From Macrobrachium rosenbergii (taxonomy: Eukaryota; Arthropoda; Malacostraca; Decapoda; Palaemonidae): a stretch of 64,000 nucleotides of DNA. The notes under the pieces were generated by a model. It did not search any database, had not been told where the DNA came from, and saw only the letters and a list, made by a program, of their open reading frames with translations. Shown here in pieces: positions 1 through 64,000 of this stretch (within the stretch, counting starts at the first letter, position 1; each line of letters starts with the position of its first letter). The position numbers were made by a program, and so were the translations under genes. The stretch is from the NCBI RefSeq assembly GCF_040412425.1, contig NC_089781.1, positions 51,102,727 to 51,166,726 of the forward strand, written 5' to 3'.

Positions 1-1988
1 GTGCCAAAATGAAGGAAATTGATTGAATATTACTAGGCTGTAAGTTGTTTAGCTTACAATTGCATTTTTGAACCATTTCGATCGAGTTAAAGTTGACCGA
101 AGGTTGATTTTTTTTCTATTTATCGTTATTTCGATGTAAATATAAAAAAATTGTGAAGAGCTAAAGGAATGATATATTTTTTGTTGTATTCTACATGAAA
201 TTGCGCACATTTTGATGTATAACACTTTATGTAACGAATAATATGAAACGGCGAAAAAATTACGGCAAGCTGACGCAAGAAATGACAGGATTTTCAGCGG
301 ATCCTCGCGCGCGGAGCGAAGGAGATTTTTTTTAAAAAAATTCACCAAAAATCTACATATTGTGCTAGAGACTTTCCGTTTGTTGCAAAATGAAGGTAAA
401 TGATTGATTGTTACTCGAATGTAATAATTATGGCTTACGGATGCGTTTTTCGATCATTTCCGTTGAGTCAAAGTTGACCGAATGTTAAAATTTTGTCAGT
501 TATCGTGATTTCGGCGAAAATATTAAAACTGTGAAGAGCTAAAGGAATGACATATTTTTGTTGTATTCTACATGAAATTGCGCACATTTTGATGTATAAC
601 ACTTTATGTAACGAATAATATGAAACGGCAGAAAAAATTACGGCAAGCTGACGCAAGAAATGACAGGATTTTCAGCGAGTCCGCGCGTGCGGAGCGAAGG
701 AAATTTTTTCAAAAATTCACCAAAATCTAAATATGTGGTAGAGACTTTCCGTTTGTTTGCAAAATGAAGGTAAATGATTGATTGTTACTCGAATGTAATA
801 ATTATGGCTTACGGATGCGTTTTTCGATCATTTCAATCAAAGTTGACCGAATGTTAAAATTTTGTCAGTTATCGTGATTTCGGCGAAAATATTAAAAAAC
901 TGTGAAGAGCTAAAGGAATGATATATTTTTTGTTATATTCTACATGAAATTGCGCACATTTTGATGTATAACACTTTATGTCACGAATAATATGAAACGG
1001 CGAAAAAATTACGGCAAGCTGACGCAAGAAATGACAGGATTTTCAGCGAGTACGCGCGGCGGAAAGGAGATTTTTTCAAAAATTCACCAAAAATCTACAT
1101 ATTGTGCTAGAGACTTTCCGTTTGTTGCAAAATGAAGGTAAATGATTGATTGTTACTCGAATGTAATAATTATGGCTTACGGATGCGTTTTCGATCATTT
1201 CCGTTGAGTCAAAGTTGACCGAATGTTAAAATTTTGTCAGTTATCGTTATTTCGGCGAAAATATTAAAAACTGTGAAGAGCTAAAGGAATGACATATTTT
1301 GTTATATTCTACATGAAATTGCGCACATTTTGATGTATAACACTTTATGTCACGAATAATATGAAACGGGCGAAAAAATTACGGCAAGCTGACGCAAGAA
1401 ATGACAGGATTTTCAGCGAGTTTGGCGAATGCAAGCGGGAGCGAAGGAAAAATTTTTTTTTCAAAAATTCACCAAAAATCTAAATAATGTGGTAGAGACT
1501 TTCCGTTTGTTGCAAAATGAAGGTAAATGATTGATTGTTACTCGAATGTAATAATTATGGCTTACGGATGCGTTTTCGATCATTTCGGTTGAGTCAAAGT
1601 TGACCGAATGTTACAATTTTGTCAGTTATCGTGATTTCGGCGAAAATATTAAAAAACTGTGAAGAGCTAAAGGAATGACATATTTTTTTGTATTCTACAT
1701 GAAATTGCGCACATTTTGATGTATAACACTTTATGTAACGAATAATATGAAACGGCGAAAAATTACGGCAAGCTGACGCAAGAAATGACAGGATTTTCAG
1801 CGGATCCGGCGTGCGGAGCGAAGAAATTTTTTTTCAAAAATTCACCAAAAATCTAAATAATGTGCTAGAGACTTTCCGTTTGTTGCAAAATGAAGGTAAA
1901 TGATTGATTGTTACTCGAATGTAATAATTATGGCTTACGGATGCGTTTTTATCATTTCGGTCGAGTCAAAGTTGACCGAATGTTAAAA
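1..1988. repeat. Tandem satellite array, about 370-386 bp unit
   Basis: The landmark GTGAAGAGCTAAAGGAATGA recurs at 153, 531, 902, 1273 and 1659, giving spacings of 378, 371, 371 and 386 bp. Units carry the same blocks in order, including a GACGCAAGAAATGACAGG block, a GC-rich variable spot after TTTCAGCG and a run of T. Differences are mostly single-base indels in A or T runs plus a variable GC-rich stretch. The array starts before the window and stops abruptly at about 1988. Short minus-strand ORFs recur once per unit only because the unit recurs; I do not regard them as genes. No function can be read from the sequence. Confidence 0.95.
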
Positions 1989-2530
1989 TTCACTTTAGTT
2001 GCTGGGTCCTTCTCTAGCATCCCAGTCTAAAACTCGCCTCATGCTCACTTCCGACAGGCAGCATGCGCCTTTCACGGTCCTGACGCCTTTGTGACATATC
2101 TACAAACGTCCTGTTGCAGCACGAATACGCAAACACTCGCCAAAGTTCTGCAAAAACACGTCTGTGTCAAAATATCGCTCCCGCAAGGTCCGATGCTGAT
2201 GCTATCTGGCGTGAGTAGGAGGGAATTGCGCGCATCAATTTTGGCGTCTGGGTGACGCTCAAAACAACACAACACCTGGATCCGTGAACTCCCAGCATCC
2301 GCCAAGATGCGTGATTTGAAATCTTCCGCAAACTAGGCCTATAATTATTTTTCCGCGAATATTTAAAAAAAGCATTTTCAGTCGACGTTTGCAACGTCCA
2401 CTTGGCATTCGACAGACAATTTTTGACGACGTTTAAAACGTCCAACAGGCGTTTAAGGGTTAAAGGCTCTCTGAAGGTAAAGCAGCTGTAGTGAATCCAT
2501 TAGTGGCGAAGCCAAAACCACTGTGTTTAC
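1989..2530. other. Unassigned stretch between satellite and LTR fragment
   Basis: No gene with recognisable domains is visible on either strand. Two short overlapping minus-strand ORFs (2072-2445) show no known motif. If the LTR junction at 2531-2553 is read correctly, this could be the 5' internal part of a retroelement running leftwards on the minus strand, but no gag or pol similarity can be seen. Confidence 0.4.
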
Positions 2531-2960
2531 CGTCACTCCTCGGGTCACCAGTTGTAAGGACAAAAGGGTCAAACTGGGTATTAACTGATTTATTTACCTG
2601 GGCTTAGGTATACATGGCAGAGTGCGGATGGAAATGTAGTGCCCGACCTCTGATTGCCGTGACCCGCACTCTGAGCAGTTTGTGTTTGTTGACAGTCAAA
2701 CAAATGGCAATTTTAAGAGACATAACATACATACTGTGATAAAATATTTATTCATGGAAAGGCCAGGAAATTCTACATATGAGCGGAAAGGCCAGGAAAT
2801 TCTACATATGAATATTTATATGAGATTCTTGTCAAGTTAATAAGTGTGATGCATGAACGTGATTGATGCGAAATGAAGAGACGTCTGACGTCTTTACAGT
2901 ACTACTGTACAACTGCAGGGTTAGGTGTCTATGATGATTTACAGGTAATAGGGCACTGCA
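2531..2960 (-). repeat. Diverged LTR fragment with adjacent primer-binding-like site
   Basis: From 2553 (TGTAAGGAC) this stretch aligns with the reverse complement of the 637-bp solo LTR at 41106-41742. Shared blocks include GGCCAGGAAATTCTACATATG, a GTTTGTGTTTGTTGACAG-like block and a GAGACGT-TGACGTCTT block. Read on the minus strand, the LTR ends at 2553 and is followed by CTGGTGACCCGAGGAGTG, which resembles the internal junction of Gypsy-type elements. A 26-bp segment (GGAAAGGCCAGGAAATTC and flank) is tandemly duplicated at about 2758-2811. The far end fades out near 2960. Confidence 0.6.
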
Positions 2961-4224
2961 TTTGTGAAAGCAGTTGTGTTTTTGTGTCGTGTATTGTGTA
3001 TTTGCATGTGGTGTTTTTGGGGTCCGTATTGTGGTGTCCCTGTTATGGTACTGAGGTGCTCAAATAAGAAGGGATCACTTGGATTGCAAGAGGCATGTGG
3101 TGCAGACATTATTGGTGGTTGATTGTTATTATGTGTTTGGTGTTAAGTGTTGCATCGTCCACTGTAGATTAAGGAGCTCCTTGTTTATATTTCTAACCTG
3201 TTGTGTTAAATTTCCCAATTGGGACCAAACTCCGTGTAAATTTCTTGGTGTCCTGCAGTGTTTGTTGGACCTCACTTTCCAACTGAATTAAATCAGTGTA
3301 AGAATCATCCATACCGGTACTTGCAGCCATCTTATTGTACTTTACATAAGTTACTTAAATGAATTTCTAAATTAATGTATAAATATCACCAGGCACTCCT
3401 TTATAATATCAATAATTAATATGTATGCCAAGTATAATAATTATACAAAGAGGCTAAAGATCAAAACTTTTAGAAAAAAAATAAAAATTTTAACCTGAAA
3501 AAATATGTGACCTACAAATTAGGCACCGTGAATTCAGTGGGACTCGTAGTATTTAACTAAAGATCCCACACAGCTGCTACCATATGTCACGGATGATTTT
3601 CCCGTAACATTAATCATCCATAACTAGATGAATGAATTTTCATGCACCATATTTCTTCGTAGCTGGACCGGAGATTTTTACATCTTCATCATGATGTATT
3701 TGGTACTGATACATGGTGAGGATGAGCTGGGGGGAAGGGGAAGTGATGATTACCAAAAATCTTCTGCTTTATCCTATACTTGGGTGGTGTACCCCTAAAA
3801 TTTAGTTGCCATTTTGAGGATATTTTGAGACCACATGTCTCAGTTCTGGATGAAGAAAATTCCTTTGTTATTTCGTGTCTTCTTTATTCCATTAGACTTT
3901 CCTACAAACGTCAATCCCTGTCTCCAGGATTGGGTCCCTCAATGGGGACATATCTTTAAGTATAGAAGAAATTCGTGATAAATGGGAAGCATGGCATCCG
4001 TGCGAGTCTTTACGTTGTATAACAGTGTTGCCAAAAAATAGGAATGACTCAGGCATAGAGAGAATAAAAACAAAACAAGGGGTGGCTACACTGCTATACA
4101 TTCGTTGATAAATAAAATTTTCCTTTTCGTGGTTTTATAATTAATCTTACAGTAATAATTTAAAGATATTAGAGAAGGATGATGAATCAGTTCGTAAATA
4201 ACCAATATTACTTAGATGAGTGAC
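2961..4224. other. No recognisable gene
   Basis: AT-rich sequence with short ORFs only (up to about 70 aa), none with a recognisable domain. No repeat matching another part of the window was seen. Confidence 0.5.
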
Positions 4225-6220
4225 TTTCTACCGTCACACTATTCTTTCTGGCAAACCATGCGCTGCAAAGATTTGCATGAGTGATTTTATAGTTGCAACC
4301 GATGATGTTGTTTGCATTGGTATAACTTCTGGCCACTTACTTTATGCATCTACTAATATCAAATATAAGTATCCTAAAAATGGACCTGCAAAATCTATAT
4401 GCACACGTTGCCACGGGTATCTGGGTAATTTCCATAGGTGCATTCTTGTTTGTTTAGGATTATTTTGTTGCAATGCACAATTCATACACTTCTTAACCAA
4501 AATTTCAATGTCCCTATCAACACCTGGCCACCAAACATAAGTTCTAGTAATTGACTTGGTCTCACTATACCTTGGTGGTCTGCATGCATTTCTGATAAAA
4601 CCCTACTTCTTAGTGCATTTGGAATCACTAATCTTGATCCTCTCAGAATACAACCTTGTGTGACACTCAATCCATTCCAAATCTCTTTGTATGGTTTGCA
4701 GTTGCCATCATATGCACAAATATCTCTGCCAGTTATTAGACTCTAATACTTTTGTGAGTACTGGGTCTTTCTTTGTACCTTGTGCTATTTCCTTACCTGT
4801 AATAGGTAAATTATATGCAGAAATTAAAATAATAATTTCATATGTTCTTCTGGTGCTTTGTCTACAGGCAATCTTGACAAAGCGTCTGCATGACCCATCA
4901 TTGATGTTGGTCTACACTCTATATTATATAGTCATATGCAGCTAATATTATTTTCCAACGTTGTAGTCTTGCAGCTACTAACGAAGGTAAGCTTGCTTTT
5001 GGACCTAAAATCATCAACAATGGTTTCTGGTCTGAAACTAACGTGAACTTTTTCCTACCATAGAGATACATATGGAACTTTTTTACTCATACACTAGTGC
5101 TGATGCTTCTCTTTCAATTTGTGAGTACAGTAGTTCCTTTCTCCTTTTTTAATAATCTAGAGCAAAAGCAATAGGTTTTCCTGTACCATTTGGCATTACA
5201 TGTGCTAGTACTGCACCTAAACCTAAGCTTGAGGCGTCACCAACCAACTTCACTGGCAAATCCATTTGATAATGTACTACTAGAATGTGGGTGAAGTCAC
5301 TTCTGCTTTGATTCTTTCTGGGGATTTTTGACATTCCTTTGTCCAATTCCATTCAACATCCTTGTTCTGCAAATTATATAATGGGTGTGCAATGGTTGCT
5401 AAGTTCTGAATGAAATTTCCATAAAACATTACTAAACCTATAAATGACTGCAATTCCTTTACATTTTCTGGTACCTTTGCTGACTGTACTGCATTTACCT
5501 TATCTTCTGTCTTGTGAATGCCTTTACCATTTACGATAAAGCCCAAATACTCTACTGAGTCAGCTTCTAAAAATACTCTACTGAGTCAACTTCTTAAATA
5601 CATTTACTCTCGTTGACTTTGATATTATGTTCCTTCAGTTTCTTTAGAACTGCACGTAGCTCTTCGTTTGTGAGTCGGTAGAGCTGCGGACTAGCACTCG
5701 CTGGGCCGGAGTTCAATTCCCTGGCAGGCTGATGAAGAGTTAGAGGAATTTATTTCTGGTGATAGAAATTCATTTCTCACTATAATGTGGTTCGGATTCC
5801 ACAATAAGCTGTAGGTCCCATTGCTAAGTAAACAGTTGGTTCTTAGCTACGTAAAATAAGTCTAATCCTTCGGGCCAGCCCTAGGAGAGCTGTTAATCAG
5901 CCCAGTGGTCTGGTAAAACTAAGGTATACTTAACTTTAGAACTGCAAGTAACCTTTCTCCATGCTCTTTCTTGTTTTTACCAGCTATTGGTATGTCATCA
6001 ATAAAAATGAATACTCCTGACATACCTGCAAATATTTTGTCCATTGTTTGCTGCCATATAGCTGAACTGCTAGCGACTCCATATGGAAGTCTTTTTGGAT
6101 GATACAGCCCTAAATGTGTGTTTACAGTACATAACTTTTGGGAATTTTCATCCATGGAAAGCTCCTGAAATGCCTGTCTTAGATCTGCCTTAGAAAATAT
6201 AGAGCATCCTGACAATTTCT
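4225..6220 (-). pseudogene. Mag-like Ty3/Gypsy pol remnant (RT, RNase H, integrase)
   Basis: Read on the minus strand from 6215 down, the order is reverse transcriptase (SIFSKADLRQAF, then FIDDIPIAG with both catalytic Asp), RT thumb (ELQSFIGLVMFYGNFI), RNase H start (KLVGDASSLGLGAVLAH), the RNase H/integrase junction (ADALSRLPVD near 4870), the integrase zinc region (SEMHADHQGIV, then CMNCALQQNN) and the integrase core (VHIDFAGPF near 4400). The order RT-RH-IN is the normal Gypsy one. The frame is broken by several indels and stops, and by a SINE at 5661-5934. The 5' side is cut at about 6220, where sequence unlike RT begins, and gag is absent. The 3' side is lost near 4225, inside the integrase core before its catalytic Glu. 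This is a dead copy. Confidence 0.85.
5661..5934 (+). mobile_element. tRNA-derived SINE, copy 1, with 16-bp target duplication
   Basis: The head resembles a tRNA gene: GAGTCGGTAGAGCTGCGGAC fits an A-box region and GGAGTTCAATTCCC fits a B box. The body contains a block shared with copy 2 (23481-23760), including GAGGAATTTATTTCTGGTGA, a TAGGTCCC...TTGCTA...GTTCTTAGC core and a TATACTTAACTTT end. Flanking direct repeats TTTAGAACTGCACGTA (5645-5660) and TTTAGAACTGCAAGTA (5935-5950) mark the insertion, which splits the Mag-like RT. The two copies differ by scattered substitutions. Pol III transcription and dependence on a LINE partner are general knowledge of SINEs, not visible here. Confidence 0.85.
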
Positions 6221-6414
6221 CTACTTGGCGGGACTGGACAGTCTAGTTCAAGTTTGAGAAGCTTGACTTCACACTTGAGCAGAACACTTAGTGGCCTGTC
6301 ATGCTGATATTTCGGTCTCAGTTCCAAGTCGTCCTCATTCACCTGTTGCCCTTGGGGAACCGTGCCTTTAAGAACAGCCTTCCCTTTGTTCCCTTCAGTG
6401 GAGATTTCAGGAAT

Positions 6415-6540
6415 TCTTGTCTCCAATAGGGAACTCCCTATTTCTTTCCATTCCTTCAGGAAGGAAATGAATTAAGGATTCTTGTCTCCGATAAGGGACT
6501 CCCTATTCCTTTCCATTCCTTTTGGGAAGGAAAGGAATTG
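6415..6540. repeat. Tandem duplication of about 65 bp with hairpin units
   Basis: Two imperfect copies share ATTCTTGTCTCC, GGGACTCCCTAT and CTTTCCATTCCTT blocks. Each unit carries a small inverted repeat (TTTCCATTCCTT paired with AAGGAA). It lies at the junction between the truncated Gypsy pol and the DIRS fragment. Confidence 0.6.
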
Positions 6541-7620
6541 GGAACTAGCCTGGTGGCTAGACGACAGGGACTTCATTGGAGTGTCTCTGCACACTGCTCC
6601 CATCATGCCCCTGTTTGCAGGTACATTGACCGAGGGAGAACTTGCTTCTTTCAGGTGAGTGGGACCATTGCAGCAAACATCTCTACACCAATTTCTGGAA
6701 CTCAGGACAGCTTTCTTAGCTCTTCCAGAGTTTCAGGATCTTGATAAACTTTCCTGCGGTGCGGATGAGTGTCAGTACCCCCTTCACTGCGAGAGTAACT
6801 TCTGTCAACAAAAAAGGTTGGGGGACAGGTTTCCCTCCAACTCTACAGGTTGACGATGCAAGTATATGAGTGGGCGGCTGCATACTCAGCAGAGATGTTA
6901 GCCAGATACATCCCTGGGATTCAGAACGTAACAGCAATCAAGCTCATCACTGGTGTCAGGTGACAGGGATTTGGCCCTCTCCCCCAGACATTACAAAGAT
7001 TTCCCAAACTTTGGAGCCTCCCAACAATAATAGTCAACAGAAGCTTCAGTGTACTGTACTATTCTAGTGTTCCACTTCCACGGTCGTCAGTAGAAACATC
7101 TCCCAGCCCATGGAACAATCTTCAAGCCTCGGAAGAGGAAAGGGATCTCTCAGTTGCTATTTCCTGTCTATGGATGTGGGAATCATGGTGTGGGCCAGTG
7201 AAGAACCCTCCACGGGCACACGAGGGTCCTCAGATCCCCCATGTATCAGGGTTCCCACAGAATCCCGTGTCATAGGTTTTTTGGGTGCACAGATTCTGTG
7301 CATACGTGTCACCAGACCAGAGATACATGGTTCTCCCGGATACCAGTGTCGCCAAAGGTACACTGGGCTCTGACAGGACCTCCGTGTCATCATTTTCAGC
7401 CTTGGGAATCTTTTCCCTGGGCAGGTGAGGGTTCAGCCGCCACTGCACAGGGTCCCACAGACTCCTATGACACCAGTAAGGTTCCTGGTCTACAGACCCG
7501 GGCCTAATTTACAAGAGAGAATGAGGGTCCAACGCTCAAGCATGGCCTCACCCCTGGCACGTTCTTGCATAGGAATGGTGCCAGGGTCCTAGACGGGTGA
7601 CACAATCCTATAGGTAAGCT
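6541..7620 (+). pseudogene. Degenerate DIRS-like retrotransposon fragment (RNase H and following region)
   Basis: About 6541-6960 matches the DIRS RNase H region at 36260-36660 of this window. Shared blocks include the TGGTGGCTAGACGACAGG-like start, GGAACTCAGG, CCAAGAGTTTCAGGATC-like text and the AGTGGGCGGC/GTGGGCAGT block. Further downstream (about 6960-7110) a translated trace like VTGTEWSL and WNNLQA fits the region after RNase H in DIRS elements. No frame stays open for long and no RT or tyrosine recombinase is visible. From about 7110 to 7620 the sequence is rich in short imperfect repeats (GTGTCA, GGGTCC blocks) and cannot be assigned firmly. Confidence 0.65.
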
Positions 7621-7810
7621 TGCCTGGGAAGGTCTCTATTTAATCTTCTTGTCTGTGGAGGTCTAAGCCTCCAACTAGACTATGGCACTTGAAGAGATAA
7701 GGTTCTTCCATGCTCAGTTTGTCCTGAAACTTGTAGCAAGACTTTTGAGTCACTGTCAGTCCCATTTCAAACTGGTTAGTAGCATTCGTACAAGATACTA
7801 CAGTTTCCAG
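7621..7810. other. Left flank of the Gypsy A insertion site
   Basis: This sequence continues at 24879 once Gypsy A and one CCAG copy are removed. A short minus-strand ORF (7640-7825) has no recognisable domain. It may belong to the same disrupted unit as the minus-strand ORF at 24879-25232. Confidence 0.4.
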
Positions 7811-8151
7811 TGTAAGGGGTGACAAATCGCGCCTCTCTTTCCTTGTGTTTCTCCTTTCAGATGTACATTAATCATGTCATGTATTTTACCTGTCTTTATT
7901 TCCAGATTCTTTGTGTACCTCATCTTAGCATCATTTATGCGGCCTTTCTGCCGATATGTATATCTACCTTTTATATGCCATGTAACAAATGTTGTACGTA
8001 TTTTATGCTTGTCAGAAAACACAAATCATGTATCGGCCATGGCGGGGCCTTGGGTCACCTGCTACCTTTCCATCCGCTTTTGTCTTATAAACACCTGTCG
8101 AGAACAATAAAGAATCAGTCTTTCACTCCTGACTTTTCTTGAAGCCTCACA
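7811..8151 (+). repeat. Gypsy A 5' LTR
   Basis: 341 bp, starts TGTAAGGGG and ends CCTCACA. AATAAA at 8106-8111 is a plausible polyadenylation signal and a TATAAAC near 8090 may be promoter-like. The next bases, CTGGTGACCCTGGG, are the internal junction where a primer-binding site is expected. The partner is 24534-24874. Confidence 0.9.
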
Positions 8152-8781
8152 CTGGTGACCCTGGGTCAGGGACAGGTAGCGTGGTTTTGGCCCAGCCATT
8201 GATGGACTAACTACGGCTGCACCCTACCATCAGAAAGCCTTTGAGTGGACTAACTACGCATAAAGTTTAGGCCTCTGGTAGCATCCTACCTGGCGGAAGC
8301 CCATGCCATTAACAGACTTAATCTGGCGTACCCAAAGAGGCACGTTTTGGCGCCGTTCTACCTCTCGAACAAATCAGCACCATTAACGGATTCAATACAG
8401 CACATTTTCCCCTGTTTTGGTGTGTGAGAAGTCAAGATGTCAGAAGCAGAACCTTAATGCGAACCCGCGAGCATCGTCTGAGCGCCGCTCTCACCAATAA
8501 AGCCAGACACGGTCAAACTTTCACGTTCTCATGCCAAAACATGGCATCATGGTTCGGCAGCGCCCAGGGCGCATTTTCGCATGGCATGCATCTCAGACGA
8601 TGATACAAAATCAGACATAGTCATGATGGCGCTCCCAGAAGAAGTATTCGATAGAATCTTCCCCCTGCCTGGACGCACAACCAGACAAAGTCACATAGAC
8701 TTTAAAACAAACTGCTGAATTCCTACTCCATGCCTGTGTCCGAGAGAGCACAGCATACTTTCGACCTGTTATCTAGCCTCT
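8152..8781 (+). pseudogene. Gypsy A leader and 5' part of gag
   Basis: Leader sequence follows the LTR. A gag-like trace starts near 8590, with MALPEEVFDRI at about 8624-8656. It matches the gag of Gypsy C (ALPEEVYKKI) at 31658-32542. The segment has frameshifts and is cut at 8781 by BEL1; gag resumes at 20683. Confidence 0.7.
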
Positions 8782-9827
8782 TGTACAAAAATATTAATAC
8801 AAATATAACATTTTTCAGAATTTGAATCTCAAACTTTATTTAAATTAAATAATTAATAAATTGAGTTAAGTAACCCCTTGAATTTGTACGTACATGGACT
8901 TCCATGTTTCCACGGTCCTTGGATACGTCACTACTAAATGACATACGTCAGATCTAACAGGGCGGAGGAGGCTCAGGTAAGACAGTACCAAAGTACCACT
9001 ACTACCCTTCACTACCACCACCGTCGCCAGAGACAAGGCGGACGGTTATCGTTACTGAAAAATTTTGAGGATTCAATAGTTGGCTGGTCAGGTGATCAGT
9101 TCCTACTTTCTGCACTTTTATTGATGGTTCGTTTCCTGGAGGTACTGATGTGGTAATGCAGCTCAAGAGACTTCCTGTTGAATCTGAGCCTTCGTAAGGT
9201 GTACAAAGTGAACATGAGAAAATAAGCTCATCGTGTGGGGGTTGAGGTGAAGGACAATACATGGTGGAGGACGACGGCTGAGTTCCAAGATCTTCGCTGC
9301 TGGCTGCCTAACTTGGGTAAGTTCATGTAATGCAGATCCAAGGGTGTTATGTGTACTTAGTCGGTGATAGTGTACTATACACTTAAAGATCATTGAGGCA
9401 AGGCCCTTCATTCATTTTTCAACCTTCAGTGACGTGATTAACGTATTGAGTATAAAATCGTTTGAGATTTAAGTTTCTTGTTTTAGCCTCAGTACCCTTT
9501 TTTTTAATATTAAGTGTGTTTGGGATGGCAACCAGTCGCTCCCCATAACTTGTCTTTTTTTCCCTGTAGGTTGGAGTTTTGCTAAAAGGGGTGGAACCTT
9601 GGAGTGAAGAGAGGTCAAGAGCTATCGTCTTGGAACTAACAGGACACTTTCGTCAATGTAGGCTGGGGATTTATTACTTAATTTCATGAAGCTATAGCCT
9701 TCAATAACTTCAGTCTTGACTCAAGTTTTATATTAAAGTATTTAATTTTCATCAATTTTCTCTTGTCCTCATTAGTCTTTCCATCCTAAAAGTTACTCAA
9801 GTAATTTTTTCGAAAAATTTTAGCGAA
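8782..9827 (+). repeat. BEL1 5' LTR
   Basis: Begins TGTACAAAAATATTAATAC and ends TTTTAGCGAA. It aligns along its full length with 19632-20682, differing by scattered substitutions and small indels. ORFs inside both LTRs have no recognisable domain. Confidence 0.9.
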
Positions 9828-9845
9828 TGGCGCCCAATGTGGGGC
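9828..9845 (+). promoter_or_regulatory. BEL1 tRNA primer-binding site
   Basis: TGGCGCCCAATGTGGGGC lies directly after the 5' LTR. A TGGCGCCC... site at this position is typical of BEL/Pao and retrovirus-like elements, where a tRNA primes minus-strand DNA synthesis. The tRNA species was not determined. Confidence 0.85.
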
Positions 9846-10053
9846 CTGCTTCAGCTCTGGCCTCTCTCCACCTCCTGCTTCCCCGGACCCCCTACGGTTT
9901 TCTCAAGGTATTTGGTTTAACCTGACAGCTAATTGGATCCATTTTTTTCTTGTTATTACTTTATTGTTGTTCCTAGTTTGTCTACTAATGGTGGTAGCTT
10001 ATTTATATAATTTTGATAAATTTGAAATTTATTGCTGAAAGCCTTTTTCAATT

Positions 10054-11396
10054 ATGTCTGCTAGTGAGTTAGAGCAACTTGATTCTACACAAGAATCCTC
10101 GCTTCTCGTAGCTTTAAGAGAGTCGGATGATGACTGTAAAGTACTTGTTAGTATCTGGAGTGGCAAGAGACAGTCTGTAACGAAGACTTTAAACAGTATT
10201 GAGAAGTGTCCACTGGATATTATTAAATGTGAATTTTATCTTGACAAGTTGGGCGATCTTTTAACGGAGTTAAATTCGCTTGATGAGAAGATAAATAGTC
10301 ATATGCTTCATTCTAGACTTTGAGTTCGGTTCAGTATCACCAACAGGCGGAAGTTGATGAAAAGTACTCGGACGGTATAAGGTTGGCGATTAAACGGTTG
10401 TCTAGGAATTAACTCGCTTGTCAAAGTCTGCTGTAGCAGCAGCAACCCCTACTCCTTCCACACCGCAGGAGTACATCATTCTTATCATAAAATAACTTTG
10501 CCTAGCATCATAGAACTACCTTATTTTGATGGAACCCGCAGCTTATCATAAATTTGTTAATTCATTTGAAAGTCTTCTTTCCAAATACGACCTTTCCTCG
10601 TTTGAGCAATTTTCTTATCTCTCAAAACAGTTAACAGGGCCTGCAAAGAAACTGGTAGATTCCTTGCCTTGAAAGATTTGAATTATGAATCTGCTAAGAA
10701 ACTACTCAATGAAGCTTTTAGTGGTAAGCTTAGTAACAATACTCGGTAATTAAGGGTTTGTGCAATTTGAGTCTTGATCCTAATGCTAGGGATGGCTATC
10801 AGTGGATAAGTGAAGCTCGTGTCTTAGAGGAACAGGTTCGATCGTTAGATATAAAGGGAGATTTGTTTGTTCAATATTTTCTTTGGGAAAGTCTGTGTGA
10901 TGGATTTAAAAGTCAGCTTGTCTCTATTACAAACAAGTCGAAACCATCTTTGAAAGAAATTTTGGATAACCTATTTGAAGCAAATAATAGATTTATGGAC
11001 CTTCAGTCCAACCTGTCTGAGAAAACGAAAGGGAATTTAATTAAGCAATCGTCAAATGCTGTATCAGTCTCTGTTACTTCCAAAGATTCTTCAAAGTCGT
11101 TGTGGCCTGGTTCGAAATTTAAGGTGACCTGCCCACTGTGTTCCCATGATAATGTAATTCCAAATGACCATAAATTGAGTGAGTGTATGAAATACCCCAG
11201 TCCTGGTAGTAAATGCGAGAAACTTAAATCTATTGGGGGCTGCTATAAATGTGGTTTAACTTCACATGATGCTAAAGTTTGTCATTTTAAATTTAATCGG
11301 CCGTGTATGAAATATAATTTATTTCACATGTCTTATTTATGCCTTGGTTTAGCTAATAAGGGTGCTAATAAGGTTAAAGACGAAAATGGGCACTAA
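10054..11396 (+). pseudogene. BEL1 gag
   Basis: The N-terminal part (10054-10323) is an acidic, helical segment. The central part (about 10758-11050) includes WISEARVLEEQVRSLDIKG and LFEANNRFMDLQ, which fit BEL gag (DUF1759-like). The C-terminal part (11130-11340) carries two Cys/His clusters: CPLCSHDN followed by CMKYPSP, and CYKCGLTSHDAKVC with a further Cys pair. Such knuckles bind nucleic acid in gag proteins. Frameshifts lie between 10323 and 10758, so it is not a single open frame. Confidence 0.85.
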
Positions 11397-11479
11397 TGCA
11401 AATAAAGCTAATGTTCCTAAAACTGATACCAAAGTAGTTAAAACTACTACAAACGGAATGCTAACGATGTCTACGGGGC

Positions 11480-12396
11480 TTAGAGGCATTTAATGATGTA
11501 ATTCTCCCCACTGGGACTGTATATGTAGAGAATTCGGGTCGTAAAATTCCATGGAGTGTGTTTAAGGATCTTGGTTCCCAAACAACCTTAGTAAAAGGGT
11601 CTCCGGAAGACATTCCCAACTGCTCAGTCGTTGATAAAGTGAATCTCAAGATTCAAGGAATTAATTCGGTCAAAAATCACGATACTTACATTGTAGAGTT
11701 TCCCGTTCATGTTCCTGGCCAGGGAAAGCAGTTATTAAGGGCACTTTGTGTAGACGAAATTAATTCAAAATTTGTTGCACTTGGATTGAAGAAATTAGCA
11801 GACGCCCTGGTTGAGAAAGGGTTATACCCTGGCAGATAAGCATATAGATTCTGATACTATAGGCGATTTTACAATCTTGCTTGGTAGCGATCAAAGCCAT
11901 ATTTTTCCACTTGCACAGAAAGACTTGGTTGCAATGGTAAATGTCCCTCTACTTTTTATGAAACTCCGTCGGGTATAATGCTTTCTGGAAGTGCCTCTTT
12001 GTTTTTAGAGAACCTTAATTTGCTATGTATTCCATTTGATGGTAATTCTGACGGCACGTCTCTATGACTAACTGTTAATAGTAACATAAGTACTTTGCTA
12101 GAAGAGAAGGAACTTTTGATGACCAAAAGATTAAGAATGCGACTGACGAAATCCTAGAATCAATATTCACTTCACTTATGAATACTCAAGACGACCCTAG
12201 AGAATATGTTTTGACAAGTGAAAATAGTAAATTAATTGATAACATTCTTCGTGATATTCGGAGAGATCCTAAGACAGGTAGGTTAGTTGTGCCTGCTTTA
12301 TGGAAGAAGGAAATACAACATTTAATGTCGCCCAACTATAGTCTTGCAGTGTCAGTTCTCAATTCTCAAAAAAGAAAGCTTTTGCCTGAGAGGTTA
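11480..12396 (+). pseudogene. BEL1 protease region and start of RT
   Basis: 11497-11839 encodes the aspartic-protease-like segment (KDLGSQTTLVKGSPED, with DLGS where DTGS is usual), followed by a helical stretch. 12178-12399 encodes the linker before RT (PALWKKEIQHLMSPNYSLA and SVLNSQKRKLL), a conserved BEL block. The frame runs into a stop only because of the insertion at 12397. Several indels break the region between 11840 and 12178. Confidence 0.75.
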
Positions 12397-12881
12397 TAGA
12401 GGGATGAATAAATTTGTTTGTATTTAGCATTTCCCAACGTTTTGTGAGAGAGAGAGAGAGCGAGTGAGTGTAATTGTCGTTAGTGTGTGCTTCGGTTGTT
12501 GGAAGAGGGATGAGGTCGTTAGGTTGTTTACGGTGCTCTGTCTGTGCAAATGTTGAGGGAGTTTTTTTCAGTTTTGAGGAGTCTTGAGCTGAGTTCTGTG
12601 CAAGGCGGACATTGATGGTGGATTATTGTATGTTTCGTGTGTTTTCTGTTGGATGTCATTATTGTCTGTGCATATGTCTCTTTCTTTTTGCTCGTTTTTT
12701 TTGGGTTGAAAGTCTGTTTTTCGGTTTTGTTTGTGTAATTTTGTCTACTGTGTTGGCGACCGTGGACACGTTCATCCATCTCCCAGCAACCGAGGATCAG
12801 AGTGAGTATTGTATGTGGTTATATGTTCTGTGTATCTGTCTGTGTTGTGTATTGTTTTTGTGTTTTTTAAATTCCGCCACA
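12397..12881. mobile_element. 485-bp insertion of unknown type, 6-bp target duplication
   Basis: AGGTTA is duplicated at 12391-12396 and 12882-12887. Removing the insert and one copy joins the BEL1 RT reading frame without a stop. The insert begins TAGAGGGATG and ends CCGCCACA, with no terminal inverted repeat seen. It contains a (GA)n microsatellite at about 12449-12465 and TTGGCGACCGTGG near 12755, which looks like the LTR/internal junction of some Gypsy elements. An ORF across it (12612-13124) is half insert, half RT and is not a gene. Confidence 0.75.
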
Positions 12882-14349
12882 AGGTTAAAGGAATACGATG
12901 CAGTTATACAGAACCAATTTGAAGATGGAGTAATTGAACGTATTGCAGATCTTCCCTCATTTCTTAGAGAAAATCCAGATGTATCATTTCTAGCTCATAA
13001 TGCCGTGTTCCGAAATAACTCTAACACGACGAAGTGTAGGGTTGTCTTTCTATCGAATTTAAGTGAGAGGAAAAATGAGAATGTCTTTCCCATAATCAGT
13101 GTTCCATGGCGGGAGCTAATTTGAATAATAAAATGCAGATTTCAACACTACTACTAAGGTTTGACAAGTATTTGCTGACTTATGATTTGAAAAAGCCTTT
13201 TACAGCTTTTTCTTAGAAGAGGACACGAGAAAGTTACTTTTTCTATGGTTTAATGGTATTTCTAAGAACGATTTCTCAATTGTTGGCTATCGTTTCCGAC
13301 AAGTGCCTTATGGAATGAGATATTCTCCATTTTTGTTAATGATAGCTCTCTATTACATATTGATCCATAATGTAACTGATGATGATGATGAAGAGACTCT
13401 GAGTATAAAAGGTGTTTGTATAACCTTTCTTACATGGATAACTTAGCCATAACTTCAAATGCGGATAATGATTTGCTTAAGGCATTAAATGTTTCTGTAT
13501 CGACGTTCCGAGAATTTGGATTCGAATTACAAGAGTTTTGTACGAATTCTGTACCCTTAAGAGAACAATTAAATAAGTTTGAACACTGCACTGAATCATA
13601 ATCAAAGCTTTTGGCCTAATTTGGAATACAGAGAATGATACGATTAAAACTCGTAAACTTGAATTAAACCCTAAAGCTAATACAAAAGGTTAATTTTAAG
13701 TACTATTTATTCCAATTTATGATCCTTTTGGGTTTTCAATACCAGTTTTAAACAGAAGCAAATTGTTTATGCATTCCTTGCAGAATGACAAGGATATTGG
13801 ATGGGATACGCCGTTAAGCAGCGAGCTGATGAAAGAATGGTCGAAGATTGCCAGACAGGTTAACAAGAGCTCAGAAATTGTACTACCTCGTTCTGTCGGT
13901 AATCGTTGTGACGAGTACAATTTGTTGGTCTATACGGACGCAAGTAAAGAATTGTTAGGCTGTGCTTTATATTTGGTGGCTGTCAATTCAGCAGACACCA
14001 AGCTGATTTTGGCAAAGAATTCTGTGCTTTGTAAGAAATTAAGAACAAAGTCTATTCCTGTACTGGAATTGATATCTGTACATTTGGGAGTAAGGACGGC
14101 CGTAGATGTAGCTGAACAGCTAATGAATGCTGTTGTTCCTATTCGGATTCGTAATATTTATTGCTTCACAGATTCTATGATTGTTCTAAGTTGGATTAAG
14201 TCTAAGGAGTTTGAGTTTGGCAAAATAGATAGGAAGCAAGTGATGGTTAACAATAGGCTAAATGATATGTCGAATCTTTGTTCTAAGCGAACAGTGATTT
14301 TCGACCATATAGGTGGTGATGAGAACCCTAGTGATTGTCTTACTCGGTG
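12882..14349 (+). pseudogene. BEL1 reverse transcriptase and RNase H
   Basis: The RT starts YDAVIQNQFEDGVIERI, then NTTKCRVVFLSN, a FRQVPYGMRYSPFLL block and the catalytic motif YMDNL near 13435. RNase H follows (13763-14349) with YTDASKELLGCALY, CFTDSMIVLSWI and GGDENPSDCLTR, the last being a BEL hallmark. The RT motif has Asn at its second acidic position; BEL2 in this window has Asn there too, so it may be a clade feature. At least three indels break the frame. The RNase H end is cut by the transposon at 14352 and continues at 17672. Confidence 0.85.
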
Positions 14350-14351
14350 TA

Positions 14352-14513
14352 GTCAGGCAGCTAAACCCCATTTTTTGGTGATTTGGGGACTTTCCGGACA
14401 AAAGCATGAAACTTGGTACAAATGTTGTTTGATACCTTAGCTACAAAATTGTCCCCGGAACCAACTCATATGACCCCATCTTGGCGGCCATATTGGAATT
14501 TCAAGATGGCTGC
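14352..14513 (+). repeat. Left terminal inverted repeat of the TIR transposon
   Basis: About 160 bp pairing with the reverse complement of 17516-17669. Conserved blocks lie at both the outer end (GTCAGGCAG, TTGGGGAC) and the inner end (GGCGGCCATATTG, AAGATGGCTGCCA); the middle is more diverged. Confidence 0.88.
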
Positions 14514-14548
14514 CATCAATATATCTATACAAGCTTACAAAGGGTTAT

Positions 14549-16330
14549 ATGTTACAAAATCATGCAAACCATGAAGAGGGGCTTTCTGCACAAAAAAGAT
14601 TTAAGGATCACGTTTCAAACCTTCATGATGTGTTCTGTGATATGGGAAATCCTTTCTGTGATAGTGGTAATGAGTTGCTGGTCTTAGATACAAGAAATGT
14701 CATGGATGATTCTGTGATAACTACGGTAAGAACAATAACAACATTAGGAACTGAGCAATATAACCAGTACTACAAAGATGTTGTCACAGACTGTAAAAAT
14801 CAATTCACACCCTGATCAAAAAGAACAAACTAGCTCTCTTCAGATGCCCCAGGCCGAAATTGCAAAAGCAGAAAGTCGCGGGAATGGATCTCCTGAAGAA
14901 TGACGTTTCTCTCTTCTCTCGATTGTATATTGTCATGCAACATAGAGACAGTGACATGGATGCATTCTTTCAACATGAGAATCACCCTTTTTCCACCTTC
15001 TTTGTCTAATGGTGGAAAACTGCGGTTTGGAAAAAAGTCTGACATCCAAAACATAATCAAGAGTGAGGATAAGGCTAATGCACCAGATAATTTTGATGCA
15101 AAGTTTCTTGATGGAGCTGCTATCGTGCATATGCTACCTACTGCAAGTGTTGCCACCTTTTAAGGAGTATGCTGAATGCATCTTCGTTCCTTACATCTTG
15201 AAACAGCTAGAAACATGCCAGCGAATTGACATTGTTTGGGACACTTATATCACAAATAGTCTAAAAAGAGTCCACCAGAGAAAAGCGAGGCACAGGGATC
15301 AGAAGAAAAGTTGAAGAAAGGAACAAAATACCATTAAACTGGCAAGACTTCCTCAAAGACTCCAACAACAAGCAAGAACTCTTTGCTCTCTTATCTCATA
15401 AGGTTGCTAAAATGACAGTTCCTGACGAAAAAGAAGTTGTCATAACTTCAGGACAAGATGCCATAATTGTTGGTACTAGTCATGTAATCCCAAGATGCGA
15501 CCACGAGGAAGCAGATACAAGGCTGCTAGTTCATATTCAGGATGCAATGAAAGAAGGTCACAAGAATTGTTTGATCAGGACTGTGGATAGTGATGTCCTT
15601 GTCATTTTGATTGGAAAATTTCATCATCTAATGTCAATAAGACCTGATTTGAATATCTGGGTTGGTTTTGGCACAGGAGAAACTTTACCTACCATCATAT
15701 CAACACAATTTGTGCCTCTTTAGGCGAAAAAGATGTATATCCCTTCCAGTATTTCACTGTTTTACAGGATGTGATACAACTTCATCCTTCTATGGAAGAG
15801 GTAAAACTACAGCATGGACAGCATGGTACCATTATCCTGATGTAACTAAGGCATTTATGTTCGTGGCACAAAACCCTTTTACAGATCTTGACAAGGAAAG
15901 TTATCACTTCAAACTTCTAGAGCGTTATACAGTTGTCCTCTATGACAAGAGCAGTGATGTTGAATGGGTAGACGAAGCAAGAAAAATATTGTATTGTCAG
16001 AAAGAAAAACTATGGAAAATATTCCTCCTACTCAAGATGCTCTGCTCCAGCACACCCTGAAGGGTCATCTATCAAGCAGGAATATGGTCAACTTGTGACA
16101 AATGGGAACAGAATCTCCCATCTGCTGAAGGCTGGGGGTGGACTTTCAACAGAGAATCACAGGCATGGACACCAAACTGGATCACAAGACCTATAGCATC
16201 CAAAGCATGCAGTGAGCTGATTAAATGTGGTTGCAAGAGTAAAAGTGGATGGCACACGTTGTGCTTGTAAGAAGGCAAAATGGAAATGTACAGACCTGTG
16301 TAGCTGCAACTGTATAGTTTGATCTGTTTT
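14549..16330 (+). pseudogene. Transposon protein with FEN1/XPG-like motifs and Cys-rich tail
   Basis: The translated trace runs over several frames, joined by about five frameshifts, and would be roughly 590 aa. In order: LLVLDTRNVMDDSVI; LDGAAIVHMLPT (15110); IDIVWDTYITNSLK (15230); CDHEEADTRLLVH (15495); RTVDSDVLVIL (15585); FTGCDTTSSFYGRGKTTAW (15760); then WGWTF and a cysteine cluster near 16220-16318 (CGCKSK, RCACKKAKWKC, LCSCNC). The acidic series (DGAA; EEAD; DSD; GCD) follows the metal-binding pattern of FEN1/XPG nucleases (EAEA; DxD; GCD), so a structure-specific nuclease fold is inferred. The tail resembles CXC (tesmin/TSO1-like) domains, which bind DNA. I recall similar uncharacterised proteins in other invertebrates and fish; I could not search. 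Its role as transposase or cargo is unknown. Confidence 0.75.
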
Positions 16331-16429
16331 ATGAAGATCTTCTCTTGGAAAGAGTGATTTTTTTTTTTGTATATCTCAAATCTTTCATATCTAAGTATCA
16401 TTGATTGAATTTTACAAGCTTTTCACCAT

Positions 16430-17500
16430 GATAATCATCTTGTTAATTTTTACCAAGGGCATGCAAACATATTTAGTTCCATTTTTGTAATATCTCTGCC
16501 TTCTTCAACTTCCTCTCAATGATGCTAGTTTATTGATAAAAAAGAAAATATGATATGTTTCAGAAAATATGTATTTTCTCGGTTGAACTAGAAGCAAAAC
16601 AAGGTATTTTGATAATTATTGCTTTGTATTTGTATTGATTTAATGTCCTTGCTATACACTGAATGTTTTGCAATACGTCTAGGTTTTTGTGGTATTATTT
16701 AATACCATAATGTGTGCTATGCTAAATCTTATGTGATATGTGGAAAATAGTCTCATATATATAAATTTTTTTTTTACAAAAGGCCTACAAGCAAAATTGG
16801 GTCTATTTTTGTGATATCTTAGCTTTATAAGTTTTTCATTTATAGCTCTAGTCTGTAGCTAGATTTTACTGATAAAGAAAATTCTATTTATGTTTGAAGA
16901 AAAAATGGAGTATTTATTCAGTTCTTCTAGATATATAACAATTATGCTGTAAAATTTGTATTGTTATGCATTTATATATCCTTGCTAATAGAATGTTGCT
17001 AGCAATAAGCCTGTTTTTGGTCAGATATTTTTTATTTTATCTTCTACATACGCTTTATTTTATGTGATATATGGTGTACAGTTTCATTTATTTTACAATA
17101 GGCCTACAAGAGGAGAAAGGTCTGCTCTCATGATATTTTATCTTTATAAATGTTCTAACTATGATTCTAATCTTTTGTGATCAGAATTTTTCTGATTATA
17201 AAAAAAAAAAAATTATTTATTTTTGTCTAGAAGCAAAACCAGGTATATATTTTGATACTAATTATGCTTTAAAATTGTATTGCTATAAGATATGTAACCT
17301 TATTCTATAAAGAACGATATTTGTGTACCATACCCATTTTTTCCTTAAGATTAATTTGGGATTTTTACTGCATATGCTTAATTTCATATATCATCATATT
17401 AGAAATGCATCTGATCATAGTTTAAGTGGTTTCACTGATTTTACCAGCCACAAAACATATGGATTGATATAAAACATGCCTATCAAATGTTGCATTATCT
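16430..17500. repeat. Diverged internal repeats of about 320 bp in the transposon
   Basis: Three imperfect, very AT-rich units start near 16450, 16780 and 17100. Shared blocks in each include (ACA)GGCCTACAAG or a variant, a TAGAAGC(AAAACAAGG) or related block, a TAATTATGCT...AAATTTGTATTG block and a TATTTTATGTGATAT(A)TGG block. No coding potential is seen. They fill the space between the gene and the right TIR. Confidence 0.65.
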
Positions 17501-17515
17501 ATTCTATTTTTTTCA

Positions 17516-17669
17516 GTGGCAGCCATCTTGAAAATCAATATGGCGGCCAAATAAGGGTTTGATTGATTGGTTCCGGGGATAAAATTGTTTCTATATGCAA
17601 TATCTACAAGTCTGCAAAGTTTGATGCTTTTGTCCAGTATGTCCCCAACAACTTGGTTATCTGCCTGAC
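17516..17669 (-). repeat. Right terminal inverted repeat of the TIR transposon
   Basis: Reverse-complement partner of 14352-14513, ending ATCTGCCTGAC followed by TA. Confidence 0.88.
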
Positions 17670-19518
17670 TAGTGTGTTTCAGAGAAAATGCTTCGTAGCA
17701 CGCTCTTTTTAACAGGTCCAAAATTTCTAGATTCTCCATCAGAGTGCAGAGTGATTGTTCCTCATCCCGGTGCAAAGCCGCCTTCCGTGAGTTGCTCTGT
17801 TAGGACAAATTTCATTTTGAATTCTGAACCACTTATACCATTAAACAAGTTTCGTCCTTTAGTAAAGCGGTCAAGGTTTTGAGTATTGTCTTCCTCTTTG
17901 TTACTAAGTTGAAACAAAGGTTAAAACTGACTAAGAATATACCAGAGAATACCTCTGACGAACAGAATGAAACTGCTCGTAGCACCATTCACCTTTTAGT
18001 ACATGCACAAAAGGCTGCCTTTCCCCAAGTTTATAATACGCTGGCTACAGGTAATTTTTCAGAACCCCTTATATCACAGTTGAATTTATTTCGTGATGAA
18101 AGTGGGCTTATTAGGGTACAAAGTAAGTTAAGTAAATTAAAAGCTTCTTATGATGAGAGGTGTCCGATGCTATTGGGAAAAAATTGCCCTGTGGCTAGAA
18201 GTATAATTTGGGATATCCATGTAAAACTGCGACACGCTGGAATTTACAAAACTTTAGGTTTACTCAGGAAAGGGTTTTGGATTATTAATGGCTTTGTGGT
18301 TGTAAAGAAGGTTTTAAAAGGCTATTTGATATGTAAAAGGTTGAATGCAAGAACTGTCAAAATTAATCAAAATGCATATAGAGATTTCAGAATAAACCCA
18401 GAGGCTATTCCGTTTAGGAATATTTGCATCGACCATTGTGGACCTTTCTTGGTTAAGGACAGAAACAAACAAAACTATAAGGTATATGTGCTGGTCATAT
18501 CCTGTTTTTGGTCTAGAGCAATTAATCTGGTTGTATGCAGGTTGATTGATAAAACTCCTTTCTTAGGGCATTACAAATGCATATTTTTGAGTACGGTTTC
18601 CCTTCCTTAATAGTTAGTGATAATGGAAGCCCAATAGTGGCGGGAGTAGAGGAAACTATCTGTTATCTAAATGATTGAGAGACCATTGACTTCTTAAGAT
18701 CGCATAATATTAAGTCTTTAAAATTTCATCCATTCCCTGCTAATGCACATAAATTAGGTGGGTTTGTTGAAACTATGGTTAAGCAAGTAAAAAGGATAGT
18801 TACTTCGAGCATTCGAAATAACATTTTGGATTATGATGATTTTCAATTCTTGATTGCTGAGGCTAAAATGCTCGTAAATAAAAGACCAGTCGCCTTCAGA
18901 AATGCTCTAAATAAATTAGATTTTGACAACAGCGTGCCTGTCCCTTTGACTCCAGAGATGATAGTGAAGGGGTATGAAGTACCTTGTGTGAGTATAATTC
19001 CTGAGCTTAATACTTCAGATCAGGACGACTCTTGGGGTGTCTCTGATGATATATTCGGCAATAATCAAGAGGTAGTTTTATCTCGTTTTGGTAAACTTAT
19101 GAAAGTGAAAGCTAACTTGGAAAAAATCTATTAGGGCGAATTTACTGCTACGTTGTTCAGTCAAGCAACGGATAGAAAAAATAGGTATGGTAAGAAATCT
19201 CATACTGAATTAAGGGTAGGGGATTTAGTGAGTATAAAAACAGGTTTTATAAAGCCTTTTGCTTACCCGCTAGGTGTCATCGTACAAATTGAAAAGAATG
19301 ACCTGGATGAAGTAACAAGCGCTAGTGTACGTAAATCCAACGGAGAAATTGTAAGACGACACGTTGACAACTTGATATTCCTAACAGATACTTCCATCAA
19401 CGTTGACAGTAACTCTGTTTCTCCTGAATTTGTTCCTGAAACCAGTACAGCTGAGAGATCAGCTGCTCGTAAGTGTCGAGAACTGAACAAGGCACTAATT
19501 GAGCAACACAAGGTTTAA
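17670..19518 (+). pseudogene. BEL1 integrase
   Basis: The trace resumes after the transposon with a BEL linker (LTGPKFLDSPSECRVIVPHP). The integrase has a zinc-binding region (HVKLRHAGIYKTL, later LICKRLN, with Gly where the first Cys is expected) and a core with the three catalytic acids: IDHCGPF (18430), VSDNGSP (18615) and GGFVETMVKQVK (18762). The C-terminal part (19153-19518) includes LRVGDLVSIKTG and YPLGVIVQIEK, as in the DUF5641-like end of BEL integrases. Breaks are at 18608-18680 and a TAG at 19132-19134. It stops just before a poly-T tract and the 3' LTR. Confidence 0.85.
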
Positions 19519-19631
19519 TGTGATTGTAGTGTTGTAAAATTTATTAAATAACTTTTCAGTTTTTTTTTTTTTTTTTTTTTGCTTCATTCTCGTTCCACAA
19601 TTCCAAGAAATTGCTCACCTGGCCCCACCAG
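19519..19631 (+). other. BEL1 3' non-coding stretch with T21 tract
   Basis: Between the integrase stop and the 3' LTR, with a T run at about 19560-19580. A clear polypurine tract next to the LTR is not evident on the plus strand. Confidence 0.5.
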
Positions 19632-20682
19632 CGTACAAAAATATTAATACAAATATAACATTTTTCAAGAATTTGAATCTCAAACTTTATTTAAATTAAA
19701 TAATTAATCAATTGAGTTAAGTAACCCCTTGAATTTGTACGTACATGGACTTCCATGTTTCCACGGTCCTTGGATACGTCACTAAATGACATACGTCAGA
19801 TCTAACAAGGACGCGGAGGAGGCTCGGGTAAGACAGTACCAAAGTACCACTACTACCCTTCACTACCACCACCGTCGCCAGAGACAAGACGGATGGTTAT
19901 CGGTTACGAAAAATTTTGAGGATTCAATAGTTGGCTGGTCGGGTGATCAATTCCTACTTTCTGCACTTTTTATTGATGGATCGTTTCCCGGAGGTACTGA
20001 TGTGGTAATGCAGCTCAAGAGACTTCCTGTTGAATCACGAGCCTTCGTAAGGTGTACGAAATTGAACATGAGAAAATAAGCTCATTGTGTGGGGGTTCGA
20101 GGTGAAGGACAATACATGGTGGAGGACGACGGCTGAGTTCCAAGATCTACGCTGCTGGCTGCCTAACTTGGGTAAGTTCATGTAATGCAGATCCAAGGGT
20201 GTTATGTGTACTTAGTCGGCGATAGTGTACTATACACTTAAAGATCATTGAGGCAAGGCCTTTCATTCATTTTTCAGCCTTCAGTGACGTGATTAACGTA
20301 TCGAGTATAAAATCGTTTGAGATTTAAGTTTCTTGTTTTAGCCTCGGTACCCTTTTTTTAATATTAAGTATGTTTGGGATGGCAACCAGTCGCTCCCTAT
20401 AACTTGTCTTTTTTTTCCCCTGTAGGTTGGAGTTTTGCTAAAAGGGGTGGAACCTTGGAGTGAAGAGAGGTCAAGAGCTATCGTCTTGGAACTAACAGGA
20501 CACTTTCGTCAATGTAGACTGGGATTTATTACTTAATTTCATGAAGCTATAGCCTTCAATAACTTCAGTCTTGACTCAAGTTTTATATTAAAGTATTTAA
20601 TTTTCATCAATTTTCTCTTGTCCTCATTAGTCTTTCCATCCTAAAAGTTACTCAAGTAATTTTTTCGAAAAATTTTAGCGAC
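19632..20682 (+). repeat. BEL1 3' LTR
   Basis: Partner of 8782-9827, ending TTTTAGCGAC, followed by the CCTCT target copy and Gypsy A gag. Confidence 0.9.
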
Positions 20683-20990
20683 CCTCTCAGAGATGCATCA
20701 CCCAAGGAAGCCTGGGACCAGCTGCGAGGGTTAGTAACACTCCCAGGTCGCGACGAGAATGGGAGGAAAAGAACAATTGACCTGACAAAAGCAGTCTTCC
20801 TTGGGCGCCTCCTGCATGAAGTTTGGCGCCAGATAAGGGATGCAGAGAACCTGGACATGGATGCCTTAGTCGACGACGCCCAGAAACTATGTGAGGCCAC
20901 CAAGGCCTCGACACACGCTGCTGCCCTGGGAGCCTGCAACCTGTCGGAGGAAGATGGCGACGACGACGGAGACATCAACGCCGTTTAATA
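20683..20990 (+). pseudogene. Gypsy A gag, C-terminal part
   Basis: The trace reads PLRDASPKEAWDQLRGL, then LLHEVWRQIRDAENLDMDAL. This matches the order in Gypsy C gag, where the corresponding region ends before a zinc-free C-terminus. It is continuous with 8620-8781 once BEL1 is removed. Confidence 0.7.
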
Positions 20991-23900
20991 GAAGAGATCA
21001 CCATTCAGAGAGCACAAGACATGGCCAAACCCGGCATGGTGTTTCTACCATACAAAGTTTGGGACCAATGCCAGAACCTGCAGGCCTCTGTGTTCTTTCA
21101 CAAAAAACGACAAAGGTGGCCACAAGTAACAGCTGTGGTCGTGAAACCCAACTCCCACCGCCCAGCAGGGGTTTTCATCACAGATGAGATCTCCAAACGC
21201 TGCCTGCTGGTTGATACAGGGGCAATGCAGTCGGTTTTCCCGCCATCCAGGAAGGTTTAGAAAAATGCCTGACTCACTACCCTCCTCATAGCAGCAAACG
21301 GAACTCCCATCTGCACTTATGGCACAACGACCCGGCTATCTCAATCCTGGGGCACAGATACCACTGGCCTTTCGTCATAGCAGATGTTAAGTTCCCTCTG
21401 CTGAGTGCAGATTTCCTAGGGCACCACGGACTTCTAGTCAACGTTGCCAGACAACGCCTCCTCGACAAAGGGACATGCCATTCTCGTTAGTTCTCCACCG
21501 GACCTGGGATGCCCTCCATCTGCTCCACAGCCCCAACAGCTACACGTCCTCCTCCTACAGGAGTTCCGGATGTGTTCAAACCAGAACTATGCCAGTCATC
21601 TGGGGGCTTTGACAAAGCACGGCATCTTCCACCACATCACCATGACGGGCCCACCAACCCATGCCAAGTTCCTACGTCTGTCCCCCCAGAAGTTACAAGA
21701 TGCCATGGGCGTCTGTAAAAAGGCATCAAGCCCGTGGGCATCCCCTTTCCACATGGTAAAGAAATCTGATGGTTCATGGAGGCCCTGCGGGGACTATCGG
21801 CGTCTGAATTTGATAGCAACACCAGACTACTACCCCCTCCCTAACATGCAAGACCTGAAAGGTGCCTGCCACGGAGCCAAAATTTTCTCCAAGATGGATC
21901 TGCTGGATTTGTACTTCCAAGTCCCTGTACGTCCAAATGATGTCCCAAAGACCGCCATCATCACGCCCTTCGGGAGCTACACATTTTCCTATTCCACTTT
22001 CGGTCTCAGGAACGCAGGCGCCACTTTCCAGTGCCTGATGGATACCATCTTGGGAGATCCGCCCTTCTGCATCTGCTACGTTGACGACATCCTCATTTTT
22101 CCCAGGTCCCCAGAGAACACCTTTGCCACATCCGCGCCGTCGTGAAACAACTGCATGACCGGATTAGTTGTCAGGTTCGACAAGTGCATCTTCGGGAAAG
22201 AAAAATTAGACTTCCTGGGCCACGAGATTTCCCCAACAGGAGTGCGCCCCACGGCCTCTAAAGTAAAAGCTATAGAAAATTTTCCAGAACCACAAACCAT
22301 CAAGGCCCTTCAGGAGTTTCTTCGGATGATAAACTACAACCGGTGCTTCATCCTAGATGCCGCCCACATTATGTACCCCCCTGACATCAGTCCTGAAGGG
22401 GAAACTGAAAACACTAACATGGGAAGCTCCACAGCAGCAGGCATTCATCCAGACAAAAAGGACCCTCTCCAGTACCACCACCTTAACTCACCACAACCCC
22501 GCCACTGCCCCGAGATTGACAACAGATGCCAGCAACGTCGCCTGCGGTGCAGTACTTGAGCAACTGGTGAACAGCATGCCCCAGCCCTTGGCCTTCTTGA
22601 GCTGCAAGTTTTCACCAGAAGAGACCCGCTACAACGTCTTTGACAGAGAGCTGCTAGCTATCTACCGGGCTGTGAGACACTTCAAGTACCTGCTGGAGGG
22701 AACCGAATTCACAATCCTAACAGACCACAAACCCTTGGTTCACGCATTTGCAAAACAAGGGGACACGTGGTCTGCAAGGCAACAGCGGCACCTGACTGCC
22801 ATCTCCGAGTTCGGTTGCACCATCAACTACGTCCCTGGCAAGAAAAACCCAGTGACCGACGGTCTGTCAAGAATAGAGATCAATTCCCTTCACCTCGGCA
22901 TCGACTACGTAGACCTCGCGAGGGAACAAGCAGTGGATCTAGAGACGGCGAACTACAGGACAGCAGTGACGGCTCTCAAATTGGAAGATGTACCCTTAGC
23001 AAGCTTGGACACAACTCTCCTGTGCGGCACCAGCACAGGCTGCCCACACCCCCTGGTGCCAGCATCGAGGAGAAAACAAGTGTTCGGCATTGTCAACGGT
23101 CTCTCCCATCCATCGGGGTGCACAATGGCACGCCTAATGACTGACAAGTTTGTCTGGCATGGCATCAACAAGGACGTCTGCCAGTGGGCGAGGAGCTGCA
23201 TCCCGTGCCAGATCTTCCCCAGCCTCATCAGCGGTTCAGCCCCTTCCGCAGTCGAGGGGAGCCTGATACTTCCTGATGATCGTAGACCACTCCACCCGCT
23301 GGCCCGAAGCAACCCCCATGGATGAAGTGTCAACAACATCATGCACAGAGGACCTCCTTTCCAGTTGGATAAGCCGTTTCGGAGTGCCAGACAGCATCAT
23401 TGCAGACAGGGGACCTGCCTTCCTGTCAGAGCTCTGTGTCTCCTTGGCATGCCTGATGGGTACAACTCTACACAGCACAAGTTCTTCTGTGGAGGGGTGG
23501 CTAGAGCTCTCGGCTAGCATGCTGTTGGCCCAGCATTCGAGTCTCCGTCTGGCCAATGAAGAATTAGAGGAATTTATTTCTGGTGATAGAAATTCATTTC
23601 TCATCATAATGTGGTTTGCATTCCACAATAAGCTGTAGGTCCCGTTGCTAGGTAACCAATTGGTTCTTAGCCACGTAAAATAAGTCTAATCCTTTGGGCC
23701 AGCCCCAGGAAAGCTGTTAATCAGCTCAGTGGTCTGGTTAAACTAAGATATACTTAACTTTCTACACACCACAACGGCATACAACCCCGCAGCTTAACGG
23801 CATGGTTGAGAGAGGCGCAACGCTCTCTTAAAGCAGCTCATGGCACGCTGCACCGACGAGAGGTGGAAGGAACAGCTGCCCTGGGTCCTGCTGGGTCTCC

Positions 23901-24530
23901 GCACAGCACCGAAAGCAAATGGCGACGCTTTCCTGCTGAGAAAGTCTCACGGGAAACTGGCGTACCTGGAGAATTCTTCCGCCCGACGGCGCTGACACCT
24001 CTCCCGAGGTTGAGGGAACTCGCTCAGAAGTTCGCGCCCTGCCACAAGACCTTCACTGACAGAACCATCACCTACAGCCCACCTACCTTACACTCCTGTA
24101 CTTACGTCTTCGTCAGGGTGGACGGTCGCCGCCGCCCTTAACCAGGCCCTACAGGAGCTCCCACCGAGTCATCAGGGGCCAGCAAAGCATTCCTCCTTGA
24201 CATCCATGGGCGGGAGGACTGGACCACCATCGACAGGCTGAAACCCGCATTCCTGTTAGACAGAGAAATTTGCAAAGAAGCAGGCAGGCACCCCAGAGTT
24301 CCCTTGCAATACCTGCCAGCAGGTGCACCCACTTCCCCACCAAAGTGGGGCCCGGGGCGACCCAGAAAATGCATCCAGCCGTCCCCAGGTGTCAGCTCCA
24401 CCCCACGCCCACAGTTCTCCAGAAGCAGGGGCCCACTCCGACTGCCTCAGCGCCTCCATGATTAATATTGATTCATCCAATAATCCAATAATCCCTCCTC
24501 TAATTATTGTCTTTGGGGGGGGGGAGAAGT
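20991..24530 (+). pseudogene. Gypsy A pol: protease, RT, RNase H, integrase
   Basis: Protease: LLVDTGAMQSVFPPS near 21208. RT: KKSDGSWRPCGDYRRLN (21760), FSKMDLLDLYFQVPV, TFGLRNAGATFQ and CYVDDILIF (22075) with both catalytic Asp. RNase H: FDRELLAIYRAVRHFKYLLE (22640) and VPGKKNPVTDGLSR. Integrase: zinc region ending CIPCQ (23200), core IVDHSTRWPEA (23277) and IADRGPAF (23400), then the SINE at 23481, then NGMVERGATLS-like text (23800) with the third acid. The tail includes DWTTIDRLKPAFL and GRPRKCIQPS, as in Gypsy C. A purine tract GGGGGGGGGAGAAG lies just before the 3' LTR. Multiple indels break the frame. Confidence 0.9.
23481..23760 (+). mobile_element. tRNA-derived SINE, copy 2, in Gypsy A integrase
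   Basis: Flanking direct repeats TCTACACAGCACAA (23467-23480) and TCTACACACCACAA (23761-23774). The tRNA-like head has GGTGGCTAGAGCTCTCGGC (A-box region) and AGCATTCGAGTCTCC (B box). The body and TATACTTAACTTT end match copy 1 at 5661-5934, including GTTGCTAGGTAACCAATTGG in the core. It separates the second and third catalytic residues of the integrase. Confidence 0.88.
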
Positions 24531-24533
24531 ATT

Positions 24534-24874
24534 TGTAAGGGCGACAAATCATGCCTCTCTTTCCTTGTGTTTCTCTTTTCAGATGTACATTAATCACGTC
24601 ATGTATTTACCTGTCTTTATTTCAGATTCTTTGTGTGCCTCATCTTATGCATCATTGTACAGCCTTTCTGCCAATATATATATCTACCTTTTATATGCCA
24701 TGTAACAAATGTTGTATGTATTTTTATGGTTGTCAGAAAACACAAATCATGTATGGACGCAGCGGGGCCCCTTGGGTCGTCCGCTACCTTTCCATCCGCA
24801 TTTTGTCTTATAAACACCTGTCGAGAATAATAAAGAATCAGTCTTTCACTCCTGACTTTTCTTGAAGCCTCACA
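24534..24874 (+). repeat. Gypsy A 3' LTR
   Basis: 341 bp, starts TGTAAGGGC and ends GCCTCACA, followed by the CCAG target copy. AATAAA at 24828-24833 corresponds to the one in the 5' LTR. The two LTRs differ by many substitutions and small indels. Confidence 0.9.
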
Positions 24875-24878
24875 CCAG

Positions 24879-25260
24879 TTAGAGTGCCTCGGTACTATCT
24901 TCAAGAGGACTCGAAATCTCAAGCCTGAGTGTTGGTGACTTCTTTAGTACTTTTTCGACTAAGAAAGAACCTGTTGGTTTATCAGGTATTAAGACAGAAG
25001 TGGCATAGGCTATCCACACTCGTATCTTTCTACCTCCAGGATGTTGCCCACGAGTCTTGGGACTCATTTTTCCTGAGCCTTCTGGTAGCTGCCCAACAAG
25101 TTGTGTAGCTTGCCCAGATTCCACTGCAAACAGTGCATCTGACCTAAGGTGTTTGGTGGCAAAAGACTGAACTTGTGGGGCTGGCTCCTCCCTTCTCTCT
25201 TTTCTCTCTCTTGCAGAGAGTTGAGTTGCCATCTGTCATGTGCTGGCTGGGTGGGTCATG
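24879..25260 (-). other. Minus-strand ORF of unknown nature at the Gypsy A target
   Basis: A 117-codon open frame (24879-25232) reads into the Gypsy A insertion site and would continue at 7810. It is basic and polar, with no motif I recognise. It could be part of a retroelement gag or simply chance. Confidence 0.3.
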
Positions 25261-27056
25261 CAGGTGAGCCTTGTTATGGTGGCCTCCTGCTCACTATGAA
25301 TTATCAAAGTTATTATAATTCCTGTAAAATTTCAGAACCTTAGACCAGCCATAGGGTATCCCCTTTACACACATCTCGTGTAAAAATAAAATCATTATAC
25401 TGTATATACCAGATCCAGGTTGTATGAATACCCTGATTTCTTATGAAAAGGACTTATTCTTTCCTTAAACAAACTCTTCTTATAAGCAGATTTTCAAAAG
25501 AACCAATGACTTCAAAAAGGGCTGTTAAACCCACAAAGTCAGGATCCTCAGCAAAACACTGTACACTCAAAGAGGAATAAGAAAAACCCGAACTTTACTA
25601 AAATAACAATATTTATTATTGAAATAAAGAAAGCCGTAAATGATGGTTGGGTCTAGAAACCGCATTTAACTACAAAAATCAAATCACAAGCATTCCCCCC
25701 CATTCACCTACGCTAACATGTATACCGACAGGAGGAGGGAAAGTCACAGAGGGAGAAAGAAAAAATCAAACTCACGATGATGGCGTAAAAAAACACAAAC
25801 ATACGACAGTAGAAGGCAAAGAGAGGAAAAATAACCCGTAATTCTAATTATAACAGTCAAAATCCCTTAACCTAACTTACAGTACTAACATCAGTCTTTA
25901 TCTGAATCACTAATATATAAAATTAACACCGTTGAATACACTTGAAGGTGATTCTGCCAATTACCATCAGCAGCTCAAAACGTCTATAACACCAGACAGC
26001 GTCAGTGAAAAACCTTTAAAAGTATATGCGCTTACCAGAGGTAAGTCTCCCTACGATCATCACAGATCACAATGAAGTTGATTCCACCACCAACAATTCT
26101 TGTGTCCGTAGCACGACAGCATCAACAGTCTCACAAAATACCACTATCAATATTTACGCATACTGGAGGTAAGTCTCCCTACGGACGCTGTAACACTCCA
26201 CAACAGCGAAGAGGTTTGGAGAAAGCTGCAACAGAGGTGAACGCCGTGATCAAAGCTTGCACCATAAGCGATGGCTGTACCCTCACGCCGCACAGGTCTC
26301 AAAAGGGCAGACGCAGACGACTAATCGTTAATACCCACGGAAACAGGAAGCAGCAAAGCTGAATCAAGCTGTGGCACTTTATGGACTTGCCGCAAAGCAG
26401 ACGAAAGGGGCAGGCAACGGCAAGACTCAAAAAAAGCAGCAGACCTCTCGCTCAGACAACTGGGGCGAAACTCCTCGGGAGATGAAGATCCTACATACAC
26501 CCCACCTCCGCTGAATCACCCAACAACTAAAAATATGAAAATAAAAGAGAAAATTATCCCACATGGGTGTGTTACCAGTAACAAGCGAAATACCCGGTGG
26601 TGGGGAAAAAGAACAGCCCAAACCTTCATTTAACGGCAAAAGGTAACTAAAAAGTTAAAGTTTAACAGTTATGTTACGGGGGCTAAAAAAAAAAAAAAAA
26701 GACTTGCGTTAACTTTTCATGATAGCCTATAATACTGAGCACCCTGTCTATAATCTTAGTTAGATTAATAGATGCAAGTCCTCCCCTCTCTCTGGCAAGA
26801 GGAGAGAGGGGCTGACGATAAAACAAACTCATTGGTTATCCTAGTTTTATGGTCTCCAACGCTATGGATTCATCCAAGCCTTTTTCGAAGCAATGTTGCT
26901 ACACACACATTAATTCGAAAGGTCCAGAAGTCTGCCAGTTGAGCACAGTCATTCACACTTCTGTTCAATTTGTCAGAGGCTGGTCTCTTCCTTTGCTCTT
27001 ACATGACCAGAAAGGAGTCCCAGGTGAGGTGAACTCCAGTCAGTTCAAAAGCTTAC
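25261..27056. other. Non-coding stretch, part possibly an LTR related to the Gmr1-like LTR
   Basis: No credible gene. At about 25527 TGTTAAACCCACAAAG, followed by a CACTGTACACTC block and AACAATATTTATTATTG, recalls the start of the 1.44-kb LTR at 43999 (TGTTACAAACC, then AACAATATTTATTATTAC). The resemblance then fades. Two GAGGTAAGTCTCCCTACG copies sit at about 26038 and 26167. An A17 tract lies near 26685 and a hairpin (CCCTCTCTC/GAGAGAGGG) at about 26783-26812. Confidence 0.4.
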
Positions 27057-27299
27057 TCAGAACCCTTCCTCCAAGAGGTAAGTCTTCCTATTGTAAAGGA
27101 CTGAGGGTTTGTATATTGCATAGGCAGTTAACCATCTGGTAGGTGGGAATCCGACCTCCCCGGGTGTAAACATTCCAATTTGCTTTTGGCTGTCGTACAA
27201 TGCAGATATGTCTCCTGACTCTCTGCCCTGATTGTCATTTTGTGTTTTTCTGATGGGATCTTTCTTATTTTGTTCTTTTTTTATCATAACATCATCTTG

Positions 27300-28151
27300 T
27301 GTGTTTGGTATTTATGCAATATGCAAACCCACGAATCATCTAAACCTGTAGGGAAGGCCGTCATCAGTGTGTGTGTCCTGGTGTTGATGGCAAGGGTTGC
27401 ACTCACTTTTGCTTGCCCATTGATGTTGACCCTCGTCCTCTGCAGGGGGCATGACTGTAATCCAGAATCTACTAATATTTAGTGTTGTTCCTGGTTGTCT
27501 GTGCATTGGGTGAAGTTTACTGGCAGGAGGCAGTACAAGAAAAAAGCTTCCAAAGCATTGTCTGGGAGTAACACGCCACCAACTACACCTTTGGTTGCCA
27601 ACCCTCCTTCTTTGTTTCTCCCTCCTGCTAAATTTCCGCACATGGCTCTTTCCCCCTTCGGGAGCGCTCTCCTCCTCTTCATCTTCGCTTGTCTCATCAG
27701 GTGAAGATTGTTGGGGGGCAACCAGTACGACCTTGGCTCAGGGTCTCCACTCGCTCTGGGGGTTGGGGGGGAGCTTCTCCCTTGAAGCGAGAGGAGTTTC
27801 CTCCCTTCACCCAACTTTGTCTTCTCCAGGTCAGGCGGACAAGCTCCTGGAGACTTGGGTCTCCTTGGGCTCTCGGGTGTTCCTCAGCCTGGTCTCTTGG
27901 CACACCTGAAGGCTTCACCCTCCTGAGCTTCTGGTTGTGACTCATGCCCCTGTCACCTCCACCACAACCACAGTGACAATGATGGCATGCGCCAAGATCC
28001 CCACATCTGTCTCGACGCATGTTCTGACTCTCATGACCCGGCTGTGGTAGACCAGACTGCTGTTCATGCTCCTGCTCCTGCTCCTGGAGAAGATGTTGAA
28101 GATGTTGAAGAAGAGGAGTCGTAAGGTGTCGCCGGTCGAAGAAGATAAAGG
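27300..28151 (+). pseudogene. DIRS-like element, gag N-terminal region
   Basis: A low-complexity trace over several frames. The end (28050-28151) codes for acidic Glu-rich or Lys-rich runs depending on frame and reads straight into 33097 after removal of Gypsy C. No domain is firm. The assignment rests on position between the DIRS left end and the DIRS RT. Confidence 0.45.
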
Positions 28152-28519
28152 TATGAGAGGGTGCAAAAGAGTGAGCAGGTAGACATTGATTGCTAGTTTA
28201 TTAGGGAGCAGGCCGCTTATAAAGCGTGCGTGGACGTCAGTACAAAGACATATGAGGACATACAGGTGATCCGAGGTCAATTGTTCTCAGTGTGAAACAG
28301 GACAGGTAAATACAGATAACGTGACAAATAAAATTAACAGATTTAGACACAGCAATGCTCTGACACACGTACAATACAAAAGGGCACAAATGATTAAGTA
28401 ATAAATGCATATTTACATAAATAAAACATGGCTAGGTATTGCAACCTAAGGTCAGGAGAAAAGGCACCGTAGAAAACGGGAGGTTCACTAGAGAAAACAT
28501 GTTAAGCAGGGACTTTACA
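28152..28519 (-). repeat. Gypsy C 3' LTR
   Basis: On the minus strand it starts TGTAAAGTCCCTGC and ends CCCTCTCATA (CA-to-TA change at the last dinucleotide). It contains a TTTATAAGCGGCC block and AATAAACTAGCA near its end. Related to the LTR at 61450-61812. Confidence 0.9.
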
Positions 28520-28540
28520 ATACTGCCCCCCCCCCAAGAC
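28520..28540 (-). promoter_or_regulatory. Gypsy C polypurine tract
   Basis: On the minus strand a G10 run in a purine-rich stretch lies immediately before the 3' LTR, where plus-strand DNA synthesis is primed in LTR elements. Confidence 0.75.
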
Positions 28541-28555
28541 GTAGGTAACGTCTGA

Positions 28556-29867
28556 TTAAAGCAGGTATCTGCTGGGGCGTTGGAGAGGGCTGCGGCTCCA
28601 TGATGTCAGCTGGGGGGTGCGTTGCATGCGGGAGCGGTTGGCTGCAACGATGCCTGGGTCCGGGGCCTTACGGGGGTGGCCACGCGACTTTCTTATGGGC
28701 AGGGTGGGCTGCGGGGGCAACGTCTCCTGCGGAGGGTGTTGGGGGGTGTCACTGATACCCTCCTCCAAGAGTGCGGGCTTGAGGCGGTCTATCGACACCC
28801 AGTCGTCCTTCCTGTGGATGGCCAACCGGAACGCCTTGTTGTTTCTCTCCAGCATGAGGAAGGGGCCCCTGTAGGGCCTGGTTGAGGGTGGGCGGACGGC
28901 GTTGTTCCTGACGAAGACATGGGTGGTGGAGGACAGACCGGGAGGCGTGAAGGGGGTTGTCCTGTCGGTATATGTCCGCTGGCAGGGGGCAAACTTTCCG
29001 ACCGTGTCACGGAACCTCTGGGTAGCAGGTTGTGTCGATCCCTCGTGATGAGTTCGCCTGGGACTACGAGAGACTCCCCGTAGACTTTTTCTGCTGCGGA
29101 TGGGTCGCCGTTGACTCTAGGGGCGGTCCTCAGCCCGAGGAGGACCCAGGGCAGCTGGTACTTCCAATTCTCGGTGGTGCAGCGGGCCATGAGGGACGCC
29201 TTCAGCGACCTGTGGAACCTTTCCACCAATCCGTTGGCTGTGGGGTTGTAGGCGGTGGTGCTGTGGCGAGTGATCTCCAGCAGGTGTGCCAGGGTGGTCC
29301 ACAGCTCGAACAGGAAGGCTGGGCCCCTGTCTGTTGTTATATGGTCCGGGACACCGAACCGGCTGATCCAACTGGAAAGGAGGGCCTCGGCGCATGCACT
29401 GGCGGTGGCTTCTTCCATGGGTGTCGCTTCGGGCCACCTGGTTGAGTGGTCGACGACTGTCAGAAGATACCTGGCCCCGCCTGATAGGGGAAGGGGGGCC
29501 TACCACGTCGACATGGATGTGCCCGAAACGCCTTCCTGGCTGGGGAAGTCGCCCACCCATGACTCGTTGTGGCACCCTACTTTGCTGGTCTGGCACCGAT
29601 GCACTGCTTCGCCCAGGTCGCGTCCTTCCGTATGCTGTGCCAGACAAACTTCTCTGCCAGCAGCTTGGCTGTCATCCTGCCCGAAGGGTGGGACAGCCTG
29701 TGGATGATGTCGAAAACTGGACAGCGGCGGGAGACGGGTACCAGCGGGCGGGGGTGGCTGGTGGTTACGTCGCTCAGCAGTGTTGGCCTCCCAGGGGCGA
29801 GGGGCACGTCCTTCCACTTGAGCGACGTGATGGCGGTGTGGTAAGCTGGAACCTCTGGGTCGGTGGC
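28556..29867 (-). pseudogene. Gypsy C integrase
   Basis: Core motifs on the minus strand: ISRFGVPDHITTDRGPAF (about 29340) with the second acid and NGLVERFHRSLK (29220) with the third. The zinc region lies upstream (29577-29807: RLSHPSGRMTAKLLAEKFVWH). The C-terminal tail reads DDWVSIDRLKPALL and RKSRGHPRKA, near-matching Gypsy A. Frameshifts separate the zinc region and the core. Several long plus-strand ORFs here are antisense shadows. Confidence 0.88.
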
Positions 29868-30343
29868 CTACTCCTGGGCAAGGTCCTTGTAGTCGATCCC
29901 GAGCTGCACTGCGTTGAGTTCAATCCTTGAGTGGGCGTCCGCTACAGGGTTCTTCCTGCCAGGGAGGTATTTGATGGTGTAGATGAACTCCGTGATGGCC
30001 GCGGGATGCTGCTGCTGTCTGGAGGACCATGCATCCCCCAGCTTTCTGAAGGCGTGGACCAGTGGCTGGTGGTCTGTCCAAATTGTGAAGGGTGTGCCCT
30101 CCAGGAGGAACTTGAAGTGGTGTACCGCCCGGTACACTGCGCAGAGTTCCCTGTCGAAGGTGCTATAGCGGGACTCTGTGGGGCTGAGCTTCCTGCTGAA
30201 GAAGGCGATGGGCTGGGGGCCTCCGGCGACGACCTGCTCCATGACGGCCCCACAGGCGACGTTGCTGGCATCTGTTGTTAGCTGGAGGGGGCGTTGGGGT
30301 CCTGGTGGGCCAAGGCGGTTGCCTTGGCAAGGGCAGCCTTCAT
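29868..30343 (-). pseudogene. Gypsy C RNase H
   Basis: RNase H motifs FDRELCAVYRAVHHFKFLLE, FTIWTDHQPLVHAF and LPGRKNPVADAHSRIE lie in the 124-codon frame 29868-30242. It matches Gypsy A RNase H closely in the same order. Confidence 0.88.
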
Positions 30344-31200
30344 CAGGGAGAAGGCCTGCTGCTGGTCGGGGCCCCCACTAAGGTCTTCAGATGGACCTTC
30401 AGGATCTCCGTCAGGGGCCCATGGTGTGTGCGACCCCAGGGATGAACCTCCTCTAGTAGTTGACCATCCCGAGGAATTTCTTGTATGGCCCTGATGGAGG
30501 TAGGGGTGGGGAACCTGGCGACGGCTTCGACTTTCAATGCGAGTGGGCGGATGCCTCCCAGGGATACCTCGTGGCCCAGGAAGTCGACTCTTTCGACGGC
30601 GAAGGTGCATTTGTCGAACGTGACGATGAGGCTGTTCTCCTGCAGGTGCTGCAGGACCTTCCGGATGTGTCGCAGGTGTTCTTTGTGTGATCTGGAAAAA
30701 ATTAGGATGTCATTTACATAGCAGACGCAGAAGTTCAGGTCCCCCAGGATGCTATCCATCAGTCTCTGGAAAGTCGCCCCTGCGTTCCTCAGGCCGAAGG
30801 TGGAGAAGGCAAAGACGTAGGACCCGAAGGGCGTGATGATGGTGGTTTTGGGGATATGCTCTGGAGCTGCTGGTACCTGGAAGTAGGATTTTAAAAGATC
30901 CAATTTAGAAAATATTTTGGCCCCGTGGAAAGAGGCCGTGAGGTCTTGCATGTTTGGGAGAGGGTAGTGATTTGGTTCTGTGGTGAGGTTGAGCCACCTG
31001 TAGTTGCCGCAAGGTCTCCAGGAGCCATCTGGTTTCTGCACCATGTGGAGGGGGGAGGCCCACGGGCTGGAGGCCTTTCACGTGCCATGCCCATATGCTC
31101 CATCTTGGCGCGCCCTGGCCTCCTGAAGGCGCCGGGGAAGCCCTTCGTTTTGATGTGTTGGTAAACTCCGTGTTTGGCAGGGGCCCCGGGCACCTGACAC
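30343..31200 (-). pseudogene. Gypsy C reverse transcriptase
   Basis: One 233-codon frame carries KPDGSWRPCGNYRWLN, FSKLDLLKSYFQVP, TFGLRNAGATFQRLMD, the active site CYVNDILIF and VDFLGHEVSLGGI. The active site has Asn for the first catalytic Asp (GAC to AAT), which should abolish polymerase activity. The upstream part (30891-31292) continues in another frame. Confidence 0.9.
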
Positions 31201-31231
31201 AGTTCAGGCTTGAATACCTTGGGGCATTCCT

Positions 31232-31712
31232 TCAGGAGTGAGGCGTACTGGTGTGGAGCGACGGAACAGACTGTGGGCGTGCTGGGGCCCATCGCCAGGG
31301 GAAGGGACTGGCAGGACTCAGTGTCCAGCAGGTGGTTGCGGCCGACATCGACTGCCAGTCCGAAGTGGGCCGGAAGTCTGCACCCAGGAGTGGGGTCCTC
31401 ATATCTGCGTGAAGTTCCACTTGTACCTCCGGCTTAGGATGGAGACCAACAGGAGCTTGGTGCCAGGAGAGGATGGGGACCCGTTGGCGGCTGTCAGGAG
31501 GCAGCCGGGTCCGGACGGGTGCTGCGGTCCTCTCTGGACGGTGGGAACACTGAGAGCACGGCACCAGTGTCGATCGGCATCATTCTACTGCCATGGCGGC
31601 CTGTGCTGTTGGCTGCCGCTGCCCCCATTTTTTGGATGGGCGAAAGGGCAGGAAGGCTCACAGTTCGGGCGTCCTGCCGTACCGCCAGTGGTAGTAGTAA
31701 GGCCCTGGCCAT
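31232..31712 (-). pseudogene. Gypsy C protease
   Basis: MMPIDTGAVLSVFPPSRED (near 31540-31600) is the retropepsin active-site block, matching VDTGAMQSVFPPS of Gypsy A. The rest of the protease continues in a second frame (31232-31564) with LGADF. Confidence 0.8.
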
Positions 31713-32542
31713 TGCTTCTTCTGGTGATGGGTTGGCCGCCTCCTGATGACGGAGTTTATCTCCTCTTCCGCGGTTTCCTCCAGCTGGAGGCAGTTGATGG
31801 GGTGTGCGGGCATGGATGCCCGCTTCACTGCCCTCGTGGAGTCAGTCAGCTGCTGTGCCGTTTTAATCAGGTCCTCGAGCGGCAGGGTGTAAGGCTCCAA
31901 GATCTGGGTCCGAACCTCCGGGAGGAGCTGCCGGAGGAAGATCTCCCTCGACAGGCTTATCTGTGTGTGCCTGCCGCTGCCGTCCATCCCAGGTAGGATG
32001 AGAAGGTCCTGGATGACGTTCCACATCTCCAGGAGGTTAGGGTCGTGCCGGGGGTTGTTGGCAAGGTCGAGGGCACGGGCGGCTCTCTCAGAGATTGGCA
32101 GGGAGCAGGTCTCGACGAGAGAGGCCTTCAGCTTCTGGTAGGTGGCGGGACTTGCGGCAGACACCCACAGGGCGATCTTCTTGTAAACCTCCTCCGGGAG
32201 GGCGTTAATTACGATGTCTGGCTGCAGCACTTCATCGGTCAGACCTGCCATCCTGAACTGCCCCTCGACCCTGTAGAGCCGTGATGACGGGTTGTGGTGT
32301 GTGAACGGCGGCAGCTTTATGGCGAGGGCGGACCTTGGTTGGTCCATCAGGAAGGGCAGTGCGCGAGGAGCAGATGCCAGCGTGGAGGAGCACATGAACC
32401 TTGGCGTGGGGGAGGGCACGAGTGGGTTTTTCGCGAGGGAGATATCAGACTCCGCAAAGTTCACGGTTATTTGTATGTGGGAGGGAATGCCTGCGTCCAT
32501 GCTTGCTTCTGCACTCTCACTCGGAGTGTGAGTTACACTCAA
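31658..32542 (-). pseudogene. Gypsy C gag
   Basis: A 294-codon open frame. The N-terminal part is unstructured. The central capsid-like part has FRMAGLTDEVLQPDIV, ALPEEVYKKIALWV and KLKASLVETCSLPISERA, then LSREIFLRQLLPEVRTQIL and LEDLIKTAQQLTDSTRAV. No Cys/His knuckle is seen at its end. This is the longest undamaged gag frame in the window, and it matches the gag fragments of Gypsy A. Confidence 0.85.
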
Positions 32543-32725
32543 GCCAATACACGTTTGGGAGCGTGCTAATGACGCTGGTGATCTGCCGATGAGGGTCAGT
32601 ACGCCCGAATGCTTTGTTAAAGTGCTGTAGTTAGTCCGTTAGGGGCATGGGGTAGTTCATTGGGCAAACACCAAGTCACCGTTTGGGTCCGTTAATGGCT
32701 CCGGGAACCACTCCGGGGTCACCAC

Positions 32726-33092
32726 TGTGAGAGGGTGCAAAAGAGAGAGCAGGTAGACATTGACTGCTAGTTTATTAAAGGAGCAGGCCATATAAAGCGG
32801 TGTGCGGACGTCAGTACAAAGACCTACAAGGACATACAGGTGATCTGAGGTCAATTGTTGTCAGTGTGAAACAGGACAGGTAAATACAGATAACGTGACA
32901 AATAAAATTAACAGATTTAGACACAACAATGCTGTGACACACGTACAATACAAAAGGGCACAAGTGAGTAAGTAATAAATGCATATTTACATAAATAAAC
33001 ATGGCTAGGCATTGCGACCTAAGGTCAGGAGAAAAGGCACCGTGAGAAAACGGAGGTTCACTAGAGAAAACCCATTGAGCAGGGACTTTACA
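32726..33092 (-). repeat. Gypsy C 5' LTR
   Basis: On the minus strand it starts TGTAAAGTCCCTGC and ends CCCTCTCACA, followed by the GTGGTGACCCC junction. It differs from the 3' LTR by a modest number of substitutions and indels. Confidence 0.9.
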
Positions 33093-33096
33093 AAGG

Positions 33097-35300
33097 CTGC
33101 TTCTCCCTTAAGAAGGCCCATCCTGGAACTTCTAAGGGGCTGCCTCCTCCACAGGGGAAGCAGGGGTTCTCTTGTTGGTTCTCCCCTGTCTTTGGACTTG
33201 GGAACTGTTTCGCATACCCCTCCAGGGTCTCTCGTCTTGGGAGCCTCGAGTATGTGACCCCCCAAGGCTTGCACACTCGGAACCAGCTCTGGGAAGCCTG
33301 CTTCCAGGGCTGGGGCTGCGCCTGCTTCTGCCTGAGTCTCTTCGGACACTCGGGTAGAGACAGCTCCCGTTGATCATTCTGTAGGAGATTTGGGAGCTTC
33401 AAGTGCTCGACAAGGTTGAGTCACCTTGAGTACTTGAGTTTCCCAGAACCTCGAGTACCCCAAACCAGCACTGGGGTGTCTGTTCCTCAGTCTGGTTCAG
33501 ACACAGGACGAGAGAAAGTGACAAAGCATGCAGGTGCTTCGTCACTTCCTGCTGGTACTTCTTCAAGTACTCGGACAGGTTCCCACCCAAGTGCTTCGGA
33601 CTCGAGGGTTGAGCACATGGAGATGCAGTGAGGAGGTCCCCTGTGCAGTCTTCTTCCCACCAGGAGACTTCGGTCTCAAGAAGACTGGAGCACGTTGGGA
33701 GGACAATGCAAGTTCACACCTGGCAGTGCCCGATCCCTCGACTCCGGCTAGCCCTCGTTCATGTTCGCGTGATCGACTCTGCTCACTGGAGGAAAGTGTT
33801 TGGGTACTTTCGTGTGAACCTCTATGTTCTTGGGACAGCACCTTGCCATGGCATAGGCACTCTCCTAGTCTCGTGCTGCCATTGCTACCGCGGGCTGGTG
33901 ACCGCTCACGGCCTTCCTCTCCTGCAGGTTCTTCCAGCAGGATAGGAAGGAATGCTCAATCCCCCCTCACCTATCCCCTCAGCCTCCTGGGGTTACACAG
34001 GGAGGTGTGATTTGGATAGTAGGGGTCTCTGATGAGAACACTTCCTCTCATAGGAGTTCTACCATGAAGGCCTACGCCCCGGGTTCGGTTCTCAGACCGA
34101 CTGGGTTGTATGCCCAATTGGTTGAGGAAGGTTCCAAGGGTCTGCTGAGGTTCTCCCTCCTGTAAGGAGAGTTGATTGGGAAGACCATGCCCTGGAGGGA
34201 CTTGAGGGTCCTCTTCCCAGGACATGGACACTCCCGAGATACAGAGGACCTTTTCTGAGATCATTGCTCTGCCTCATCAGCACAACAATCTCGGGGAGGG
34301 GACCATGGCCTCTACTGTGGATCGTGTTGTGTGCCTTGAATCTTTTTGGGGCCTAAGAAGGAACCCAAAGCTTCAGTGGGGCTGCGATGGCCCGCGCATT
34401 CCGAAGGGGGTGCTTGAACAGGTGAATAATATGGTCTCTGGGCAGGATAATTTGCTTCATTTGAACTGTTTAGAGAAGCTATTTCCCCCTCCTCTGCCTT
34501 GACAAAAGTGTTTCTACACACCTTCGGAGGGGTTATTGCCAACTAAACAGGTTGACCCGGACCTGGTTCATCTAGGCCCAGGTCTTTCGCTGTGACAGCT
34601 TACTGCAGAAGGGATCTCTTTCACTGCAAGAGGCAGCGAACCTGGAAGCTACCACCATGGCGGCTCTCCAGGCGGTCTCCTGGATGGATCTGTGGTCCTT
34701 CACAGTTTCCAAGGTTTTCGCCTCCTTGGGTTTGAGGACTCTGTCTTTGGGAGACTGTGCCAGTCTGGAGGAAGGGCTATCTTCTACTTGGAGAGGACTC
34801 TGCCTTCAGGAGACTGTGCCAGTCTAGAGGTACGGCTATCTCATACCTGGCCCACCAGATGGCAAACCTGTGGGCCAACCTGGTGCTGAAGAGAAGGGGT
34901 GCTGTCCTGACTGAGATCTCCAGGTCTGTAGGATCAAAGTTGACACTGACCCTCAGGAATGGACCGTTGGTGGGTTCTACTTCTCTCTTCCCCAGAGATC
35001 TGGTAGATGCTGCAGTAGACAAGAGGCATGCCGAAGACAATGACTGCCTTGCCCACCAGGCTGTGGCAAAGGCCTCTGGGTCTTCATGCACCACTGCGGC
35101 TCGACCCTTGGGTCAAACTAGCATTTCCTTGGCCCCTAAGAAGACCCAGGCTTCGAAGGGCACTCATGGAAACACCCAGCTTCCTTCCACCTCTGCCAAG
35201 AAAAGTCAGGAAAAGGGGGCAAAGGTAAGAAGAAGAAGGGAGGACGCTAGGGGCGGCGTTCCCCTTCAACTGCTGCGATTAGTGAGGAGGTGCCTATCGA
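33097..35300 (+). pseudogene. DIRS-like element, gag region (second part)
   Basis: Continues 27300-28151. The trace is Ser/Pro-rich and scattered over frames; long ORFs here (for example 34757-35476) mix frames. A segment near 34720-35250 ends in a basic Lys/Arg run (about 35200-35250), as often found before RT in DIRS gag. No zinc knuckle was found. The assignment is mostly positional. Confidence 0.5.
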
Positions 35301-35319
35301 GCCACTGGGTAACATGGCA

Positions 35320-36760
35320 GCGACATAGAGCCGAGTCCTGGGTAGTGGATGTCCTTTGGGAGGGCTATCTACTTCCTTTTGAGTCTTGGCCACCCCTCAC
35401 CAACAACCTGGTCCATCCCCTTAATTATGTTCCAGGCTCACTGAAGGATCTTGCCCTCAGGAGGAGGTGCCAGTGATGCTGAAGAAAGCGCTGTGGAAGT
35501 CGTGTTGAGTTGGTCCCCAGGCTTTTATAGCCGCATCTTTTCTCGTAGAGGAAGCTTCAAGGGGTTGGAGACCGGTCATAAACCTCTCTCCCTTGAACCA
35601 ATTCGTTCGCCAGACTTGGTTCACAATGGAAACGACATGCTCAGTGCTCGCTTCCATCAGGTAGAACTACTTCATGCTTACAGTGGACTTGAAGGATGCG
35701 TATTTCCAAATACCTATCCATCCTTTTCACAAGTACCTACGTTTTATCCTCGGGGGAAGCAGAACTCCAATTCAGGGTACTCTGCTTCGGGCTCTCAACC
35801 GCTCCCCAGGTGTTCACGCGAGTGTTCACTCTTGTTTCAGCTTGGTCCCATTTGCATGGGGTACATCTGTTGAGGTACCTTGACAATTGGCTTGTTCTGG
35901 TGAGCTCCCGACAGTTACTCCAGGACAGGAATCGACTAATTGAGTTTTGTGCAGCCTAATCTCATCCCCAAGCAGAGGATAAAGTATCTGGTCATGCAGA
36001 TAGATATAGTAGCAGCAAGAGTATTCCCCTCGGACTCATATCAGCAGGTTCAGAAAGGCAAAGCAGCTGTTCCTGTCTCAATGGGAGTAGCCAACTCGGC
36101 AGTAGCAAGTCGTCCTTGGTCACCTGTTATCCTTGGAGAAGCTGGTCCCTCATGGGTGGCTTCACCTTCGTTCTCTCCAATGGAGAATGAAGGCATTCTG
36201 ATCTCAGGCTTGAGATCCCCAGTCCTTTCCCATTCCTCTCTTGGAGGAAGTGAGGCAGGATCTAGACTGGTGGATGGACGACAGGAACTTCGTAATAGGA
36301 GTATCCCTGCATACTCCCCCTCCTGACATGCTTCTGTTCTCAGACGTATCGACTGAGGAATGGGGTGCACACCTGGAGGAGTTGCTGGTTTTGGGCGTGT
36401 GTGGAACTGAGATGACAAGCACCTTCATCAATATCCTGGAACTCAGGGGACCTTCCTGGCCCTCCAAGAGTTTCAGGATCGAGTGATGGGACACTCTGCG
36501 GTGTTGATGAGCAATAACACCACAGTAGTGGCATGTCAACAAGGAAGGGGGCCTCATGGCCCTTTCGCTTCATCAGTTGACAATGCAGGTGCACAAGTGG
36601 GCAGTAACTCACTTGGTAGAGCTGTTAGCCGGATACATTCTAGGCAAGAGGAACGTAGTGGTGGACAAGCTCAGTTGCCAGGATCAAGTGATAGGGACAG
36701 AGTGGTCCCTCCACATGGACATTATGGAAAGGCTGTTTCTTATGTGAAGGACCGATGGTT
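35320..36760 (+). pseudogene. DIRS-like reverse transcriptase and RNase H
   Basis: RT: GYLLPFESWPPL (35360), MLTVDLKDAYFQIPIHP (35674), RFILGG, FGLSTAPQVFTRVF (35790) and RYLDNWLVLVSS (35870). The motif is YLDN where DIRS elements normally have YLDD. RNase H: LDWWMDDRNFVIGVSLHT (36260), LLFSDVSTEEWGAHL (36330), FINILELRG (36425). After it come ILGKRNVVVDKLS and DQVIGTEWSLH (36680), a conserved DIRS block. Coding then stops at 36747 and no tyrosine recombinase follows. Several frameshifts are present. Confidence 0.88.
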
Positions 36761-36788
36761 TGTGTATTGTGTAGGAACAAATGACAAA

Positions 36789-37055
36789 TTTTTAAAATTC
36801 GTATTTTTTCTAACTATACAAACCTGAGGTCCTTTACAGTTTTATGCCTACCTCATGTCACCTCAATCTGACACCTGGGCCGAAAGGCAAATTGGAATGT
36901 TTACATCCTAGCAGGCGGGACTCCCACCTACAGGATGGCAGTTAACTGCCTAACCACCTTGTTCTAAACGTTTAACAGCTGTTCCAACTTCGCAGAAAGT
37001 AATTCCTTACGTAAAGGACCTCAGGTTTGTATAGTTAGGAAAAATACAGATTACT
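36789..37055. repeat. DIRS right end with long outer inverted repeat
   Basis: ACTATACAAACCTGAGGTCC at about 36812-36831 is repeated as its reverse complement at about 37018-37037, together with flanking bases, so the 267-bp segment can fold back on itself. The interior matches the DIRS left end in inverted orientation. It could be the DIRS terminal structure or a foldback element lodged at the end. Confidence 0.7.
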
Positions 37056-37599
37056 TTAGAAGTTTGTCATTTTGCTTTGGCATTACAAACAAAATATTTC
37101 AATCGAGTACATACAAACATTTAAGTATATCAAATGACATGTAAGCACAGAAAAATAACATGATAAAGAGGATACAATGCTGTAAGAAAATGATTTGCTT
37201 AAACGTCAAATATGGACTGTTTACAACAAAGAAAATATTCTAAGTAAATGTAAATATGTAAGCACATGAAATGACATGTAAGTACACAAAAATAAGACGA
37301 TAAAGAGAGTACAGTGCTGTAATAAAAGGATTTGATTAAATGTCAAACATTTACAGTTTACAGCTGCACCTGAAACTAGCAAATAATGACTGGTATAATA
37401 TGCTAACAATGCATATTAGAAGAAGAATAAGTAAACTACAAATTTGCATTGCAAAATTGATTGGCAAATATGAACTTGCAAATTTGACGATAATGAACCA
37501 ACAACATTGTAAAATAATTGGCAAATATGAACTTGCACATTTGACAATAATAAAACCATTATTTGGTATAAGTGACAAGTAAGGTATTGTCTGAATCAA
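37056..37599. repeat. AT-rich stretch with two sets of direct repeats
   Basis: About 37123-37212 and 37248-37354 are two imperfect copies sharing AAATGACATGTAAG, GATAAAGAG and TTTACA blocks. Further on, ATTGGCAAATATGAACTTGCA occurs at about 37459 and 37518. It lies at the 3' side of the Copia element and may include the remains of its LTR. No gene. Confidence 0.6.
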
Positions 37600-39200
37600 T
37601 GGCACTTTTGCAGCAGACATATTCCCATATAGTGATTAGTTCTTGGGTCCTCTCTGCGCAGATGACTTTCATAAGATCAGCCAAATTCTTCTTCAATGCA
37701 ACGTACTTGATGTTGATTTTTCTCAGGTTGATTTGGTTTAGCACAAAGTGCATTTCGGTATCAATTTACTTTGATTTCTCTGAGCAATGAGTGTCATTTG
37801 CTAAGTCCATGGCACCCTGATTGTCAGCTTTTATTTCTGTTGGTGTGTCGACAAAATTCTCGATTCCAAGTTCCCAAAGCAGCTTTCTGAAGTAAACTTC
37901 TATTCTTGTTGCTTCACAAAGTGTTGTGCACTCTGCTTCTTTTGTTGAGAGTGTAGTTATTCTCTGCTTCCTGCTTCTCCATGATATTAGTCCACCTGCT
38001 AGAATTATTACAAATCCATTAATGGATTTTCTTCATCATGACCATTTGCATGGTCTGCATCCATCCATGCTGTTAGGCGTTCTTGAGTTTTCTGGTAGCA
38101 AATGGCTAAATCTTGAGTCTTCTTGAGATATTGTAGCAGATGTTTTGCATTCTTCAGATCTTGTTTGTGAGGTTCCTGATTTTTCTGGCACAGTGCTCCA
38201 GTGGCAAAAGCAATGTCAAGCCTAGTGAAATTTACTAGGTGTAGCAAGCTACCAGTGATTCCTCTGTATTCTGTTGCACTACATTTTTCATCTTCTGAGA
38301 CTTCTTGTCTAAAATTTAGGCTAATGGAGTTTACAACCCTTTTGATTCAGCGAGATTTTGATTTGCCAGCACTTCTTGAACGTAATCTCTCTGGTGAATC
38401 AGAATTGTTGATGGATCTTCTCTGACATATTTAATGGAAAGAATATTTGATGCCTCTCCTAGATCTTTATGGCATAATAATTCTTGAATTCATTCTTGAA
38501 ATCTTCGCATCTTTCGAATTTCCAACAATGATGAAATCATCTACATGAACTCAATAATTGTTGTCTTTGTTTTATTATGGCAGATGCATCGGTCAAATTC
38601 AGATCTAATCATGCCCAATTTTGTCAGCTTTTCGTTCAGTTCTTCATTCCAATTTCTACCGCTTCGAGGCAAGCCTTAGATACCTTTCTTCACTTCATAA
38701 ACAAATTTTTTCTTTTTGCAACTTCACATCCCTTTGGTTGTTCCATAAATATGATTTCTTTGAGTTCACTGTTGAGGTGGCTGAATTTACATCAAGCTGT
38801 TCAACAGACCAAGAATTTTCCGCAGCTAAGGCCAATAGCAGTCTAATGCTTGATTTTCTCACTACAGGGTGTAAGTCTCGAAATAGTCCACACCAGGTGT
38901 TAGGCAGAACCCTGCAGCCAAGAGTCTCGCTTTGTGTATCATTACCTCACCAAGTTCGTTGTTTTTTCTTCAGAATACCCACTTGCAATCAATCACTGTA
39001 TGTTCTGTTGGTCTGGGCACTATTCTCCAGGTGTCCATACTTTCTAATCTTTCCATTTCTTGCAGCATGGCAGCTTCCCACTTGTCTTTGTCGAGACAAT
39101 TGAATGCTTCTTCGACAGTCAAGGGATCTTTTGGCAAATGCTGGAAATCTGTCTTGACCTTGCAACATTGGCACTTCTTTGGTTTCTTCAAGCTTTGAGT
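37600..39200 (-). pseudogene. Ty1/Copia reverse transcriptase and RNase H
   Basis: On the minus strand, RT begins EEAFNCLDKDKWEAAMLQEM and WRIVPRPTEHTVIDCKWVF (39000-39180), an unmistakable Copia RT start. The catalytic block HVDDFIIVG (about 38530) keeps both Asp. RNase H: MLHLVNFTRLDIAFATGAL, HLLQYLKKTQDLAI and AWMDADHANG (38040-38250); the end INLRKINIKYVALKKNLADL lies at 37690. The middle of RT (38250-38970) is broken by many indels. The order is IN-RT-RH, normal for Copia. Confidence 0.88.
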
Positions 39201-39729
39201 TGAGACCTCCTCAAATTGGGTTCCTCATCATGGTTGTCTTGATGATTTTCTTGATGATCTTGATTTTTCTTGTTCTTCTGGAATTTCTTGATTTTCTTTG
39301 TTGTTTTCCAGGTTTCTGTTGTTGGTTTCATCATCAGAGAAAAGGTTCTCCCAATTGGTGTTGTTGTCAGTATCAGAGTTAGATAAGAAGAGAGTTGCTG
39401 TTTGCTTCTTTGTTGTGGTTTTCACAGCTGGTTCCTTGATTTTGAAAGGGTAAATCTCTTCTTTGAAGTCAACATGTATGGCATTGATCATGATTTGCTT
39501 GTTGATGCTCCACAACTTGAATCCCCTTTTGGTTTGGACACACTCCCATACAGACACATCTTTCCGTTCGAACTTCTAGCTTTGGAGTCTCCCTGAGCTT
39601 AGCCCAAGCTTCACAGTCAAATACTTCGATCATTTTCAGGTCGTCACGTTTGAGGTTCTCCCATTCCACAGCACAAATGGAATTTCGTTTATGGCCGTTG
39701 ATGTCGAGAATTTTTCCATATGATAACTC

Positions 39730-40560
39730 AATTAATATTGGCTCTTACCTGTTGTTCTGGGCAAGGATATACAATCAAGGACAATGGCTTCTGAACTAGC
39801 ACAAACAGATGGCGGCTACACAAAACACGAGTACATTTTCTAAATTTTATTACAAAAACAAACTATAACACGAAAAACATGACCAAGCTATTTAAAAACT
39901 ATGTTACTATGAAAAATATCTGCAAATTTACAACACCTTTTTACTTAAATACGAACTATAGCTGGGTTTACATTCAAGAGCGAACTGAACGAGGAACAAA
40001 GGATGAATTTCTGGAACATGTGGCAGCTGAATCAAGGCACAAAAGTTGCATTAAGTTTGCTACAATTTCACTGACATCACTGCTTAATCGAGACTAGAAT
40101 TTTTGCCCACTGGGGTCACCAATGCTGTGCTACTAGCTGAGATGGGCATCGATTAAATCGGATTACAATTACTATAATTACCTAAAGTCTCGTAGTCAAT
40201 CTAGCAGGTGGCCACCTGGGAAAGACAGGACACACAAAAACACGTCTGACCTACTTGGTTCCAGAAGAATGAGTAAGGGGAGCGCTTCGACTTGGCTTTG
40301 CCAAAGAGCATCCTCTTCAGAAATTTCAAGTTTTTAACTACATTGCTGTAAGCAAATTTCTTGGTTCCATAACCCTAATTAATCAAAAGCGCAACATAGT
40401 GTATTCCCCGTCAATAAAAGACGTAACAGAAGAAATAGTAACATTACCCCAAATCAGAACCTCGCACAAGTTCTCCACGTCACTCATTATCCACCACGCA
40501 ACTCATTATGTCTCGTTTGCTATTTCTACTGATCTCTAAACCTGATTAGATAGGGGGTTT
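39730..40560 (-). mobile_element. LTR-like insertion in the Copia integrase
   Basis: Copia coding stops near 40560 and resumes near 39700. Between them, on the minus strand, AGCACAGCATTGGTGACCCC (about 40115-40134) looks like an LTR end followed by a Gypsy-type primer-binding junction. No gag or pol is recognisable. Borders and target duplication were not resolved, so this may be a deleted LTR element. Confidence 0.55.
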
Positions 40561-41105
40561 CGTCGGCAAAATCCCCGCAGAAGATTTTGTCGACAGTTGA
40601 CATTGTTCTGTTCTTGATGTAATTTGCATGAAGAATGGTTTCAGTCCAGAATTTTTGAGGTACTACAGACTAGATCATCATATATCTTGTTATAGCCAAT
40701 AAGCTCTGGTTTAGGTGTTCGGCTCTTCCATTTTGCTGAGGAGTGCAAGGGATTGTTAGCCATCTCTCTATTTCCTTCTCTGTAAGAAAAGCCGAAAATT
40801 CCTTGCTGACATACTACTCACTCCCACTATTAGTGCGGATGCACTGCAAAAGTCTGTTGTGTTTTTTCTCTGCTCTGGCCATGTGCTCCTTGAATTTCTC
40901 CAGTTTCACTTTTCTTCTTCATTGCAGCAATTTCACTGTACCTTAAATGGTCGTCCAGAAAGGTGGCAAAGTAGTTGCTTCCACTTCCATTCGATGATGG
41001 TCCTTGAATCACTTGCAGGTTTTGGTTTCTTTTGGACTTACCTTGCATGCATGTGGTGCCGTCTTCAAGTTTTCCCTTTGCTTCACAACCTTTGGGCAAT
41101 GCTAG

Positions 41106-41742
41106 TGTAAGAGACCGTCGCACCGAAGCCGTCTCTTCCAAACACACGTGTGTGTTCGTGTGTTCGTCATCCATCGGAGGGGACAAGACAGAATAAGAGC
41201 ATCCCATTTTCTCTCACTCGCAGAACACAACTTCTACCATACAATATTTCCGTCTGTTTCTCCCTAACCATCGTTGTCTTGATTTATGTACAGTCACCAC
41301 TACTTGCATTGCCATGCAAGCATTCTAATCATGTACTCATAATGTTCCCCCGAATCTTCTGTATCAAACTGTATGTATGTTTCTGTTTGTGAAGACGCCA
41401 AACGTCTCGCCATTTCACATATATTATGGTACTGCATTGTATCCATTAATCTGTCTCGAATCTCATGCAATTGGCCATATGTAGAATTTCCTGGCCTTTC
41501 CATTGATATATGTTTTATCACTGTACGTTTATTGTCTCTCTCACAATCGCCATCTGTTTGTCTGCCGACAAACACAGATGCCCAAAACATTACCTCTGTT
41601 TTGCTCTGTCTGTGTGTAGATGCTACTTTTCGGCCCGTACTGGCCAATAACATCTTCGAAGATTCTGTACAGTAATTCAGTAAGGAACTACCAATAAACC
41701 AGTCAACACCCAGCCAGTATGTCACTCAATCCCGTCCTTACA
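41106..41742 (+). repeat. Solo LTR, 637 bp, in the Copia integrase
   Basis: Starts TGTAAGAG and ends CCTTACA. The flanks CTAG (41102-41105) and CTAT (41743-41746) are a 4-bp target duplication with one change. Removing it restores the Copia frame across the zinc region. It is related to 2553-2960, whose internal junction shows the plus orientation used here. A 141-codon minus-strand ORF through it is fortuitous. Confidence 0.85.
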
Positions 41743-41820
41743 CTATTACATGTCCAAATATTCTGTGCCAAAATTTATGGTTGCACTGTTCCCAGTGATT
41801 TCTATATCTTCATTCCTCTT

Positions 41821-43310
41821 TAATTTTGTTTCATTCCCTGCAAAATGTTCTTGGTTGTGCATTGATACATCTTTGCTGCTTCATTCCAGTATCCTTTTAG
41901 ATATACTTCTTTCACATCTTTCACTTGTTTAACCCCTTTATAAGTAATTAGCTTGAAACCCTTTTCATCAAATCTTCTTTCAGACATCAAATTTTGATCT
42001 AGATTTGGAACATAGTACACTACTTTTAAGGTTAATCTATATCCACCATACTGGTCTTTCATTTTCATAATCACTTTTCCTTTCCCTAGGGCTGAAGCTT
42101 CTTTCCATCATCTAACTGAAGACTTTCCATCACCCAACTTTACATTACTTGTGATGCTCCTGTCAAAATCAACAAGTGTGTCTTTATGAGGTATCATGTG
42201 ATCACTAGCACCAGAATCCAAGTTCCATATTAATTTGGAATCTTCTTTCACTGATGACTAGTTTACAATTGCATTCATTTTATCTGTCTTTTCACTTTGA
42301 TTTTCAATTACAGCAAGAATTACCTGTGTATTTATTTTGGTTTGGCAACTTTTGATGTTAGCTCCTCTTCTTCAGATTCACTTTCATTGTTTTCATCACT
42401 GTCATATTGTGCTTTCTTCCTGATAATTTCTTCTTGCTGCTTTTATTTTGTTTGTCTTCCGTCTTGTATCTTCTTTCTTCCTTATCTCTTCTTTCTTCAA
42501 ATTTTGGACAGTTTCTTGCTATATGTCCAGGCTGGGTACACGCATAGCAGACAAATCTTTTGTCTTCTTCTTTCATGGAGCCTCTTGCATCACCTTCTCT
42601 CCTGTAATTTGTGCTTGAATTTCCAACTTCTTTTGTTGAATCTCTTCTGCGGCTTGTATTATAGACTGAAGATTCCTCTTCTTTTCTTGCCTCGAGTTTA
42701 TCTTGCCTCTCCTCAAAAAGCAGCACTAACTTTACATTTTTGATATTTAAATCTTCAGTTTTTGAGAACTGTGACATTAACAAAATCTGATGCTTGTGAA
42801 TATTTCAAAGACCTCTGAGTACAAGTACAGCTACCATCGAGTCTCCAATATGAGCCAATTCTTCTCCTAAAGCTGCATTTACATCTCTGGCTCATCTGAT
42901 CACATAGACTATCTTTTCCCTCATAGACATTTCTTCAGTTTTTCTGCATCTACGTAGTTCTTCTAACACATCAACTATTTGGAATGTATCCATTTTTGTG
43001 TGGATATCTCTCACAATTTCCCATGCTTCTTTTGCTTTGGTGCACTTCATGATGTCGTCCAGATCCAAATTATCCACTCTTTGTGTGATACTTGAGTACG
43101 TCATTATTTCTTTGATGTTGCAGTTGCGTCCAGTATCTTCATCTTCAGCATATCCTGAATCAGTGTATTCCCACCACCTTTCCTGGGTGACCGCAGCTCT
43201 AGTTATCTTCACCAATGGAAATAATTCGATTCATCCAGAATTTCATGTCTTTTTTTTCTCTGTCTTCACCCACCATTTTGTGTATCTTGCTGCGTCATGG
43301 CGCCGCGTAG
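41821..43310 (-). pseudogene. Ty1/Copia gag and protease
   Basis: On the minus strand gag starts near 43300 and carries HEILDESNYFHW (43240), EIMTYSSITQRVDNLDLDDI and AKEAWEIVRDIHTKM (43000), as in UBN2-type Copia gag. A CCHC knuckle reads CYACTQPGHIARNC (42520). Protease: NLDSGASDHMIPH (about 42210), with the DSGA active site. Next comes VVYYVPNLDQNLMS (41990). Frame breaks lie after the first gag block, between 42892 and 42783, and after the knuckle. Confidence 0.87.
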
Positions 43311-43998
43311 TTGTAGTCTCGATTTCGTTGACTTATTGCAAGTTTTTCCCCTCACTTTTACAACACTTATTTCACTCCTCTCACTTTCGCCTCTCTGGGA
43401 GTATCCTGGACCCATAACCTTTTATTTGACTGACTTTTTGTCAGTTCCTTTCTTTTTCTTTCTTCATTGAGTTGGAGTAATAAGAACACGCCCTTATTGA
43501 AGGGGTTTTATTGTCCAACTAACTACAGAGTCTACATTCGCCATATGGGGCAGGTTTGTTTACATTCTGGTATGCGAATAACTGACTTTAGCATTTGCAG
43601 TTGCCAGGCAGTAAATTTAAAATCAAAGGAGACAAAACTGGGAACCATATGTTTCGACTAATATTTTAACACTACTAAGGTCGAACGGAGAAGGAGATAA
43701 GCTTTTGGGTAGACAATAGCGGTCATTCCTCTTTTCGTCAAAATTGGTTAGGTTGTACGCTGAAAAACCAATTACAGTATAAAAAAAAATGACAATCAGT
43801 GACAATGCAATTTGGTGTGTAGAAAGGAAACGCTGTTTTGTCACAGTTACCAGTGCGATAAAGGAAAAGATAAGGATTGGGAAGGCTGTTACTGTGATGC
43901 ATGGTAGCCTATCATAAAGTGTTTTCTTGAAAGGCACCAGCGATAACATCAGGAGATTGAAGTTTGTTATATTTTTTATGATAGAGCCCATTCACTGG
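43311..43998. other. Unassigned flank between Copia and the Gmr1-like element
   Basis: May include the Copia 5' LTR, but no matching second copy was found. A minus-strand ORF of 122 codons (43623-43991) contains hydrophobic stretches and ends at the LTR insertion point; it has no recognisable family. ACTGG at 43994-43998 is the left target copy of the next element. Confidence 0.4.
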
Positions 43999-45440
43999 TG
44001 TTACAAACCTTATTGTGAGGCTGTAACGCAGGTTCTATAGCCTGCTGAAATCTGAGCAGTAATGTTTTAATACCTCAAGTACACTGGTCAGTGCGGAACA
44101 AACACAAGAGGAAAAAGTTAACAATATTTATTATTACAACACCAATCAAATATTAATTGACAAGAACAACTGCTTGCACTGTACAAACAAACAGGACGGT
44201 GAACATATCAGAAAAACCATACCAAGGAATAACCCGTCCTCAAGAACACCTAAATCTAAGAAACTAACCCTAACATAGAATAAGCAGAACCAGTCAAAAT
44301 AACTAATAGCGTAATATGCCGGCCAACAAATAAACACTACCTATTATGCTAAACAGAAAGAAAGAAGTGGTAGAAGTAAAACACGGAAAACCTTAAGATT
44401 CCTACCTAGTCTTACAAAGCTATAATTAATATATACAATTACACTAAAGACAATAACAGGCCTCTGATATAATTCATAATATGATTATAAATAAATCAAT
44501 AAAGGTTTAATAACAGACTTGAAGAGCCACAAAATACACGAAAGGAGGCAAAATCAGAAAAATACACCAGGCTAGTTACCGTAAATCACACCCAAATATA
44601 TAAAAAACTTGTGAGTTCTATAATTGAAACAATCACGTACAAAAAAAGGAGAATGTTCAGAGATTACACTCTTACTCGGCTGCCACTCCAACCCCTGCTA
44701 GTGGACGAATGATACTCTGGAGTCCAGATCAAGATTATCGTCATCAAGGTGGGCCCACACGAATAGCAACTAAAGGAGGTCTTACCTGGCGAAAGCCTCC
44801 TACTTGACTCCTAACTCATCCGCAGGGCTCCCATACAGGCGTGACGGACATCAGAAGAAGGGAACAATAAATAGTTGATTCCCTTTCACGGCTCAATATC
44901 CCAAGCCAGGAATGAAACAAGGCGTAAGGTCGCAGGTGACACAATCGCCTGCAATAACGAGTTTCAGCACCAAAAGACAGGTTCCAGTCGTCGCAGGTGA
45001 CCGAAAGGACCTGCAAATGCAGCCGGCAATACAGCAAAGGTACAAGTGGTAGTCACGTCTACAGCCAAACCGTCAGGGGAGGTGCAAGGATGAGAACTGT
45101 TACCTCGTAAACACAATTCCTTTGCGACGAAAACTCTCCACACTCGACCACGTCACTCAAAAATATAGGAAACGTAAAATCGTTAAAGAGGTCGTTAAAA
45201 CACTAAACAAGCGGGGAGGAGGCGGCAAAACAAAATAACGAACTCTTATCCGTCACCAAATGTACGTAAGCTTAAATCTTACAATTAAATATACAAAATA
45301 TGATTTTAGGAAAATACTAACATAACTTACGTTAATGAAAACTACCAAGGCAGAAAAAATCTTAAGCATTAAAATATATCGAAAGGTGCAAGCAGTCTTA
45401 AACAAGCAGTTTACATGAATTAAGTTACTCTAACCTGATA
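43999..45440 (-). repeat. Gmr1-like 3' LTR
   Basis: 1442 bp, on the minus strand TATCAGGTTAGAG...GGTTTGTAACA. Contains several short ORFs identical to those of the other LTR, none recognisable. Confidence 0.95.
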
Positions 45441-45465
45441 CCTTCCTCCCCGAAAAAAAAAAAAA
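45441..45465 (-). promoter_or_regulatory. Gmr1-like polypurine tract
   Basis: On the minus strand a T-rich run is followed by CGGGGAGGAAGG directly before the 3' LTR. Confidence 0.8.
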
Positions 45466-45830
45466 TTATTAAAGAAAAAATTTTTTTATGTTAGTAGACA
45501 ACAAGGAAATACCTTAATTACAAATATATTCCTGAAAAGGAAAATTACCAAAGAATCAATAAGTTCCAAAAAAAAAACTCCAACAACCTAGCTAAGCATA
45601 CCCTAGGCTAACAACCTCCAAGTCCATAGCTAAAGCACACACACACTTGCATACACACCCTGAAAAGAGGGAAAACATTAACCTGAAAACCAACACAGTT
45701 TGATTAGTAATAGTACATTAAAGCAAAACAATCAATTAATGCCAATAGTCTTTTTCCTTTTACAAACAACTGAAGAGAATTGGGTAGGAATGAGAGACAC
45801 GAGACCAGAAATACCAAACCATAGGCTAAC

Positions 45831-46391
45831 TTAAGCTCGGGAGAGGGCGTCAGGCAATTTATTTTCCGTGCCCTTCACATGTTTAATTTCCAAAGTGAAT
45901 TCCTGTAGCTGAAGTGCCCAGCGAAGTATCCTTTGGTTTGCACCCTTCATACGTTCTATGAACACCAAGGGATTATGATCAGTCCAGACCTGTATAGGGA
46001 AAGAAAAATTAGTCACATATGGTTTAAAATGTTCTAATGTGCGAACCAAAGAGAGGGCTTCCTTTTCAATAGTTGAATATCTCCTTTCAGCAGTCGATAG
46101 TTTTCGACTGAAATAGGATATTGGATATACTTCACCATCCTCACCTCGCTGGAACAAAACACCACCGATTCCTACATCGCTAGCATCCACTGCAATAATA
46201 AAAGGCTTTTTAAAATTAGGAGACTTCAAAATAGGTCTGGAGATGAGAATGGTCTTTAATTTTTGAAAGGCCTCTTCACATTGAGGACCCCACAAAAATT
46301 TACGCCCCTTCTCCAGCAAATTTGTCAAGGGTTGAGCAATATCTGCAAAATTTCGTATGAAACGGCGATAGTACCCTGTCATACCTAACAC
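45831..46391 (-). CDS. Gmr1-like RNase H (end of pol)
   Basis: A 186-codon open frame, the last coding part of the element. It starts in the RT connection (MLGMTGYYRRFIRNFADIA) and carries FIIAVDASDVGIGGVLFQR, YSTIEKEALSLVRTLEHFKP, VWTDHNPLVFIE and HVKGTENKLPDALSRA, where a pol ending at DALSRA would in ordinary Gypsy elements continue into integrase. Here a stop follows and non-coding sequence leads to the polypurine tract and LTR. No damage is seen in this part. Confidence 0.9.
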   Translation of the reverse strand: MLGMTGYYRRFIRNFADIAQPLTNLLEKGRKFLWGPQCEEAFQKLKTILISRPILKSPNFKKPFIIAVDASDVGIGGVLFQRGEDGEVYPISYFSRKLSTAERRYSTIEKEALSLVRTLEHFKPYVTNFSFPIQVWTDHNPLVFIERMKGANQRILRWALQLQEFTLEIKHVKGTENKLPDALSRA

Positions 46392-47160
46392 TCCTAACTT
46401 CCTGAATATTACTAGGTTGCTTCAAATTGATGATGGCCTCGAGATTGGCTTGTCTAGGAGCTACCTGGCCCAAACCAACCTCGTGACCCAAGTAAACCAC
46501 CTTGGCCTTACCAAACTCACACTTACCCAGATTTATTACCAAACCAGCAGCTCTCAAAGCTTCAAACACTTTCCTAAGACGAAATATATGGGTTTGCCAG
46601 TCATTGCTATATACAACCAGGTCGTCAATATAAATCTCTGTACCCTCCAGCCCACAAATCACCCTATTCATGAGCCTCTGGAAGGTACAGGCAGCATTCT
46701 TCATGCCAAAATGGCATGACCTTACATTCATAAAGGCCGAAGGGTGTGACAAAAGCAGAGATTTCACGTGCTCGATCAGACAGAGGAACCTGCCAATACC
46801 CCTTCAGAAGGTCTAATTTGGTAATAAATTTAGCTGACCCTATCTGATCGAGACAATCATCAATCCTAGGTAATGGGAAAGAATCATTTTTAGTATGAGC
46901 ATTCACCTTTCGGTAGTCCACACACATCCGAACTTCCGTCAGCCTTTTTAACCAAGACTATCGGGAGCTCCATGGACTCACCGAAGGCTGAATAAGGTCG
47001 TGATCTAACATATACTTTATTTCCTCCTCGACAATCTCCCTCTTTACGGGATTCAACCTATAGGGGCTCTGTTTAACTGGGGAAGCATTCCCACATCCAC
47101 ATCATGCTGGAGGAAATGAGTTCGTCCAGGTGAATCCTGAAATAAATCTGGAAAAGAAGC
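46380..47160 (-). pseudogene. Gmr1-like reverse transcriptase
   Basis: VDYRKVNAHTKNDSFPLPRI (46910), FITKLDLLKGYWQVPLS, VTPFGLYECKVMPF, then NAACTFQRLMN and IYIDDLVVYSNDW (46620), with both catalytic Asp. FGKAKVVYLGHEVG follows. A one-base change in a T run at about 46710 shifts the frame between VMPF and the next block; other breaks lie near 46420 and 46945. The sequence just upstream is the integrase end, not protease. Confidence 0.88.
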
Positions 47161-48640
47161 AATCAAATTAAGAATATCATTTTTTTGGTCAAGGTCTAAA
47201 TGATCCAAACCTTCACGTAAAACTTCTAAATTTTGTAAATTACCAAACAAAGCATCGGAAGGTACCTGACACAAAATGTCTTCTGAATCCTCTAGTGGTA
47301 ATTCTACAGCCTCCGCTACAGACTCATACACTATTGCAAGAGGGTTCAGATCCTTACAATGATAAGCCCTTAACCTATTTATATGAAATACTCTACACTT
47401 TCTACGGGTTCCAGGAGCTTCAATTTCATAATTCACCTCGACAGCTTCCTCAACACCTTCCAAGGTCCCTTATACCTAGGCTCAAGAAAATTGTCTGGGT
47501 CCATACTTAATACTAACACCATTTCCCCAGGCTCAAAAGACCGTACTTTGGTCTTCTTGTCAAAATTATATTTCATAAGGGCCTGAGAACATTTCAAATT
47601 CTCTTGAGCAAATGCCCAAGCCGAAGACAACCTATTCTTTAAACTTTCCATAAATTCACCTATGGGCAAATCTCCTTTTGACCAGTCTCAAGCAACTCAC
47701 CAAAAATTTCCAAAGGTCCACGGACCTTATGACCAAAGACTAGTTCAAACGGAGCTACACCTGTAGATGCATTTGAATGGCTACAAATAGTTAATTAAGA
47801 GAGCGAATGGAAGTGCTTTATCCCATTCGTCTCTTGTTCATAGCAGTGTTTCTTTAAGATTGATTTGAGGGTCTGGTGAAACCTTTCCACCACCCCTGAC
47901 TTTCAGGATGATAAGGTATACGCTGGTAGTGTGATGAATGGCCAGTTCATCACACTTACCTAAATACCTTACTCGTGAAATTCGTACCGCAATCGGTTTG
48001 AATAACCCGAGGAAGACCATACCTGCAAAAAAATTCAATTAACTTGTCAAAAATAACTTTAGATGTAATTCGTCTCAAAGGGTAAGCATCCGGAAAACGA
48101 GAAGCCCTATCCATAATGGTGAGTATATATACAAACCCAGTCTTGGTCTTAGGCAATGGACCAACTACATCCACTACCAACTCGGCAAATGGTTCACCAA
48201 TTGCAGGAATTGGGTGTAAAGGAGCCTTGGGAATGGGTTGATTAGGCTTTCCCATCACCTGACATGCCTCGCATTGTTTGACAAACAACTTTACGGAAGA
48301 TTTCATTCCAGGCCACCAAAAACCTTTAGCTAAATTTTGAAAAGTCTTCCATACCCCAAAGTGACCTGAAAAGGAATTATGGTGAGCTAGTTTCAATACA
48401 TAATCATGAAATGGAGTAGGGACAACAATTTGTTCTATACGAAAAGTCTGACCCAAATCCTCAGTGGGAAGACGACTAAACCTATACAATACGCCATTAA
48501 GTATTCCAAATTTTGGTTTAGTTAAGTCTGATAAGTCACCTAATTCAAAATTAAACTCTTCTTTCTGAGCTCTTATAAATGCTAAACTGTCCCAACCAGG
48601 TTTCAAAAGGTCATTACTACTACCACTACTACTAACTACT
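47160..48640 (-). pseudogene. Gmr1-like integrase
   Basis: Zinc region: LAHHNSFSGHFGVWKTF and FVKQCEACQV (48290-48390), an HHCC set. Core: LVVDVVGPLPKTKTGF (48160), VIQTDCGTNF (47990), then a frame-broken stretch with the third acid region near 47850. C-terminal: NFDKKTKVRSFEPGEMVLVL and YKGPWKVLRKLS (47470), the GPY/F-like module, then CRVFHINRLRAYH. It passes straight into a linker with PGRTHFLQHDVDVG (47100), the usual start of Gypsy RT. So integrase and RT are joined in this order. Confidence 0.9.
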
Positions 48641-48997
48641 GACCCGGCCTCTCTACATCTACTTCTAAGCTACCCAACATCAAATCATCATCGTCAGTAA
48701 TCAAATCAGCAGCTTTAGCTGCAGCACGGTTGTTACTGCCGCCACTGGGCAAGCATGTACACTTAATATGGGGAATATTTCACAACCTTTAGCATCCAAC
48801 ATATCATTTCCCAATATGCCATCTATACCAGGGACAGGAAGACTTCCTACCACAGCCAGCTCTGTCACATTATCATACCCAGGGAACGACAACCTCACCT
48901 CCACCAGGGGAGCAGAAACAACAGTGTCCGGGAATCCTCCCAAAATAATATAATTCCCTGAATATGGTACCAAATCTCTTAAGGCCTCCTTCAACAC
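48640..48997 (-). pseudogene. Gmr1-like protease
   Basis: The 98-codon frame has YIILGGFPDTVVSAPLVEV and GIDGILGNDML, matching the flap and ILGxDxL segments of retropepsins. The DTGA block should lie just upstream, near 48995-49025, where the frame changes; a DTGAARSLVLKEAL-like trace spans the break. It sits between gag and integrase. Confidence 0.75.
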
Positions 48998-49279
48998 CAG
49001 AGACCGAGCTGCCCCTGTGTCCTCAAAACCTTACTGGGATGGAGCTCTTCTCAAATACCAAATTGCCAGGCCATATATATTTGTCATATTCCAGTCACAA
49101 CTTACCATCAGACTTAACATGTGGACCTACACTACTACTATTACTACTACTAACACTACTCTTCTCTACAGGACAAGATCCGAATTAGAAACAGAAGTGG
49201 AAGCACCATTGTCAACCATCAGAGACACGGGACTACGAATATTATTATTTCCTGGAGATACTTTCTCCGAGCATTGCAC

Positions 49280-50473
49280 TGTGCCTGAAAATGCCCTGCC
49301 TTACCACACCAAAAACATTTTTTTGATTACCCTTATTACTACCATTCTGTTTATGAAAATTATTATTACCAGGGTTATTTTTATCAGAATTATAAATTGT
49401 ATAGGGTCTCTGAGACAATGTATTATTATTAGGCCGACTACGCTGACTAAACTGATTATTATTATGGTACCTGGGGAGGAGAAATTCATATTAGTCCTGG
49501 AAGAGGGATTAGCGGGACGATGATTAAAGTCACCCGACTCCGACTTATGAGTCAAAACAAATTCATCCGCTATCTGTGCGGCTCTACTTAAACTGCTAGC
49601 CTTCACTTCTTCAAGGTACACTCTCAACTCCTTACTACAGAATTTTTAAACTCCTCCAACAAAAACAGTTCTCTCAAAGCTGCCAAAGATACCACTTGAC
49701 GACTCTTAAGCCAGTCATCCAACTGCTCCTCCTTCATACGAGCAAACTCCACATATGAAAGAGAGGGGGTCTTTACAGAGTTTCTAAATTTTAAACGGTA
49801 AGCCTCGGGTACCAGATCATAGGCCTTTAAAACCAGGCTTTAACCTTCTGGTAATCCTTGGCTACCGTTTCATCTAGGGCATTATACACTCTGACGGCCT
49901 TACCCACTAACCGGCACTGGATAAGGACCGTCCACATTTCAGAAGGCCAGGACAAACGAGAAGCTACCCTCTCAAAAGCTTTGAAAAAATCTGGCACACT
50001 GGCTTCATCAAAACTGGCACCAATTTGAGTGCCGCACTCAAATTAAATTTACCTTGTAATGCAGGGTTAGGGGAACTAGAAAAATCATCCCTATTGGTCA
50101 ACCTAGCCATCTCTAGTTTCAAGTTGGCAATTTCCAACTCGTGTCTCCTCACCCTCTCATTCTCTTCAAACTCTAGTTTTCTCAATTCCACACGTTTACA
50201 CAATAGTTTAAATTCAATGTCTTCCTTGGACTCAGCCACAGGAGGTAATTCATTAGCTCTAACTTCAGGTGGGATCACAAAAGGGTTTAAGGAATTATTA
50301 ACAGGAGGCTCAAAATTAGCAGGACCCTCATAGATCACACCAGTGCGTGGAGGATCATCAAACAGGGTAAGTCCTGCCGAAACACTTACCTGATCCTCCT
50401 CGTCAGGTCCAGTCACACTCACACTCTCATTCTCACTATCTTCATTCCTAACTAAATTTTCAGCCTCTTCCAT
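49280..50473 (-). pseudogene. Gmr1-like gag
   Basis: The N-terminal part (49964-50473) is acidic, with a coiled-coil-prone segment (FKLLCKRVELRKLEFEENER). The capsid-like part follows over broken frames near 49990-49640, with SWPSEMWTVLIQC-type text and LSRAAQIADEFVLTHK (49580). A CCHC knuckle CFWCGKAGHFQAQC lies at about 49270-49315 in another frame. This SCAN-like gag with one knuckle is usual in invertebrate Gypsy elements. Confidence 0.8.
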
Positions 50474-50765
50474 TTCCTGGTCAACCTTCTGCCTAACTAA
50501 ACCAAAATATGTTTATGGAACCGTGAACTTCCCCGGAATTCCCAACCAACGGGCACAACTCAACAAATGCTTCTTACTCAACACTGAGAGATACCTAAGG
50601 CAATCTGCCGACCCCAAAAATTCAGCAGGATTAAATTCAAAATTATCCATACTAGCAAATTAATAAGGGGGAGAAAGGTACCCAACAAAAATAAACAAAT
50701 ACTGACAACCCAAACCTCCGGTGTGGAACCACCGACCAATGTCTTGAGTTTACTGCTACCAGATC

Positions 50766-50783
50766 CTGTCACGGTCGCCAATC
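50766..50783 (-). promoter_or_regulatory. Gmr1-like primer-binding site
   Basis: On the minus strand GATTGGCGACCGTGACAG directly follows the 5' LTR. A TGGCGACCGTGAC site is common in Ty3/Gypsy elements. Confidence 0.8.
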
Positions 50784-52224
50784 TGTTACAAACCTTATTG
50801 TGAGGCTGTAACGCAGGTTCTATAGCCTGCTGAAATCTGAGCAGTAATGTTTTAATACCTCAAGTACACTGGTCAGTGCGGAACAAACACAAGAGGAAAA
50901 AGTTAACAATATTTATTATTACAACACCAATCAAATATTAATTGACAAGAACAACTGCTTGCACTGTACAAACAAACAGGACGGTGAACATATCAGAAAA
51001 ACCATACCAAGGAATAACCCGTCCTCAAGAACACCTAAATCTAAGAAACTAACCCTAACATAGAATAAGCAGAACCAGTCAAAATAACTAATAGCGTAAT
51101 ATGCCGGCCAACAAATAAACACTACCTATTATGCTAAACAGAAAGAAAGAAGTGGTAGAAGTAAAACACGGAAAACCTTAAGATTCCTACCTAGTCTTAC
51201 AAAGCTATAATTAATATATACAATTACACTAAAGACAATAACAGGCCTCTGATATAATTCATAATATGATTATAAATAAATCAATAAAGGTTTAATAACA
51301 GACTTGAAGAGCCACAAAAATACACGAAAGGAGGCAAAATCAGAAAAATACACCAGGCTAGTTACCGTAAATCACACCCAAATATATAAAACTTGTGAGT
51401 TCTATAATTGAAACAATCACGTACAAAAAAGGAGAATGTTCAGAGATTACACTCTTACTCGGCTGCCACTCCAACCCCTGCTAAGTGGACGAATGATACT
51501 CTGGAGTCCAGATCAAGATTATCGTCATCAAGGTGGGCCCACACGAATAGCAACTAAAGGAGGTCTTACCTGGCGAAAGCCTCCCTACTTGACTCTAACT
51601 CATCCGCAGGGCTCCCATACAGGCGTGACGGACATCAGAAGAAGGGAACAATAAATAGTTGATTCCCTTTCACGGCTCAATATCCCAAGCCAGGAATGAA
51701 ACAAGGCGTAAGGTCGCAGGTGACACAATCGCCTGCAATAACGAGTTTCAGCACCAAAAGACAGGTTCCAGTCGTCGCAGGTGACCGAAAGGACCTGCAA
51801 ATGCAGCCGGCAATACAGCAAAGGTACAAGTGGTAGTCACGTCTACAGCCAAACCGTCAGGGGAGGTGCAAGGATGAGAACTGTTACCTCGTAAACACAA
51901 TTCCTTTGCGACGAAAACTCTCCACACTCGACCACGTCACTCAAAAATATAGGAAACGTAAAAATCGTTAAAGAGGTCGTTAAAACACTAAACAAGGGGG
52001 AGGAGGCGGCAAAACAAAATAACGAACTCTTATCCGTCACCAAATGTACGTAAGCTTAAATCTTACAATTAAATATACAAAATATGATTTTAGGAAAATA
52101 CTAACATAACTTACGTTAATGAAAACTACCAAGGCAGAAAAAATCTTAAGCATTAAAATATATCGAAAGGTGCAAGCAGTCTTAAACAAGCAGTTTACAT
52201 GAATTAAGTTACTCTAACCTGATA
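50784..52224 (-). repeat. Gmr1-like 5' LTR
   Basis: 1441 bp; aligns with 43999-45440 with no substitution seen by eye, only short indels, mostly in A, C or G runs. Confidence 0.95.
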
Positions 52225-52498
52225 ACTGGTGACTTGATATAGTGTGACATGCAAAATCAATCACTTATATTGAAAGGGAAATTGAGTGGGATGCAGTAAT
52301 TGCTGAGCGCAATAAAAAAAAAGGCTGAACTAGAGTTTCCTAGATGAGACATGATGCCCAAGCTAATTTTCCTAAGGTCGTTGACTCAAAGATTGACAGC
52401 ATGAAGATGGAAATAACAGAAATTGAAATTAAGATGGCAGCTCCCAATATAGTGAGCAAAAGTTATGCAGACAAGTAAAAAAATATTGCATTCAAATT
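52225..52498 (+). other. Coding-like remnant, unassigned
   Basis: About 52270-52479 reads, with one shift, as a charged helical segment: WDAVIAERNKKKAELEF and then KIDSMKMEITEIEIKMAA ending at a stop after SYADK. It looks like part of a coiled-coil protein, perhaps a retroelement ORF1, but I do not recognise the family. Confidence 0.35.
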
Positions 52499-52681
52499 GT
52501 TACAATATTAAGATATATTGTGCTCTATGTATGTTGTATATCATACCTGTATCAATTGTAAATGCTCAACAAAGAAGAAGATGCACCCTCTGCTTCAGGC
52601 TTTGTAAACATTGACCAGCATCTCACTGAATGCATCCTTTTCTTATATCCCATGACATCTCTGTAATTAAGTATCATCACA
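52499..52681 (+). repeat. Short LTR of an old Mag-like Gypsy element
   Basis: TGTTACAATATTAAG to CATCACA, about 183 bp, followed by TGGTGTCAGG, a primer-binding-like junction, and then gag. No 3' partner in the window. Confidence 0.6.
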
Positions 52682-53940
52682 TGGTGTCAGGTGCAAGGAC
52701 AATGGACACAAGCCCCAGGATCAGGATGCAAAGGTATTCTATTATGATTTGCAATGAGCATCGGTGAAATTTTAATGAAAGTGATTGTCAATTAACCCAA
52801 CCTAGGCTATCCCCGAAGATGACATGGCTACAGCAAATTTAGGCACGCCTGACAAGCTTTCACTCTCAAGTGATACTGAACAGGAATGGTGCTTTTTCAA
52901 GCAGAAATTTAACTTACATATCCTAGCTGCAGGTTTGAATAATAAGTCTAATGATGTGCGTGTTGCTCTATTGCTTACCTTAGGAGGATGAGCTCATGAG
53001 GATTTACAGTACCTAGATTTCGGGCCACCAATCACAGATGCGAATGGTGTCACTATTGACCCTCAGAAGTGTTAGATACTGTAATTTAAAATGTGATGCA
53101 TACTTTTCACCCAGGAAGCTAATAATTGCTGCACAGTATAGGTTTAGAAGTTGCAAGCAGGATCCTGGTTGACTCACTAGACACATATGTGACTAGGCTA
53201 AACATTGGTGAAGAGCTATGAGTATGGTACTGAAAGAGATGATGCCCTCTGAGACCAGTTGGTGTTTGGCTGCATTGAAGACAGGCTTAGGAGAAATTTT
53301 ATGTGAAGAAACACTTAGTTTAGCAGATGCTCTTTCGTTTTGTCAGTCACATGAATCATCCAAGAAGTAGATGTCCATTATCTGTAGTGAACGTGAGGAT
53401 GCCACAGCTTTCAACAGAGTATAAAAGACTACCAGCAAGTCTAGGTTTAGTGATCAAGAGGAGTGGAAAACTGATAGGCCTGCAACCAAAGTCAAGTCAG
53501 TGGATAGATGCTTTTATTGTGCTGACATTCACATCGGGACATTAGGAAGTGTCCAGCATATGGGAAGACCTGTGGTACCGCAAGAAGAGGAACCATTTCG
53601 GGTCTGAGTGCATACAAGTGAAGAAAGTTTCAGGTAAACGTTCAGTGGATGGTAAGTTGCATGCCATTAGTGATGATGCTACTGATGAGGCAGCTAATGA
53701 AAGTGACTTGTCAGAGGAGTACATAATGAATAGTAAATCTTAAAGGCAAATCCAAGCCCATGCCTAAGTGTACATTTGCACAAATGCAGATTGGTGACAA
53801 CACTAAAGTTTCAAGTTGATTGCGGTGCAAGTGTTAACGTCTTACCATTTCGATATGTTTCTAATCATTGCCTTGACCCTTATAATACTGTTGGAAAATT
53901 CTTTCAGGATGATGGAATTGTACAACGAATATTGAGTATT
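52682..53940 (+). pseudogene. Mag-like Gypsy gag and protease remnant
   Basis: gag trace from 52825: QEWCFFKQKFNLHILAAGL and NDVRVALLLTLGG, then a stop, then SLADALSFCQSHE (53320). A Cys-rich block CFYCADIH, with CPAYGKTC and RNHFGSEC in a shifted frame, is the tandem knuckle typical of Mag-like gag (53510-53610). Protease: FQVDCGASVNVLPF (53810), with Cys where DTGA has Thr. RT and later domains are missing; sequence becomes non-coding near 53940. Confidence 0.78.
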
Positions 53941-54736
53941 CTTAATAAATAAAAATTTAGTTCCTCTTAAAGGTAATAAATGTTGCTAAAAACGCACCCT
54001 TTAGTCTCGTTCATGACTGAAGTACTAAATGCGTAAATGAAACCGTTAGTAATTTAATAAATATAATAGCGTATTTGGCTTTAATACCCATTAACTGAAT
54101 TAATTATAATTAGGATTAATTTAGAGTAAAATAATTTTGAGTAAATCAAATGAAATAATGAAGTAATTAAATAATTTAAATAATTAAACCAGCATAAATA
54201 TTGTTGGAACCTCCCCTTGTGGGTTAGCTCGAGCAGAAAGGCAAAGCGCGCAAAGCTAGAGTCAGTCACTTAGCTAGCACCGTTAAGTAAAGAAGTTATA
54301 TCAAACGTTAAACCAGGACGTTATAATTCTACGAGTAACGAGGACACCTGTAGAATGATGAAACAGTGTGGCTAAGTAGCAACTTACCTTTCTGTTTATC
54401 TCGTTTTTTGTACATTTATGAGAAGTTAGGAAGGTGTAAGCTAGTCACACTGTTGCTTTACCAAGTTGAATGCAGGTGTGTTAAGTAGAAAATGCATTGT
54501 AAATAATTTAATATCAGTAAATAGATGTTACTATACAATATTTCTAACACATAAGTTCTACAGGCTAATGTTTTGAATGTTCGGCGCTTTTGTGTAAATA
54601 TGGTAATAGTAAATAGAGTAGGATTAACTGGTTGTTGAACTTATTTAATGAGCTGTAAGTCCTTCCATAACTCAATTGAGTTCGGAAGTTCTCGGTCTGT
54701 TGAGTCAGTTTAATATAGCCTAGGCCAAGTAGCATT
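53941..54736. other. AT-rich stretch, no gene recognised
   Basis: No domain on either strand. It precedes the SGNH ORF and could hold an LTR or promoter of the BEL2 or SGNH unit, but no repeat partner is in the window. Confidence 0.4.
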
Positions 54737-55339
54737 ATGCGATTATTAATATTAGGCCATTCATATGTGCGTGATATCCAGCGATTGGAAAATTGGCCTC
54801 AGTTCACCCAGTTGCTTTTAAAGGATAATTCGACAGTAGACCTTGGAGTACAGTTCAAATCATACCCGGGAAAGGATTTTTCTCATTTTTTGGAACACCC
54901 AGAATTGTTCAACTTAGTTGGTGATGCTTATCCGGACATCATCGTGGTTGTTTTCGGAGGTAATTTGTTAGTTAGCTCTTTAACCAACGATGAATTGCGG
55001 GGCCATTTTAAGTCGTTTTATAGCCAGCTAATTTTGCCACCGAACTGCATCAGGTTGGCAATGCAAGTTGAGCCTCGTGGGCCTCGTCAAGGAAATAGGT
55101 TTGGAGCACACGAGCATGATGAATTTAGAAAGCATCGCAATATAGTGAACGCTTATTTAAATCGAGAAATAAAACGTAAAGGTTTGCTAGACAGCGTAGT
55201 GCAGCTTGGCGGTAATGGCTATTTAGACAGTGATGAACAGTTTGTTGCTGATGGGGTACACTTGTCAAGTGCTGGGTTGGCCAAGTTTAGGCCAGCGTTG
55301 GTTAGTGGCATGAAGTATGCCCTTAATATAAGGCTGTAA
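54737..55339 (+). CDS. SGNH/GDSL-hydrolase-like protein, 200 aa, intact
   Basis: One uninterrupted frame from ATG to TAA. It starts MRLLILGHSYVRD, where GHS matches the block I Ser region of SGNH hydrolases. The middle has PDIIVVVFGGN, matching the block with Gly/Asn. Near the C-terminus DGVHLSSAGLAKF matches block V with catalytic Asp and His (DxxH). There is no signal peptide or membrane segment. It is unusual here in being undamaged. Stand-alone SGNH ORFs of this kind are known as accessory genes of some retroelements (for example Ngaro-type tyrosine-recombinase elements; an esterase domain also occurs in CR1-type ORF1). It ends 86 bp before the BEL2 gag start. Substrate and role are unknown. 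Confidence 0.75.
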   Translation: MRLLILGHSYVRDIQRLENWPQFTQLLLKDNSTVDLGVQFKSYPGKDFSHFLEHPELFNLVGDAYPDIIVVVFGGNLLVSSLTNDELRGHFKSFYSQLILPPNCIRLAMQVEPRGPRQGNRFGAHEHDEFRKHRNIVNAYLNREIKRKGLLDSVVQLGGNGYLDSDEQFVADGVHLSSAGLAKFRPALVSGMKYALNIRL

Positions 55340-55487
55340 AGTGCATATGGTGTTGGGGAGTAGCAGACCTATTATTATTATTTGTTTGTTTGTTGGGTCT
55401 ATGTCTTTTTCTCTGTGCATTCACCATGGCTGCTAAATCAGAAATACTGCAGGATTTGCCCTTGGAAGTAATTAAAAAGAAAGTAAG

Positions 55488-55620
55488 GGTAGATCTAAGC
55501 CGGCTGTCCGCGGTGGGCTAGGTTATGGCAGTTGACATTTTTCTATAGAACTTTACTTGCTGAACAAGAATTTAAAGTAATATTTTGTAAGATTTTCGGC
55601 TGTAATTAAGCTGTAAATTA
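55488..55620 (+). repeat. Merlin left terminal inverted repeat
   Basis: Pairs with about 58275-58406 on the opposite strand. Confidence 0.88.
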
Positions 55621-56570
55621 CCTTAGAACTGTAGCCGAGGGTAAGGGGACCGGTTGGGAATCTGGGTCCTGGGTGGGTAAAATACTTTCGAGAATAGCTC
55701 ACGGTGAGGGGGACCTGTTGGGAATCCGGGGTTCTGGGTGGGGTAAATAACTTGGGAAAAGGTTTGGGCAACTTATTGTTGTATTTCCAGTTATATATGT
55801 CATTTGGAACACGAAAAACAAGCGTAAAAACAAGGGGGAATAAATGGACAGCACGAGCCGTTACAAAGGTACTTTTCACATATCACTACTACTGCTGATT
55901 CCAGGCCATGTCACGCATGCTTGGGTCTTACAGGGGAGCTTTCGGTTCATCCAATGCCTCCAATTGAGAGAGTAGTTGGTGGGTTTTTGGCGGGTGGCTG
56001 TACCCAACCAATCACGTTTGCAACGTTACTCCCAACATTACGTTTCACCCAGGTGGAGAATTTGGGAGATACATAAACTCAGTTACATGTATTCCTTTGT
56101 TCAACTGTTTTATAACCGTTTCCTATACGTTGTAGCTTGTGCCTACAACCTTCTTCCAGCACTTTTCCATTCACAAATATATTGACGTCTCTTCGCAACA
56201 TGATTTTACCATAAATAACTTACAAAATTACTTTACATTTGTCGGCAGACACCTGAAGCATGTATATGGGGTAGGAGGAGAAGGGTCTTGCAGGACGTTT
56301 TGCTACCACTTTCTCTCAGTGACGTTAACAGAAACCTTTTTTTACATATTTTGTAAGCCCTATGATTGGCGCGCGCAGCGCAATATTACCGCTTGCCAGA
56401 GCATACGAGCCTGCCAGATTATTTTAAAAAATGCGGATAAGGCGTGCAGCGCCGTTCCGCTACCCCAAAACTGAAAGCAGAAATTCACTTTTAGACCCCC
56501 CAACTTCATCCTTCCTACCCTGTTCCGGTGCAGTTCACCGGCACAGTTCACTCACCCTTCAACCCAGCAC

Positions 56571-57840
56571 GATGGCGGATGTGACTCCTGGAACCTCCCG
56601 CTCTTCTGAGCCTGTAACCAAGGGGAATTTGCCACTTACCTGTGCGAATTGCTACCTTAGTTACAAGGATTTCTCATCTTATTACTCAGTGCATTATGAA
56701 CGCCTTATAGAATTCTCCCAAGACCATGGCCTTTTGAGGAAATAACCCTTTTGCCCTCACTGTGGCAAGGAGTGTAGGCTTGACCTGCAGAAGAAGGCGT
56801 TCAGGTTATCAGTTACATCTTACTTGTTGATTTTTACATCTAACTGCAATGCAGTTTTCAAAACTAAAGTAGGCTAAAATATTCCTTAAAGAGCTATACC
56901 ATTGGTTGGGTATGTTCATTATATTTTCATTTTTTGAGGGTTGTAACGAGCAATTTGCTTTTTTCCCCTTACTTTCAGGTGCGACAGGTCGTATGCCCCA
57001 CGCCAGAAGCAGAAGAGAAGGAGGTGCAATTACTACCTCTCATTGTTTAAGGGCACCTGGTTTTCTGGGTCCCTCATGGATGTTGAGACTGTCCTCTTCT
57101 TCACTTACATTTACGTTAGTGATTTCTTTAACTATAGGGTTGTGAGGACAGAACTAGGTTTAAGTGACATAGTTATTAATGACTGGTCCAGCTACTGCAG
57201 GGAAGTAAGTTTTTTTGGTTTTATTTTTTTCAGTGGATGGTTTTGTGATCAACCTTTATTCACTTCCCTAACCGAATTTTTGGTTTCAGGTCATAGTAAA
57301 TTGGTGTATCCGGCAAAAGAAGCAAATAGGTGGCCCGGTACAACTGTTGAGATTGACGAAGCAAAGTTTGGTAAGCGCAAGTATAATGTAGGCGGGGTCA
57401 TTGAAGGCCAGTGGGTTTTTGGTGGTGTCTGCAGGCAGACCCGACAGTTTTTTGTGGTGCCAGTAGACAACAGAACTAGAGCGACTTTGCTTGCTGTCAT
57501 CAAGGACTACATTGTACCGGGGACAACTATTGTATCTGATTGCTGGAGAGCTTATGACTGCCTGAAGGACGAAGGCTACGTACACTTAACCGTCAACCAC
57601 TCCATGAACTTTGTGGACCCAGTAACTGGTGCTCATACAAACACTATTTAGAGGAGGTGGAGGGAACTTCGTGAGATGACGCCTAGTACGGACGTAGGAG
57701 GTACAACTTTGTCGGGTACTTGGCAGTGGCATATTTTAAAATCCACTTCGATGACCCAAGACGAGGCTCCAGCGTTCGTAAAGGCGGCGGCTGAATTGTA
57801 TCCTCCACCCTTTAAGGTAAGGTTCCTAAACTATCTTCTT
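56571..57840 (+). pseudogene. Merlin transposase with two introns, third catalytic residue lost
   Basis: Exon 1 (56571-56804) has MADVTPGTSRSSEPV, CANCYLSYKDFSSYY and CPHCGKECRLDLQKKAF, a zinc-ribbon-like start. A GT-AG intron (56805-56978) follows, then exon 2 (56979-57204) with CDRSYAPRQKQKRRRC. A second GT-AG intron (57205-57289, 85 bp) leads to exon 3 from 57290. The DDE domain has TVEIDEAKFGKRKYNVGG (57350), IVSDCWRAYDCL (57530), VNHSMNFVDPVTGAHTNTI (57595) and then TAG at 57649-57651, where the family has Glu, followed by RRWRELREMTP. So the catalytic Glu codon GAG reads TAG. A TAA in exon 1 and a one-base shift near 57330 add to the damage. It is not functional here. Confidence 0.88.
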
Positions 57841-58089
57841 TATTATTAGGTAGTTAGGTCACCTGTGTTTTGGTGTTATTAGGTTTTAGTGCTTTTCACG
57901 TAGGGAGCGTTATTATTTTTGGGTAACTGTCATTTACCGCCATGTTTCAACATAACAGTCCTACGTCACTTTACCAACTTGTACCTTTTGTGCAGTACCC
58001 CAACTTCCACCCCTGCTGAACATATGGCTCCCTAGTGGTTACGTGAACCCAAGATGGCGGATTTGTTTACCCACGTTTCTTCGCCCCGA

Positions 58090-58406
58090 TCACAAGCAAC
58101 GGTTAGTGTGCAGTTGAGGTAGCCTGTGGCAGTTGACGTTTTTCAGTGTTGCTTTGCTTGCTTTGCATGAGTTTAGGGTAACATTTTGCCCGTCGGCTGC
58201 AGCTGAACTGTAATTTACCCTTGAGCTGTATGCGCCAGTGCTGGGGACCCACGGTACCGGTGTGCAGTCTTCAAGTGTCAATTACACTTTAGTTACAGCC
58301 GACCGACAAAATTTTACTTGAAATTCTTGTTCAGCAGGTAAAGTTCTATAGAAAAACGTCAACTGCCATAGGCTACCTCACCGAGGACAGCGGGCTTAGA
58401 ATTACC
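58090..58406 (-). repeat. Merlin right end with an additional inverted copy
   Basis: 58275-58406 is the right TIR. Upstream, 58110-58215 repeats the left-type sequence (GAGGTAGCCTGTGGCAGTTG, TCGGCTG, CTGTAATTTACC) in the opposite orientation, so the last 300 bp can fold back. Confidence 0.7.
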
Positions 58407-59395
58407 AAAGTAAGTGCTATCAAACTAGTAGAGCCACTCATAAGCAAAAATGAACAATATATTGCAAGAAACTTTCTGAGTAACATCAAAGTGGAATACT
58501 TTCTACTACTTTGTGCAAAAGGCAAATAAAGGAAATTAATGCTGAAATTACGAAAGTCAAAGAGTATGATGAGGTAATTAATCTTATAATGCAAAAACAG
58601 AGCTAGAGGAAGAGGATAGTACTTTCTTTAATGAAGAATTGGATAGTCAAGCTACATACAATATAAATATAGCTATTAGTTTAGATGAATTTGAAAACTA
58701 TCTAGTTGATAGGGTGGTTCCATCTTCTGATGAGAACATAAAGGGTTGGAGTGAGTTCATCTCAGAAGGGAAACCACCTCCTTTGCAGTGTAGTTTTTTC
58801 AGTGGTAGAGAAAAGGATAAATTTGCTTACCCCAATTTCAAGCACCAATTTGATAATGTCATTGGTTCTAAGAAACATTATTCTGATTCTGCTAAGTTAT
58901 CATATTTACTTGGGTATCTTAAAGGTTATGCTCTTAAACAAGTCAGTCATTTGTCTGTCAGTAATGAAAATTATGCTGTTGTAATAAAGTTACTTGATGA
59001 AGAGTTTCTAGACAAAAATTTTATTACTGATGAAACTCTAAAGAATATAATAAGTTCGGCTCCCAGTAATGAGCATGATTCAGAGTTCACAGATATTAAG
59101 CTGTACATTTCTGAAGTTAGGTCTTATTTAAGTGAACTCCAGAAGTACAGTATGGGGTTGATTTTTTTGGAGGAGAATACTCCAGGGAATAAGTTTGTGA
59201 GCCATATAATCGTGAGCAAATTACCTAAAGTAGTATTAAGAGAGTTAATTAATAAAACTTCTAATAATTACCCTACATTGACTGAAATTTTTGACAATTA
59301 TAAAGATGCTCTGAAATCCCTAAGTAAGATTAATACAGCCAGTAAAGGAATAAGAGAAAGAAAAAATCACCTAGTAATAATGTAGCTGAGGCCAA

Positions 59396-59710
59396 ATGCA
59401 GGTTAAAGATGAAAGGTTTCTTACTGTGCAAAACTTTGAATCAGTAGTTAGTAAACCATCTAAAATTTCTTGTAAACTCTGTGCTGCGGCTGGGCACTCA
59501 TTAGGTAATTGTGACAAATTTAAAACTTATGAAGCCAAAATAGCCAGAATATTAGAATTGTCTCTTTGTCCTAGATGTACTGATTCTGGGCATAATGAAT
59601 CAGAGTGTTATGGAAAAAAGGGAAAATTGCACTTTTCATGTACGGTGTGTAAAAGGAGAGAACATGTGACCCCTCTGTGCCCTAACAAAAAATCTCCTAG
59701 TATATACTAA
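59396..59710 (+). pseudogene. BEL2 gag Cys/His region
   Basis: Three Cys/His clusters: CKLCAAAGHSLGNC, CPRCTDSGHNESEC and CTVCKRREHVTPLC. This fits the nucleic-acid-binding end of BEL gag. Confidence 0.85.
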
Positions 59711-60300
59711 TGTAAATTTGTGTTATGCTATGTGCAAAATAGAAATAGGAAACATTTTGCCTGGTATGATCTTAAAGCTTAAGAATGGAAAAAGGTATCA
59801 TTGTAAAATAAGAGGCCCGATCGATTATGGAGTCAAAGATCTTATATTATGAAAAAAGCTTCTATAGAATTGTGTTCTAGTTATGACAATTTGTATAGTG
59901 TTGATCATGATGAACAAACTTTGAACTTTAAGCAAATGTCTACTGGCATAAAAATTGAAAATAAGGTTTATTTTGTTCCTTTATTGGTATGTGAAAAAAT
60001 GAGCATTAGGTTTGAAATTCCTGGCATGAATTTAGTGGTTGATAAATTAAAAGCTGCAAATTTCGAATTAGCTGATGAAGACTTCAATGGACATGGGAAT
60101 CATGAAGAATTTGAAATTGAAATGTTAATTGGAATTGATATAATTCAATGTTTTTCATTTCATAATGAGATATGTGCTGGAGGTAATTGTTTAATTATAA
60201 ATAACAAGGTAGCTCCGATAGGGAATGTATTAAATTTTCTTGATTCAAAACAGGGTAAGGAACTGTTTGATGCTCAAGTAAGAAAGCCTGTCAACGTTGA
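59711..60300 (+). pseudogene. BEL2 protease
   Basis: MILKLKNGKRYHCKIRGPID (59765-59825) leads to the active-site region IDYG, where BEL proteases usually have IDTG, followed by an indel. The frame 59849-60706 continues with VPLLVCEKM and EMLIGIDIIQCFSFH (60120), the LIGID flap block of the DUF1758-like protease. Confidence 0.75.
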
Positions 60301-61294
60301 ATATATTAGTGCTAGAACAAAGACTATGGTAAATTTAGTGATGGACCCACTTAAGTCTTATTTCAATCCTTTTGAGTATATACTAACTGATTGTGAAATA
60401 GATAATGGGCTTGAAAATCTCTTTAGTTTTGAGTCTATGGGGATTAAGAATAGTGACAAAGAGTTAGTGTCTTTTGATAAACAACAAATAGAGAATTTTA
60501 AAGAAGGAATTACTTTAAAGGATGGGCATTATCATGTTAACATACCTTGGTATGCTGACAAAATCACCAAAGTACATTCTAATAAATTTGTAGCACTTAA
60601 CGTGTTAGATAGAACTATGGAACTTCTTAATAGGAATGGTTCAGTAAAGAAATATGAGGAAGTCTTTGATAATCAGTTGAAAGAAGGAATTACAGAAAGA
60701 AAATAATAGTAGATCCTGCCAATTATGAAGATTACACTTGGATTCCACATAGGCCAGTAATCAGAACTGAAGAACAAATAACTAAAATAAGGCCAGTTTT
60801 CAATTGTTCTTTGAAAACCTCAAAGGACCTGCCATCTTTAAATGAGGCTGCTTATACTGGTATTCACTTGATGGGTTCCATTTTGAAATTGTTTTTTTAT
60901 TTCAGAACTAATCAATATGCTATGTTAGCCGACATAAAGTCTGCCTTTCTTATGATTAAGTTGGCCAGTGAATATGATCAGAATAGATTTTGCGTCTTTT
61001 AGAGAAGAGGAAATAAATTAGTTTGTTATCGATATAAAACTATTGTTTTTGAATACACTTCTCCTTTTATCTTAAATTATGTAATGAAACATCATAATGA
61101 ATCATGTCCTCGAGGCAAATGTAGGCAAATATTATGTAAATAACTTGATAGTGACTAGCAATGACATAGGCAAATTACATGAGCTATATAATCTTTGTTT
61201 TTCAAGAATAAAGGAAGGTGGATTCACTTTAAGATCATAGAATTCAAACTCAACTGAGTTAAGGGAGACCATGAAATCTGATGATAGGTTAGTA
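60301..61294 (+). pseudogene. BEL2 reverse transcriptase, N-terminal and palm
   Basis: The linker ends in QLKEGITERK (60690), then a one-base shift, then HRPVIRTEEQITKIRPVFNC and LPSLNEAAYTG (60840). Palm: MLADIKSAFLMIKLASEYDQ (60925) and NRFCVF followed by TAG at 61000-61002, where the family usually has Trp. The catalytic motif is YVNNLIVTSND (about 61135), with Asn at both acidic positions. A TAG at 61238-61240 interrupts FTLRS-NSNSTELRE. Cut at 61294 by the LTR complex. Confidence 0.85.
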
Positions 61295-61812
61295 TGTAAA
61301 GTCCCGCTCAACGCGTTTTCTATGGTGAACCTCCCGTTCTCTATGGTGCCTTTCCTACAAGCCTGGGTCTTGCGAAACAGCCACATTTTTTATATATAAA
61401 TTGTAGAAAACAGGAAGTTCACCATAGAAAACCTGTTGAGCGGGGATATTGTAAAGTCCTCTCAATGGGTTTTTATGGCGAACCTCCTTTTTTCGACGGT
61501 GCCTTTCCTACAAGCCTGGGTCATGCTAAACGGCCACATTTTTATCTATGTAAATACGTATCTATTACTGATTTATTTATGCCTGTTCACTTTGTACATG
61601 TGTCAGAGTATTATTGTGTCAGTTCTGTAATTTAACTTTTCATGTTATTTGTATTTACCTGTCCTGTGTCACATTAAGAACACTTGACCTCGGGTCACCT
61701 GTATCCTATTGTATGCCTTTGTATGACGTCCGCATGCCGCTTTACAAGCGGCCTGCTTTCCCAATAAACTAGCAGTACATGTCCACCTGCTCATTATTTT
61801 GCACCTCTTACG
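61295..61812 (+). mobile_element. Rearranged Gypsy-C-type LTR insertion
   Basis: AGTA flanks the whole unit (61291-61294 and 61813-61816). 61450-61812 is a near-complete LTR (TGTAAAGTCC to CTCTTACG) of the Gypsy C family. Before it, 61295-61390 repeats the LTR start, and 61405-61448 is an inverted copy of the same region. No internal retroelement sequence remains. Confidence 0.8.
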
Positions 61813-62660
61813 AGTAAAGCATGGGTGCACAGAGGAGAAGGTATTAATGTAAATAATGACACTTTAAGTATAGTTGATTGTGTGGTAGATGCAGAAGCTG
61901 ACACCAAAAGGAAAGTTTTATCACAAATATCCAAGGTTTTTGATTCCCTTAACTTTGTTTTACCCGTCACTATTAAAGGTAGAATCCTAATGCGCAAAGT
62001 TAGGAAGTTAGGAATAGAATGGGATCAGAAGGTGCCGAAAGAAATAATAAATGAAATGAAAACTGTCAGTAAAGATTTTAAAATCTTATCTCAGTTATCA
62101 TTTCCTAGACAAGCCATAAATGAACAGAAATCTTATGAACTGCATATATTTTGTGATAGTTCTACAGAAGCTTATGGGTTTGTGTTGTATGCATGTGATG
62201 AAGAAAATAAAAGTAATTTCTTATTTGCTAAAGCAAAGCTCGCTCCTTTAAAAAAGGGTAACGAGCACAGTGTACCTACTTTAGAATTAATGGGAGTAGT
62301 CTTAGCTTTGAGGTGTTTACCAACCTTAATGGAAACTTATAATAATTTCAATTTGTAAATATGTGTGTTGATGCTCAGGTAGTGCTAAATTGGATTATAA
62401 CAAAAGGGGCTAAAGTGAAATCTAAATTTGTAAGAAACAGGATATTGGAGGCAGATAGTCTTGCTGGTGATTTCTCCAATGAATTTAACATCCCTATAGT
62501 TTATCATTATGTGCATACTGACCAGAACCCAGCTAATTTAATTACAAGAGGATTGTCATATGGAAAGTACTTGTCATCAAGAAAGTGTTGGTTAGAAGAC
62601 CTGATTGGCTGTCTAATAATTTTGATAATTGGCATAAATATCCGCTATTAAGTATTTCCC
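61813..62660 (+). pseudogene. BEL2 RT C-terminal part and RNase H
   Basis: After the LTR: NNDTLSIVDCVVDAEADTKR and VLSQISKVFDSLNFVLPVTI, a standard BEL block. RNase H: LHIFCDSSTEAYGFVLYAC (62150), SVPTLELMGVVLALR (62270), AQVVLNWIITKG (62370) and HTDQNPANLITRGLS (62520). A shift lies at about 62356. Confidence 0.85.
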
Positions 62661-64000
62661 CTGAATATAAGCTGAAAATAAATGTAAATTATGTTAATGC
62701 TGTAAATAGAGTAAACACTGCTAATTTGAATATAAATAAATTTTCTAGTTATGATAAATTGCTAATAAAGTGTACTAGTTATTTGTTTAAACTTGAATGT
62801 AAAGTAAAGGGAGGGGATCCTAAGGTTAAGGCTTTAGAATATTGGATTAAGACGGCACAGTCTGAGCACTTCTCCAAAGAAATAGAATTCTTATAGCAGG
62901 AAGTTAAAACTGATAAAGATATTTCAATATTAGTATCAAACTTAAATTTATTCCTTGATGATAATGGGGTCCTACGATCAAGAGGAAGAATAGCTAAATG
63001 TTTGTATTTTGATTATAATGTATACAACCCTGTATTATTACCTAAAGGGCATTAATTTACGTTCTTATATGTTAATTATTGTCATGCCAAGGTTCAACAT
63101 ATGGGGACGGGAACTACTTTAAATTACCTTAGGGAACAGGGATACTGGATACCTAAAGGTTTAGTAACTGTCAAATCAATAATAAGTAAATGCACAGTGT
63201 GTAAGAAATATAATGCATTGGCTTACAAATATCTTAGAGTGGTAGACTTGCCTAAACACCATATGAATTTGGTAAAACCTTTATGCATGTTGGAACTGAT
63301 TACACAGGGCATTTCTAGGTGAAGGATGAAGTAACAGGGAATAATGTCAAAATGTTCATTTTAATATTTACCTGCCTTAATATAAGAGCAGTGCGTTTTG
63401 AACTATTACCCGATATGTCTACCCGTAATTTTCTGTGGGCTTTTCAAAGGTTCTGCAATATGTATGCTGTTCCTAAATATGTATATAGCAATAATGTTAA
63501 AACCTCTGTAAAAAGTGGTTGCATATTGGAATCCTCTTTAACATCTAAAGAATTTCGAGAGGAAAGGGAAAAGTGTAACATCAAACATATCAGAATCCCT
63601 TTGTATTCTGCCTGGGTAGGGGCTGCCTGGGAAAGGCTGATTAGAATTGTAAAAAACTGCCTGTATAAAGCCATTGGAAGATCTAGGCTTTCTTATTTTG
63701 ATTTGTTAACCATCTTATCTAATATTAAATTAGCAATAAATTCTAAGCCTCTTACTTATAGATCTAGCACTGCCAACCTTGAATTTATCACTCCATATTC
63801 ATTTTTAAGACTTCATGGAAATTCCTCCTTAGTCTTGAGGAAGGAAGAATAGGAACTTTGGCAAGAGCAAGATCCTGGTGCTTTGGAAAATACCTTAGTA
63901 TTGCAGGAAGAAAAGATAAGCCCCGTCCCTTTTTCCCACACCCTGAGGAAATGGAGATAATCCCCTACCACTCCCCTACTTCCCACACCCCAGGTAAATG
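62661..64000 (+). pseudogene. BEL2 integrase, cut by window end
   Basis: The linker (62700-62896) ends at TAG 62894-62896. Zinc region: YCHAKVQHMGTGTTLNYLRE and CTVCKKYNA (63080-63215), an HHCC set. Core: TDYTGHF with the first Asp (63295), then TAG at 63316-63318; YVYSNNVKT (63480), where the family has SDN, so the second Asp reads Asn; and WVGAAWERLIRIVK (63620) with the third acid intact. It continues SKPLTYRSSTANLEFITP. A TAG at 63850-63852 precedes the remaining linker. Confidence 0.85.

Follow-up and report, generated by a model that had tools for sequence, protein, structure and literature searches.

The transposon discussed here lies in the window, a 64,000-nt stretch of Macrobrachium rosenbergii DNA, and its one recognizable gene resembles a FEN1/XPG-type nuclease. 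This raised the question of whether a DNA transposon can be moved by a nuclease with no DDE transposase, as a preliminary description of the locus had suggested.

Borders of the transposon and its BEL/Pao host

The ends of the element can be read in two ways, with TA duplicated around GTCAGGCAG or with GTG duplicated around TAGTCAGGCAG. The GTG model was chosen because only with these borders does the joined BEL/Pao frame stay open, reading from NPSDCLTRC into VSEKMLRSTLFLTGPKFL, whereas with TA borders it runs into stops. The transposon therefore occupies 14350-17671, with ends TAGTCAGGCAG...CTGCCTGACTA, and is flanked by a 3-bp target duplication, GTG, at 14347-14349 on the left and 17672-17674 on the right (neither with a strand), a placement based on the BEL frame and on the family copies described below. 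The left terminal inverted repeat, identified by alignment, starts TAGTCAGGCAG and spans 14350-14515 on the plus strand, and the right one, identified by alignment and by an end-based genome search, spans 17517-17671 on the minus strand and terminates CTGCCTGACTA. Aligned with each other, the two repeats are imperfect, with the first 11 bp, TAGTCAGGCAG, perfect. TA is part of the inverted repeat and not a target duplication.

Pfam searches identified Peptidase_A17 (E 3e-31) to the left of the insertion and Integrase_H2C2 (4.5e-6) and DUF5641 (7.6e-5) to its right. These matches on both flanks, together with the two ends and the target duplication, confirmed that a terminal-inverted-repeat transposon was inserted within a BEL/Pao element, as had been proposed. 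The earlier borders of 14352 and 17669, with TA or TAG duplicated, had to be replaced, and the claim that removal of the transposon restores the BEL pol frame holds with the GTG borders and fails with the TA borders.

Further copies were sought in the genome (3.18 Gb, 78 contigs) with a 152-aa piece of the nuclease, and the best 150 of 2,535 candidates were scored. Amongst 20 stretches examined around high-ranking matches, 16 belonged to the family of the window copy; four more diverged ones (L033, L037, L038 and L040) were left out of the border count, and a search for the ends of these four and of L041 found none. Thirteen of the 16 family copies could be read at both ends, or 14 with the window copy, and BLAST placed only one end in L023, L031 and L036. 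Of the 14 two-ended copies of this nuclease-chosen sample, 12 are flanked at the TAG/CTA borders by an exact duplication of 3 bp, in the form of 12 different triplets (GTG, TAT, TTA, ACC, CTT, AAG, TAC, TAA, CTC, GAC, GTC and AGT). The two remaining copies are L027, which has no duplication, and L034, which sits in a CT repeat, has one altered base at its right end and was counted as lacking an exact duplication. When 14 copies were tested for duplications of 2-9 bp, none longer than 3 bp was found. Two copies found by their ends, L044 and L045, both have exact 3-bp duplications, which brings the family total to 14 of 16. A TA or TAG duplication was ruled out by the stops in the BEL frame and by these varied triplets; the alignment of family copies proposed earlier as a check thus bore out the common borders and not the TA/TAG targets.

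Searches with the ends alone scored the best 40 of 60 candidates for the left end and the best 40 of 63 for the right. The left repeat recurs with 97-100% identity at 20 more places and with 87-95% identity at three, with at least 23 matches of at least 87% identity, window copy included, and weaker ones besides. Paired ends of the family were seen at C14:12185898-12192358 and C41:69017636-69022217. Additionally, C7:43245922-43257800 (G000) contains 13 right-end matches, all on the same strand and spaced by about 940-1,035 bp, apparently a tandem array made from the right end of the element, and at C55:21908818-21912076 there are three more with a spacing of about 1-2 kb.

A full-length relative and deleted copies of the family

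One family member, L025, is 6,538 bp long, has the same ends as the window copy and encodes both a transposase half and a nuclease half, with residues 6-842 of the homologue P0128 upstream of the nuclease. The window copy consists of positions 1-224 of L025 joined to positions 3439-6538: the retained 5' end (14350-14573, plus strand) is 100% identical to L025 and the remainder 98.6% identical. The deletion joint, where the two sides overlap by 4 bp and full-length positions 225-3438 are gone, lies at 14570-14573 (no strand).

The gene remnant was delimited by tblastn with the homologues P0121, P0128, P0158, P0001 and P0006 as queries. It lies at 14552-16313 on the plus strand, in several frames broken at several points, with 14552-14573 falling in the 5' piece, and corresponds approximately to C-terminal residues 907-1489 of proteins of about 1,490 aa (P0128). 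Everything up to about residue 907 is missing, including the presumed DDE triad D461, D637 and E854. The following 3' region (16314-17516, plus strand) contains no recognized coding sequence; within it, at 16718-17276, are diverged direct repeats with a spacing of about 320-330 bp. Pfam searches of six pieces of the transposon in the window gave no match.

All 12 other two-ended copies compared with L025 are also deleted, with left breaks at 375-714 and right breaks at 2167-4060. The 13 deleted copies have 11 distinct joints, of which one is common, within a base, to L024, L034 and L035, and overlaps of 1-8 bp occur at 12 of the 13 joints, some of them to be expected by chance. Because these copies were chosen by a nuclease match, their retention of the nuclease is uninformative. 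Of the copies found by their ends, L045 has a mirror-image deletion: positions 1-3085, and with them the transposase half, are retained, and 3086-5728, which include the nuclease, are missing. L044 is rearranged and has lost the greater part of its nuclease.

In this genome, no copy was found whose full-length frame is free of breaks, and in L025 the longest stop-to-stop frame has 395 codons. Between the 13 copies and L025, 185 distinct length differences and 108 substitutions were counted, and of 132 differences of one base, 63 touch a homopolymer of at least four bases, compared with about 17% of random places. This clustering at homopolymers suggests that the one-base indels are partly assembly error; thus, not every frame break was taken as real, and frame breaks in this genome call for careful reading.

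Predicted transposase and nuclease halves

The acidic series of the nuclease is preserved in order on the plus strand of the window, as the preliminary description had recognized for this single gene. It comprises the first predicted acidic residue, the Asp of DGAA (15110-15112; D1088 of P0128, conserved in 38/38 long homologues), the DxxxD motif (15228-15242; D1127 and D1131, 38/38 each), EEAD (15505-15516; E1219, E1220 and D1222, in 36, 38 and 38 of 38), DxD (15586-15594; D1246 and D1248, in 37 and 38 of 38) and the Asp of GCDT (15773-15775; D1309, 38/38). An AlphaFold model of the nuclease half of a homologue, a check named earlier, matches EXO1, FEN1 and XPG, so that fold and ordered acidic site both agree with the proposed FEN1/XPG-like nuclease. 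The nuclease half is accordingly a predicted FEN1/XPG-type nuclease. It differs from FEN1, XPG and EXO1 in its sequence (identities of 11-16% across the listed structural alignments), in being fused behind a transposase and in being followed by a cysteine-rich tail in the full-length protein.

The first half has a predicted fold like that of the P-element, Hermes (hAT) and RAG1/Transib transposases (VIA-align; 7.7 A rmsd over 353 residues), and the DDE triad residues are kept in 38/38 long homologues. Foldseek gave no significant match for this half, the best being RAG1 (E 0.29), and the DDE assignment consequently relies on VIA-align and the conserved residues. Considering the VIA-align scores, with their large rmsd, and this conservation, we regard the first half as a predicted DDE transposase. 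All 38 long homologues carry the two halves on a single polypeptide, and the catalytic positions of each half are conserved.

Profile searches of PDB sequences returned no relative of either half, with a single chance-like match, and Pfam searches of seven homologues gave only sub-threshold matches, to DUF6589, in four. By the names of the matches, proteins with the HEEADTR motif occur in sponges, cnidarians, arthropods, molluscs, echinoderms and fish; no mention of HEEADTR or DUF6589 was found in the literature searched. A search of viral and prokaryote contigs found no relative of the element.

A second family with the same layout is present in this genome. Its copies L042 and L043 (6,004 and 6,022 bp) begin TAGTGCAGCAG, have ends different from those of the window family, are flanked by ATT and CTA duplications and are 39-40% identical to P0128. 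Their DDE positions are conserved, as are those of the nuclease apart from D1127, which is His in both copies. Dozens of equally scoring matches amongst the best 150 of the 2,535 candidates belong to this family, at about 39% identity to the nuclease piece of the window, and the 99.2% identity between L042 and L043 suggests that it amplified recently.

Classification, mechanism and alternatives

We consider it very probable that the window element is a non-autonomous, internally deleted transposon, likely AcademX, whose full-length relatives have one gene for a predicted DDE transposase, a FEN1/XPG-type nuclease and a cysteine-rich tail. The AcademX nuclease is said to be of XPG type (Kojima, 2020). 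According to excerpts of PMC10045372, AcademX duplications are 3 or 4 bp and those of AcademH 9 or 10 bp, which is related to the encoded nuclease or helicase; AcademH, of the same superfamily in print, likewise combines a DDE transposase with an extra enzyme, but this is a helicase. The assignment to AcademX was made because a DDE transposase, a nuclease and a 3-bp duplication fit the printed description, the comparison being with described features. Of 16 family copies, 14 have a 3-bp duplication, as do both copies of the second family, terminal inverted repeats are present, and both enzymes are supported by predicted fold and conserved residues, the transposase in the homologues and L025, whereas the window copy itself lacks the transposase half. 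The literature search found no text joining Academ, XPG and transposase.

P elements and hAT duplicate 8 bp and Transib 5 bp, which sets them apart despite the similar predicted fold. Membership in P or hAT was rejected with no duplication above 3 bp in the 14 copies tested, and in Tc1/mariner with twelve different triplets in place of TA. Kolobok elements duplicate TTAA and their lineages have other nuclease folds, although KolobokE and KolobokP also unite a DDE transposase and a nuclease in one element (excerpts of PMC9587614). A DDE transposase-XPG nuclease superfamily similar to Academ but apart from it would be consistent with the absence of Pfam matches above the cut-off for either half and with a likeness that consists of described features. 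This alternative is unlikely, since all the AcademX features described in the excerpts of PMC10045372 were matched and since the full length of 6.0-6.5 kb is near the average of 5,565 bp given for bivalve Academ elements in excerpts of PMC10294476.

If the FEN1/XPG-like protein alone drove movement and the DDE half were dispensable, copies with the nuclease but little or none of the DDE half would be expected between target duplications, and the window copy and 12 others in the sample are of this kind. However, these copies had to keep the nuclease to be sampled, end-found L045 has the opposite half and L044 has lost most of the nuclease, the DDE residues are universally kept in the long homologues, and the nuclease frames of deleted copies are broken, as in the window. 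Substitutions at the three codon positions number 13/12/20 in the nuclease part and 11/14/14 in the 3' non-coding part, with no clear third-position excess amongst the copy variants. A nuclease-driven transposon is thus extremely improbable. Selection to retain the nuclease in deleted copies, hinted at by the nuclease-picked sample, was likewise rejected in view of the end-found copies and the unclear codon-position count. Transposons can also carry a nuclease gene as cargo, which would here be host-derived and captured by an unrelated transposon; the single polypeptide with both catalytic sites kept in 38/38 long homologues, and the same layout in two families with different ends, make this very unlikely.

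The window element is therefore better read as a deleted DDE transposon, likely a shortened member of an already described group and not a new, nuclease-only kind. The statement that its gene is not a DDE transposase does not extend to the family, as L025, with the same ends, carries the predicted DDE half that the window copy has lost. The window copy would have been moved in trans by the transposase of a full-length copy binding the common ends, and the deletion may have preceded or followed this transposition, arising through a short-overlap joint by analogy with other cut-and-paste families; its own nuclease remnant was probably not required. In the complete protein, cleavage of the ends and their joining to target DNA at a 3-bp stagger would fall to the putative DDE half. 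The putative nuclease half may process the other strand, cleaving the second strand or a 5' flap either at the ends or at the repair gaps. Tentatively, the XPG nuclease could be a partner that the DDE transposase cannot do without, a built-in flap endonuclease, with two metal-dependent nucleases in one chain splitting the two strands of each end between them; by making or trimming the second-strand cut it would set the 3-bp stagger.

Altogether, a widespread, uncharacterized animal protein with the HEEADTR motif is explained as the second half of a transposase-nuclease protein, and the window copy provides an example of how internal deletion can give a DDE transposon a nuclease-only look. The conservation of both active sites in the long homologues raises the question of why a DDE transposase would need a FEN1/XPG-type nuclease.
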